From positions 1 through 42,655 of the forward strand of contig JADZCU010000015.1 in NCBI GenBank assembly GCA_020851415.1: 42,655 nucleotides of DNA, read 5' to 3'. The translations under genes were made by a program, and so were the position numbers. This document shows positions 1-42,655 of this stretch, one piece after another (position 1 is the stretch's first letter; every line of letters starts with the position of its first letter). Source of the DNA: Candidatus Peregrinibacteria bacterium (GTDB lineage Bacteria; Patescibacteriota; Gracilibacteria; UBA1369). A model generated the notes under the pieces. That model saw only the letters and a program-made list of their open reading frames with translations. It had not been told where the DNA came from and ran no database searches.

Positions 1-246
1 CGATCCAATCGAGTTTCGCATAAAAATATCAAATGGTTTCTGAATGTAACCTTTTTTCCCGCCCCACGTCAAACAAACTCCCCACCCACCCCACTTCAAG
101 CCGGGTTCCGCTTCAAAAATCAACGCCCCCGCAGATCCACTAACCGAACACACCGCATAATCCGTCAAACAATATTGCACCACATTTGCATTTTGCACAC
201 GAGCTGGGCGCAAGGATTTCGTTTTATATAAGCCATAAAGTCGCGA
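1..246 (-). pseudogene. Possible degenerate ORF running off the left edge
   Basis: On the minus strand one frame stays open from 246 to the window edge (82 codons), starting just after a TAA at 249-247. The translation is rich in Gly, Trp and Cys and has no obvious start codon at its beginning. The same frame upstream of the TAA is also open for about 28 codons, back to a TGA near 340, so this may be one longer coding sequence broken by stops. I do not recognise the product. It could equally be chance open sequence next to the broken HNH gene. No other gene is visible in 1-312. Confidence 0.25.
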
Positions 247-312
247 TTATTCCGCCACATTTGACAGTGCTTTTTCAGCTCGAATACTGGATTTTCGGCT
301 TTTGGATGCTAG

Positions 313-1296
313 AATTTCTATATTCAAAACTATTCATTTCCGATTATTACGACTGACCAAAAACTCTACGAACTCTGCAAAAAATACGGAGCACAAACTT
401 TATCTGCCCGTAGAAAATTCGCCGGACTTTTGCCTGAAGCGCTTAGGCGACGCCTCTATGAGAAAAAAGGATACAGTTCAATCTTTGAATTTGCAGCAAA
501 ATTGGCAGGCATGAGCCAAGAACAGGTGCGACTCGTTTTGAACCTTGAAAAAAGATTTGAAGATAAACCAGTACTCAAAAATATGTTGGTAAACGGTGAA
601 GTGAGCATCAATAAATTAGCTCGCATCGTCTCTGTTGCCACAATTGAAAACCAAAATGAAATTGCCAACAAAGTTAGTATTTTGCCCAAAAATGCACTCG
701 AAACTTGGATACGAGATGAAAAATTTGCGGGGCATACAGAAGAAGCAAAAACCGATTCTGAAAAATATCCACAAAATAAAAATTCGTACAATATGGAGAG
801 CAATTGCTCAAATACACAGCCAGCTACCATCAATTTCGAAAACGGCTCACAAAAGCCATTATTCGGCGCCGAAAGTCTGCCCGGGCAGACCGTAAATTTG
901 AACTTTGAAATTTCCTAAAATATCAAAAAAGAACTCAACGAACTCCACTCCAAAGGAATCGATGTGAACGAACTTTTACAAAAAATGTTGGAACAACGAA
1001 GGGAAAATATTATCCAAGAAAAAGAAAAAATATCACAAGAAATAGATCAAAAAACGAACGTGCCTACCCGCTACATTCCCATCCGCATCAAAAAAATCCT
1101 CCACCAAGAATATGGCACAAAATGCTCGATTCATACCTGCAAAAAACCTTCAAAACAAATCCATCACACCCAAAGATACAGCCTCTCTCAGAATCATGAC
1201 GCCAAATATTTGGCTCCCCTTTGCGTCGAACACCATATCATTGCTCACAGTATTGATATAAAATTTCATAGAGCAAGGCAAGTTACGACAAGTTAA
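313..1296 (+). pseudogene. HNH endonuclease family gene, interrupted by an in-frame stop
   Basis: A single reading frame runs from 313 (just after a TAG at 310-312) to the stop at 1294-1296. It is broken only by one TAA at 916-918; the parts 430-918 and 964-1296 are in the same phase and the 45 nt between them are open. The N-terminal part is helical and charged (LCKKYGAQTLSARRKFAGLL, then an EFAAKLAGMSQEQV region). The C-terminal part has an HNH-type fold signature: Cys-Cys pair KCSIHTC, IHHTQRYSLSQ, and LAPLCVEHH. There is no ATG before 430 although homology-like sequence starts near 343, so the start codon has probably also been lost. A 16-bp palindrome (875-890) encoding SLPGQT sits in the linker. 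Two separately translated halves cannot be excluded. Confidence 0.6.
875..890. repeat. 16-bp perfect palindrome, copy 1 (shared with lipA)
   Basis: GTCTGCCCGGGCAGAC is a perfect palindrome. With the three preceding A residues, the 19 bases 872-890 are identical to 8932-8950 inside lipA. In both places it is read in the same frame as Ser-Leu-Pro-Gly-Gln-Thr. No third copy was found in the window. Confidence 0.85.
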
Positions 1297-1365
1297 AATC
1301 AGCCACTCCCCCAATAAACATATACTATATACAGGCGCAGCCATACCCACTTTATACCCTATACC

Positions 1366-1382
1366 GGACAGCTACGCTGTCC
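1366..1382. repeat. Hairpin across the pduO stop codon
   Basis: GGACAGC and GCTGTCC (7 bp, 3-nt loop) form a perfect inverted repeat that overlaps the last codons and stop of the adenosyltransferase gene. No T-run follows on either strand, so it is not a standard intrinsic terminator. It could stabilise the mRNA end or be a small repeat remnant. Confidence 0.5.
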
Positions 1383-1911
1383 ACCTCTCCTCATCCACCC
1401 TCTTCAAAAAATTCGCATACCTCGCCATCACAAACAACAAATCCGATAACCGATTCAAAAACTGAACCGGCATTTCCCCAATATTTTCTTCCTTCGCCAA
1501 AACAACCACAGATCGTTCCGCCCTTCTGCACACAGTTCGCGCCACATGCAAATGCGCCGCCAATTCACAACCGCCCGGCAAAATAAAATTTTTCAACGGT
1601 GGCAACTTTTCATCCATCGCATCAATCCACTGCTCCATCTGCAAAACCAAAGTATCCGTCACGCGCGGCACATTATATTTTTCACCAACCGGCGTCGCCA
1701 AATCCGCCCCCAGCCGAAACAAACATTTCTGCACAATCATAAAAATTTCCCCAAGAAAAATATCCTCATTATGTATCCGGCAAACTCCCAAAACAGAATT
1801 CAACTCATCCACATTCCCATAAGCCTCAATACGCAAAGAGTCCTTCCGTACGCGCTTCCCGCCCATCAGTGAAGTCTCACCTTTATCCCCCAATTTTGTA
1901 TAAATCTTCAT
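1372..1911 (-). CDS. pduO: Cob(I)alamin adenosyltransferase, PduO type
   Basis: The 179-residue product has the family's features in order: the N-terminal ATP-binding segment YTKLGDKGETSLMGGKRV, the R.EAYGNVDELNSVLG block, LPGG followed by HVARTVCRRAERSVV near residue 125, and the C-terminal FLNRLSDLLFVMARYAN. Enzymes of this family transfer the adenosyl group of ATP to cob(I)alamin, making coenzyme B12 in the cytosol. The length is normal for a single-domain enzyme. No B12-dependent enzyme or corrinoid transporter is visible in this window, so the user of the cofactor is unknown. It lies downstream of yqeY on the same strand, separated by a terminator. Confidence 0.9.
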   Translation of the reverse strand: MKIYTKLGDKGETSLMGGKRVRKDSLRIEAYGNVDELNSVLGVCRIHNEDIFLGEIFMIVQKCLFRLGADLATPVGEKYNVPRVTDTLVLQMEQWIDAMDEKLPPLKNFILPGGCELAAHLHVARTVCRRAERSVVVLAKEENIGEMPVQFLNRLSDLLFVMARYANFLKRVDEERWTA

Positions 1912-1930
1912 AAAAAATCACAAAAACAAA

Positions 1931-1956
1931 ACCAGGTACATTGTAGTGCACCTGGT
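1931..1956 (-). terminator. Intrinsic terminator after yqeY
   Basis: ACCAGGT(G)CA pairs with TG(T)ACCTGGT. On the minus strand the stem is followed by TTTGTTTTTG. It lies 23 bp beyond the yqeY stop and separates yqeY from pduO. Confidence 0.75.
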
Positions 1957-1978
1957 AAAAATCACAAAGACTGGAGAA

Positions 1979-2425
1979 CTATTTCAGAAGCGAACCGACA
2001 ATCTTATTCACCATACCGCCGTCCGCCAAACCTTTCACTTTCGCCATCACCGGCCCCATAACTTTTCCAATGTCTGCCTTAGATGTCGCACCAGTTTCAT
2101 TCATAACCTCAAGAACTACTTGCTTCACTTCATCCTCACTCATTTGTGGAGGCATATAAGCTTCCAAAACCTTAATCTCAGCAGCCTCTTTATCAGCAAG
2201 ATCCATACGATTTCCACCCGTAAACTGTTCAACAGAATCTTTGCGGGATTTAATCTCCTTATTAATAATATTCAAAATATCCGCATCAGTCGCCTCTTTG
2301 CGATCGCCTGAAACCTCAAACTTCATAATTGCCGCTTTCACCATACGCAATACAGAAGTTCGAACTTCATCCTTAGCTTTCATTGATTCCATAAGATCCG
2401 CCTGCAATTGATTCTTAAGCGCCAT
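1979..2425 (-). CDS. yqeY: GatB/YqeY domain protein
   Basis: The 148-residue product matches the stand-alone YqeY family along its whole length: LKNQLQADLMESMKAKDEVR at the N-terminus, a central EIKSRKDSVEQF segment, YMPPQMSEDEV, and the C-terminal DIGKVMGPVMAKVKGLADGG block ending in the tail domain. The fold is that of the C-terminal domain of GatB, the amidotransferase subunit that binds tRNA. The role of stand-alone YqeY is not well defined; tRNA or translation-linked functions are proposed for the family. The gene has its own terminator at 1931-1956. Confidence 0.9.
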   Translation of the reverse strand: MALKNQLQADLMESMKAKDEVRTSVLRMVKAAIMKFEVSGDRKEATDADILNIINKEIKSRKDSVEQFTGGNRMDLADKEAAEIKVLEAYMPPQMSEDEVKQVVLEVMNETGATSKADIGKVMGPVMAKVKGLADGGMVNKIVGSLLK

Positions 2426-2524
2426 AAATTTTTCAGTTAATTAATATAGTAATCTTTTTATTATACCCCGCAAACAGCTTATTTACCAGCAGCCCTATCC
2501 TAAGTGTGAATTACGCTTTCCCTA

Positions 2525-2824
2525 TTACACATCGGACGGCGCCTCTTGAGTACCCATCTGAGTCTCCTGTGTACCCGCAGCTTCTTGAGTTGACTGCTGC
2601 GTCATACTTTCATCCACAGTAACAGTCACTTGAGCCTTCTGTTCTCCCGTAGTCACAGCTTTTTCCTGAAGCAGTTGAGCATCCATGGCTGTTTGATTTC
2701 GTTCCTCCGGTCCCGGGCTGTAAAAATAGTAAACAGCAAACGTCATGGCGTAGAACACCACAACAAAAACCAGAACCATTGCCAATGGTGAAGCAAAGAA
2801 ATTTTTCGAAGACGTGTCTTTCAT
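2525..2824 (-). CDS. Small single-pass membrane protein, unknown
   Basis: A 99-residue protein with a short cytoplasmic N-terminus (about 15 residues), one strong membrane segment (LAMVLVFVVVFYAMTFAVYY, about residues 14-33) and an extracytoplasmic tail rich in Gln, Thr and Glu, with no Cys. The tail looks disordered. I do not recognise a family. It is divergent from the metalloprotease gene at 2952, whose longest possible frame would overlap this start by 11 bp, so the two may share a promoter region. Confidence 0.6.
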   Translation of the reverse strand: MKDTSSKNFFASPLAMVLVFVVVFYAMTFAVYYFYSPGPEERNQTAMDAQLLQEKAVTTGEQKAQVTVTVDESMTQQSTQEAAGTQETQMGTQEAPSDV

Positions 2825-2951
2825 AAAAGAAACATTAAAACCGCAAGTATCATACTCTCACCGGGCCAAATATCGCAAACCCCCACCCCGCAAAGGCAAA
2901 ATTCTTGCAATCAATCAAAAACGCGATACCATAAACTCCCCTGTCCAAACT

Positions 2952-3725
2952 ATGAACCTTTTCTTCTTTTCAACAAAACCCCGCAACAAAAAAACAGGCG
3001 TCGCTAAGCGCCGCAACACCATTTCGCGTACCCAAAGAACAGTAGACCTGGGACAACAAGAAATCCCATACACCCTCACGCTCCGCCCCGGATCACGCAC
3101 CATTCGCCTCCATGTCGACCCCGACAAAGGTCTGGTCGTCAGTGCCCCCACGCGCGCCCCCATTCACGCCATCGAAAGCTTCATCATCCAAAAAAAATTC
3201 TGGATAACCAGACATTTGGAAGAATCAAAAAAAATCATCCAGCGAAAACAAATCCCCAACGGCACCGCCGCAACAATCCTCGGCGAATCCAAAGTAGTCA
3301 TCGTAAAAGAGCACCAACTGAAGCGCCCATACATTGCAGAAAAGCCACAAGAAATAATTGTCTACGCACCGCAAAATCAGACCATCATCAAAAAAACTCT
3401 CGAAAACTATTTACGAAAAAAATTCAAAGTCCACCTCACCAAACGCCTCAAAGAAATCAGCAATATCATGGGTACCCATTACGGCACCGTCACCATCCGC
3501 GCCCAAAAATCCCGCTGGGGCAGCTGCTCGTACCGCAACAATCTCAACTTCAACTGGAAACTCATCTTCTTCCCGCTCCAGGTAATAGACTACGTCATCA
3601 TGCACGAACTCACCCACACCGTGCACCACAACCACTCCGAAAAATTCTACGATCTCCTGTCGCACTATTGTCCGGACTATAAAGCCCTGCGCAAATCACT
3701 CCACAACGCAAAAACGCTTTTCTAA
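2952..3725 (+). CDS. YgjP-like (DUF45/M48-type) zinc metalloprotease
   Basis: The C-terminal half carries the zinc signature HELTHTVHHNHSEKFYDLL (HExxH followed by a third His). Before it comes the family's WGSCSYRNNLNFNWKLIFFP block, and the N-terminal part is an RLHVDPDKGLVVSAP-type beta domain. This is the layout of YgjP/SprT-like proteases. I chose the ATG at 2952 (258 residues); the frame is open back to a GTG at 2814, but that would run into the divergent gene and add 46 unlike residues. Substrates are unknown. The protein is probably cytoplasmic, with no signal peptide. Confidence 0.8.
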   Translation: MNLFFFSTKPRNKKTGVAKRRNTISRTQRTVDLGQQEIPYTLTLRPGSRTIRLHVDPDKGLVVSAPTRAPIHAIESFIIQKKFWITRHLEESKKIIQRKQIPNGTAATILGESKVVIVKEHQLKRPYIAEKPQEIIVYAPQNQTIIKKTLENYLRKKFKVHLTKRLKEISNIMGTHYGTVTIRAQKSRWGSCSYRNNLNFNWKLIFFPLQVIDYVIMHELTHTVHHNHSEKFYDLLSHYCPDYKALRKSLHNAKTLF

Positions 3726-3739
3726 GGTAAAAACAAACC

Positions 3740-3768
3740 CTTTGGCAAAAAGCAGAATATGTTAAAAT
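3740..3768 (+). promoter_or_regulatory. Probable promoter of the thioredoxin-like gene
   Basis: TTGGCA followed by about 15-16 bp and TTAAAAT lies some 30 bp before the ATG at 3800. The -35 box and the spacing are only approximate, and no Shine-Dalgarno sequence follows. Confidence 0.4.
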
Positions 3769-3799
3769 GATAACCAATAATCATTAACCTTTCACACCC

Positions 3800-4078
3800 A
3801 TGGCAACCCCAGTCACCAACCACCTCCTCATGTTCGGCGGAACAGAATGCACACACTGCCACGAAATGGACCCGTTTGTAGAACAGCTCAAAAAAGAAGA
3901 AGGAATTGAAATCCAATATTTCGAAACCTGGCACGACGAAGACAACGCCAAACTCCTCGAAGAACTAGACAAAGGCCGCTGCGGCGGAGTCCCATTCTTC
4001 TACAACACCAAGACAGAAAAATTCATCTGCGGCTCCTGCGACTACGAAACCCTCAAAGCCTGGGCTAAGGGTGCGTAA
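3800..4078 (+). CDS. Small thioredoxin/glutaredoxin-like protein
   Basis: A 92-residue protein with an N-terminal beta strand (HLLMFGG) followed by the redox motif Cys-Thr-His-Cys at about residues 17-20, and a GVPFFYN segment near residue 64 that resembles the cis-Pro loop of thioredoxin folds. A second CxxxC-like pair (FICGSCDY) sits near the C-terminus and is atypical. The size fits a minimal thioredoxin or glutaredoxin fold. It may act as a thiol-disulfide reductase in the cytosol; the electron donor is unknown. It is monocistronic and ends in a terminator. Confidence 0.65.
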   Translation: MATPVTNHLLMFGGTECTHCHEMDPFVEQLKKEEGIEIQYFETWHDEDNAKLLEELDKGRCGGVPFFYNTKTEKFICGSCDYETLKAWAKGA

Positions 4079-4098
4079 AAATTCAACAAGAAATTTTC

Positions 4099-4129
4099 AA
4101 AAAGCCCCTTCATCAAATGGGACTTTTTT
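4099..4129 (+). terminator. Intrinsic terminator after the thioredoxin-like gene
   Basis: AAAAAG-CCCC pairs with GGG-CTTTTT (one internal mismatch, 10-nt loop), ending in six T residues 20 bp after the stop. Confidence 0.65.
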
Positions 4130-4248
4130 GTACAAAAAACAATACATAGAAAGCGAACGCAGGAACCACCTGGCAGTTGCAGAAAAGTAAAGCTGGCTTA
4201 AAAAGATCGAGCTTTCCGCTTTCCTGTCATTTTTCACACCTCCATCTT

Positions 4249-4542
4249 TCACACAAATCGTATCTTGAGTTTCTTGCCACACACATCAGCAAGTTTCATC
4301 AGAGTCCCAATAGTTAAATTTTGTGATCCCTGCTCGATTCTGGCCACAACGCTTTGACTGACCTTCATTTTTTGTGCAAGCTCTTTTTGAGTCATTTTAG
4401 CTTTGTGGCGCATTTCGGTTATGGCGTAGGCTGCCTCTAGCCTTTCACGGGCTTTTTCAGCTCCAGCTCGAAATTCCGGATCTTGCATTTCTTTTTCATA
4501 ATCTTCATGCCAACTTGTGTAAGGAACTCTTTTTTTCTTCAT
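4249..4542 (-). CDS. XRE-type HTH antitoxin, HigA-like
   Basis: The 97-residue product has an N-terminal helical extension (YEKEMQDPEFRAGAEKARER) and a Cro/C1-type helix-turn-helix at about residues 50-90 (MTQKELAQKMKVSQSVVARIEQ, then GSQNLTIGTLMKLADVCG). This is the layout of HigA-type antitoxins. Its ATG overlaps the stop of the short frame 4539-4661 as ATGA, the usual coupling of a HigB-HigA pair. The toxin in front is only a remnant, so this looks like an orphan antitoxin or regulator. Confidence 0.8.
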   Translation of the reverse strand: MKKKRVPYTSWHEDYEKEMQDPEFRAGAEKARERLEAAYAITEMRHKAKMTQKELAQKMKVSQSVVARIEQGSQNLTIGTLMKLADVCGKKLKIRFV

Positions 4543-4661
4543 ATGGTTTGAGATAAGTAATCGAGATAATAATTATAGGCTTTCTTAATTTCAGTTCGGG
4601 GTGTTTTATTAGTCTTTGAGCGGAATTCGCCCTGAAGCGCGTTGATAATAAACCACTTCAT
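4539..4661 (-). pseudogene. C-terminal remnant of a gp49-like HigB toxin (40 residues)
   Basis: A 40-codon frame in front of the HigA-like gene. Its sequence (GEFRSKTNKTPRTEIKKAY, then a DYLS end) resembles the C-terminal end of gp49-like HigB toxins, where a KKTxKTPxxEI stretch is typical; the catalytic N-terminal two thirds are missing. The frame has a TAA eight codons upstream of the ATG. The promoter at 4668-4696 puts the predicted transcription start on the A of this ATG, so the mRNA could be leaderless. The family assignment rests on a short match. Confidence 0.5.
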
Positions 4662-4667
4662 AATTCG

Positions 4668-4696
4668 AGTATAGCATATAAGTTATATTTCTTCAA
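4668..4696 (-). promoter_or_regulatory. Promoter of the HigB-remnant/HigA operon
   Basis: On the minus strand TTGAAG (4696-4691), a 17-bp spacer and TATACT (4673-4668) form a near-consensus promoter. The expected start lies about seven bases on, at the ATG (4661). Confidence 0.7.
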
Positions 4697-4804
4697 ATTC
4701 AAATAGACGATCACCAAACTAGCGAATCGTTATGAAGGACTTCTAAATTTATAATGAGAAATCAACATTAGCCTCATCCTCCTGGCAAAACCCAGACATA
4801 TATC

Positions 4805-5854
4805 TTATTGCAAAATTACATCCAAAAACGTCAGCACTGCACTTCTCCCCAAATCCCGCGCCGTGATGTCCGCATTCGTCCAGTCAGGACTGTCCTCCTT
4901 GGCTCTGTCAAAGCCATGTTGAGCTGCAGGATAAATAGTCATGTTGATCTGATTGCCGGTCTCCGCGGACGCGCCGAGTGTCTGTGCGCGTGCCACCAGA
5001 TTCACGCATTTAGGTGTTGGTGGAGTAGTCATGTCATTTTCAGCGGCAAGAATTTGTACGGGGGCGTAAGGCAAATAAGTTCCCAATTTCACTTTCGCAG
5101 CATCGCTATAATCCGTTCCATAATGCGCGCGCAACCCGCAACCCGGGTACTCAACAACTGCTCCAACAAATTTCGTCCCATCCACTGGATTTGCCGGATT
5201 CCCATTTTTTGCCATAGAAGAGAGAGCAGCACTCGCGCCATTGGACCAGCCCATTAAAGCGATTTTGTCACCATTCACATATGCCTGGTCTTCAAGATAA
5301 GAAAGCCCCGCATACGCATCAAGTGGACGAACGGTTGCTTCATTCAAAATTGTTCCGTCTCCACAAACAGTAGAAATATTGCGGGTAGTAAAACTATCAA
5401 CAAATATCACCACATACCCTTCTGCCGACAAAAGATTTCCCCAATAAGTAAACTCAGAACCAATACCTCCATTTGTTCCAGTCATAAGGCCGGAACAGCC
5501 ATGAAGCACAACCACTGCAGAAAAAGGACCATTACCAACCGGCTTATAAACATAAGCATTTAAGGCTTGTCCCTGAGCATTTGTAATACTAATCGGTTTT
5601 GCGGTAAGGGCTGGCAAAACCGCGTCAGTCGCACTTGGTTTGATACCAGATATATCAAGCGCAGGCACCTGATTCAGTTTTTGTGTACTCATCAAAACAG
5701 GACGAAATTTAAAATATCCCTGCAAAAAAGTACCGGAACCCGCCTGACTCATAACAACCACAACCAGCAGAAGAAAAACTATAAAAGCCGGATGAACAAA
5801 ATGATGAAAACGCTGTTTAATCGATTTTTTATTTTTTAAATTTTTCACAAACAA
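4805..5854 (-). CDS. Membrane-anchored dienelactone-hydrolase-like alpha/beta hydrolase
   Basis: A 349-residue protein. Residues 1-22 are basic and 23-38 hydrophobic (AFIVFLLLVVVVM), a signal anchor placing the enzyme outside the membrane. The hydrolase domain (about 90-345) has an oxyanion-loop LHGCSGLM, the nucleophile motif GWSNG with Ser204, a candidate acid at Asp274 (AAENDMT) and His313 (AAQHGFD). The order Ser-Asp-His and the spacing fit the dienelactone hydrolase family, although that family often uses Cys. It is an extracellular esterase-like enzyme of unknown substrate. It follows the subtilase gene by 6 bp on the same strand, so the two are probably co-transcribed. Confidence 0.8.
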   Translation of the reverse strand: MFVKNLKNKKSIKQRFHHFVHPAFIVFLLLVVVVMSQAGSGTFLQGYFKFRPVLMSTQKLNQVPALDISGIKPSATDAVLPALTAKPISITNAQGQALNAYVYKPVGNGPFSAVVVLHGCSGLMTGTNGGIGSEFTYWGNLLSAEGYVVIFVDSFTTRNISTVCGDGTILNEATVRPLDAYAGLSYLEDQAYVNGDKIALMGWSNGASAALSSMAKNGNPANPVDGTKFVGAVVEYPGCGLRAHYGTDYSDAAKVKLGTYLPYAPVQILAAENDMTTPPTPKCVNLVARAQTLGASAETGNQINMTIYPAAQHGFDRAKEDSPDWTNADITARDLGRSAVLTFLDVILQ

Positions 5855-5860
5855 TGCTCA

Positions 5861-7048
5861 TTACAAGGAAGAAATGAAACTCATACCCTTGAGTGAACCC
5901 TTTTCAATCGGCTTGGAATAAAGATCAAGAAAACCGGCTAAGCGCTCCTGAAAGGCTTCCGCTCCGTTTGAATTTTTTTGCAAATAATCCACAAATTTGG
6001 CGGTAACCATAGCCGTAGCTTGTGACGTTCCGCTCATCCGCTGATATTTCTGTCCCGGTGCCGCAGAATAAATATTATTTCCATAAGCAGCCACATCTAC
6101 CCAGTCGCCAAAATTCGATTTTGGTAATTTGTTTCCATAAACATCGGTCGCAGCAACCGCGATCACATCATCATAATGCGCCGGATAAAAAGGAGCTGAA
6201 CTGTTTTTGTTTCCCGCTGCGGCGATAAAAGTCACACCTTCTTTATCCAAATCATCCAATACATCTTGGAGTGCCGCAGACCCTTTGGAAAAACCAAAAC
6301 TCATATTCACAACCTCAACTTTATCATCCATTGCCCTTTGCAGAGCCTTCAAAACATCCGACAATCGTCCGCCATTCTTCCCAACCACTTTATAAGGAAC
6401 AATCTCCACGTTTGAACTGTTCAGAGAAATAATGCCGGCAATATGCGTTCCATGACCAATATCATCAGACAAATCAGAGTTTTCATCTACAGTATTCCAT
6501 CCGGATTGCAATGAAGTGTGAGCAAACACCGCATGATCCTTATCTATCCCGCTATCAAGCACCGCAACGCGCACAGTTTTAGCAGGCGCGACTGCCTGAG
6601 TTGCAGGCTCGGGCAAGACATTTTGCTCATAAGATTCCCCCTCCAGCTCAACATCCTGATCCAGCTCCACAGTGTTAAATTCCGGAATAGCTTCTACATA
6701 TTTATCCGCAAGAATCTCCATTTCTTCATCGGATAACGGAACATATGGCTCAAGAACCAGAATGGCATCAGAACCAACAGAATCATCCAGAGTAGCAATA
6801 AAGCCCTTATAAGTCGGCTTTTTTATCTCACCAAAAACATCTGCAAATATCACTTTTGTTGAATTTTTTGTATCCGAAGTAATGAATTCAGTCCCAAAAT
6901 CCAGCTGGTCGTTCAACGAGGCCACCCGCTTCAGGACATTTTCCAGCCTTTGGTTTTCCCTTGGAAGCAGATCATGAACCGCCACTGTCCCTACAATTGT
7001 AGCAATCAGCAGGCCAAAAAGTCGCAAAAAGTGCTTTTTATTTGTCAT
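5861..7048 (-). CDS. Secreted subtilisin-like serine protease (S8)
   Basis: The 395-residue product has an N-terminal membrane segment (about residues 8-24), a propeptide-like region to about 155, then the S8 catalytic domain: Asp165 in VAVLDSGID, His199 in GHGTHIAG, oxyanion Asn280 in AAAGN, and Ser342 in SGTSQATA. All catalytic residues are present. The region 86-130 resembles an inhibitor-type prodomain. It is expected to be exported and autoprocessed. It is the first gene of a likely two-gene unit with the hydrolase at 4805, suggesting a secreted degradative pair. Confidence 0.9.
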   Translation of the reverse strand: MTNKKHFLRLFGLLIATIVGTVAVHDLLPRENQRLENVLKRVASLNDQLDFGTEFITSDTKNSTKVIFADVFGEIKKPTYKGFIATLDDSVGSDAILVLEPYVPLSDEEMEILADKYVEAIPEFNTVELDQDVELEGESYEQNVLPEPATQAVAPAKTVRVAVLDSGIDKDHAVFAHTSLQSGWNTVDENSDLSDDIGHGTHIAGIISLNSSNVEIVPYKVVGKNGGRLSDVLKALQRAMDDKVEVVNMSFGFSKGSAALQDVLDDLDKEGVTFIAAAGNKNSSAPFYPAHYDDVIAVAATDVYGNKLPKSNFGDWVDVAAYGNNIYSAAPGQKYQRMSGTSQATAMVTAKFVDYLQKNSNGAEAFQERLAGFLDLYSKPIEKGSLKGMSFISSL

Positions 7049-7147
7049 ATTTGGGGAATTAAACTATCCAACAATTATAGCATTTATCAAGTCAAAAAGC
7101 CATAGAACCCACTTTGCCAAAATTAGGGGTCGGGAAATATGCAAAAA

Positions 7148-7176
7148 TTGACTTGCATATATGGCAAAAATATGAC
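7148..7176 (+). promoter_or_regulatory. Promoter of the PKD-domain gene
   Basis: TTGACT (7148-7153), a 17-bp spacer and TATGAC (7171-7176). The expected start near 7183 leaves a leader of about 79 nt containing a short GGTTA/TAACC inverted repeat. Confidence 0.55.
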
Positions 7177-7261
7177 TATCTTCTGCGGGACTGCAGGTTA
7201 TCGATAGACAGTGACGTAACCCCAGTTTATCCCTCTACATTCTATATTTATTTAACACTTT

Positions 7262-8032
7262 ATGAACTTTAAATCTCTCAGAGTTGCTCTGGCAATTCTG
7301 AGAGATTTACCGCAGCAATTAGCATTTGCAGCACCTAACACACCATTCTATACAATTTCGATCGATAGTACTGCATTTAGTGGTCCAGGTGGTCTTACGG
7401 TAGATATTTCTGGAACCGGTAATGCTAATCCCTATGCAGGTCAGATAAGTCAGCATGACGTAGAGGTAAACTGGGGTGATGGAACAGCGGTTGATCCAGA
7501 CTCAGACAATTATACTTTTGCAGATCCGACTCCAGCTCCTGATAAAACAAATGACTTTACTGGAACATGGACGAATACTCACACCTATGCACAACCAGGT
7601 ACATATGAAATTAAAGTAAAGCTGTATCATAAAAACAGCCCAGGGGCTGAGGCCTCAGAAGATATAGAAATCATTGATGTTGGAACTGGTAACCTTACAG
7701 TAGTAAAAGTAGTAAATGGCGGAACAGCAGTCGTATCAGACTTCCCTCTTTTCATCGATCAAACATTAGTAACATCAGGTTCAACCACAGCCTTGGTTCC
7801 TGGAACATACACAGTATCAGAAACAACGAACGCTGATTATGTAGGTACATTCAGCGGTGACTGTGACGCAACAGGAGCTGTAACCATCGCAGAAGGTGAT
7901 AATAAAACCTGCACTCTCACCAACGACTTCGGTCCAGTAGCAGGCTTCGTAGTAGACTTCGGAGACAAAACATCAGGACTCAAGAGAAACAAAGCTGCAG
8001 AAGTAATTTTCAATGCAGTACACCAGAACTAA
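7262..8032 (+). CDS. Secreted PKD-domain surface protein
   Basis: A 256-residue protein. The first 24 residues end in a signal-peptidase-like AFAAP, but the hydrophobic core is interrupted by RDLPQQ. Residues about 30-145 form a PKD-type beta sandwich (VNWGDGT, then HTYAQPGTYEIKVK). Residues 146-225 resemble a prealbumin/SpaA-like repeat (NLTVVKVVNGG, PGTYTVSET, TCTLTND) with two Cys. The C-terminus is short and basic. This looks like a cell-surface adhesive or structural protein; its partner is unknown. A 12-bp inverted repeat lies in the signal-peptide codons. Confidence 0.75.
   Translation: MNFKSLRVALAILRDLPQQLAFAAPNTPFYTISIDSTAFSGPGGLTVDISGTGNANPYAGQISQHDVEVNWGDGTAVDPDSDNYTFADPTPAPDKTNDFTGTWTNTHTYAQPGTYEIKVKLYHKNSPGAEASEDIEIIDVGTGNLTVVKVVNGGTAVVSDFPLFIDQTLVTSGSTTALVPGTYTVSETTNADYVGTFSGDCDATGAVTIAEGDNKTCTLTNDFGPVAGFVVDFGDKTSGLKRNKAAEVIFNAVHQN
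7271..7308 (+). repeat. Perfect 12-bp inverted repeat in the signal-peptide codons
   Basis: AAATCTCTCAGA (7271-7282) and TCTGAGAGATTT (7297-7308) are exact reverse complements with a 14-nt loop, starting nine bases after the A of the ATG at 7262. As RNA it would fold beside the start codon; as DNA it could be a regulator site or an insertion. Confidence 0.8.
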
Positions 8033-8059
8033 AGAGTAAAAAATCTATCAAACGAAAAT

Positions 8060-8088
8060 GCCCGGACAACACTGTGCCGGGCGTTTTT
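8060..8088 (+). terminator. Intrinsic terminator after the PKD-domain gene
   Basis: GCCCGG (8060-8065) and CCGGGC (8077-8082) form the stem, with an 11-nt loop, followed by GTTTTT. Confidence 0.85.
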
Positions 8089-8252
8089 AGTTATATTTTT
8101 TCCATGCTCTCAACCACAAATAAATAGTTCCCCCGCAAAGACAAATATCGCTACGGGACATAGTCACACAAAGTATGATACTTCCGGCCTTGCGTCAGCC
8201 TTTTTATTTATGTCACAATAAGGCTCTACAACATCAGCAAAATAATAGAAGA

Positions 8253-9278
8253 ATGCGCGTAACAACACCGCAAAATAAGCAGTTCACCGTAAAGCTGAAA
8301 AATCAGCAGGCGGCACTTCCAAAACCCGACTGGCTCAAAATCCGCCCGCCAAGCACGGAAAAATTTGCTGAAATCCGGTCATTGGTAAAATCAAAAAAAC
8401 TTTCGACCGTATGTGAAGAAGCGCACTGCCCAAACATGTCCGAATGCTGGAGCAGCGGCACAGCCACCTTTATGCTAATGGGAGACACCTGCACACGCGC
8501 CTGTCGTTTCTGCATGGTCAAATCCGGAAACCCCAAAGGCGTCCTGGATCCGGACGAACCCAAACACCTGGCCGAATCCGTAAAATCCATGGGCCTCGAT
8601 TACGTAGTGCTCACCTGTGTAACGCGTGACGATCTAGAAGACGGCGGCGCTACCCATTTTGCCAACTGCATCCACGAACTCAAAAAAACAATTCCGGGAA
8701 TAAACGTTGAACTTTTAATTTCCGATCTCAACGCAAACTTCAACGCCCTGCAAATAATTCTGGACGCCCAACCTGAAGTATTGGCTCACAACGTCGAAAC
8801 CATCGAACGCCTCCAACGCCACATCCGCGACCCCCGCGCCAACTACCAAAAATCCCTCGCAATTTTGGATGAAGCCAAAAAACGCAACAACGCAGCACTA
8901 ACTCAAACGGAAGCACATGCCCCAAACAAGAAAAGTCTGCCCGGGCAGACTCAAGGCGGCCCCCCCGCCCCTCAAAAAATCTACACCAAATCCGCCCTCA
9001 TGCTCGGCCTCGGCGAAACCGAAGAAGAGGTTGTGCAAGCCATGAAAGACCTCCGCGCCATAGATGTAGACATCGTCACATTTGGGCAATACCTCCAACC
9101 AAGCCCGTTCCACATCCAGGTCAAAGAATACGTAACGCCACAGCAGTTCAAAAAATATGAAGTAATTGCCAAAGAACTCGGCTTTTTGTATTGTGCCTCA
9201 GGTCCTTTCGTCCGAAGTTCTTACAAAGCAGGTGAATTATTCATAAAAAATATTATTAATCAGCGGAGAGAGAGATAA
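8253..9278 (+). CDS. lipA: Lipoyl synthase, with an unusual internal insertion
   Basis: LipA inserts two sulfurs into protein-bound octanoyl groups. All required Cys residues are present: auxiliary cluster Cys54, Cys59, Cys65 (CEEAHC...SEC) and radical-SAM Cys80, Cys84, Cys87 (CTRACRFC), plus the C-terminal RSSYKAGELF. The ATG at 8253 gives 341 residues; the frame is open back to 8175 but upstream residues are unlike the family. Residues about 212-243, just before the TKSALMLGLGE strand, are an extra segment rich in Ala, Pro and Gly. It contains the palindrome shared with the broken HNH gene. The stop codon lies inside the left arm of the 9265-9364 inverted repeat. The neighbours are pdhA and pdhB, whose E2 partner would be the substrate. 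Confidence 0.93.
   Translation: MRVTTPQNKQFTVKLKNQQAALPKPDWLKIRPPSTEKFAEIRSLVKSKKLSTVCEEAHCPNMSECWSSGTATFMLMGDTCTRACRFCMVKSGNPKGVLDPDEPKHLAESVKSMGLDYVVLTCVTRDDLEDGGATHFANCIHELKKTIPGINVELLISDLNANFNALQIILDAQPEVLAHNVETIERLQRHIRDPRANYQKSLAILDEAKKRNNAALTQTEAHAPNKKSLPGQTQGGPPAPQKIYTKSALMLGLGETEEEVVQAMKDLRAIDVDIVTFGQYLQPSPFHIQVKEYVTPQQFKKYEVIAKELGFLYCASGPFVRSSYKAGELFIKNIINQRRER
8934..8951. repeat. 18-bp perfect palindrome, copy 2, within lipA
   Basis: AGTCTGCCCGGGCAGACT is a perfect palindrome coding SLPGQT at residues 228-233 of LipA, inside the extra segment. Its 16-bp core and three upstream A residues are identical to 872-890. Confidence 0.9.
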
Positions 9279-9364
9279 ATTATTTTTGTGCAACTGGGGG
9301 TGGTGCCGCGCAAGCGAGCACTGGGGGCCACATTCTTGCATAAAAATGATTTATCTCTCTCTCC
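9265..9364. repeat. 100-bp nested inverted repeat, element E1
   Basis: Outer arms 9265-9293 and 9336-9364 pair over all 29 positions as RNA (27 Watson-Crick, two G-U). The interior reads CTGGGGGTG, an inner hairpin (GTGCCGC and GCG-A-GCAC capped by a GCAA tetraloop), then TGGGGGCCACATTC. The left arm includes the lipA stop codon and the right arm ends 12 bp before the pdhA ATG. Element E2 at 41257-41358 has the same plan, length and core. Confidence 0.85.
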
Positions 9365-9376
9365 CACAATCACACT

Positions 9377-10483
9377 ATGTTTTTAGACACCCACAACCCG
9401 CTCACGGACGATCCAATCCAAATCATGGATCAAGACGGCAAACTCAACGAAGCACTCCGTCCAAAAGAGCTCACCGACGAAAAAGTAAAAGAGATGTATG
9501 AAAAAATGGTTTTCATTCGCCTGGCCGACGACCGCATGAAAAAAATGCAACGCTCCGGCCGCATGGGAACCTTCGCCTCAATCGAAGGCCAGGAAGCCGC
9601 ACAAATGGGCAGCGTTTCCACACTCGAAAAAACCGACTGGGTAGTTCCGGCTTTCCGTGAACAGCTCGCCATGTGGATGCACGGCGTACCACTGGAAAGC
9701 ATCATGCTCTTCTGGAAAGGCAACGAAGCCGGGGGAAAAATCCCTGAAGGAGTAAATGTACTCCCTGTATCAATTCCGGTAGGCAGCCAAATGTTGCACG
9801 CAGTAGGTCTTTCTTGGGCATCAAAACTTCAGGGAAAAAACGAAGTCGCACTCACCTACTTCGGCGATGGAGCAACTTCAGAAGGCGATTTCCACGAAGG
9901 AATGAACTTCGCCGGTGTATTCAAAACCGCAACAGTTTTCCTCTGTCAAAATAATCAATTCGCAATTTCCGTTCCACGCCGCATTCAAACAGCATCAAAA
10001 ACACTCGCGCAAAAAGCCATCGCCTACGGATTTCCAGGAGTAATTGTGGACGGCAACGATCTCTTTGCTATGTACGCCGTCACAAAAGAGGCCGTGGAAA
10101 GAGCACGCCGTGGTGACGGCCCAACACTCATTGAGGCCTACACATACCGCCTCGGCGACCACACCAGCTCTGACGATGCCACCAAGTATCGTGAAAAAGC
10201 CGAAGTGGAAGCCTGGAAACCCAAAGATCCATTCCGTCGTTTACAACTCTACCTTGCCACCAAAAATCTCTGGAGTGAACAAATCGAAGCTGACCTCAAA
10301 GCAAAACTTCAACCGCAAGTTGATGAAGTAGTCGCAAAAGTAGACGCCACCCCAGACCAAACTATCGACGAACTTTTTGGTTACACCTACGCAAACCTCA
10401 CGCAAAATTTAGCAAATCAAAAAGCCTACATGAAACACGTTACAGAGCTCCAAGCCGCTCAGAAAGGAGGCGCGAATGCCTAA
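9377..10483 (+). CDS. pdhA: Pyruvate dehydrogenase E1 component, alpha subunit
   Basis: The 368-residue product is a thiamine-diphosphate-binding E1 alpha. The TPP motif starts at GDG (163-165) and ends at Asn-Asn (192-193), and the phosphorylation-loop-like YRLGDHTSSDD follows near 255. It decarboxylates pyruvate and passes the acetyl group to the lipoyl arm of E2. Its end overlaps the pdhB start by 8 bp, so translation is probably coupled. Two branched-chain 2-oxoacid dehydrogenase subunits are the main alternative; the linked E2 and LipA make pyruvate the simplest reading but substrate choice is not shown by the sequence. Confidence 0.88.
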   Translation: MFLDTHNPLTDDPIQIMDQDGKLNEALRPKELTDEKVKEMYEKMVFIRLADDRMKKMQRSGRMGTFASIEGQEAAQMGSVSTLEKTDWVVPAFREQLAMWMHGVPLESIMLFWKGNEAGGKIPEGVNVLPVSIPVGSQMLHAVGLSWASKLQGKNEVALTYFGDGATSEGDFHEGMNFAGVFKTATVFLCQNNQFAISVPRRIQTASKTLAQKAIAYGFPGVIVDGNDLFAMYAVTKEAVERARRGDGPTLIEAYTYRLGDHTSSDDATKYREKAEVEAWKPKDPFRRLQLYLATKNLWSEQIEADLKAKLQPQVDEVVAKVDATPDQTIDELFGYTYANLTQNLANQKAYMKHVTELQAAQKGGANA

Positions 10484-11459
10484 TCAAACTCTCACCATGG
10501 TGCAGGCCATCAACCTCGCACTCAAACAAGAAATGGCCAAAGACAAAACCGTCCTCTGCTACGGCGAAGACGTTGGAGTTGAAGGTGGCGTATTCCGTGT
10601 CACAGAAGGCTTACAAAAACTCTACGGCGACCAACGCTGTTTCGATTCCCCTCTCGCAGAAGCCGGAATTATTGGTACAGCCATCGGACTCTCTATCAAT
10701 GGAATGAAGCCGGTCGTAGAAATGCAATTTTCCGGATTCATGTTTGAATCTTTCCCGCAACTCATGTGTCATGCAGCCCGCATGCGCAACCGCTCACGCG
10801 GACGCTTCAGCTGCCCACTCGTACTTCGCACACCATACGGCGGCGGCATCCACGCCCTTGAACACCACTGCGAATCAGAAGAAGCAATTCTCGCGCACAT
10901 CCCGGGGCTAAAAGTAGTCATCCCATCCACACCATTCGACGCCAAAGGACTCCTCATAGCCGCAATCCGCGACCCGGACCCAGTAATTTTCATGGAACCA
11001 AAACGTGTTTATCGAGCTTTTAAGCAAGAAGTCCCTGAAGAAGAGTACTTCATCCCAATCGGCAAAGCTGGCATCGTACAGAGCGGTTCAGACGTCACAG
11101 TCATCGCCTGGGGCGCCCAAGTCCGCGAATGCATGAAAACCAGCGATGAAGCCAAAAAACTCGGCATCAGCATGGAAATCGTCGATCTCCGCACCATCTC
11201 CCCAATCGATTATCCAACAATTTTCAACTCCGTAAGCAAAACCGGCCGCGTCGTAATAGTCCACGAAGCCTACCGCAGTTTCGGCCCGGGCGCAGAGCTT
11301 TCCGCCACTATCAACGAAGAGTTCTTCGGCAAACTCAAAGCACCAATCCAGCGCGTCACAGGCTTCGACATCGTCTACCCCCTCCTCCGCAGCGAAGACC
11401 TGGTGCAGCCAGAACCGGTAAGAATTTTGGAGGCAATCCGTAAAGTAGTTGGTAAGTAA
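10476..11459 (+). CDS. pdhB: Pyruvate dehydrogenase E1 component, beta subunit
   Basis: The 327-residue product matches E1 beta over its length: the N-terminal ALKQEMAKDKTVLCYGEDVG, the RCFDSPLAEAGIIGTAIG block, the YGGGIHALEHHCESEEA segment, and the transketolase C-terminal domain (AWGAQVRECMKTSDEAKKLG, then VDLRTISPID). A good Shine-Dalgarno-like AGAAAGGAGG precedes the ATG inside the end of pdhA, one of few in the window. It forms the E1 heterotetramer with PdhA. Confidence 0.9.
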   Translation: MPNQTLTMVQAINLALKQEMAKDKTVLCYGEDVGVEGGVFRVTEGLQKLYGDQRCFDSPLAEAGIIGTAIGLSINGMKPVVEMQFSGFMFESFPQLMCHAARMRNRSRGRFSCPLVLRTPYGGGIHALEHHCESEEAILAHIPGLKVVIPSTPFDAKGLLIAAIRDPDPVIFMEPKRVYRAFKQEVPEEEYFIPIGKAGIVQSGSDVTVIAWGAQVRECMKTSDEAKKLGISMEIVDLRTISPIDYPTIFNSVSKTGRVVIVHEAYRSFGPGAELSATINEEFFGKLKAPIQRVTGFDIVYPLLRSEDLVQPEPVRILEAIRKVVGK

Positions 11460-11515
11460 GATGGGACGATTCTATCGAAATTTCAACTAAACACTCTTCA
11501 TCTGAGGCATAAAAG

Positions 11516-11539
11516 TTATCTAAATATTAGATAATTTTT
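11516..11539 (+). terminator. Weak AT-rich terminator after pdhB
   Basis: TTATCTA and TAGATAA (7 bp, 5-nt loop) followed by five T residues. The stem has only one G-C pair, so termination may be inefficient. Confidence 0.4.
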
Positions 11540-11587
11540 ATGTTTTGGTAAAAACAAAACAGTAAAATACGCTCAATGTAAGAAAAC

Positions 11588-11624
11588 TTGAGGCCATTTA
11601 AGTAATACAGTATAATTGTATTAC
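11588..11624 (+). promoter_or_regulatory. Promoter and overlapping operator of the AbrB-RelE operon
   Basis: TTGAGG (11588-11593), a 17-bp spacer and TATAAT (11611-11616) form a near-perfect promoter. The inverted repeat GTAATACA...TGTATTAC (11602-11624) spans the -10 box and would let the antitoxin block transcription. Transcription should start near 11623, which rules out the earlier in-frame ATG at 11616. Confidence 0.8.
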
Positions 11625-11648
11625 AATACTACTTTCTTACTTTCCTAC

Positions 11649-11891
11649 ATGTCTACCAAGATTTCAAAATGCACGGAAAAAGGCCAAATCACCTTACCAA
11701 AGGATTGGAGAGACTTATTTAAAACAGACTCCTTTATGATTCAATACGATCAGAAAAAGCTAATTATTACACCCATCAACCTGTCCGAACTTCAAGAAGA
11801 AGTCATTTTTGATGCAGAAAAAGACAACAACGGAAAAGGTATTTCAGTAGATGAAATGATCAAGACTCTAAAGAAAATAAAACATGGATAA
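11649..11891 (+). CDS. AbrB/MazE-type antitoxin
   Basis: An 80-residue protein with an N-terminal swapped-hairpin AbrB domain (ISKCTEKGQITLPKDWRDLF, then a FMIQYDQKKLIITPI strand) and a charged C-terminal tail that would bind the toxin. It overlaps the RelE-like gene by 8 bp. I start at the ATG at 11649, because the one at 11616 lies on the -10 box. It is expected to repress its own operator at 11602-11624. Confidence 0.82.
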   Translation: MSTKISKCTEKGQITLPKDWRDLFKTDSFMIQYDQKKLIITPINLSELQEEVIFDAEKDNNGKGISVDEMIKTLKKIKHG

Positions 11892-12126
11892 AATTGAAAA
11901 ATTCTTCCACAAACTCTCAAAAAAAGAGCAGGAGGCAATGCTTTTATTGCTTCAGCAAATAAGCAAAGATTATACAGAAATTCCTGGACTTTTAAAATTA
12001 CAGGGACATAATCATCTCTACCGGATTCGAATGGGTAATTACAGAATTATTTTCAAAATCACCGGTAATAACAAAGAAATTATTCGCATTAGCAAACGAA
12101 ATGAAAAAACCTACAAAAATCTCTAA
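11884..12126 (+). CDS. RelE/ParE-family toxin
   Basis: An 80-residue protein with two N-terminal helices (KFFHKLSKKEQEAMLLLLQQ), then the RelE-type sheet: LLKLQGHNHLYRIRMGNYRI, followed by IIFKI and IIRISKRNEKTYKN. The YRIRMGNYRIIF pattern is typical of RelE/ParE. Whether it cuts mRNA or targets gyrase is not decided by sequence. Paired with the AbrB-type antitoxin just upstream. Its 3' end overlaps the prephenate dehydratase-like gene by 26 bp, so the TA promoter may also drive aromatic amino-acid genes. Confidence 0.8.
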   Translation: MDKIEKFFHKLSKKEQEAMLLLLQQISKDYTEIPGLLKLQGHNHLYRIRMGNYRIIFKITGNNKEIIRISKRNEKTYKNL

Positions 12127-12700
12127 ACAATTAACCACAAAAAAATTAAGACTCGGCGTCTCTGGTGACGCAGGCTCATTCTCTGAAGAAGCCGGACTAC
12201 TTTACGCACAAAGAAACGGTTTCAAGCCCGAAATAAAATTCTGCATAGACATGGAAGGAGTCCTTGCAGCACTCGATAAAAAACAAATCGATCTTGGGAT
12301 CTTTCCGGTAGTGAACTCCCGCGGAGGTTTAGTGCAGCCTGCCTTTAAGGCTATGGGAAAACATAAATTCAACTACATCGATGAACTGTGGCTGGAAGTA
12401 TATCAATGCATGATGGTGCGCCCTGGTGTCACCAAAAAGCAGATCAAAAAAATTGCCACTCACTCACAAGCACTCGCACAATGCGAACGCTATATCAGAA
12501 AAGAGTTTCCAGACGCTCAACTCATAGAATGGGAAGACACAGCAAAAGCAGCGAAGGATCTTGCAAAAGGTATACTAAAAAAAGACACCGCAGTAATCGC
12601 TCCGGCGCGCTCCGCCCAAATCTACAAACTCAAACTTCTCGCCAAAGGCATTCAAGACAATCATCCAAATCTCACAACATTCATCATCGTAAAAAAATGA
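12101..12700 (+). CDS. Prephenate dehydratase-like protein
   Basis: The 199-residue product has the periplasmic-binding-like fold of prephenate dehydratase (prephenate to phenylpyruvate): GDAGSFSEEAG at the start, DLGIFPVVNSRGG, the conserved ATHSQALAQCERY near residue 120, and VIAPARSAQIYKL. Two landmark motifs are altered: the usual ENS reads VNS, and the catalytic NxTRF end reads NLTTF. There is no ACT regulatory domain, so no phenylalanine feedback is expected. The stop TGA overlaps the next start. The neighbouring TyrA supports an aromatic pathway role, but activity is uncertain. Confidence 0.7.
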   Translation: MKKPTKISKQLTTKKLRLGVSGDAGSFSEEAGLLYAQRNGFKPEIKFCIDMEGVLAALDKKQIDLGIFPVVNSRGGLVQPAFKAMGKHKFNYIDELWLEVYQCMMVRPGVTKKQIKKIATHSQALAQCERYIRKEFPDAQLIEWEDTAKAAKDLAKGILKKDTAVIAPARSAQIYKLKLLAKGIQDNHPNLTTFIIVKK

Positions 12701-13428
12701 AAAATAATGCCCTGAATCAAGCCACCCAAAAGCCAAATTTCGGCATTATTGGATACGGAAGATTCGGCAAGCTTTGGGCTAAATGTCTCAAACCATTTGG
12801 GAAAGTTTTCATTTATAAAAAAACAGATTCAGTCAAAAAATTACAACAGACAATCAACGCCGATTTTCTTTTTTTACTCGTCCCGATTTCACAAATCGCA
12901 GATGTTTGTAAACAAATAAAAAAATATCTTTCACCAAAAACCGTAGTGGTGGATGCCTGTTCCGTAAAAGAATATCCAGTGCAAATGATGAAAAAATATT
13001 TACCCAAAAAACAACCAATTATTGCCACGCATCCCCTCTTCGGTCCGGATTCCGTCAAGCAATTTGGTCTGAAGAATCAGCGAATCGTCGTATGTCCAGT
13101 TAGCGCTCCCAAAAATAAATTCACAATATTTCTTGGGGTACTTAAAAAAATGCAGTTGGAAATTATCAAGACCACCGAAAAACATCATGATGAACAGATG
13201 GCAATTTCCCAGGCACTCGTTCACTTCATCGGCCGTGGTTTAGAGCCATTACTTTTGAAGAAACAAAAAATCTCCACACCAAACTACGAATCCCTCCTCC
13301 GGCTCAGCAGCATGGTTACAAACGATACCTTCCAACTATTCATCGACATGCAATGCTATAATAAGCACACCCAAAAAGTCCGCAAAAAATTTGTTGAATC
13401 ACTCCAAAAAATCAACAGTAAGCTGTAG
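12697..13428 (+). CDS. tyrA: Prephenate dehydrogenase-like protein
   Basis: A 243-residue NAD(P)-dependent enzyme. The Rossmann motif is GIIGYGRFGKLWAK (about residues 15-28). Then come LVPISQI, VDACSVKEYPV, and the substrate segment THPLFGPDS, with a helical C-terminal domain containing AISQALVHFIGRGLEPLL. It is expected to convert prephenate to 4-hydroxyphenylpyruvate in tyrosine synthesis. I use the ATG at 12697, which overlaps the previous stop as ATGA; a longer frame from 12388 is a shadow of the dehydratase gene. It may also accept arogenate. Confidence 0.82.
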   Translation: MKNNALNQATQKPNFGIIGYGRFGKLWAKCLKPFGKVFIYKKTDSVKKLQQTINADFLFLLVPISQIADVCKQIKKYLSPKTVVVDACSVKEYPVQMMKKYLPKKQPIIATHPLFGPDSVKQFGLKNQRIVVCPVSAPKNKFTIFLGVLKKMQLEIIKTTEKHHDEQMAISQALVHFIGRGLEPLLLKKQKISTPNYESLLRLSSMVTNDTFQLFIDMQCYNKHTQKVRKKFVESLQKINSKL

Positions 13429-13430
13429 TT

Positions 13431-13802
13431 TTAAAGCTCATACTCATCATAGAGACCGTTTGTTAGATCTTTGTGAAGTAAAATCAAATGCTCCGTCAAA
13501 GCAGTTTTGAAATATGGATTCTGAAGTGAAATATTCTTTCCAATACGGTCTTTTTTATCACGATAAAAAAGTAAAAAGCCGTCGCCATTTTCCATGTCCA
13601 CCAAATAAACAATCCTCCTGGCCCCATAAACAGTGGTGGCATAGACTTTTATCAATCGTGAATTGACCGGTAGCTGTAGCCCACGAATTGTGTCAAAAAT
13701 CCCCTTCTTAAATCCTTTCAGAATAACCTGCAAATTCTTTTCCATAAGATCGCCTCTGCGAAACTCTTTTTTCTTAATTGTGTGAGTGATAACAACTTTC
13801 AT
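13431..13802 (-). CDS. Putative toxin partner of the RelB-like antitoxin
   Basis: A 123-residue protein whose start overlaps the antitoxin stop by 4 bp (ATGA). The C-terminal two thirds look RelE-like: a RLIKVYATTVYGARRIVYLV strand pair, GFLLFYRDKKDRIGKNIS, then a NPYFKTALTEHLILLHKDL helix. The pattern KKDxxGKNIS plus NPxF is shared by a group of small RelE-related proteins, but I cannot name the family with certainty. The toxin role rests mainly on the operon layout. Confidence 0.6.
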   Translation of the reverse strand: MKVVITHTIKKKEFRRGDLMEKNLQVILKGFKKGIFDTIRGLQLPVNSRLIKVYATTVYGARRIVYLVDMENGDGFLLFYRDKKDRIGKNISLQNPYFKTALTEHLILLHKDLTNGLYDEYEL

Positions 13803-14056
13803 TTTTTCTTATGTTTCTTCCATTCTGAAATAACTTTATTCATCAGTTTTTGAGTATCTGTATCAACATCTACAACATTTGTCTCGTACATTTCTTCACT
13901 CTTGGGGATGCTCAACTCAAAAGGAATACTTTTAGTCACAACAATTTTTTTTAAATAAAGTCTGATTGCAGTCGGCATATCTATTCCAATCTGTTCAAGC
14001 ACACTATCGGCAGCTTTCTTATCATCATCAGATATACGAATTTGTAATGTTTTCAT
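13799..14056 (-). CDS. RelB/DinJ-type antitoxin
   Basis: An 85-residue protein with a RelB/DinJ ribbon-helix-helix domain (LQIRISDDDKKAADSVLEQI, then a MPTAIRLYLKKIV segment) followed by an acidic, Lys-tailed C-terminus. It is the first gene of a two-gene operon. The upstream AT-rich region (14057-14110) has several -10-like hexamers but I could not fix one promoter. It should repress its own promoter and neutralise the product of 13431-13802. Confidence 0.82.
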   Translation of the reverse strand: MKTLQIRISDDDKKAADSVLEQIGIDMPTAIRLYLKKIVVTKSIPFELSIPKSEEMYETNVVDVDTDTQKLMNKVISEWKKHKKK

Positions 14057-14291
14057 ATAGATTTATACATAGTAAGCATTACAATAATACATTAAAATAC
14101 AATGATTTTCAATGCTTGCTTCGCAAGTTACAATATGAAATATAATGCCGCTCAATAATAATAAATTAAAATAATAATGAGATTTCCAATCTACGAGCCA
14201 CCGACTTTTGAGAATCACAAAAGTGGTGTTAAAGTTACAAATGATCACATCCATCAGGTAAAAGTCCGACAGTAATTCTTCAAAAGCCACC

Positions 14292-15452
14292 GTGCAATTC
14301 TCCAAAATCTCACAAATGGAAGCCTCCGCAACCGTCACCATTAACACGCTCGCACAAGCCAAAAAAGCCATGGGCGAACGCATATTCAACCTGTCCGCCG
14401 GAGAACCGCTGGTAGAAACCGGTCATTACTTTAAAAATATTCTCGACTGGGTCATCGAACATCACCAAACCCACTATCCGCCGGTCGCCGGTATCCCGGA
14501 ATTGCGCAATGAATCAGCAAACTGGCTCAACAAAACCTACGATACCAACTACACGGCAGCCAACACACTCATCACCTGCGGAGGGAAATTCGGCATCTAT
14601 TTAGCGCTGCAGGCACTCCTCAACCCCGATGACGAAGTGATAATGATTGCCCCATATTGGGTTTCGTACCCATCAATGGTAGAAATCCACAAAGGCAAAT
14701 CCGTCATCATCCCAACAGAAGAAAAAAATCAGTGGAAAGTAGATCCCGAAGCCATTCAAAAGGCCCGCACGTCGCGCTCAAAACTCCTCATCATCAACAA
14801 CGCCTCTAATCCAACTGGCGTTTTCTACACCAAACAAGAGCTCGAAAAAATCGTTGAAGTCGCCAAAAAAAATAACCTCATCATCCTCTCCGATGAAGTC
14901 TATTCCGGAATGATTTACGACAACAACAAATACACCTCTTTCGGATCATTCAAAAACTATTCAGACAACATCATAGTTGCCCAAAGTTGTTCCAAAAATT
15001 TTGCTATGACCGGCTGGCGAGTCGGCATGGTCTACGCGCCGGAACCACTCATAAAAATCATGACCAAACTCCAGGGACAATCAATCACCGGCACCAGCAT
15101 AGTAAGTCAATTCGTAGCTCTGGAAGCCATGAAAAACTCAAGCGTTATCATGCCGGAAATACAAAAAGAAATGCAAAATCGTCGCGACATTTTCATCGAT
15201 ACATTCAACGAGCTGTTCAATGCAAATCTCCAAAAACCAGCCGCAAGTTTCTACGCATTCATCCCTCTCACGGCACTCAAAGCAAAAACAAAAAGCTCAG
15301 TGGAATTCTGCAAAGAAACTTTAGACAAAGGAAACGTAGCAACAGTCCCAGGCTTGGCATTCGGCCAAGAAGGCTACGTCAGATTCTCTTTCGGCGCAAA
15401 ACCCCAGGAACTCAAAGATGCCTTGCATGCTTTGGCAAATTTTTTGAAGTAA
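14292..15452 (+). CDS. Class I/II aminotransferase (aspartate/aromatic type)
   Basis: A 386-residue PLP enzyme: NLSAGEP near residue 32, HYPPVAGIPELR, NNASNPTGV (PLP-binding Asn), LSDEVYSGMIY (Asp), and the Schiff-base Lys in SCSKNFAMTGWRVG. The GTG at 14292 is chosen because the first residues (QFSKISQMEASAT) match the usual N-terminus of this family; the ATG at 14316 would remove part of it. With a dehydratase-like and a dehydrogenase gene nearby, it could perform the last step of phenylalanine and tyrosine synthesis, or act as aspartate aminotransferase. Confidence 0.85.
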   Translation: MQFSKISQMEASATVTINTLAQAKKAMGERIFNLSAGEPLVETGHYFKNILDWVIEHHQTHYPPVAGIPELRNESANWLNKTYDTNYTAANTLITCGGKFGIYLALQALLNPDDEVIMIAPYWVSYPSMVEIHKGKSVIIPTEEKNQWKVDPEAIQKARTSRSKLLIINNASNPTGVFYTKQELEKIVEVAKKNNLIILSDEVYSGMIYDNNKYTSFGSFKNYSDNIIVAQSCSKNFAMTGWRVGMVYAPEPLIKIMTKLQGQSITGTSIVSQFVALEAMKNSSVIMPEIQKEMQNRRDIFIDTFNELFNANLQKPAASFYAFIPLTALKAKTKSSVEFCKETLDKGNVATVPGLAFGQEGYVRFSFGAKPQELKDALHALANFLK

Positions 15453-15553
15453 TACATAGTCACACTTTTCCAAAACAACCTAAGTTACTTTTACTCTTGC
15501 CAAAGGCCTAGAAATAGCTTTTCATATGAAGGAATATATAACTCCAAAAACCC

Positions 15554-16903
15554 ATGGCATTCGATTTTAATTTCCCGGACGTTGGTGAGGGAATCCACGA
15601 AGGAAAAATAGTAAAATGGCTCGTCAAAGAAGGCGACACTATTAAAGCTGACGACACATTAGCCGAAGTAGAAACAGACAAAGCGGTAGTAGAAATCCCC
15701 TCCCCAAAATCAGGAAAAATTACCAAGCTCTATCACAAAGAAGGAGAAGTTATGAAAGTCGGTGAAGTGATGGCAAGCATCGAAGAAGTTGCCGGGGCAA
15801 CCGCTTCCGCACCCGCAAACCCAGTCCAAACACCGGCAGCAACACAACCAGCGCCCGCTGCGGCCCCCGCCGCCCCAAAAGAAGAAACACATCAAGAAAG
15901 CACAGGAGTAGTTGGCTCACTCGAAGAAACAGCCCCAGGCGTTTGGAAAGCTCCAACCATGGAAATGTCCGGCGCAGTTTTTGGCGACGCAGTTATGACC
16001 CCTAAAGTCGAACCAACCCCACAACCGGTTGCCCAAGTGGCGGCTCAAACAAGCCAACCCGCTCAGTCCATATCAGCACAACCGTCAACAACTCCAACCC
16101 AACCCCAACCAGCAACGGCCGCCCCGGCAGCCTCCACAGGCGGCGTCGGCGTAGTAAAAGCCGGCATCAAAGCCGTAAAAAAATACGATCTCTTCGGCTA
16201 CGTAGACCGTGCAAAATACGACGGCATCCGCAAAGCCATCGGCGACCAAATGGTCAAATCCAAATTCACCATCCCTCATGTCACGCATACAGACATGGCG
16301 GACGTCACGGAGCTTTTCCGCCTCCGTGAAAAAGAAAAAGTAGCTGCAGAAAAAGAAGGAATCAAACTCACATTCCTCCCCTTCTTCATCAAGGCGGTTG
16401 TAGCCGGCCTCAAAAAACATCCATACCTTAACTCATCTCTCAACGAGCAGGATGCAGAAATAATCCTCAAAAAATATTTCAACATCGGCCTCGCCGTAGA
16501 TACAGAACACGGCTTATTTGTGCCGGTAATCAAGGGCGCTGACAAAAAATCCATTCTCGCCATGGCCAAAGAAATCATGGAGCTCGCCGCAAAAGCCCGC
16601 GAGAAAAAACTCAACTCCATGGATATGAAAGGCGGAACCTTCACCATCACAAATATCGGTTCAGCCGGCGGCGGATGGTTCGCGACACCGGTCATCAACT
16701 ATCCGGAAGCCGCAATCCTCGGCACCGGAATGATCCAGGACATGGTAGTGGCAATAGACGGCAAAGCAAAAGTCCGCAAAATGCTTCCACTTTCACTCAG
16801 CTTCGACCACCGCATCCTGGACGGCGCAGAAGCCGCCCGCTTCGTCATGACCGTCAAAGCCCACCTGGAAGACCCAGATTTAATGCTGGTAGAAGGCCAA
16901 TAA
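15554..16903 (+). CDS. pdhC: Pyruvate dehydrogenase E2 (dihydrolipoamide acetyltransferase)
   Basis: The 449-residue product has one N-terminal lipoyl domain (1-78) with Lys43 in ETDKAVVEIP as the lipoylation site. A long Ala/Pro/Gln-rich linker follows (about 80-195), then the acyltransferase domain with SFDHRILDG (His419, Asp423). I cannot find the usual peripheral-subunit-binding domain between linker and catalytic domain; the segment VGSLEETAPGVWKAPTMEM is not a good match. It forms the core that receives acetyl from E1 and passes it to CoA. E1 lies 4 kb upstream, on the same strand, split from it by aromatic and TA genes. Confidence 0.9.
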   Translation: MAFDFNFPDVGEGIHEGKIVKWLVKEGDTIKADDTLAEVETDKAVVEIPSPKSGKITKLYHKEGEVMKVGEVMASIEEVAGATASAPANPVQTPAATQPAPAAAPAAPKEETHQESTGVVGSLEETAPGVWKAPTMEMSGAVFGDAVMTPKVEPTPQPVAQVAAQTSQPAQSISAQPSTTPTQPQPATAAPAASTGGVGVVKAGIKAVKKYDLFGYVDRAKYDGIRKAIGDQMVKSKFTIPHVTHTDMADVTELFRLREKEKVAAEKEGIKLTFLPFFIKAVVAGLKKHPYLNSSLNEQDAEIILKKYFNIGLAVDTEHGLFVPVIKGADKKSILAMAKEIMELAAKAREKKLNSMDMKGGTFTITNIGSAGGGWFATPVINYPEAAILGTGMIQDMVVAIDGKAKVRKMLPLSLSFDHRILDGAEAARFVMTVKAHLEDPDLMLVEGQ

Positions 16904-16908
16904 TCAAA

Positions 16909-17193
16909 TTATAAAACATTCACTCGATACTGAACATTTCTGTAAACTACAGATCTGTGCATGATAGCGAGAATGAGAACAGAATCCTCTCTTATCAGAA
17001 AAATAACCCGGTAATCACCAACCCTAAGAGAACGAAAACCCTTCATCGAAGTCCTGAGTGGTTTCCCAAAGACTTCAGGCGAAACAGTGAGTTTTTCAGT
17101 AACTGCGTTTCGTATGCGAACCCTGTTCTCTTTGCTGAGTGAAGGGATATCTTCTTCATAAACTTTTTCGACATAAAGGATTTTATATTTCAT
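16909..17193 (-). CDS. RelE/ParE-family toxin
   Basis: A 94-residue RelE-type protein: YVEKVYEEDIPSLSKENRVR, then FGKPLRTSMKGFRSLRVGDY with RVIFLI, and a C-terminal ILAIMHRSVVYRNV. The motif KPLRxSxKGFRSLRVGDYRVIF is characteristic. The ATG at 17193 is chosen because it overlaps the antitoxin stop as ATGA and has an AAGGAGG Shine-Dalgarno seven bases before, the clearest in the window; a TTG at 17199 is in frame but less likely. It is paired with the antitoxin at 17190. Confidence 0.87.
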   Translation of the reverse strand: MKYKILYVEKVYEEDIPSLSKENRVRIRNAVTEKLTVSPEVFGKPLRTSMKGFRSLRVGDYRVIFLIREDSVLILAIMHRSVVYRNVQYRVNVL

Positions 17194-17411
17194 GACCAAA
17201 CCTCCTTATGAGTTTTAAGTTTACCTTTATTTTTCAGTCGCTCCTCGGCGATGGCAGACCAAATTTGATCTTCCTCTATTTCAAGTGCAACCTCAACTAA
17301 TTGTAACGCCTTAGCGGATTGGGGTACACCGTCACGAGCGGCAAGCTTTTTGAGAGCCATATCAATATCTTTAGGTAGGCTCATATTAAGTCTTCGTTTT
17401 AAAGTACTCAT
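17190..17411 (-). CDS. Ribbon-helix-helix (CopG-like) antitoxin
   Basis: A 73-residue protein with the N-terminal RHH strand and helices (LKRRLNMSLPKDIDMALKKL, then GVPQSAKALQLVEVALE) and a toxin-binding tail (EERLKNKGKLKTHKEVWS). It opens the operon with the RelE-like toxin and would bind the tandem repeat at 17430-17451 over its own -10 box. Confidence 0.82.
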   Translation of the reverse strand: MSTLKRRLNMSLPKDIDMALKKLAARDGVPQSAKALQLVEVALEIEEDQIWSAIAEERLKNKGKLKTHKEVWS

Positions 17412-17429
17412 AAAAAAATAATGACATCT

Positions 17430-17470
17430 TAGTGTATCACTAGTGTATCACTTTCGGGGCGGTAAGGCAA
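17430..17470 (-). promoter_or_regulatory. Promoter with tandem 11-bp operators (RHH-RelE operon)
   Basis: TAGTGTATCAC occurs twice in direct tandem (17430-17440 and 17441-17451). On the minus strand TTGCCT (17470-17465), a 17-bp spacer and TACACT (17447-17442) form the promoter, so the upstream repeat covers the -10 box and the other covers the start region. This suits cooperative binding of two RHH dimers. Confidence 0.75.
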
Positions 17471-17477
17471 ATTTCAA

Positions 17478-18551
17478 CTAAGCATTTTTCGTCGGCTCCA
17501 CCACCAAACTCATCATCAGTCCGGTAAGCCCGCTTAGAACAATCGCTCCGGTCCAAAAATGCACCGACCACCACAGCGGTTCATTCGCCATCAGCGCCAA
17601 AAAATAACACAAATAAAAAACAAACGGCACCGCAAAAGCAAACATGCGCACTCGCAACTGCTCACTCAATTCAGAGCCCCTTTTTTGCTGAAACGGTTGA
17701 AAAACAGTATACAAAATATCCATCGCCACACCCGCAATAAACGAAACCGGCACCAGCAAATACTGATCCTCAAGAGCGCTCATACCCAAGCCCGCCAAAG
17801 TCATCATCACAAAAAAAGTTCCCGTTGGTAAGCGACGTTTTTTAGCCGCAAGCAAAACCACACCCATCATCACAACCGTCTGAAAAAGAATGCCGGTAAT
17901 CCCCATGGCCTGACCATAATAATCCGAAAGTTCCTGATTCACCGCGCGAGGATACCAGCTCGTAGCAGCCCAGGTTTGCTTCAAAGGATGGTTGAACTGT
18001 TCCATAAAAGAAAGCACAGCAAACGTAAGTCCCAGACAAACCGCCATCGGCATCCAGTTCTTCATTTTATTCAAATCCACACCATCTTTTCTGAGCCAAT
18101 AAGAGCGCATTGGGCTCGAAATGATAAGAACCCCACCAAGCGTCAGTATCAAGTGTGTAGGGCTCAGCAACGCATCCACATTGGCCTCTACACCAAAGAC
18201 TATGTGCCATATCATGTCACCCATTCCGGCTGCCAAAAAAACAAACACACCAACCATGCCAACTCCCCAACCAACCGGCAAAGCTTTCCTCCATTCATAC
18301 CCTTTGCGCACATTCAAAATCCAGCGCAATCCAATCACACCAGCGCAGGCAAAAAACCCTGTATACAAAACCAGATGCCAGATCGTAAAAAAAGATTCAA
18401 TCGTTTCAATAATATGATTATGTGCCCACCCATCAATAAAAACCCCAAAAATAAGCCAAAAACTCGTAAATGTTAAAGCTAAATCCCATCCTGAGCTTGA
18501 TACAGGTAGACCTTTCACATTGTGAGATTTGTGAGCAGCAACTTTTTTCAT
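17478..18551 (-). CDS. Polytopic membrane protein, unknown
   Basis: A 357-residue protein with roughly nine or ten membrane segments. It has conserved-looking polar residues near membrane edges: WDLALT, DGWAHNHI, GDMIWHIVFGVE, LLSPTHLILTLGG, and EDQYLLVPVSF. Paired His and Asp/Glu in several helices suggest metal binding or a membrane enzyme, but I recognise no named family. I use the ATG at 18551 (KKVAAHKSHNV); the frame is open to a GTG at 18602 adding 17 residues. It precedes the TA pair on the same strand. No partner gene is evident. Confidence 0.7.
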   Translation of the reverse strand: MKKVAAHKSHNVKGLPVSSSGWDLALTFTSFWLIFGVFIDGWAHNHIIETIESFFTIWHLVLYTGFFACAGVIGLRWILNVRKGYEWRKALPVGWGVGMVGVFVFLAAGMGDMIWHIVFGVEANVDALLSPTHLILTLGGVLIISSPMRSYWLRKDGVDLNKMKNWMPMAVCLGLTFAVLSFMEQFNHPLKQTWAATSWYPRAVNQELSDYYGQAMGITGILFQTVVMMGVVLLAAKKRRLPTGTFFVMMTLAGLGMSALEDQYLLVPVSFIAGVAMDILYTVFQPFQQKRGSELSEQLRVRMFAFAVPFVFYLCYFLALMANEPLWWSVHFWTGAIVLSGLTGLMMSLVVEPTKNA

Positions 18552-18656
18552 AAACCCAAAGATAGAAAAATAAAAAGATTCAAAAATTTTTCTAATTCCC
18601 ACACGACGCAGAGCACGTCCACCTCATATATTGGTGCAAAGCGCCCTTACCTTACC

Positions 18657-19445
18657 TTATCTCATCTCATTCCAATCTTTCGTCGAATATCTCGTCTCAG
18701 CCAACTCCTGCGCTCGTTGCAATTCCTGCAATGTCCACTCCCCTACACTGATCGATTTCCCCATGGTAAAGCCCTTCATAAAAGCTTCATACACCTGTTC
18801 CATCGTCAACTCCGGCTTTAATAATTTCAGTGCACTCACACGTTCTTCAACCGAAGCGATCATTTTATCCGAAATTTTTTCCTGTCCAACTTTCAAAAGC
18901 GAAAACATTTTTTTTACATCCACCGTAAATAAAACAGTTCCGTGCTGCAGCAAAATCCCATTCCTGCGTGTCTGTGCATTTCCGGAAATTTTCTTTCCTC
19001 CAACTTTTTCACCCATAGGTCCCAGCACATTTGGCGACAAAATAATATCGTTAATAGGTTTAAATTCGCTCTGAATTCCAAGCAACTTCAAACTATCTAC
19101 AATCCATCCGCAGATTAAATGATAAGATTCGGTTATGCCTTTTGGGAAAAGCTTTTCAGGCGCAATAACACTGTAAGTAATTTCGCCATCAAAGTCATGG
19201 TATACCGCCCCGCCGCCCGTACGTCTACGCACAAAATCCACTCCTTGCTTCGCACAACTCTCGACTGAAATCTCATCGTGCAACCCCTGAAAATACCCAA
19301 TCGAAACTGCACTCGGGCTCCATCTATAAAATCGGATAGTCGGTAAAACATTGCCTGCCGCCACCGCTTCACTGCAAGCCTCATCCAGCGCCATATTGGT
19401 AAACGCATCGTGTATCTCCAGCGGAATAATTCTAAAATCAGCCAT
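18657..19445 (-). CDS. lplA: Lipoate-protein ligase, catalytic (LplA-type) subunit
   Basis: A 262-residue protein of the biotin/lipoate A/B ligase family: DEACSEAV near residue 21, the lipoyl-AMP loop RRRTGGGAVYHD (73-84), PINDI at 130-134, and GGKKISGNAQ with the catalytic Lys near 151-152, followed by LLQHGTVLF. It has the NDI/GKKISG motif of LplA and no Cys at the position expected for the octanoyltransferase LipM. It lacks the C-terminal accessory domain found in one-piece LplA; a separate gene for that domain starts 82 bp away on the other strand (19528). It would activate lipoate or octanoate and attach it to E2. Confidence 0.85.
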   Translation of the reverse strand: MADFRIIPLEIHDAFTNMALDEACSEAVAAGNVLPTIRFYRWSPSAVSIGYFQGLHDEISVESCAKQGVDFVRRRTGGGAVYHDFDGEITYSVIAPEKLFPKGITESYHLICGWIVDSLKLLGIQSEFKPINDIILSPNVLGPMGEKVGGKKISGNAQTRRNGILLQHGTVLFTVDVKKMFSLLKVGQEKISDKMIASVEERVSALKLLKPELTMEQVYEAFMKGFTMGKSISVGEWTLQELQRAQELAETRYSTKDWNEMR

Positions 19446-19527
19446 AAAAGCCGTAAATTAAGTAAATCTGTGGTCATCTTAGCAAAATTTCTATAAATTA
19501 CTAACAGATCATCACTAACAATTCCGC

Positions 19528-19821
19528 TTGAAATACGAAGCCACAAAAAAAGTTCCCGGAGGAAAACTCCTGCGCCTCAAAATTGATGCAGGCGAGAAAA
19601 TAAACACGGTCAGCATCACCGGAGATTTTTTTCTGCATCCGGAAGAATCCCTTCCTGCAATTGAAAAATCCCTTATCGGATTATCAATACAAACACCCGA
19701 AAATATCCTCGCCGAAAAAATTCACGCAGCACTCTCTGAACAAAAAGCAAATTTTATTGGTGTCTCCGCCGAAGATATAGCCCAAACAATAGGCGAGGCA
19801 ATAAATACCATGAATCAGTAA
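19528..19821 (+). CDS. lplB: Lipoate-protein ligase accessory subunit (LplB / C-terminal domain)
   Basis: A stand-alone 97-residue protein that matches the C-terminal accessory domain of lipoate-protein ligases: KKVPGGKLLRLKIDAGEKI, then SITGDFFLHPEESLPAIEKS and the LIGLSIQTPENI helix region. In archaea such as Thermoplasma, ligases lacking this domain need a separate LplB for activity, and the pair here has that arrangement. The start is a TTG at 19528; the preceding codons are not family-like. It is divergent from lplA, so the two could share a control region at 19446-19527. It is followed by a bidirectional terminator. Confidence 0.82.
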   Translation: MKYEATKKVPGGKLLRLKIDAGEKINTVSITGDFFLHPEESLPAIEKSLIGLSIQTPENILAEKIHAALSEQKANFIGVSAEDIAQTIGEAINTMNQ

Positions 19822-19897
19822 AGCCTGAACAAATAAATAAGGCTCGTTTTATTCACGTCTTTCAAAAAAAGAAAATTCGCGGCAAGAAAAATCACAA

Positions 19898-19926
19898 AAA
19901 AAGAGCGCCACTATGGCGCTCTTTTT
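19898..19926. terminator. Bidirectional terminator between lplB and the lysine-rich protein gene
   Basis: AAAAAGAGCGCC (19898-19909) and GGCGCTCTTTTT (19915-19926) form a perfect 12-bp stem with a 5-nt loop, symmetrical enough to act on both strands between two converging genes. Confidence 0.9.
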
Positions 19927-19951
19927 AATTCAACAAAGAAAACACAACTCA

Positions 19952-20575
19952 CTATTTCTTTTTCTTCGGAGTAGCCTTTTTTGCCGCTTTCTTCACATCT
20001 TTTACAGCCTTATCAGCAGTTTTCTTCGCTGATTTAGCTGCCTTCATAACATTTTTCTTCACAGCCTTCACCTTGCCGGAAACTTTTGCTTTGCGCATAG
20101 CTTCACCTGCTCGCTTGCTGCCTTCGTTCATAAGTTTTGTCAGCATTTTTTCGACCTGTTTCCAGTCAAGTTTAAAGAGTTCGTTCAGTCTCTTTTCGAC
20201 CTCAGGAGTTAAATAACCCGCTTTGCGAGCATTCTTCACAACGTCTTCAACCAGTTTATTATAGTGTGCCTGGAGCATTTTTCCCTGTTTTTGAAGGTTC
20301 TCATTGTCCAATGCGTGAAGCAATTGGCTGCGCAAATCCAAATAAGTTTTAACAGCATCTTTGTTCACCTGTCCCCAAACTTTATTCACGCGCTTTTCAA
20401 TATCCTTCTTTGACTCCTTAAACATTTTCGCTAAATGGTCGATCTGTTTTTTCGCTTCACGATCAATTTCATCCTTATGAGTTGCATACACATAACCACC
20501 CGCAGTTGCGAGTGCAGCAGCCAAAGCGAAACTTAAAAGTCCTCCTCCGCCTTTCTTAGCTTGTTTCTGAGCCAT
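19952..20575 (-). CDS. Membrane-anchored protein with histone-H1-like lysine tail
   Basis: A 207-residue protein starting at the ATG at 20575 (AQKQAKKGGGG). One short hydrophobic segment (LLSFALAAALATAGGYVY, about 12-29) is followed by a helical, charged YtxH-like stretch to about 150. The C-terminal 55 residues are almost entirely Lys and Ala (AVKDVKKAAKKATPKKKK), like histone H1-type tails. Such a tail could bind nucleic acid or acidic polymers next to the membrane. The frame is open to 20635 but those residues are not likely translated. It lies just downstream of the large 1568-residue protein gene on the same strand. Confidence 0.65.
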   Translation of the reverse strand: MAQKQAKKGGGGLLSFALAAALATAGGYVYATHKDEIDREAKKQIDHLAKMFKESKKDIEKRVNKVWGQVNKDAVKTYLDLRSQLLHALDNENLQKQGKMLQAHYNKLVEDVVKNARKAGYLTPEVEKRLNELFKLDWKQVEKMLTKLMNEGSKRAGEAMRKAKVSGKVKAVKKNVMKAAKSAKKTADKAVKDVKKAAKKATPKKKK

Positions 20576-20683
20576 AAAAATTTTGTTTAAAAAATAACCA
20601 TCCTTCATTATACAACAAAACCTCACAGTTCCCAAACTGCTTCTCGTCAGATAAAAATCATCCTTACAAAAACTCAGCGCAAA

Positions 20684-23600
20684 CTAGGCAGAAAGTCTTA
20701 CCGTTCCAACACGCTGATTAATTTTGCGTGTAACATCAACAATCATTGCGCTCTCAGGAGTTTGCTCTTCAAGATCCCAGCCCGCATCAATAGCGGCAAG
20801 TTCATCTTCAAGTTTTACGGCGGGCGCAACCGGTTCATCAAGATCCCAACCTGCGTCAATCGCAGCAAGCTCATCTTCAATTGAAGGTTCATGTAACGCA
20901 TTTCGCAAAGCATCCACATCTTTTTCACTCAGCTTGGCGTATGTCGAACCGTCTTCCAAAGCCTCATACTCTTCCAAACTGCTCAAGCGAACCTTGGAAA
21001 GGATCACGCGTACTTTTTGCTGTTGAGATGCAGAAGTACATTCCTTCAGGAATCCGTTTTCAAAAGCCAGCATAGCGCTTCCACTCATGTCATCCGACAA
21101 AGATGGAACCCAAACTTCACCGCGTTTCATCAAAGCCTCGCGGCGGTTACTTTTTACCTGCGCAACTCTTTCAGCAAAAGGTGATACAACTTTTTGCGCT
21201 TCATGTTGAGCAGCAATATTGTCCCATTCCGCATCAAATGCGTCTGCCTCGGCAAGAGCGTTCAGATCAGACAAATCGACATCAATCGAATCATCCAAAA
21301 CAGTATCGGCAAGAGTGCTCCCGTTAAATTCAGAAAGATCAACGTCTACAGAAATATCATCAATACCACCCAGTGCCAGGACGCTCGGTTCAAGATCCGA
21401 AAGGTCTACATCAAACGATGCAGGTTCCACATCAACTGCAGCAGGTTTAAAGTTAAACGTATATTTTGGCTGTTCAATTTGCGTGCCATTTCCATACATC
21501 GTGCCAAAACCAAAGTTCAAATCCGGCGCGTTTGGACTCAGGAAACCTGTTTTATTTTCCACAGGTTGAATATTCCCAGGAGCGTTATCAAGGCCCGGAA
21601 CAAAAGAAGGTGCCTCGGGGGCTTTCTTTCTCAAAAGTGATGGATCAACACTGCCGGTCGTCGGCGGCTTCAAATCAATGCCAATAACATCGGCAACATC
21701 AACCATGAAAGTCATAAATTTAGCATCCTTGTACACCTCTACAACGTCGCCGCCCCATGCACCCATATGCAAAACACCCGGTGAATGACGATCCATATTT
21801 CGCGCCATCGCCTCGTTTTCAAAAGTTTGATAGTACTCATACGCCGCCTGGACATCCCATGATTTTCCCGTTTTGCGGCTGAAAATTTTCCAATCCCAAT
21901 TGTATGGATTGCCCATAACATTTGGTTTGATCAAAAATTTCACGCGGTTATATTCAGCATGACTTGGATCCATCAAAATCGCATTCACGTTTGCAGCATT
22001 TTCATATTTCTTTACGGAAGAAGCGTACAAACCAACGTTTAATTCATGCATCAATTCATTGATCTTAGCCTGCTGTTGTGGCGTCGCAATGCGGGTAAAA
22101 GGCGTGGCAATTTGCGCTGCCCAACCAAGCCCGTTCCCTTCAACGGTGAGCTTTCCGGTTTCAACTACAGCTCGAGTATATTTACTTGGAATCTGATCCA
22201 GAACAGTTTGTGAAACGTACGTTCGGGTAGGAAGTTTATCAATATCAACTACGGGTGGTTGAACAACTGGTTTTGGAGTCACAGTCATTACCGGTTGTGG
22301 TTGAGTGTTTAAAACCTCAGCAACTTTTGCCGAATCAACAGGTTTTGCACTGTTCGCATTCGAAGCGCTTGAACTGGAAACAGCACTGTCCAAACTATTT
22401 TGTTGAGTAGCCTTATAACCGCTATAACCCATGGCACCCATGGCGGTCATTGCTGCGGCAGCCAAAGCATACTTCCAGCCGGAACTTTTTTTCTTCAAAG
22501 CCGGAATCTTTGGGCGGGTTATTTCATCCTGAGTAATATCAGCAGCTGGCGGCATTGTAGGTCGATCATTTTCATCCATCGCTCCATACAATTCCGTAGT
22601 ACTTGGTAAATGAGTGAGCACTTCAGAAACAACATCAGGCGCACCGATTGCGGTAGGACCAACAGTCAAATTTGGATCCTCACCCAAAGAACTCAAAAGT
22701 GCCTCTGCAGAACCATCATATTTAAACGGATCTTCGGTAACAAAATTTGGGAAAGGATCGGCTATTCCTGCTGAGTCCTCAAAACTCTTCATATACAAAG
22801 CGCGAATATAGTCCTTTGGCATTTTATTGTAAAAAGCCCGAACATCTTCAATCGTCATCGACAGAGGTCTGCTTTGTTCTTTTTCTCCTGCGGCAGGTCT
22901 TCGTGCCGGGAAAAGCATATTCGGCGGACGGAAATACCATGTGCCAAGAACAACCTCAGAATTCTTTTCATGAAATTGACCAAGCTCATCGTAATACTCA
23001 ATTTGCTCAGTCACCTTATCCTGAAGAATAATCCACCCGTCCTTCGCCATAATAAATCCACCAATGTCTGTTATACCAAAAGCGTATCCTCGAAACTCAA
23101 CAACTTTGTCAGGAGATTGAAGGATACTCATGACAAAGTTCTTGAAACTTTTATCGTCTCCCATGAAAGTCGCAGGATCAATCACATCGGGCAAAGGAGG
23201 CAATTTATTATCAGAAACTTCATACGGCATATCATCACCGATAATGACCGAATCAAGCGTAATCTCTTGAGGTAATTCATGAATGTGAACACCGCTCATG
23301 CTATCCATCATTTTGCGCAACTGCAGTTCAAGAGTGGAAACACGATCTCCCTGTGCCGTTAAATCAGCGCCTGAAAAACCGTCATCAGAAAAATCCATCT
23401 CACCAAAACTATCCTCATTCTCGTATCGGTTAATTTCCGCGAGCTCTTCTCTGCTTACCGCAGCTTCACCGGTTTCAACAACAACCCCCTGGTCAAGAGC
23501 TTCATCCAAAGCCAGCAAATCCTCATCAGAAAGTTCAGTTTCACCTGTCTGTATATCTGTAGAAAGGTCAACAGTGTCTGTCGCTACACCTGCAACCGTC

Positions 23601-25390
23601 GCAGCATACTCTGCGGTGATTTTATCAACATTCGCTTGTACATCTGGGCGGAGCACATCCTGATACTCCTCGCAAAGCGGCAAATAAGCATCAAAAATTG
23701 GTTGATACACCTGATCGGTAATTTCACGTTTACTCTCCTGGTAAAAATACAAACCCCAGGCAAGTTCGGGCTTCTTGGATCTATAGAGATTTTCGCCCAA
23801 AGACAAAAAAGTCTGGCTGGCTAGAGCTGAAGCCAATCTAGGTGCCCAATCTTCATAAAGAATCACCGCGTCTTTCAAAATAATTTGTCCAATAATTTCC
23901 TCAAGTGCTTCCAAATCTTTTGGCACAGGGTTACCGTTTTTTTGTGCATCAGTGATAGCATTGTAATGAATGTTCAAAGTACGTTTAACACCTTGGGGTG
24001 TAACCATTTTCGCCAAAAATATTGGCAAATAATTATCTACAAACTTGCGGCTGTTTTCTGCAAAAACTGCTTTTGCGTGATGTTTAAACTGAACATCATA
24101 GTCCAACTTCCCTCGTTCCAGGTAGAACTCCAAAAAGCCAGGATAACTTTCAGGGGTGGCATTCATTTTTTCAAGCGCCAAACCATAAGCAATTTCAGCA
24201 ATCTCTTCCGGATCTTTCATGAGGTCAACTTCCAGGTCTTCAATTAATTTCTCACCTTCCAAAACATGCGCCGCCTTTTTTACTGGCTCAGCTTCTTCCG
24301 AATTGATAAGCGCTATCGCCTGATGATAGATTTTTGCATACTCACGGAAATAATCTTCATAAGCTTCAACAAAAAGTTTTTCAAACTCCTTCAGCGCCGC
24401 ACGTTGCACTGCTTCAAGCTTATGCTGAGCTTCCTGTTCAGCTATAGCCTCTACCATCGGCGGAGGAAGCATGGAAGTAATATGACCTACCGGATCAGCT
24501 TGAACATTCTCAAAAGATGTAACGGCAGTCGGAACAGGTTCAGCGACAACATCATCAATTTCAAGGACTCCATTATCGCGATCCTCAGAAAATTTTCTCG
24601 CCATATCATCAAGTCCCACCAGGGTGCTCTGCTTCTCGCGTGGCGCTGCAATTGGACGAAGAGTTTTGCGGCGTGCACGGGCTGGATAAAGTTGCTCGGA
24701 ACTTATTGGTATACTGCTACGTCTGTTGGTTGAAGAAGGCACCGCCTCAGAGGCCGGCGCAGTCTCTGCCTGAGTCGCCTCTCCGGGAACTGTAGCAACG
24801 CCAAGATAAGGCTGAGTATTGGATCTACGCACACCAGAAGTAGAACCAAGTGGACGGAATGCCCCAGGCACAACGCCTCCATTATCAGGATCAGAAACAT
24901 ATTTCTCAAATTCAGCACTCACACCCGGAACAATTGCCGCCATGAAAGACAGGTTTCTCTGACAATTTTCCAAAATCACAGCACGATCCTCTATGCTATA
25001 AAACTGCTGAGCTTCTTTACTATCAATTATTGTAACAATCTTTGAAAATGCCTTCGTCAAATATTCAAAAAATTTCGCTGGATCCAGAGTCTTTCCCCCA
25101 TCATTAGAACATTTATGTTCAATAGTTTCAGCATCACCAAAAAAACTTTCCATCAATCGATCAATGGTATCAATTGGGTTTGTGTTAATAATAGCATTCG
25201 GCACATTTCTCTTAAGCGGTGCCAATCTGGCCTCAAGTCCGCTAAGGTGGGTATTGATAATCTGAAACCACATTGAATTATCATGTGGTGACGAAGGAAC
25301 ACTTATACTAACCCCTTCAGGGCGTCCATCCGGTAAATCTTTTTTACCAACGGCACCAAGGCCTGTAGTTTTTTTTCTGTCAGTAGCCAT
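20684..25390 (-). CDS. Large 1568-residue protein with internal membrane segment, unknown
   Basis: The largest gene of the window. Residues 1-960 are acidic, with long helical stretches at about 300-620, and end in a basic KIPALKKKSSGWK. One membrane segment follows (about 967-990, YALAAAAMTAMGAMGYSGYK), so the N-terminal part is probably cytoplasmic and the rest external. Residues about 1000-1250 form a globular-looking domain (MGAWGGDVVEVYKDAKF). The 1310-1400 region has repeated VDLSDL and VDLSEF units, and 1503-1548 holds two 23-residue repeats beginning EDELAAIDAGWDL. I recognise no enzyme motif. It may link the cytoplasm to the surface. The promoter is at 25451-25478. Confidence 0.75.
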   Translation of the reverse strand: MATDRKKTTGLGAVGKKDLPDGRPEGVSISVPSSPHDNSMWFQIINTHLSGLEARLAPLKRNVPNAIINTNPIDTIDRLMESFFGDAETIEHKCSNDGGKTLDPAKFFEYLTKAFSKIVTIIDSKEAQQFYSIEDRAVILENCQRNLSFMAAIVPGVSAEFEKYVSDPDNGGVVPGAFRPLGSTSGVRRSNTQPYLGVATVPGEATQAETAPASEAVPSSTNRRSSIPISSEQLYPARARRKTLRPIAAPREKQSTLVGLDDMARKFSEDRDNGVLEIDDVVAEPVPTAVTSFENVQADPVGHITSMLPPPMVEAIAEQEAQHKLEAVQRAALKEFEKLFVEAYEDYFREYAKIYHQAIALINSEEAEPVKKAAHVLEGEKLIEDLEVDLMKDPEEIAEIAYGLALEKMNATPESYPGFLEFYLERGKLDYDVQFKHHAKAVFAENSRKFVDNYLPIFLAKMVTPQGVKRTLNIHYNAITDAQKNGNPVPKDLEALEEIIGQIILKDAVILYEDWAPRLASALASQTFLSLGENLYRSKKPELAWGLYFYQESKREITDQVYQPIFDAYLPLCEEYQDVLRPDVQANVDKITAEYAATVAGVATDTVDLSTDIQTGETELSDEDLLALDEALDQGVVVETGEAAVSREELAEINRYENEDSFGEMDFSDDGFSGADLTAQGDRVSTLELQLRKMMDSMSGVHIHELPQEITLDSVIIGDDMPYEVSDNKLPPLPDVIDPATFMGDDKSFKNFVMSILQSPDKVVEFRGYAFGITDIGGFIMAKDGWIILQDKVTEQIEYYDELGQFHEKNSEVVLGTWYFRPPNMLFPARRPAAGEKEQSRPLSMTIEDVRAFYNKMPKDYIRALYMKSFEDSAGIADPFPNFVTEDPFKYDGSAEALLSSLGEDPNLTVGPTAIGAPDVVSEVLTHLPSTTELYGAMDENDRPTMPPAADITQDEITRPKIPALKKKSSGWKYALAAAAMTAMGAMGYSGYKATQQNSLDSAVSSSSASNANSAKPVDSAKVAEVLNTQPQPVMTVTPKPVVQPPVVDIDKLPTRTYVSQTVLDQIPSKYTRAVVETGKLTVEGNGLGWAAQIATPFTRIATPQQQAKINELMHELNVGLYASSVKKYENAANVNAILMDPSHAEYNRVKFLIKPNVMGNPYNWDWKIFSRKTGKSWDVQAAYEYYQTFENEAMARNMDRHSPGVLHMGAWGGDVVEVYKDAKFMTFMVDVADVIGIDLKPPTTGSVDPSLLRKKAPEAPSFVPGLDNAPGNIQPVENKTGFLSPNAPDLNFGFGTMYGNGTQIEQPKYTFNFKPAAVDVEPASFDVDLSDLEPSVLALGGIDDISVDVDLSEFNGSTLADTVLDDSIDVDLSDLNALAEADAFDAEWDNIAAQHEAQKVVSPFAERVAQVKSNRREALMKRGEVWVPSLSDDMSGSAMLAFENGFLKECTSASQQQKVRVILSKVRLSSLEEYEALEDGSTYAKLSEKDVDALRNALHEPSIEDELAAIDAGWDLDEPVAPAVKLEDELAAIDAGWDLEEQTPESAMIVDVTRKINQRVGTVRLSA
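20740..20886 (-). repeat. Two tandem 69-bp coding repeats
   Basis: A period of 69 bp (23 codons) starts near 20771 and 20840. Each unit codes EDELAAIDAGWDL plus a variable ten-residue linker. The two units differ at several third codon positions, so the duplication is not very recent. Confidence 0.8.
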
Positions 25391-25450
25391 ATACTTTAGT
25401 ATAGTAATCTATATACAACAAAACCATATAAACCATTACAGTGGAGGTAT

Positions 25451-25478
25451 ACTATAGCAAATTATCAATTTTTGTCAA
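25451..25478 (-). promoter_or_regulatory. Promoter of the 1568-residue protein gene
   Basis: On the minus strand TTGACA (25478-25473), a 16-bp spacer and TATAGT (25456-25451). Transcription should start near 25444, leaving about 54 nt before the ATG. Confidence 0.7.
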
Positions 25479-25484
25479 ATGTAC

Positions 25485-25513
25485 TTTCAATAGTATTGCA
25501 AAAAGGGTAATAT
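25485..25513 (+). promoter_or_regulatory. Promoter of the metal-ABC/YibE-F operon
   Basis: TTTCAA (25485-25490), a 17-bp spacer and TAATAT (25508-25513), with an expected start near 25520 and an ATG at 25535. No obvious Zur or Fur-like palindrome overlaps it. Confidence 0.5.
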
Positions 25514-25534
25514 AGCGCCTTGTAAGGCATAAGT

Positions 25535-26299
25535 ATGAGCAAAAACAACCTAAATATCCCTGCGGTAACCATTCAGGATGTCAATTTCCAGGTCGGTGAA
25601 CAAAAAATCCTGGAAAACATCACTTTTTCCATTCCCCAAGGCGAATACGTTGGTATTATCGGCCCGAACGGAGGTGGAAAAACAACATTGATCAAAATCA
25701 TTCTTGGCTTAACCAAAGCCACAAGCGGCAAAATCTCCATCATGGGTAAATCAAGCCAATATCCGGCCGTTAAACGCCGAATCGGTTACGTTCCCCAAAA
25801 AGCATCACAGGCGGATACCCAATTTCCCGCAACGGTAGAAGAGGTTGTTCGCAGCGGACGTACGCCAAAACTCGGACTATTCAAATACTTCAAGGCCAAG
25901 GATAAAAACGCCGTGAAGAAAGCTTTGGAAATAAGCGGAATCTACCACCTTCGCCAGCGCCTAATGAGCAAACTTTCCGGCGGCGAAAGACAGAAGGTTT
26001 ACATTGCACGTGCCCTGGCGGCAGAACCGGACATCCTCATCCTGGATGAACCCACAATCGCTATCGACGTTGCATCTCAAAACCAGTTTTATCAATTCCT
26101 CGGAAGTCTGAACAAATCCCAAAAACTTACCGTCATAATTGTTTCTCATGATATAGATGTCGTGGCAAAAGAGGTCAGCAGCGTCGTATGTCTCAACCGC
26201 GGTCTCGTATGTCATGGAACACCTGCTGAGTTTATCAAAGACGAATATCTGGAAAAACTGTACGGCAAAAAAGTTAAATTCATTTTACATGGCCACTAA
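25535..26299 (+). CDS. Metal-type ABC transporter ATPase
   Basis: The 254-residue product has Walker A GPNGGGKTT (about 43-51), Q-loop YVPQKAS, signature LSGGERQKV, Walker B ILILDEP, and the switch His in SHD. The whole resembles zinc/manganese importer ATPases (ZnuC/MntB class). It is the first gene of a tight operon with a YibE/F-like gene and an ABC-3-type permease; the frames overlap by 11 and 8 bp. No substrate-binding protein is encoded here, so the ion and even the direction of transport are open. Confidence 0.88.
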   Translation: MSKNNLNIPAVTIQDVNFQVGEQKILENITFSIPQGEYVGIIGPNGGGKTTLIKIILGLTKATSGKISIMGKSSQYPAVKRRIGYVPQKASQADTQFPATVEEVVRSGRTPKLGLFKYFKAKDKNAVKKALEISGIYHLRQRLMSKLSGGERQKVYIARALAAEPDILILDEPTIAIDVASQNQFYQFLGSLNKSQKLTVIIVSHDIDVVAKEVSSVVCLNRGLVCHGTPAEFIKDEYLEKLYGKKVKFILHGH

Positions 26300-27509
26300 A
26301 AATATTTTCACCAAAATTTGCTCCTCTGCACTCATAACTTTTGCGCTTCTCATACCGCAAAGTGTCTTTGCGCAAATCGAAGCAGTCACACCGCAAAACG
26401 CAAATTCACAACAGCTAACCCAAAATGAATCTGCAACAGGCGCCCCTACTCCAGAGGAATTTCAGGAACTACCGCCGGAACTTTTAATACCAAGTGAGTT
26501 TCTTCTGGGTGAAATAAAAAGCATCGAAAAACAGGGAGTAGATGAAGAAATGGGCACACCAATGCCATACCAGATTCTCAAAGTAGAACTCATCAACGGC
26601 AAAAACAAAGGCCGTATTGTCCAAATAAATCATGGATCAAATGTCTCTATCCGTGAAACAGATAAAGTCGAAATCGGTCAGTCCGTAGTTCTCGCGCAGG
26701 TAGATACAGTCAAAGGATCAACCTATTACATCTACGATAAATATCGTCTCCCTCCAACGCTGCTGGTGGCGGTAATCTTCTTCGCCCTCGTCATTCTGAT
26801 GGCCGGCAAAAAAGGTTTCTGGTCAATTATCGGCTTGGTAGTCAGCGTCATGGTACTCTACTATTTCATCGTTCCCGGGATAATATCCGGACAAAATCCC
26901 CTGCTCATCAGCACAATTGGCGCGCTCCTAATTTGCGTCTGTTCCATGTTCCTGGCGCACGGTTTCAATAAACAAACTACACTCGCTTTCATCAGCACAA
27001 TTATTACACTCATCGCCGCGGCAATCTTCTCAATAATATTTGTAAATCTCACCCGCCTCACCGGCGCGGGAACAGAAGAAGCATTCTATCTCCAGTTCGG
27101 CGATCTGGAAAAACTCAATCTTCAGGGCTTGCTGCTGGGAGGAATTATGATCGGTGTACTCGGCGTACTGGACGATATCACCACTGGCCAAACAGCCGCA
27201 GTATGTGAAATTCACAAAGCAAACCCAAAACTCAAGTTCGCAGATCTCTACAAACGCGGCATCAATGTAGGGCGCGAACACATCGCTTCACTCGTAAACA
27301 CACTCGTACTCGCCTACGCAGGTGCATCACTTCCCCTGTTTCTTATTTTCCATCTCAACAACAGCATTCCGCTCTGGGTAAATCTCAACAGCGAATTCAT
27401 CATCGAAGAAATAATCCGCACGCTCGTTGGAAGCACAGCCCTGGTTCTCGCAGTGCCGATTGCAACATTCATCGCCGCGCGCGCCCTAACCCAACCACGC
27501 CATGCTTGA
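26289..27509 (+). CDS. YibE/F-family membrane protein
   Basis: A 406-residue protein starting at the ATG at 26289, inside the ATPase gene end. It has a signal peptide (FTKICSSALITFALLIPQSV, then FAQ), an external beta-rich domain to about 150 (KSIEKQGVDEEMG, KNKGRIVQINHGSNVSI), and about seven membrane segments. The signature segments GVLGVLDDITTGQ and NTLVLAYAGASLPLFLIF identify the YibE/F family, whose role is not settled. It sits between the ATPase and permease of a metal-type ABC system, so it may be a functional part of it. Confidence 0.85.
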   Translation: MATKNIFTKICSSALITFALLIPQSVFAQIEAVTPQNANSQQLTQNESATGAPTPEEFQELPPELLIPSEFLLGEIKSIEKQGVDEEMGTPMPYQILKVELINGKNKGRIVQINHGSNVSIRETDKVEIGQSVVLAQVDTVKGSTYYIYDKYRLPPTLLVAVIFFALVILMAGKKGFWSIIGLVVSVMVLYYFIVPGIISGQNPLLISTIGALLICVCSMFLAHGFNKQTTLAFISTIITLIAAAIFSIIFVNLTRLTGAGTEEAFYLQFGDLEKLNLQGLLLGGIMIGVLGVLDDITTGQTAAVCEIHKANPKLKFADLYKRGINVGREHIASLVNTLVLAYAGASLPLFLIFHLNNSIPLWVNLNSEFIIEEIIRTLVGSTALVLAVPIATFIAARALTQPRHA

Positions 27510-28308
27510 AATCCTCCAATATGACTTCATGCAGCGCGCATTTTTAGCCGGCCTCATGATCGCAGTGGTCGCGCCATTGATCGGTACATTCATGGTAGTA
27601 AGAAGATTCTCGCTCATGGCCGATACACTGGCGCACGTGTCGCTCGTAGGTGTAGCCACAGGCCTTATCACAGGCATAAACCCGGTCATCACCGCCAGCG
27701 GAGCTGCAATCATAGCAGCGGTCGGAATCGAGAAATTACGCTCATCAAAACATGTCTACGGCGAATCCGTCCTGGCACTTTTTCTTTCCGGAAGTTTGGC
27801 ATTAGCCACAGTTATCGTCAGCGCCGGCAACGGACTCAACGCCAACTTTGTCAGCTATCTTTTTGGCAGTATCACCACGGTAACAGCAGAAGATTTATGG
27901 GTAATCGCCGCTCTCGGGGCAACAGTTGTAGCCATACTCATGGTTCTTTACAAAGAACTCTTCATGGTCTCCTTCGATGAAGAACTCAGCCGCGCCGCAG
28001 GCATGAAAGCCGAAAGATACAACCTTCTCCTCATCCTCCTGGCCGCGCTCAGCGTTTCAATTTCCATGCGCATTATCGGAGTATTACTTATCGGCGCCCT
28101 CATGGTGATACCGGTAGTAACAGCCATGCAACTCGCCAGAAGTTTCAAGCAAACACTCATCTACGCAGTCATCTGCTCACTCATATCGGTCATGGGCGGA
28201 CTCATAGTGTCCTACTACATGGACCTCGCCAGCGGTGGAACAATCGTCGTCATGGCGTTGATACTATTCTGCATCTGCCTCGGAATAAAAAAACTCCGCA
28301 AAAACTAA
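27502..28308 (+). CDS. Metal ABC transporter permease (ABC-3 family)
   Basis: The 268-residue product has about eight membrane segments and the hallmarks of ZnuB/MntC-type permeases: MVVRRFSLMADTLAHVSLVG near residue 30, the SYLFGSITTV segment, and FDEELSRAAGMKAERYN for contact with the ATPase. The last segment is IVVMALILFCICLGIKKL. It overlaps the YibE/F gene by 8 bp and ends the operon, facing 28315 tail to tail. Confidence 0.88.
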   Translation: MLEILQYDFMQRAFLAGLMIAVVAPLIGTFMVVRRFSLMADTLAHVSLVGVATGLITGINPVITASGAAIIAAVGIEKLRSSKHVYGESVLALFLSGSLALATVIVSAGNGLNANFVSYLFGSITTVTAEDLWVIAALGATVVAILMVLYKELFMVSFDEELSRAAGMKAERYNLLLILLAALSVSISMRIIGVLLIGALMVIPVVTAMQLARSFKQTLIYAVICSLISVMGGLIVSYYMDLASGGTIVVMALILFCICLGIKKLRKN

Positions 28309-28314
28309 AACATT

Positions 28315-29277
28315 TTACTCGGCGCTCTTTGGTAAATCCTCTTTGCCTTCTTCTTCGATTCTATTCAGTTGTTCAAGTGAGATCTGTACAGGCATCCCAC
28401 GCCCTTTCGCCGCGGAGAATAATCCCCATACCCAGGCAGGCGGTTCTCGACGTGGGGTCGGAGTGGTAAACAAACTTTCCTCAATAACAATTTGCAAATC
28501 CTGTGCATCAGGAAGACCAACCGATCCACTCACCGGAGTATAACCAAACTCAACAACAATACTCGGCGATGGAGATGGAATATCCCAGTCTACGACAATT
28601 CCCGGAGAAGGTGTCGGAGACAAAAGCACAGCATCATCAGTAAGATCAGGCAGTTCATCATACATAACAACCGGAGGAAGCCGGCGCGCAGTTATTTCAT
28701 CGCCGGTGCCCAACTCATCAAGGCCGGCAATTTCAGCCAGCTCTCTAAACTGAGCCAAAAGACCATCCGGATCAGGAATTTCAGCATAATTTGCCGGTGG
28801 AGTTGGTCCTGGTTTCAATCTGGTAAGCGCAAAAATCGGACTCAAATCTGCATCTTGGGTAATCGTAAGCCCCACAAACTGATCCTTATCGGTTGGATCA
28901 TCATCAACCATGGTAACAAAATCAGCCAAAGGCAAAACCCCGCCATTACCATCCACATGGTACACAGCCGTTGGAGTAAATCCCTCCTCAACATCCAGTG
29001 CTCGCAAAAAAGTCAAAAAATCCATTCGTGCCGCATCAAAAGTTCGAAGAAGTACACCATGCATACGACGAACTTTTTCATCACCACTATTATAAATAGC
29101 ATCCGCAAGACGATTCATTTGAACCAGTGGATAATAGTCCGCCATGGTGGTCGCAAACTGCGGAGATTGACCCCGGTCAGCCACAATTTCCTTGGGTTCC
29201 ACCGGAGGAACCTCTGGAGTTACTATCTGTTGCTCCGACTCATCGGGAGCAGGATTGGAACGGTCAAATTCAGACAT
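28315..29277 (-). CDS. Acidic protein of unknown function (320 residues)
   Basis: The protein begins with a Pro/Glu-rich segment (PEVPPVEPKE), followed by a helical part (MADYYPLVQMNRLADAIYNS, FDAARMDFLTFLRAL) and an acidic, Asp/Pro-rich middle (LLSPTPSPGIVVDWDIPSPS). It ends in a short charged helix (ISLEQLNRIEEEGKEDL). No signal peptide, no membrane segment and no recognisable domain. The long readable frame with a consistent amino-acid style supports a real gene. It converges on the metal-ABC operon. Confidence 0.6.
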   Translation of the reverse strand: MSEFDRSNPAPDESEQQIVTPEVPPVEPKEIVADRGQSPQFATTMADYYPLVQMNRLADAIYNSGDEKVRRMHGVLLRTFDAARMDFLTFLRALDVEEGFTPTAVYHVDGNGGVLPLADFVTMVDDDPTDKDQFVGLTITQDADLSPIFALTRLKPGPTPPANYAEIPDPDGLLAQFRELAEIAGLDELGTGDEITARRLPPVVMYDELPDLTDDAVLLSPTPSPGIVVDWDIPSPSPSIVVEFGYTPVSGSVGLPDAQDLQIVIEESLFTTPTPRREPPAWVWGLFSAAKGRGMPVQISLEQLNRIEEEGKEDLPKSAE

Positions 29278-29403
29278 ATTTGTGTTTTAAAAAATTCCGC
29301 CCAAGGTTACTGACAGCAGTATGACATGTCAACGCACAGCGCTTGCGTCCATGAAAAAATTTATTTGGTCATATACATTTACCAGCGCAAACCACAACAA
29401 ATT

Positions 29404-30105
29404 TTATCGGCTCATGTATTTTTTCTTAAGCGTCGGCGTTAGATGCTCAATAGCATAGCGCAGCATAGTCCGGGGCATTTTTTTTGAATGTTTATCCAGG
29501 AAACCCCGCAACGGCTTCGGGTCTCTCTTCCCAATTTCACGGAGCATCCAACCCGTAGCCTTATGAATCAAATCATGACGGTCACCCATCAAAATTTCAC
29601 AAATCTTCAAAGTATCCGCAAAATCTTTTTCCATAATAAACCGGTGTGTCGCGATAATCGAAATACGGCGCTCCCATAAATCTTTCGAAACCGCAAATTT
29701 ATACAAAATCGCGCGATCTTTATCCAACAACCAATCCCCCAAAACCTGCCGCGCCGAACTATCCACCAAGTCCCAGTTATTAACAAATTTCCTGTTCTTC
29801 AAATAAAAATCCACTATCCTTTTCTTCAACTGAACATCCTCACATTTCTCATACTGCCAAACCAAAATAAGCAGAGCCGTTAAACGGAACTCATGATATT
29901 TGCTCGCAAGTAAAACCCCAACCTCATCCAAAGGCAAAGCCCTAAACTCGGCCACAACTTTCCTCTGCGCTGGAACGGTAATCCCCAAAAACACATCCCC
30001 TTCTGAATACTGTCCCTTCCCCGTCTTAAAAAATCTCGCCAAAAACTCCCCCTTATTTTTATCGGCAATTTTCATTAAAGCTTTCTCAACATCTTTTGCG
30101 GTCAT
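29404..30105 (-). CDS. DNA alkylation repair protein, AlkD-like
   Basis: A 233-residue all-helical HEAT-like protein: EFLARFFKTGKGQYSEGDVF, LGITVPAQRKV, FRLTALLILVWQYEKC, then the family motif NNWDLVDSSARQVLG, and later ERRISIIATHRFI and DRHDLIHKATGWMLREIGKR with a C-terminal RTMLRYAIEHL. This is the AlkD layout (removal of alkylated purines). I start at the ATG at 30105; ten more codons are open upstream but unlike the family. It is monocistronic. Confidence 0.88.
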   Translation of the reverse strand: MTAKDVEKALMKIADKNKGEFLARFFKTGKGQYSEGDVFLGITVPAQRKVVAEFRALPLDEVGVLLASKYHEFRLTALLILVWQYEKCEDVQLKKRIVDFYLKNRKFVNNWDLVDSSARQVLGDWLLDKDRAILYKFAVSKDLWERRISIIATHRFIMEKDFADTLKICEILMGDRHDLIHKATGWMLREIGKRDPKPLRGFLDKHSKKMPRTMLRYAIEHLTPTLKKKYMSR

Positions 30106-30235
30106 AAAAAACAAGTTACAAATTTCACATATCAAAACGAAATATAACCTTTAAATGTCACTTTGATCCATATCAGATCAGTTTGTTCTGGAGCAAAATC
30201 AGGTGTAAACCCAGGTTAATCATAAATTTATCATT

Positions 30236-30628
30236 GTGAGTATCGAATTCGAAGAAATTCTTGATGATCCAAGTGATCCTGATGAAACAAGCAAACCAGA
30301 AAATCTGCCAGTGGAAGCGGTTATCCCGCCAGAACTCATGAAATCGTTCCGCTTTGATGAATACGAAAAATCAACAACACCCCGCTACTCAATGAGGTTT
30401 GTTTTGAACAGCACGCCATACCATTTTGACGGTGTGGTAACAGCTCTGGCCGCTGCACATCGAGAAGAAAAAATAGAAGAACTGAGTCAGTTCGCCGCCT
30501 TACCGGGCTTTATAGTAAGGCTTTGCTACAACTTCAGCGGAGTACAAACAGAATATTACCGCCCCAATGACTTGGTTCGCGACAGCAAGCACTGGGTCAA
30601 CATAACGAAGCAAACGACGGACCAATAA
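30236..30628 (+). CDS. Hypothetical protein (130 residues)
   Basis: GTG start at 30236. An acidic N-terminus (FEEILDDPSDPDETSKPENL) is followed by a compact beta-rich part (YSMRFVLNSTPYHFDGVVTA, FIVRLCYNFSGVQTEYYRP). No known domain is recognised. The reverse strand and other frames offer no better gene, and the protein composition is plausible. It may be part of a surface or lineage-specific set. Confidence 0.5.
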   Translation: MSIEFEEILDDPSDPDETSKPENLPVEAVIPPELMKSFRFDEYEKSTTPRYSMRFVLNSTPYHFDGVVTALAAAHREEKIEELSQFAALPGFIVRLCYNFSGVQTEYYRPNDLVRDSKHWVNITKQTTDQ

Positions 30629-30694
30629 TTTCATTGATTTAATAATCACCGCTCCCTACAATCGAACTGTCATATTTTTTTACTGACGCATTTT

Positions 30695-31210
30695 ATGGAA
30701 CCAATTAACGGAATCACCCTCGAAAAATACGCAGACCTCTGCGCGCTCATGGCCAACGCACCCGAAGAAGCACAACAAAACGAAATTGCCGCAAAAGAAG
30801 GTATCAGTGCCGAAGACTGGAAAGCCGCAAAAGAAGGCTTCACCAAACGCATGTCCGACCCAACAGATATGGGCAAAACCGCACTCGCATTCATGCCACT
30901 CTATCAGGCAGCCCAAACAAAAATGCGCGGCGGCGCAGAACCATGCACACTAGAAAAATATGCACACGTTCACGCTCACATGGCATTCCGCAAAGACGCC
31001 AATGGTAACAAAATCGACTACATGGTGGTACTCGGAGAAAACGGTTTCACCCACCAGCAATGGATCGAATGTGAAAGCTATTGGACTCCAGTAGTAATCA
31101 ACGACCCAACCAAACCAACCCTCCAAGTCCGCTACGACGCAGAAAAAGGAGCAAAATTCGCAAAACTCATCCAGGAAGAGTCAGACAAAATTAACGGCAT
31201 AGTCCGCTAA
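30695..31210 (+). CDS. Protein with two related repeats, unknown (171 residues)
   Basis: Two halves share a pattern: LEKYADLCALMANAPEEAQQ, then GISAEDWKAAKEG and RMSDPTDMGKTAL, and again LEKYAHVHAHMAFRKDANGN, then GFTHQQWIECESYW and VINDPTKPTL. Each half begins with LEKYA, has a helix, a G(F/I)(S/T)xxxW motif and an Asp-Pro end. No signal peptide or membrane segment. I cannot name the family with certainty (it resembles DUF-type proteins in bacteroidetes-like genomes). It ends in a strong terminator. Confidence 0.6.
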   Translation: MEPINGITLEKYADLCALMANAPEEAQQNEIAAKEGISAEDWKAAKEGFTKRMSDPTDMGKTALAFMPLYQAAQTKMRGGAEPCTLEKYAHVHAHMAFRKDANGNKIDYMVVLGENGFTHQQWIECESYWTPVVINDPTKPTLQVRYDAEKGAKFAKLIQEESDKINGIVR

Positions 31211-31250
31211 AAAATTTCGCGCATCTCTAAAAATTTAAACGATCCACAAA

Positions 31251-31279
31251 AAAAGAGCCTTCATTCCGAAGGCTCTTTT
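31251..31279. terminator. Bidirectional terminator
   Basis: AAAAGAGCCTTC (31251-31262) and GAAGGCTCTTTT (31268-31279) form a perfect 12-bp stem with a 5-nt loop between converging genes. Confidence 0.9.
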
Positions 31280-31312
31280 CATTTTTAATTCAAAAATTTC
31301 CAAACCACCAAA

Positions 31313-31921
31313 CTAACTCATCGGAATAAAACTTTCCAAAAGCATCTCCAAAACCTCAACAGCATTTGGATTTTTCTTCACGTCATAAGTAAAGCGAACA
31401 AGTCCCGGAACCAGTTTCGTAGAAATATCCACAGTACGTGCATCCGCGGAAACAGGCTCAACAAACTCCAGGTCGGGTTCGTTATAACTCAACTCAAAAG
31501 CTGTACCGGTCCAGTTTACATAACGATCATTTTTCACCGTCTTCCATCCCATCCCCCAATCACCGTTTTCCGCACTCACATGAATATTCAAATTCATACC
31601 ACCCCATTCCTTGTCATCAGGATTATCATTCGAAGTCACAATAATACCCTTTCCATTTTTCACCTCATCCTTCACTTCCCAGCCTTCAGGATACTGAATT
31701 TTAAAACCATACTCCTTTGCCTCATAAGTTTTTCGTTTCACCTCCTCTTTCGGAGCATCAATAGTCAAAGAAGCTTTTGAAGAAGTAGCTTCCTGTGAAA
31801 CAACAGGTTTCGCCACAGGTTGTGGTGCGGGAGTCGGTGTTGGTTGCGCAGGCTGAGTACATCCGGCAATTACCAAAAGAGTCGCAGTCGAAACAACCAT
31901 GGCGGAAGAAAAATGTTTCAT
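31313..31921 (-). CDS. Lipoprotein with PsbP-like domain
   Basis: A 202-residue protein starting at the ATG at 31921. The signal peptide ends in the lipobox VIAGC (Cys about residue 21), followed by a Pro/Thr linker. The rest, from YEAKEYGFKIQYPEGWEVKD, has a PsbP/Mog1-like alpha-beta fold (YGFKIQYPEGW is a common opening of such lipoproteins), ending in VEVLEMLLESFIPM. It is membrane-attached and external; function is unknown. The longer frame to 32008 has no signal-like start. Confidence 0.78.
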   Translation of the reverse strand: MKHFSSAMVVSTATLLVIAGCTQPAQPTPTPAPQPVAKPVVSQEATSSKASLTIDAPKEEVKRKTYEAKEYGFKIQYPEGWEVKDEVKNGKGIIVTSNDNPDDKEWGGMNLNIHVSAENGDWGMGWKTVKNDRYVNWTGTAFELSYNEPDLEFVEPVSADARTVDISTKLVPGLVRFTYDVKKNPNAVEVLEMLLESFIPMS

Positions 31922-32026
31922 AAAAAAATAAAATAATAATGTCAAAATTTCACGCACAAAAATTATATAACAAAGAAATGACAATGAAAATTGACACGCA
32001 AAAATCAACAGCCAGATTACAAAAAA

Positions 32027-32683
32027 CTACTTCAATCCAAAAGGATTTGTATTGGCTTCACAGCCAATTGCCCTCACAACATCCTTATTCGCCATATACC
32101 CCATAGTCAGCAGAATCCGTAAAGATTGCAGCGCAATGCGATGGAAATACCAATTCTTGTCGGAAAAATCCAAAGACTTTGTTCTATTTTCTTCTTTCAT
32201 CAAAGAAAACAACGTATGTTCGGGACCAAAAATCAGCGGAATCGCTTCCACAAAATGCAGCATCAGGTGAATCAATTTTTGCTTATCCGGCGGAAGCCTT
32301 CGAAAATAATTTTCAAAATGTTCCGGCACACCGGCCTCAGTCCCGGACATATTCATCGCCCCGCCTTTTGGAAAAGTAGCATCCGCGGCAAGAACCAAAA
32401 TCTCCTTCTCTTGAGCCGTTAAATCCTCCAGTTTTCCTTCTTGCAGACCCAGTGCGAAAAACGCCAGAGCCTTTATAGTACCTCCAATTTTACGGATTTT
32501 TGAAGGTGACCCCGCAACCACAATTTCACTTCTCTCAGTCCTCGAAAGTGTCTCCTGCGCTTGAACTGGTTGCCGTCTAACAAACGCTTCGTCAGCATCA
32601 ACCGTAACTGGCGGCGGCAAATCTTCAGTTTCATTTTCAACTGCTGGTCGTGGAAAATCAGATGTTGGTTCCCGTAACGTCAT
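32027..32683 (-). CDS. Helical protein resembling gluconate 2-dehydrogenase subunit 3
   Basis: A 218-residue protein. After an 80-residue charged, Pro-rich start, it has ALGLQEGKLEDLTAQEKEIL, DATFPKGGA, FENYFRRLPPDKQKLIHLML and HFVEAIPLIFGPEHTLF, then RIALQSLRILLTMGY. The order and spacing recall the gluconate 2-dehydrogenase subunit 3-like family, partners of GMC oxidoreductases. No such oxidoreductase or twin-arginine signal is seen here, so the role is open and the family call is tentative. Confidence 0.5.
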   Translation of the reverse strand: MTLREPTSDFPRPAVENETEDLPPPVTVDADEAFVRRQPVQAQETLSRTERSEIVVAGSPSKIRKIGGTIKALAFFALGLQEGKLEDLTAQEKEILVLAADATFPKGGAMNMSGTEAGVPEHFENYFRRLPPDKQKLIHLMLHFVEAIPLIFGPEHTLFSLMKEENRTKSLDFSDKNWYFHRIALQSLRILLTMGYMANKDVVRAIGCEANTNPFGLK

Positions 32684-32779
32684 CAGAAAAAATAATGGAA
32701 GTCATTATCTCCGAAACCCTCATAAAGTCAAACCAATGCGCCATTAACCACACTGAATACCTACAATTACGACCGCCAA

Positions 32780-33313
32780 TTACCTGTAAAAACCCTTAAA
32801 CTTATCCTTAAACTTCACCAGCTTCGGCAAAATAACCAGCTGACAATAAGCCTGATCTGGATTCTTATCGAAATAATGCTGATGATAATCCTCCGCCTTA
32901 TAAAACTTATCCAGCGGCAGAAGCTCGGTCACAATCGGATCATCATAATACTTCCCGTCGGTTAACTCTTTCATGATTTTCTCCGCAGTTTTTTTCTGTT
33001 CATCACTCAAATAAAAAATCGCCGAACGATACTGCGTCCCAATATCATGCCCCTGCTGATTCAAAGTCGTCGGATTATGAATCGTAAAAAAAATCCCCAA
33101 AATATCCTCATAACTAATCACAGCTGGATCAAACTCAATTTCGGCAACCTCCGCATGCCCGGTCTTCCCATAACTCACTTCACGATATGTAGGATCTTTG
33201 GTGTCCCCGCCTGCATATCCAACAACCACATCAATAACACCCTTCGCCCGCATATACACCCCATCCAAACACCAAAAACACCCTCCACCCAAAACAGCTT
33301 TTTCTGTAGTCAT
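32780..33313 (-). CDS. msrA: Peptide methionine sulfoxide reductase MsrA
   Basis: The 177-residue product has the catalytic GCFWC (Cys12), the GYAGG segment, YREVSYGKTGHAEVAEIEFD, HNPTTLNQQGHDIGTQYRSA, and EDYHQHYFDKNP. It reduces methionine-S-sulfoxide in proteins. I start at the ATG at 33313, which places GCFWC near the N-terminus as usual; the frame upstream to 33394 is hydrophobic and unrelated. A resolving Cys may be Cys in AYCQL near residue 160. Confidence 0.93.
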   Translation of the reverse strand: MTTEKAVLGGGCFWCLDGVYMRAKGVIDVVVGYAGGDTKDPTYREVSYGKTGHAEVAEIEFDPAVISYEDILGIFFTIHNPTTLNQQGHDIGTQYRSAIFYLSDEQKKTAEKIMKELTDGKYYDDPIVTELLPLDKFYKAEDYHQHYFDKNPDQAYCQLVILPKLVKFKDKFKGFYR

Positions 33314-33472
33314 AAGGAAAAATAAATAAAACATCCATATTCTACCCCCAAAATATGAAATGACCCACCAGGTAGTAGCAAACCAAAAACGCAAAGCTTT
33401 TCAACTCTGACTTCCTAAATCCCCGCTAATACGCTAGGGTAAGTCCCGAATTTAATCTTTCCGCCAGAAAAT

Positions 33473-34936
33473 ATGTCCAACAACGATACCATTATCAGTT
33501 TCGATGAAGTCTCATTCGAATACCACCACGACCGTCCACTGCTAAAAGAAGCCACTTTTTCCGTACGCAGAGGCACAAAAGTAACCTTCATGGGCCAGAA
33601 CGGCGCAGGCAAAAGTACCATCCTCAAGCTTATCGCCAAAAAACTGAAACCAACGTCAGGTTCAGTAAACGTCGTTCCAAAGCTTTCAATTGCAACAGCG
33701 CACCAGGTCATGCCTCACGAAGACCGTGACTTAACGGTAAGTGAATTTTTTCAAAAATGTTTCACTGAAAAAAAATACGACCTCGATCGCCGAATCAACG
33801 ACGTCTTCGAAATCGTAAACCTCCACGCCGATCACGACAAAGTAATCAAAACTTTTTCCGGCGGTCAGCAAGCCAGATTACTGCTTGCAGCAGCCCTTAT
33901 TCAAGAGCCGGATTTATTACTCCTAGACGAGCCGACAAATAATTTAGATGCAGCAGGCATCGACCATCTCACGGAATTTTTAATGTACTGCCCGGCAACC
34001 TGCATTGTAATTTCCCATGATGAAGCATTCTTAAATGCCTTCACCGAAGGAATTTTATATCTCGATGTTCACACCCATAAAGTAGAACAATACGTAGGAA
34101 ATTACTACGATGCCCTCTCCCAAATCGCCGACCGAATCGAAAAGGAAAATCGCAAAAACGCGCAACTGGCAAAGGAAATTATCGAGAACAAAGAAAAGGC
34201 CAACTACTTCGCCAACAAAGGAGGCCGCCTCCGTTTAGTCGCAAAAAAGATGCGCGAAAAAGCCGAAGAGTTCGAAGAAAATAAAGTCGATGTTCGCAAA
34301 GAAGATCGAACCATTCGCAAATTCACCATCCCCGCCCAAGAAAAAATCAACGGTGACATTTTAACCATTAACGAATTTATGGTTATTAAAGACCATAAAC
34401 CAACCACCAAAAAAGCAAAAATCATTCTCAGAAAAAATCAGCACTTACTCCTCCGCGGCCCCAACGGAATCGGAAAAAGCACATTACTCGAATCACTCGC
34501 CCAGGGCACTGCTAAAGGCGCAACCATCATGCCTGGCATAAACGTAGGTTACTACCGCCAAGATTTCTCCACGCTCAACTTCGACGACACAGTCCACGAA
34601 TCGCTTGAGGAAGCCATAAGATTAGCCGGTGAAGATCCAGTGGAAGAATATCTCCGCACTATCGCCGGAGGATTTCTCATCACCCGCGACATGGTTCACG
34701 CAAAAATCCGCACTCTTTCAGAAGGACAAAAAGGTCTCGTTGCTTTTGCTCGCTTAGTTCTCCAAAAACCGGGACTCCTGATTTTAGATGAACCGACCAA
34801 CCACATAAACTTCCGCCACATCCCGGTCATCGCAGAAGCATTGGATCAATACGAAGGAGCAATGGTTTTGGTCTCACACGTCCCTGATTTCGTCTCCCAA
34901 ATCCGCATCGACGAAGAGTTAGATTTGAACAAATAG
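33473..34936 (+). CDS. ABC-F family ATPase
   Basis: The 487-residue product has two ABC domains without membrane segments. Domain 1: Walker A GQNGAGKST, signature FSGGQQARL, Walker B LLLDEPTNNLD. Between them is the charged ABC-F linker (about 200-290, ADRIEKENRKNAQLAKEI). Domain 2: GPNGIGKST, LSEGQKGLV and LILDEPTNHIN. This is the ABC-F group, whose members act on ribosomes (Uup, EttA, resistance factors). The short linker and lack of a long arm do not decide the subgroup. It converges with the NYN gene. Confidence 0.88.
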   Translation: MSNNDTIISFDEVSFEYHHDRPLLKEATFSVRRGTKVTFMGQNGAGKSTILKLIAKKLKPTSGSVNVVPKLSIATAHQVMPHEDRDLTVSEFFQKCFTEKKYDLDRRINDVFEIVNLHADHDKVIKTFSGGQQARLLLAAALIQEPDLLLLDEPTNNLDAAGIDHLTEFLMYCPATCIVISHDEAFLNAFTEGILYLDVHTHKVEQYVGNYYDALSQIADRIEKENRKNAQLAKEIIENKEKANYFANKGGRLRLVAKKMREKAEEFEENKVDVRKEDRTIRKFTIPAQEKINGDILTINEFMVIKDHKPTTKKAKIILRKNQHLLLRGPNGIGKSTLLESLAQGTAKGATIMPGINVGYYRQDFSTLNFDDTVHESLEEAIRLAGEDPVEEYLRTIAGGFLITRDMVHAKIRTLSEGQKGLVAFARLVLQKPGLLILDEPTNHINFRHIPVIAEALDQYEGAMVLVSHVPDFVSQIRIDEELDLNK

Positions 34937-34945
34937 TCCCAAAAA

Positions 34946-35560
34946 TTATTTCCATTCAGCAGGCTTCATAATTTTTGAACGATTTTGTAAAACTATTTTT
35001 TCTTCAAACTGGCATGAAGACAAATGTCGCTCCTTCAATTTATGATACCCGTCAGCCGACATTTTTAATTCCTCGGCTCTTCTACCAATCGGTATAATAA
35101 TCCGGATTCCTTTGGCTAAAGCCTTGGGAACTGCAGTAATTGCCGGAATAAGGTCACTGTCTCCGGAAATAATTATTGCCCTGTCATACTGATTTTGAAC
35201 TGCAGATTTAAATAATTGAATCGCAATATTCACATCAGTTTGTTTTTCCTCATAAGTTGGAAAACGCTTCCCACATTCTCTGCATTTTTTCTCTACCTTA
35301 CGAAAGGCTCCATAAACAGTTTTAACGCCTTCGTTTTCAAGAGCTTTTATATATAACTCATGACGTGCTTTCTTTTCATTATCCCAGGGAACCAAGGCCG
35401 TAAAATAAAACACTTCATTTATTTGTTCATCCGATTTCAAAAAACAAGCAGCTAATTTCTTAAGATTGAGCCATTTATATTTTCGGAGTGAAGAGTTCGC
35501 ATCAATAGCATGGTAAAGATTAAAACCATCCACAAAAACAGCAACTTTCTTTTTCTTCAT
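34946..35560 (-). CDS. NYN-domain (PIN-like) nuclease with zinc-ribbon-like insertion
   Basis: A 204-residue protein with the NYN fold motifs: VFVDGFNLYHAI (catalytic Asp), EKQTDVNIAIQLF, and AIIISGDSDLIPAI. A CRECGKRFP insertion with one CxxC lies near residue 95. Such proteins are predicted metal-dependent RNases. It starts 11 bp after an intrinsic terminator on its own strand (35571-35602), so expression probably needs read-through of that terminator. The product ends only 9 bp from the ABC-F stop (convergent). Confidence 0.85.
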   Translation of the reverse strand: MKKKKVAVFVDGFNLYHAIDANSSLRKYKWLNLKKLAACFLKSDEQINEVFYFTALVPWDNEKKARHELYIKALENEGVKTVYGAFRKVEKKCRECGKRFPTYEEKQTDVNIAIQLFKSAVQNQYDRAIIISGDSDLIPAITAVPKALAKGIRIIIPIGRRAEELKMSADGYHKLKERHLSSCQFEEKIVLQNRSKIMKPAEWK

Positions 35561-35570
35561 ACATAGACTT

Positions 35571-35602
35571 TAAAAAAATCCCAAGCTCACGAGGAGCTTG
35601 GG
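35571..35602 (-). terminator. Intrinsic terminator/attenuator in front of the NYN gene
   Basis: CCCAAGCTC and GAGCTTGGG (35580-35602, 5-nt loop) followed on the minus strand by ATTTTTTT (seven T residues, 35578-35572). It ends about 11 bases before the NYN ATG (35560). Confidence 0.85.
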
Positions 35603-35634
35603 GCCTCTAAGATACAAGATCTTAAAGGGGTGAT
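35571..35634 (-). ncRNA. Candidate 64-nt leader RNA or small RNA
   Basis: From the predicted start near 35634 to the terminator at 35571. It contains two hairpins: TAAGAT/ATCTTA (about 35608-35624) and the terminator stem. There is no open frame of note. It is either an attenuator leader for the NYN gene or an independent small RNA. Confidence 0.55.
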
Positions 35635-35640
35635 AGTCCA

Positions 35641-35669
35641 ATAGTATCATACTTTATAAAATATTTCAA
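35641..35669 (-). promoter_or_regulatory. Strong promoter upstream of the NYN leader
   Basis: TTGAAA (35669-35664), a 17-bp spacer and TACTAT (35646-35641) on the minus strand. The expected start is near 35634. Confidence 0.8.
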
Positions 35670-35807
35670 TAATTGAGTCAAATCGATGCGCAAAATATAT
35701 TCATAATTTTTTAATTTCTTACAGCCAGCGCAACTCCGCACGAACCAACCTCTTTTTAAACTCACTAAAATCAGATACTTTACTAAATAAGTAACACCAA
35801 TTTCCAA

Positions 35808-36128
35808 ATGGCTTTCTTCGTCTACATCCTCAAATGCGCCGATGACACCCTCTACGTCGGCAGCACCAACGATCTAGAAAAAAGACTCCACGCCCACAAC
35901 AACCTCAAATCCGGAGCCCACTACACCAAAATCCGCCGCCCAGTTACACTGGTTTATTCGGAAACCTGCGAAACTTTTGCCGAATCCAGAAGCAAAGAAG
36001 CTGAACTCAAAAGACTTTCCCGCCCAGAAAAACTCACCGTAATAAAAAATTCTCAAAAGAAAAAACAACCAGGAACCACAAAAAAATCACATCCAAAAAA
36101 GTCACCAAGAAAATTGAAAACAAAATAG
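35808..36128 (+). CDS. GIY-YIG nuclease domain protein
   Basis: A 106-residue protein with the GIY-YIG core: FFVYILKCADDTLYVGSTND (Tyr-Tyr/Ile-Gly equivalents VYI and YVG), RLHAHNN, and EAELKRLSRPEK with the catalytic Glu, followed by a Lys-rich tail (KKSHPKKSPRKLK). This is the small UPF0213-like group, single-domain, often of unknown target. It is divergent from the NYN promoter. Confidence 0.87.
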   Translation: MAFFVYILKCADDTLYVGSTNDLEKRLHAHNNLKSGAHYTKIRRPVTLVYSETCETFAESRSKEAELKRLSRPEKLTVIKNSQKKKQPGTTKKSHPKKSPRKLKTK

Positions 36129-36136
36129 CAACACCC

Positions 36137-36820
36137 CTAATCCCAGCTCAACTGACTATCGCCATCCAGCGGTATTTTTTCGCCTAAAAATTTCGGCTGA
36201 GCACCAATTACAACATCAACGCCGGCCTTAGTTCGTGAAAAAATCTCACGAAACTCATTCCACAAAATCCCCTGATATTCCCGCTTATCAGCAATGTACC
36301 CGTGCACATCCATACCGAGTGATCTTCCAATAAAAACCGCACGTGGTTCATGAAATTTCTGTGTCACCACAATAACAGAATGCGCCCCAAAAATATCTCG
36401 CGCCCGATACAAACTATCGTAAGTATCAAACCCCGCATGATCCAAAAACAGATCCTCCGGCCGAACACCCTTCTCCAATAAATAATTTTTCACCGTATTC
36501 ACCTCGTCATACTCTGTCGTCCCATGATCGCCACTCATAAGTAATTTTTTCACTTTACCGGATTCATAAAGTTCAACCGCCGCATCCGCCCGATCCTGCA
36601 TCATATGACTCAATCGACCATCATTAAAAACCCTTGCCCCCAAAATCAGCCCGGCGTCAGCCGAAGGAATCGCTTCCAAATCATCAGAAATAAAAGCCGA
36701 GCTGCTGATAACAACAACCATATTCACGGCAAAAGCTAATACAACAACAGCCAAGAGTCCTATTGCACTAACTCTTAGTATTTGTAACCAATGAAAATTT
36801 TTCATCATCATAGCGGGCAT
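36137..36820 (-). CDS. SanA/YdcF-like (DUF218) membrane protein
   Basis: A 227-residue protein: an N-terminal membrane segment (ILRVSAIGLLAVVVLAFAVN, about 14-33) and a DUF218 domain: LILGARVFNDGRLSHMMQDR, LLMSGDHGTTEYDEVNTVKN, VRPEDLFLDHAGFDTYDSLY, IVVTQKFHEPRA. The whole is a close fit to SanA, linked to envelope barrier function in enterobacteria. Three ATG codons lie together at the start (36820, 36811, 36808); which one is used does not alter the domain. Confidence 0.87.
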   Translation of the reverse strand: MPAMMMKNFHWLQILRVSAIGLLAVVVLAFAVNMVVVISSSAFISDDLEAIPSADAGLILGARVFNDGRLSHMMQDRADAAVELYESGKVKKLLMSGDHGTTEYDEVNTVKNYLLEKGVRPEDLFLDHAGFDTYDSLYRARDIFGAHSVIVVTQKFHEPRAVFIGRSLGMDVHGYIADKREYQGILWNEFREIFSRTKAGVDVVIGAQPKFLGEKIPLDGDSQLSWD

Positions 36821-36882
36821 TATAACAGGCTCACTTAAAATTAGTTCAATGTCTAAAAATTATTGTGTAAAAAAGAGAATCT

Positions 36883-37206
36883 TCAAAGTCCAAGCTCAAC
36901 AATAACAGAGTCTACATGGAGCTCTAGCTCTTTTAATGGCAGGCTTGCCCTGTGATTTTTTGAATAAATACAAAGCGGAACAATCACATTCGCAAGATGT
37001 AGAAGTAAAAGATAAACCCTGTAACCACCAGATTTTCCTTTATTTCGAGATTGAATCCTAATCTTGTAAATACCTTTACCAATGCTTATTGCATATCGCT
37101 TATTAAAAATGTTGAGCGCATTTTCCAAGTTATGAAGCAAAGATTCATCTTTATTTAAGTATCTCTTCAGCTGTTTTTTGAAATGCTTTGTGAGTAAATA
37201 ATTCAT
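36883..37206 (-). CDS. RelE/HigB-type toxin
   Basis: A 107-residue protein: YLLTKHFKKQLKRYLNKDES, then an IGKGIYKIRIQSRNKGKSGG segment followed by YRVYLLL, and a C-terminal CIYSKNHRASLPLKELELHV. The KIR-(S)..KGKSGGYRV core is typical of a RelE/HigB-like group. Its start overlaps the antitoxin stop by 4 bp. The operon operator is at 37511-37535. Confidence 0.83.
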   Translation of the reverse strand: MNYLLTKHFKKQLKRYLNKDESLLHNLENALNIFNKRYAISIGKGIYKIRIQSRNKGKSGGYRVYLLLLHLANVIVPLCIYSKNHRASLPLKELELHVDSVIVELGL

Positions 37207-37475
37207 AAATCCTCAAGTTGCTGACGTAAGGTTCTTTTTGGTAGTTTTCCTTTTTTTTCAAGGTTACTCAAAAGTTCATCAATTTTATCAATTTTTTTTT
37301 GCAACGCTGCTGAAGGCTTGATAAATTCAGGCTTTCCGATGACAACAGATGGTGTATGGACAAAATTTTCAAGAGCTTTAGTAACAACCAAGGTAAGCGG
37401 TATCCCAAGTTTTTCAGCCTGATGAAAAGCTTTATCTTTCAAGTCTTCTCGAATACGAATAGTAAGTGTTGTCAT
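37203..37475 (-). CDS. Antitoxin, RHH-type (RelB-like)
   Basis: A 90-residue protein with an N-terminal RHH motif (LTIRIREDLKDKAFHQAEKL, GIPLTLVVTKALENFV) and a Lys-rich tail. I start at the ATG at 37475 rather than the longer frame to 37523, because the promoter at 37506-37534 would lie inside it. It opens the pair with 36883-37206. Confidence 0.82.
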   Translation of the reverse strand: MTTLTIRIREDLKDKAFHQAEKLGIPLTLVVTKALENFVHTPSVVIGKPEFIKPSAALQKKIDKIDELLSNLEKKGKLPKRTLRQQLEDL

Positions 37476-37505
37476 ATGATTTATGAGGTTAAAATCTCCA
37501 AATAC

Positions 37506-37535
37506 ATTATATTGCACTAACAACGTTAGTGCAAT
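37506..37535 (-). promoter_or_regulatory. Promoter with perfect 25-bp operator palindrome
   Basis: ATTGCACTAAC-AAC-GTTAGTGCAAT (37511-37535) is a perfect inverted repeat with 11-bp arms. On the minus strand TTGCAC (37534-37529), a 17-bp spacer and TATAAT (37511-37506) form the promoter; the palindrome covers the -35 box and the whole spacer. Confidence 0.9.
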
Positions 37536-37706
37536 GAACTTGATAGAAAATTAACCATACATACACCCGTATACAGCAGAAACCTTATGAAAATTTAAAA
37601 CAAACGTAAGTTTTTAATAAAATCCCCCCCCCAAAAAAAACTACCTCAAAGAAATCCGATTAACGCGAACAACTTGGAAACGAATACATTAAAGGGAAAG
37701 TGAGCC

Positions 37707-37738
37707 CACGAGAGAAAACCGTAAGGTTGTCTTTCGTG
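37707..37738 (+). ncRNA. Hairpin with GUAA tetraloop, possible structured RNA
   Basis: CACGAGAGAAAACC (37707-37720) and GGTTGTCTTTCGTG (37725-37738) pair over 14 positions with one G-U and one A-G, capped by GTAA (a GNRA tetraloop). Plus-strand RNA folds better than minus-strand RNA, in which the G-U becomes A-C. No T-run follows, so this is not a terminator. No promoter was found with certainty. Confidence 0.45.
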
Positions 37739-37747
37739 ATTTAGACA

Positions 37748-37786
37748 TGGCGAAGCGGTGTGGGGCTCGAACCCCGACAGCCCTCC
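37748..37786 (-). pseudogene. Degenerate tRNA 3' half
   Basis: On the minus strand this ends in CCGCTTCG-CCA preceded by a T-arm-like GGGGTTCGAGCCCC. The acceptor half would pair with the 5' acceptor strand of the nearby tRNA-Asp (GGAGCGG). No 5' half, D-arm or anticodon arm fits upstream, and an extra A spoils the T-stem. It is followed by the same bases (CGCCATGTC) as the tRNA-Asp end 80 bp away. It looks like a partial duplication. Confidence 0.5.
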
Positions 37787-37828
37787 TACAAGAGCGACAG
37801 TTACCCAAGCATATCTAGAACCCGGACA

Positions 37829-37905
37829 TGGCGGAACGGAGGGGACTCGAACCCCCGACCTCCACAGTGACAGTGTGGCGTTCTAACCAGCTGAACTACC
37901 GCTCC
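37829..37905 (-). tRNA. tRNA-Asp (GTC)
   Basis: A 77-nt cloverleaf on the minus strand: acceptor GGAGCGG pairs with CCGTTCC, with discriminator G and encoded CCA. The D-arm is AGTTCAGCTGGTTAGAAC, the anticodon arm CCACA-CTGTCAC-TGTGG (anticodon GTC), and the T-arm GGGGG-TTCGAGT-CCCCT. All stems pair. Confidence 0.95.
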
Positions 37906-38075
37906 ACGTGCCCGCCATCCAGTTCGCTAAAGTGTTGTCACAAAAGCCTCCTAGACCCGAAATGAAAATTTCACAAAACAATTTTTGCCCGCCAATGATA
38001 ATAAACAGCCTTCCTTTTGGCAAGAGCAGTTATTTTTGAAAGATATGATATAGTCTAAAAGACTAATCCCCCTCT

Positions 38076-39203
38076 ATGAAAATCGGCATCGATTGCAGAA
38101 TGTACTCATCGGATTTCACCGGAATTGGCCGTTATGTGTACGAACTGGTTGAAAATCTGGTCAAAATAGATCAGCAAAACCAATATGTGCTTTTTTTTAA
38201 TGAGCCAGAGTTCAGCAAATACAGTATCCAAAGCAAATGTGTGAAAAAAGTTCTGGCAAATGCCAGCCACTATTCCCTCAGAGAACAAACACATTTTCTA
38301 AAAATACTCAAAAACGAAAAGCTCGACCTGATGCATTTCACCCATTTCAACGCGCCGATTTTTTACAAAAAACCAAGCGTCGTAACCATCCACGATCTCA
38401 CGCTCCATTTCTATCCCGGCAAAAAAATAACGTCTCCCCTGCATCGCGCCGGCTACTACAAAGTCATCAAAAGTGCTGTAAAGAATGCCAAAAAAATCAT
38501 CACCGTATCTGAAAATACCAAAAAAGATTTACAGGTACTCATGAAAACACCCAGCCAAAAAATCAGCGTCATCTATGAAGGCGTAAACGAAAAATTCAAA
38601 TCACTCACAGATCGCCGCCAAGTTGATGAAGTAACCCAAAAATACAAACTCGATAAACCATATCTCCTCTACACAGGAGTTTGGCGAAGTCACAAAAACT
38701 TACCAAATCTCATCAAAGCTTTTCACATTCTCAAAACCGAATACGACTTCGATGGCTACTTAGTAATCACCGGCCGAAAAGACCCAGTCTACGAAGCAGA
38801 CATAGTCGGCGAAACCCAAACTCTCCAACTCGAAAACGACGTCATTTTCACCGGCCTCGTAAAAGAACGTGAACTCGTCCCGCTCTACAACGGCGCCCTC
38901 ATGTACGTATTTCCATCGCTCTACGAAGGTTTCGGCCTCCCGCCACTCGAGGCTATGCAATGCGGAATACCGGTCGCCGTATCAAACGCCTCCTGCCTTC
39001 CAGAAGTATGTGGTGAAGGCAATGCCGTCTTCTTCAACCCAAACAATCCAGAGGACATGGCCGAAAAAATCTTCGAAGTCACCAGCCAAAAAACACTCCG
39101 CGAAAACCTCATCCAAAACGGCCTCAAGAGAGTCAAAGAGTTCTCCTGGCAAAAGATGGCGCAAGAAACCCTGCAGGTTTATAATGACGCCCTCAGTTCA
39201 TAG
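38076..39203 (+). CDS. Glycosyltransferase family 4
   Basis: A 375-residue GT-B enzyme: the N-terminal GIGRYVYELVENLVK, KPSVVTIHDLTLHFYPGKK, the linker, then VLYTGVWRSHKNL-type sequence (YLLYTGVWRSHKNLPNLIKA) and the C-terminal donor-site motif PSLYEGFGLPPLEAMQCGIP with Glu residues. It transfers a sugar from a nucleotide-sugar to an acceptor, probably cytosolic or membrane-linked; the acceptor is unknown. It is followed by a DciA-like gene 42 bp on. Confidence 0.92.
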   Translation: MKIGIDCRMYSSDFTGIGRYVYELVENLVKIDQQNQYVLFFNEPEFSKYSIQSKCVKKVLANASHYSLREQTHFLKILKNEKLDLMHFTHFNAPIFYKKPSVVTIHDLTLHFYPGKKITSPLHRAGYYKVIKSAVKNAKKIITVSENTKKDLQVLMKTPSQKISVIYEGVNEKFKSLTDRRQVDEVTQKYKLDKPYLLYTGVWRSHKNLPNLIKAFHILKTEYDFDGYLVITGRKDPVYEADIVGETQTLQLENDVIFTGLVKERELVPLYNGALMYVFPSLYEGFGLPPLEAMQCGIPVAVSNASCLPEVCGEGNAVFFNPNNPEDMAEKIFEVTSQKTLRENLIQNGLKRVKEFSWQKMAQETLQVYNDALSS

Positions 39204-39244
39204 CCAACACCCTGCTCGGCAGAGGCAAATCATCCCCTTCTCCT

Positions 39245-39568
39245 ATGTGGGAAAACCTCACAAGTCTCATTCCGGACGCCGCAAAAAAGTACAATTTCAC
39301 TCGCACCCTCAAAGCGATTGAAATTTGTCAGCAGTTCCGCTCACTTTCAAAAAACATTCTCCCCCCAAATTTCGAAAAACACGCCGACGCCAGATCTTTT
39401 GAAGAAGGAACTCTTACAATAGAAGTATACAATTCCGGCTGGTCCCAGCAGGTCCAAATGAACAAACATAAGATCCAGGAAGCCATGAATCAAAAATTCG
39501 GCCAGGAAATCATCAAAAACATAAGAATCAAAATGGCCGAAAAACCGCAAGAACAGAGCGAATTTTAA
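39245..39568 (+). CDS. DciA-like (DUF721) protein
   Basis: A 107-residue protein with SLIPDAAKKYNFTRTLKAIE, GTLTIEVYNSGWSQQVQMNK and INQKFGQEII-type segments, ending in IKNIRIKMAE. This pattern (hydrophobic VxVxNSxWxxQL and a C-terminal VxxIRxK) is typical of DUF721/DciA, the helicase operator in bacteria lacking DnaC. It is short, and only the KH-like DUF721 domain is present. It likely helps load DnaB. Confidence 0.78.
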   Translation: MWENLTSLIPDAAKKYNFTRTLKAIEICQQFRSLSKNILPPNFEKHADARSFEEGTLTIEVYNSGWSQQVQMNKHKIQEAMNQKFGQEIIKNIRIKMAEKPQEQSEF

Positions 39569-39607
39569 ACCATTTCCCCTCACAGAAAGACTGCCGGAAT
39601 TTTTTTG

Positions 39608-39635
39608 TTGACAATAAAAACACCCCCGATATACT
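39608..39635 (+). promoter_or_regulatory. Consensus promoter of rpsP-khpA
   Basis: TTGACA (39608-39613), a 16-bp spacer and TATACT (39630-39635). The start should be near 39642, before the TTG at 39661. Confidence 0.85.
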
Positions 39636-39660
39636 CTTAGCTGCGCTTTACGCCAATGTT

Positions 39661-40023
39661 TTGGCGTCTAAAACGACCGAAAAATCCTTTAAACAACCCA
39701 TTGTGTTACGTATCAGACTCACCAGAACAGGTAAAACAAGACAAGAAAGCTTCCGTATCGTAGTTGCTCCACATACAAACGCTGTGAAAGGCAAATACAT
39801 TGAAATGCTTGGCTATTATCACCCTGCAACTCAACCAAAGAAGCTCGAAATCGATAAAGCTCGTGTTGAGTACTGGATTAAAAATGGCGCACAGCCATCT
39901 GACACTTTGGCTACTCTCCTCAAGAGAAACGGCTTTGAAGGAATGGATAAATACATTGCAACACGCACAAAAAAACGTGTTTCAAAGAAGGGGGATGACA
40001 AAGCAGCTGCACCTGCGGCATAA
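39661..40023 (+). CDS. rpsP: 30S ribosomal protein S16
   Basis: The S16 core starts at VLRIRLTRTGKTRQESFRIV and continues with YIEMLGYYHPATQP, KLEIDKARVEYWIKNGAQPS, and ATLLKRNGFE, with a basic Ala-rich tail. A TTG at 39661 gives 120 residues with a 14-residue hydrophilic extension; a GTG at 39703 gives the length usual for S16. Neither has a Shine-Dalgarno, so the start is uncertain. It assembles early in the 30S body. It is followed by khpA as in many bacteria. Confidence 0.93.
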   Translation: MASKTTEKSFKQPIVLRIRLTRTGKTRQESFRIVVAPHTNAVKGKYIEMLGYYHPATQPKKLEIDKARVEYWIKNGAQPSDTLATLLKRNGFEGMDKYIATRTKKRVSKKGDDKAAAPAA

Positions 40024-40068
40024 TAGTGTCAGTCGCTGCAAAGCATCAACCCTTTAACCACTTCCAAT

Positions 40069-40371
40069 ATGGATGCAACGAAAGATGTCTCTCAAGGTCC
40101 GGATCGCGACTTTGTTGAATTTATCGTTAAACAGATCGTTGGTCACCCTGAAGCCGTAGAAGTATCGCGCACCGTTGATGAAATGGGCGTGTTAATTACG
40201 CTCAGAGTTCACAAGGACGACATGGGCAAAATCATCGGCAAAAGCGGACAGACTGCCAAGTCACTCCGTATTTTATTGCGTGTTATCGGTTCAAAGAACA
40301 ACGCCCGTGTAAACTTAAAAATAGTTGAACCGGACGGAACGGAAGTAAAAGTGGACGAATCAACAATGTAA
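40069..40371 (+). CDS. khpA: KH-domain RNA-binding protein KhpA
   Basis: A 100-residue protein: FVEFIVKQIVGHPEAVEVSR, then the KH motif KIIGKSGQTAKSLRILLRVI and a C-terminal ARVNLKIVEP. It matches the KhpA (YlqC) family of RNA-binding proteins that act with KhpB in post-transcriptional control. Usual rpsP-khpA-rimM-trmD order is broken here; rimM and trmD are not found downstream. Confidence 0.9.
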   Translation: MDATKDVSQGPDRDFVEFIVKQIVGHPEAVEVSRTVDEMGVLITLRVHKDDMGKIIGKSGQTAKSLRILLRVIGSKNNARVNLKIVEPDGTEVKVDESTM

Positions 40372-40380
40372 TACAGCCCC

Positions 40381-40409
40381 ACCCCCGGGTGTACGTAAAG
40401 GCGTAGCTA
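40381..40409 (+). repeat. Repeat R1, upstream of the pilin gene
   Basis: This 29-bp unit begins ACCCCCGGGTGTACGTAAAG and ends GGCGTAGCTA. It is repeated at 40941-40970 with one extra C and one change; a shorter GTACGTAAAGGC also occurs at 40928-40939. Confidence 0.8.
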
Positions 40410-40465
40410 AGATACCCCAACAAAAATTTAAACAACTCCAAAACTCACTTACCTAGATACCCACC

Positions 40466-40897
40466 ATGAAAAAACTCGCGCTCTTCCTCACATCAATTAT
40501 GGCCATTGCGGCATCAACATCCGTAGCATTTGCTCAAACCAGTGGATCAATTATTGATGCAGCCCAAAACTACGATATCATCGATATCATCAACAAAGGT
40601 TTGGCTTATGCGATTATCATCGCAGGTGGACTCTCCGTAGTTTTCATTTTCATCGGTGGTATCTCATTCATTCTCTCCGGAGGTGAAGAAGGAAAAATCA
40701 AACAAGCAGTAGGCACAATCCGTTACGCCATCATCGGTTTGATCGTAACAGTTTTGGCCGTAGTAATCGTAGGAACAGTAGGACGCGCCCTCGGTCTCGA
40801 TATCATCAAATACATCAACTTCAGCGACGTAATCCAAAACATCAGCAACCTCTCCCCTGCAGGCGGCAGCGGCAGCGGTTCAAACTCCCTCGACTAA
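40466..40897 (+). CDS. TrbC/VirB2-like pilin protein
   Basis: A 143-residue protein: a signal peptide (LALFLTSIMAIAASTSVAFA, about 3-22), then two membrane segments, AYAIIIAGGLSVVFIFIGGI and YAIIGLIVTVLAVVIVGTVG, joined by the short charged loop SGGEEGKIKQAV. The C-terminus is Gly/Ser-rich. This is the layout of small pilin-like TrbC/VirB2 proteins, common in Patescibacteria. It may be part of a surface or secretion device, but no conjugation genes are nearby. Confidence 0.8.
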   Translation: MKKLALFLTSIMAIAASTSVAFAQTSGSIIDAAQNYDIIDIINKGLAYAIIIAGGLSVVFIFIGGISFILSGGEEGKIKQAVGTIRYAIIGLIVTVLAVVIVGTVGRALGLDIIKYINFSDVIQNISNLSPAGGSGSGSNSLD

Positions 40898-41000
40898 AAA
40901 CAAGAGCGCAAAGACGGCCCCCGAGCCGTACGTAAAGGCCACCCCCCGGGTGTACTTAAAGGCGTAGCTACGCCCAGCCGTCTAAGTACACGCCTATCCC
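40898..41000 (+). repeat. Complex repeat region with R2, downstream of the pilin gene
   Basis: R2 (40941-40970) repeats R1. Around it on the minus strand are GTGTACTTA/TAAGTACAC (9 bp), GGCGTAGCTACGCC (perfect palindrome), AGACGGC/GCCGTCT (7 bp) and GCTCGGGGGCC, which resembles part of E2. The block could fold into a nested hairpin. It precedes the terminator at 41011-41038. Confidence 0.6.
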
Positions 41001-41010
41001 CCTCAAAAAT

Positions 41011-41038
41011 AAAAGCCCCCACCAACCCGGGGGCTTTT
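41011..41038 (+). terminator. Intrinsic terminator after the pilin gene region
   Basis: AAAAGCCCCC (41011-41020) and GGGGGCTTTT (41029-41038) form a 10-bp stem with an 8-nt loop. Confidence 0.85.
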
Positions 41039-41142
41039 ATGATACAACTTCCCAAATCCAAAGCGTTTACCAATAAAAAAAACAAAGTTTTTTTTGAGGC
41101 ATAGTTCACAGTGAATAATGTACATTTTTCGTGCCAGCCCAT

Positions 41143-41170
41143 CTGACTCTAAGTCAGGATCGTTAACGAT
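41143..41170. repeat. Paired palindromes in an intergenic stretch
   Basis: CTGACT-CTA-AGTCAG (41143-41157) and ATCGTTAACGAT (41159-41170) lie next to each other in the gene-free stretch 41039-41256. They could be binding sites; no gene starts close to them. Confidence 0.45.
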
Positions 41171-41256
41171 ATTCCACTTAGTATTTAAGGGCCATCAGGA
41201 TCTTCAAAATATTTGTGGAAGTCTTCTCCCTCATGAATGTTGAAGGCGATTCTGGA

Positions 41257-41358
41257 GGAGAGCAGGGAGCGGCACTTGCGAGCAGCTGGGGGTGAGCATG
41301 CTGAAAAAGCATGCTCGGGGGCCTCCCCATTGCTCGCAAGTGCTGCTCCCTGCTCTCC
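41257..41358. repeat. 102-bp nested inverted repeat, element E2
   Basis: Outer arms 41257-41284 and 41331-41358 pair over all 28 positions as RNA (one G-U). The interior is GCTGGGGGT, a 9-bp inner hairpin (GAGCATGCT and AGCATGCTC, 5-nt loop), and GGGGGCCTCCCCATT. It shares core, ends (GGAGAG...CTCTCC) and length with E1. It lies 4 bp beyond the stop of the gene at 41363, on the opposite orientation relative to E1's neighbour. Confidence 0.88.
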
Positions 41359-41362
41359 GACG

Positions 41363-41908
41363 TTAAAGCCCCTTCAACATCACCCTCACAATATTCATCC
41401 AATCATAAGGAAACCGATAAGTCTCATGTGCACGAACGGTAGCCATAAACATCGCCCAAGGATTATAACTCGCAAAAGTAAAACCGTTTCCAGTCTCTTC
41501 CAGAGGATGATAATCAGCAAGCATTGGAGATTTTTCATGACCGATAACAACAACACCATGCTTCATCAAATCTTGTAATTCTCGGTGTGGCTCCGCAAAA
41601 AGCACAGCCATATCCGCAGCAAACAAATACTCTTCAACCTTATTTTTTTTCTCAAACTCCTGTGGATTCAACCAGGTAATTTTTCCCGTTGGGTGTTTCA
41701 CACTATCACCAGGTTCTGCATCAGAAACAACAACCACATGTGATGGCAAAACCATAAAACCTTCCAGTAATTCAAAAAGTAAATCTTTCTCTTTGCTCTT
41801 TGCAAAAACCAAAACTAAAGGCTCACGGATATTTTTACTATCCCCCATCAATTTCATTTTTGCTTTCTTTTTGGCTTCCAGAACCTTTTGGTATTCAGCT
41901 TTACCCAT
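41363..41908 (-). CDS. Glycosyltransferase-like (GT-B) protein, tentative
   Basis: A 181-residue protein resembling only the C-terminal half of a GT-B fold: LVLVFAKSKEKDLLFELLEG, FAADMAVLFAEPHRELQDLM, KHGVVVIGHEK, and LEETGNGFTFASYNPWAMFM with RAHETYRFPYDWMNIVRVML. The end is like starch/glycogen synthase (ETGNGFxF then a helix with a Trp), but donor-site Glu residues are not clear. No N-terminal acceptor domain, so it may be inactive or work with a partner. It ends right at E2. Confidence 0.55.
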   Translation of the reverse strand: MGKAEYQKVLEAKKKAKMKLMGDSKNIREPLVLVFAKSKEKDLLFELLEGFMVLPSHVVVVSDAEPGDSVKHPTGKITWLNPQEFEKKNKVEEYLFAADMAVLFAEPHRELQDLMKHGVVVIGHEKSPMLADYHPLEETGNGFTFASYNPWAMFMATVRAHETYRFPYDWMNIVRVMLKGL

Positions 41909-41997
41909 AGGTATTTATGCGGTTTGTGATACACTGATATCGGATTATTATAACAGAAAAGTAAGCGAAAAACCATCCACTTAAAGCCAAAATCTCC

Positions 41998-42655
41998 ATG
42001 AAGAAGCTCGTTCTGATTGACGGAAATGCCATTTTCCATCGCGCATATCATTCCCTCCCCCCGTTTGCCACATCCAAAGGAGAAGTCACAAACGCCATTT
42101 ACGGCTTCCTAAGGATGCTTTTTGACCTCTACAAACGTGAAAAACCAGAATATTTAGGTATCGCCTGGGACAGAAAAGCGCCAACCTTCCGCCATACCGA
42201 GTTCAAAGAGTACAAAGCCACGCGTCAGGCACCACCGGAAGACCTCTACCCGCAGCTCCCCCGCCTCAAGGAAGTGCTCACAACTTTTCACATCCCCATG
42301 GTAGAAATGGACGGCTACGAAGCAGACGATATTCTTGGCACACTCGCCTATAAAGCAGAATCAGAAGAAGGTGTGGAAACAATCATTGTCACCGGGGACA
42401 AAGACGCTTTCCAGTTAGTAGACGATCGCACCTGGGTCATGATTCCAATCAAAGGAATCAGCGAAGTCAAAATGTATAACACCGCTGCCGTCAAAGAAAA
42501 AATGGGCGTAGGTCCGGAACAGATTGTGGACTACAAAGCACTCTGTGGAGACACCTCGGACAATATTCCCGGAGTGCCGGGAGTCGGTCCGGTCGCCGCC
42601 ATCGAACTTCTCAAAAACTACAAACACCTCGACAACATTTACAGTCATCTAAACG
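41998..42655 (+). CDS. polA: DNA polymerase I, 5'-3' exonuclease domain (cut by window end)
   Basis: An open frame of 219 codons to the window edge: KLVLIDGNAIFHRAYHSLPP, VTNAIYGFLRMLFDLYKREK, AWDRKAPTFRHTEFKEYKAT, EMDGYEADDILGTLAYKAE, VTGDKDAFQLV and DYKALCGDTSDNIPGVPGVG with the helix-hairpin-helix. These are the 5'-3' exonuclease (FEN) motifs with all the metal-binding Asp residues, as in the N-terminus of PolA. The polymerase part is beyond the window, so a stand-alone exonuclease cannot be excluded. Confidence 0.88.
   Translation, partial: MKKLVLIDGNAIFHRAYHSLPPFATSKGEVTNAIYGFLRMLFDLYKREKPEYLGIAWDRKAPTFRHTEFKEYKATRQAPPEDLYPQLPRLKEVLTTFHIPMVEMDGYEADDILGTLAYKAESEEGVETIIVTGDKDAFQLVDDRTWVMIPIKGISEVKMYNTAAVKEKMGVGPEQIVDYKALCGDTSDNIPGVPGVGPVAAIELLKNYKHLDNIYSHLN

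Follow-up and report, generated by a model that had tools for sequence, protein, structure and literature searches.

The stretch of DNA analysed here (the window) comprises 42,655 nucleotides and is one contig among the 81 that make up a 1.42 Mb genome of Candidatus Peregrinibacteria. On its + strand, lipA (8175..9278), which encodes a lipoyl synthase with the Pfam Radical_SAM and LIAS_N domains, is followed by pdhA (9377..10483, + strand), which encodes a dehydrogenase E1 component by its Pfam match. The junction of the two genes holds a nested inverted repeat of 100 nt, E1 (9265..9364, + strand), which the 3' end of lipA enters. A preliminary description of this DNA placed the lipA stop codon within E1 and the end of E1 12 bp ahead of pdhA, and both statements are correct: the stop codon occupies 9276-9278, inside the 5' arm, and the pdhA start at 9377 lies 12 nt past the end of the element. 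Elsewhere in the gene, the LipA of this genome carries approximately 30 additional residues (238-268; window 8886-8975) that are not found in the LipA of its relatives and are possibly an in-frame insertion; the palindrome AGTCTGCCCGGGCAGACT lies within this stretch.

E1 is built of two outer arms of 29 nt each, the 5' arm (9265..9293, + strand), which includes the final lipA codons and the stop, and the 3' arm (9336..9364, + strand). These enclose a core (9294..9335, + strand) that consists, in order, of CTGGGGGTG, an inner hairpin with a GCAA loop, TGGGGGCC and ACATTC. As first described, the arms pair at 29 of 29 positions, 27 of these being Watson-Crick pairs and two G-U (pairs 17 and 24), and the inner hairpin, CGC-GCAA-GCG, is present in the predicted fold. 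The + strand folds with an energy of -57.7 kcal/mol, against a mean of -24.9 for shuffled sequences (z = -9.9), and none of 200 shuffles matches it.

A second element on the same plan, E2 (41257..41358, + strand), is 102 nt long. Its outer arms (41257..41285 and 41330..41358, both + strand) form 28-29 pairs around a core (41286..41329, + strand) of CTGGGGGTG, the hairpin AGCATGC/GCATGCT, CGGGGGCC and TCCCCAT, in the same order of parts as in E1, and its fold of -88.7 kcal/mol compares with a shuffle mean of -43.1 (z = -12.4). The likeness originally claimed for the two elements, with nearly equal lengths and stems that differ in sequence and still pair, is thus confirmed. E1 and E2 far exceed in length every other inverted repeat (within 200 bases) of the window, and CTGGGGG-N(10-40)-GGGGGCC is matched inside them and nowhere else in the 1.42 Mb genome. 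The stop codon of a neighbouring gene without a Pfam domain (41363..41908, - strand) lies 4 nt past E2. A 10-bp inverted repeat, ATGTTGAAGG / CCTTCAACAT (window 41237-41246 and 41371-41380), surrounds E2, and because of this enclosure an older palindrome may hold E2 in its loop.

A covariance model derived solely from E1 and E2 found a third copy in this genome, E3, at G000:C7:2085-2186 (85.8 bits, E = 4.8e-14). Its arms have 29 paired positions of different sequence, its tip hairpin is identical to that of E2, and its core strands read TCGGGGGAG...CGGAAGCA, so that the CTGGGGG and GGGGGCC strands proposed as conserved are so only in part. E2 and E3 each lie against the end of a gene to which they are antisense, with the hairpin just 3' of the stop codon.

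The lipA loci of the same bacterial family were then fetched and searched with a three-member model (E1-E3), which gave an independent match of 41.6 bits in a second genus (genome G009). This element, too, lies at the lipA-pdhA junction, and its 5' arm, like that of E1, contains the lipA stop; in an alignment of the LipA ends its start is no more than 1-2 bases away from that of E1. Its stem is as long as those of E1-E3 and it shares their GCA-R-YYGGGG junction; it has two G-A mismatches in tandem and lacks the apical hairpin. Its core is inverted relative to E1, the core-bearing strand being antisense to lipA in G009 and sense in E1. A four-member model, R3, applied to 41 relatives, recovered the G009 element, with a score that is not independent because that element is part of the model, and one element in a third genus (G003), which scores weakly (29.9 bits, E = 0.008), also lacks the apical hairpin and sits upstream of a gene that we take from its sequence to be enolase. 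The G009 and G003 elements have in common GGGGWWGGGGCCCC, which is absent elsewhere among 227 loci, as well as CCTGAA...TGAAGGGCA. In the other 38 relatives R3 found no element. A census of long hairpins covered 611 kb of this genome, approximately 790 kb of G009 (counting a small overlap) and sampled stretches of four further relatives; in it E1-E3 have the top three scores and the G009 lipA element stands near the top within G009.

The family found so far therefore has five members, three from this genome, one from G009 and one from G003, of 76-102 nt, all five with the termini GG...CC. The shared plan is one of approximately 29 paired, covarying outer positions and a conserved junction, GCA-R-YYGGGG / CCCC-R/Y-TTGC; the additional apical hairpin is confined to this genome's copies, for which alone the order of parts first given, inner hairpin included, holds. 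The family is not limited to the two copies first noticed, since E3 and the G009 and G003 elements exist, but the many hits anticipated from a covariance search did not appear and the family is rare. Earlier models, R1 and R2, matched in this genome only when applied across the family, order and class; because both missed the G009 element, these negatives are weak and the wider absence is not firm. Among 84,980 genomes, 62 loci fit the pattern CTGGGGGTG-N-GGGGGCC-N-CATT, and we regard them as chance matches because the outer arms are missing in all (10 pairs at best, against 29 in E1). In 99 relatives the core pattern gave only chance-like matches outside this genome. The E2/E3 tip pattern had no matches in genome or viral contigs and the G009/G003 core none in viral contigs, where a looser core pattern had four matches that were judged to be chance. 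A phage or plasmid element is rejected, there being no phage or plasmid match to the element.

The distribution of the element at orthologous sites is uneven. A lipA match was obtained in 22 genomes, and among these the present one and G009 alone carry a hairpin at the lipA-pdhA junction; in the other relatives where pdhA follows lipA, either the two genes overlap or the spacer between them contains no long hairpin. G009 keeps the gene neighbours of E2 and E3 but has no element at either syntenic site, where gene ends abut or a terminator-like hairpin follows directly; its homologue of the gene beside E2 ends directly against the end of a pilin gene. The contexts of insertion vary, from the lipA-pdhA junction to convergent gene ends and the region upstream of enolase. 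These differences in presence and absence at orthologous sites argue for a dispersing element over a regulator fixed at lipA and pdhA. A tree of LipA places G009 in a group with G005, G010 and G011 (91/92) and does not pair it exclusively with this genome. It thus gives no clear support to the idea that sister genera inherited the lipA-pdhA copy vertically, and the shared site would reflect either a single old insertion, followed by loss and by inversion of the core, or two insertions at a favoured place. Both lipA-pdhA copies could be a single ancestral insertion, and this would speak more for a conserved local role than for mobility.

Among E1-E3 the outer stem retains 29 of 29 pairs, with both sides changed in 20 of them. 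Over the whole structure there are 21 double-changed pairs, against 7.6 in shuffled sequences (none of 500 shuffles as high) and at most 10 in slid-alignment controls; when G009 is added the count is 23, against 14.8 shuffled. A five-member MAFFT alignment misplaces part of the G003 core and, for this reason, pairs were not counted on it. Where the arms of the five members depart from Watson-Crick pairing, the pairs, read on the core-bearing strand, are seven G-U, no A-C and one G-G; the junction pair just inside the counted arm of G009, which is A and C, is the last stem position and falls outside the counted stretch. The core-bearing strand folds more stably than its opposite in five of five members. 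Orientation was assigned by the core sequence and, for G009, is also favoured by the model score, and the numbers are small: the chance of seven G-U to no A-C is 1 in 128 under equal expectation, or 1 in 64 if pair 29, shared by E2 and E3, is a single event. This one-sided excess of G-U, with no A-C, suggests that the fold of the core-bearing strand is under selection.

Such covariation need not, by itself, indicate an RNA. Template switching between the arms of inverted repeats is described as homogenising the arms and inverting the spacer (PMC8604942, PMC8794818), and could explain much of the covariation as well as the inverted core. Covariation alone is consequently no proof of RNA function, and the suggestion that a conserved core with compensatory stems marks a structured RNA or a folded DNA stands only in part: the compensatory changes and the covarying family are real, but arm homogenisation can give the same pattern. 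Taken to its limit, this process would leave the fold unselected, the elements being palindromes inserted long ago in which quasipalindrome correction maintains the complementarity of the arms, with covariation as a mutational by-product. The near-perfect arms and the inversion of the core between the two lipA-pdhA copies agree with such an account, but it predicts equal numbers of G-U and A-C where seven and none are observed on the core-bearing strand, and the conservation of the junction sequence across genera also speaks against it; we consider it improbable.

The same observations bear on a structured non-coding or cis-regulatory RNA class of this bacterial family, in which a protein or ligand would bind the core, the stem would present it, and the lipA-pdhA copy would tune pdhA against lipA. 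A junction conserved across genera along with compensatory changes, the better folding of one strand, whose wobble departures are G-U only, and the same position of the lipA-pdhA copies in two genera are what such a class would show. It would, though, require a cis-acting RNA to lie in opposite orientations in the same operon, as the core-bearing strand is sense here and antisense in G009; E2 and E3 are antisense to the genes whose ends they adjoin, the copies share no promoter, neighbour gene or orientation, and most relatives with lipA-pdhA lack the element. We therefore regard an RNA class as rather doubtful.

Comparison with known kinds of element narrows the choice further. The only Rfam match at gathering level in the window is a tRNA. 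E1 and E2 fall under the gathering cut-off of every family, their sub-threshold matches being mostly to long-hairpin microRNA models, and a known Rfam RNA is rejected, in keeping with the original expectation. An intrinsic terminator is likewise rejected, no T run following the hairpin directly, with a maximum of 2-5 T per 8 nt window after the stem on both strands. An intercistronic stabilising hairpin is found in the puf operon of Rhodobacter; hairpins of this type, like E1, lie between two cistrons of one operon, but they are not dispersed and have no conserved core. Integron attC sites combine a conserved fold and strand-specific structure with variable stem sequence, a logic that the E family shares; however, the E family lacks the RYYYAAC/GTTRRRY boxes at its ends, which are GG...CC in every member (judged by eye), no cassette array was seen, and attC is rejected. 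More generally, the elements could be DNA sites that a recombinase or transposase recognises as folded single strands, in the manner of attC or of the CTX phage attachment site, which is also folded. The retention of structure under drifting stem sequence, the strand asymmetry and the occupation of different sites all accord with recognition of this sort; the difference of the ends from attC boxes, the lack of a Y1 transposase in this genome and the lack of recognised mobile genes beside any copy make it very unlikely.

The Y1 (RAYT) transposase domain, PF01797, is absent from this genome, the control being positive in 5 of 14 reference genomes. REP and REPIN elements, which are associated with these transposases (PMC3733652, PMC3116915), are also extragenic palindromes, with proposed roles in transcript stabilisation or termination, but they are many-copy palindromes of 20-40 bp with GTAG or CGTC tags. 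The E family has few copies of 76-102 nt without such end tags, and on these grounds, together with the missing transposase, REP/REPIN is rejected.

The nearest known kind is the MITE. The 29-nt arms are terminal inverted repeats that flank a core of 42-44 nt, and presence and absence differ at orthologous sites. Prokaryotic MITEs such as QMITE2 of Coxiella and Correia/NEMIS of Neisseria (PMC10969869, PMC2649163) are similarly short and non-coding, with terminal inverted repeats of 23-29 bp, lie in intergenic regions or at gene ends, form a very stable stem-loop in the transcript and vary in presence between genomes. The E family differs from them in that its arms covary and are not conserved in sequence between copies, in its 1-3 copies per genome, in its GC-rich ends and in having neither a target duplication nor a known parent transposon. 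None of the five members has a flush direct repeat, the best candidates being 3 nt in G009 and a non-flush 5 nt, AATCA, at E1; target duplications of MITEs can decay over time (PMC10969869). In literature whose coverage is incomplete, we found no published account of such a family in these bacteria.

The reading that we prefer, with a probability of roughly one half, assigns E1 and E2 to a small family of dispersed palindromes that form hairpins, with few copies per genome and so far found in three genera of one small-genome bacterial family; these palindromes would have spread in a MITE-like manner, with their folding strand kept. The copies would have spread as non-autonomous elements, a mode that is likely though unproven, and against which stand the very low copy number and arm sequences that diverge far beyond what is expected of recent mobile copies. 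They may have been retained because the single-stranded form of the G-rich, core-bearing strand, probably RNA, has to fold. Where it sits, the element would act mainly as a very stable transcript hairpin; at lipA-pdhA, a stem that takes in the lipA stop and finishes 12 nt short of pdhA could separate the fate or the translation of the two cistrons. Arm-to-arm template switching during DNA replication probably aids the pairing and would explain the inverted core of G009. A new class of strand-specific folded element, copied or inserted as a single-stranded hairpin by a putative enzyme that would recognise the G-rich junction while the arms drift and compensate, seems to us an unlikely extension of this proposal.

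Outside the window, this genome also holds another family of structured repeats, separate from the first and approximately 120 nt long, with seven copies in 611 kb (L094:1088-1213, L095:6824-6948, L096:2225-2335, L149:5079-5200, L153:19453-19587, L190:6125-6248 and L191:2428-2549). Its plan is an outer stem, a conserved internal loop, TACGAGG / ACGAAGTA, a middle stem and a hairpin, CGTA..TACG; 33 of 48 predicted pairs are changed on both sides, and there was no Rfam match in the loci scanned, which were those other than L190 and L191. Further single long hairpins occur at L111:16957-17037 in G009 and, in this genome, at L190:1494-1585, L146:14009-14070 and L103:2244-2387, the last of which has a weak R3 score of 19.8 bits and no core.

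To our knowledge, dispersed repeats are not known for small-genome, gene-dense bacteria of this kind, and a repeat whose arms drift and yet remain paired is unusual. The E family is a warning that covariation by itself is not proof of RNA. It offers a natural test of whether arms co-evolve by selection on the folded strand or by template switching, for which the lipA-pdhA pair, with its inverted core, is a ready test case.
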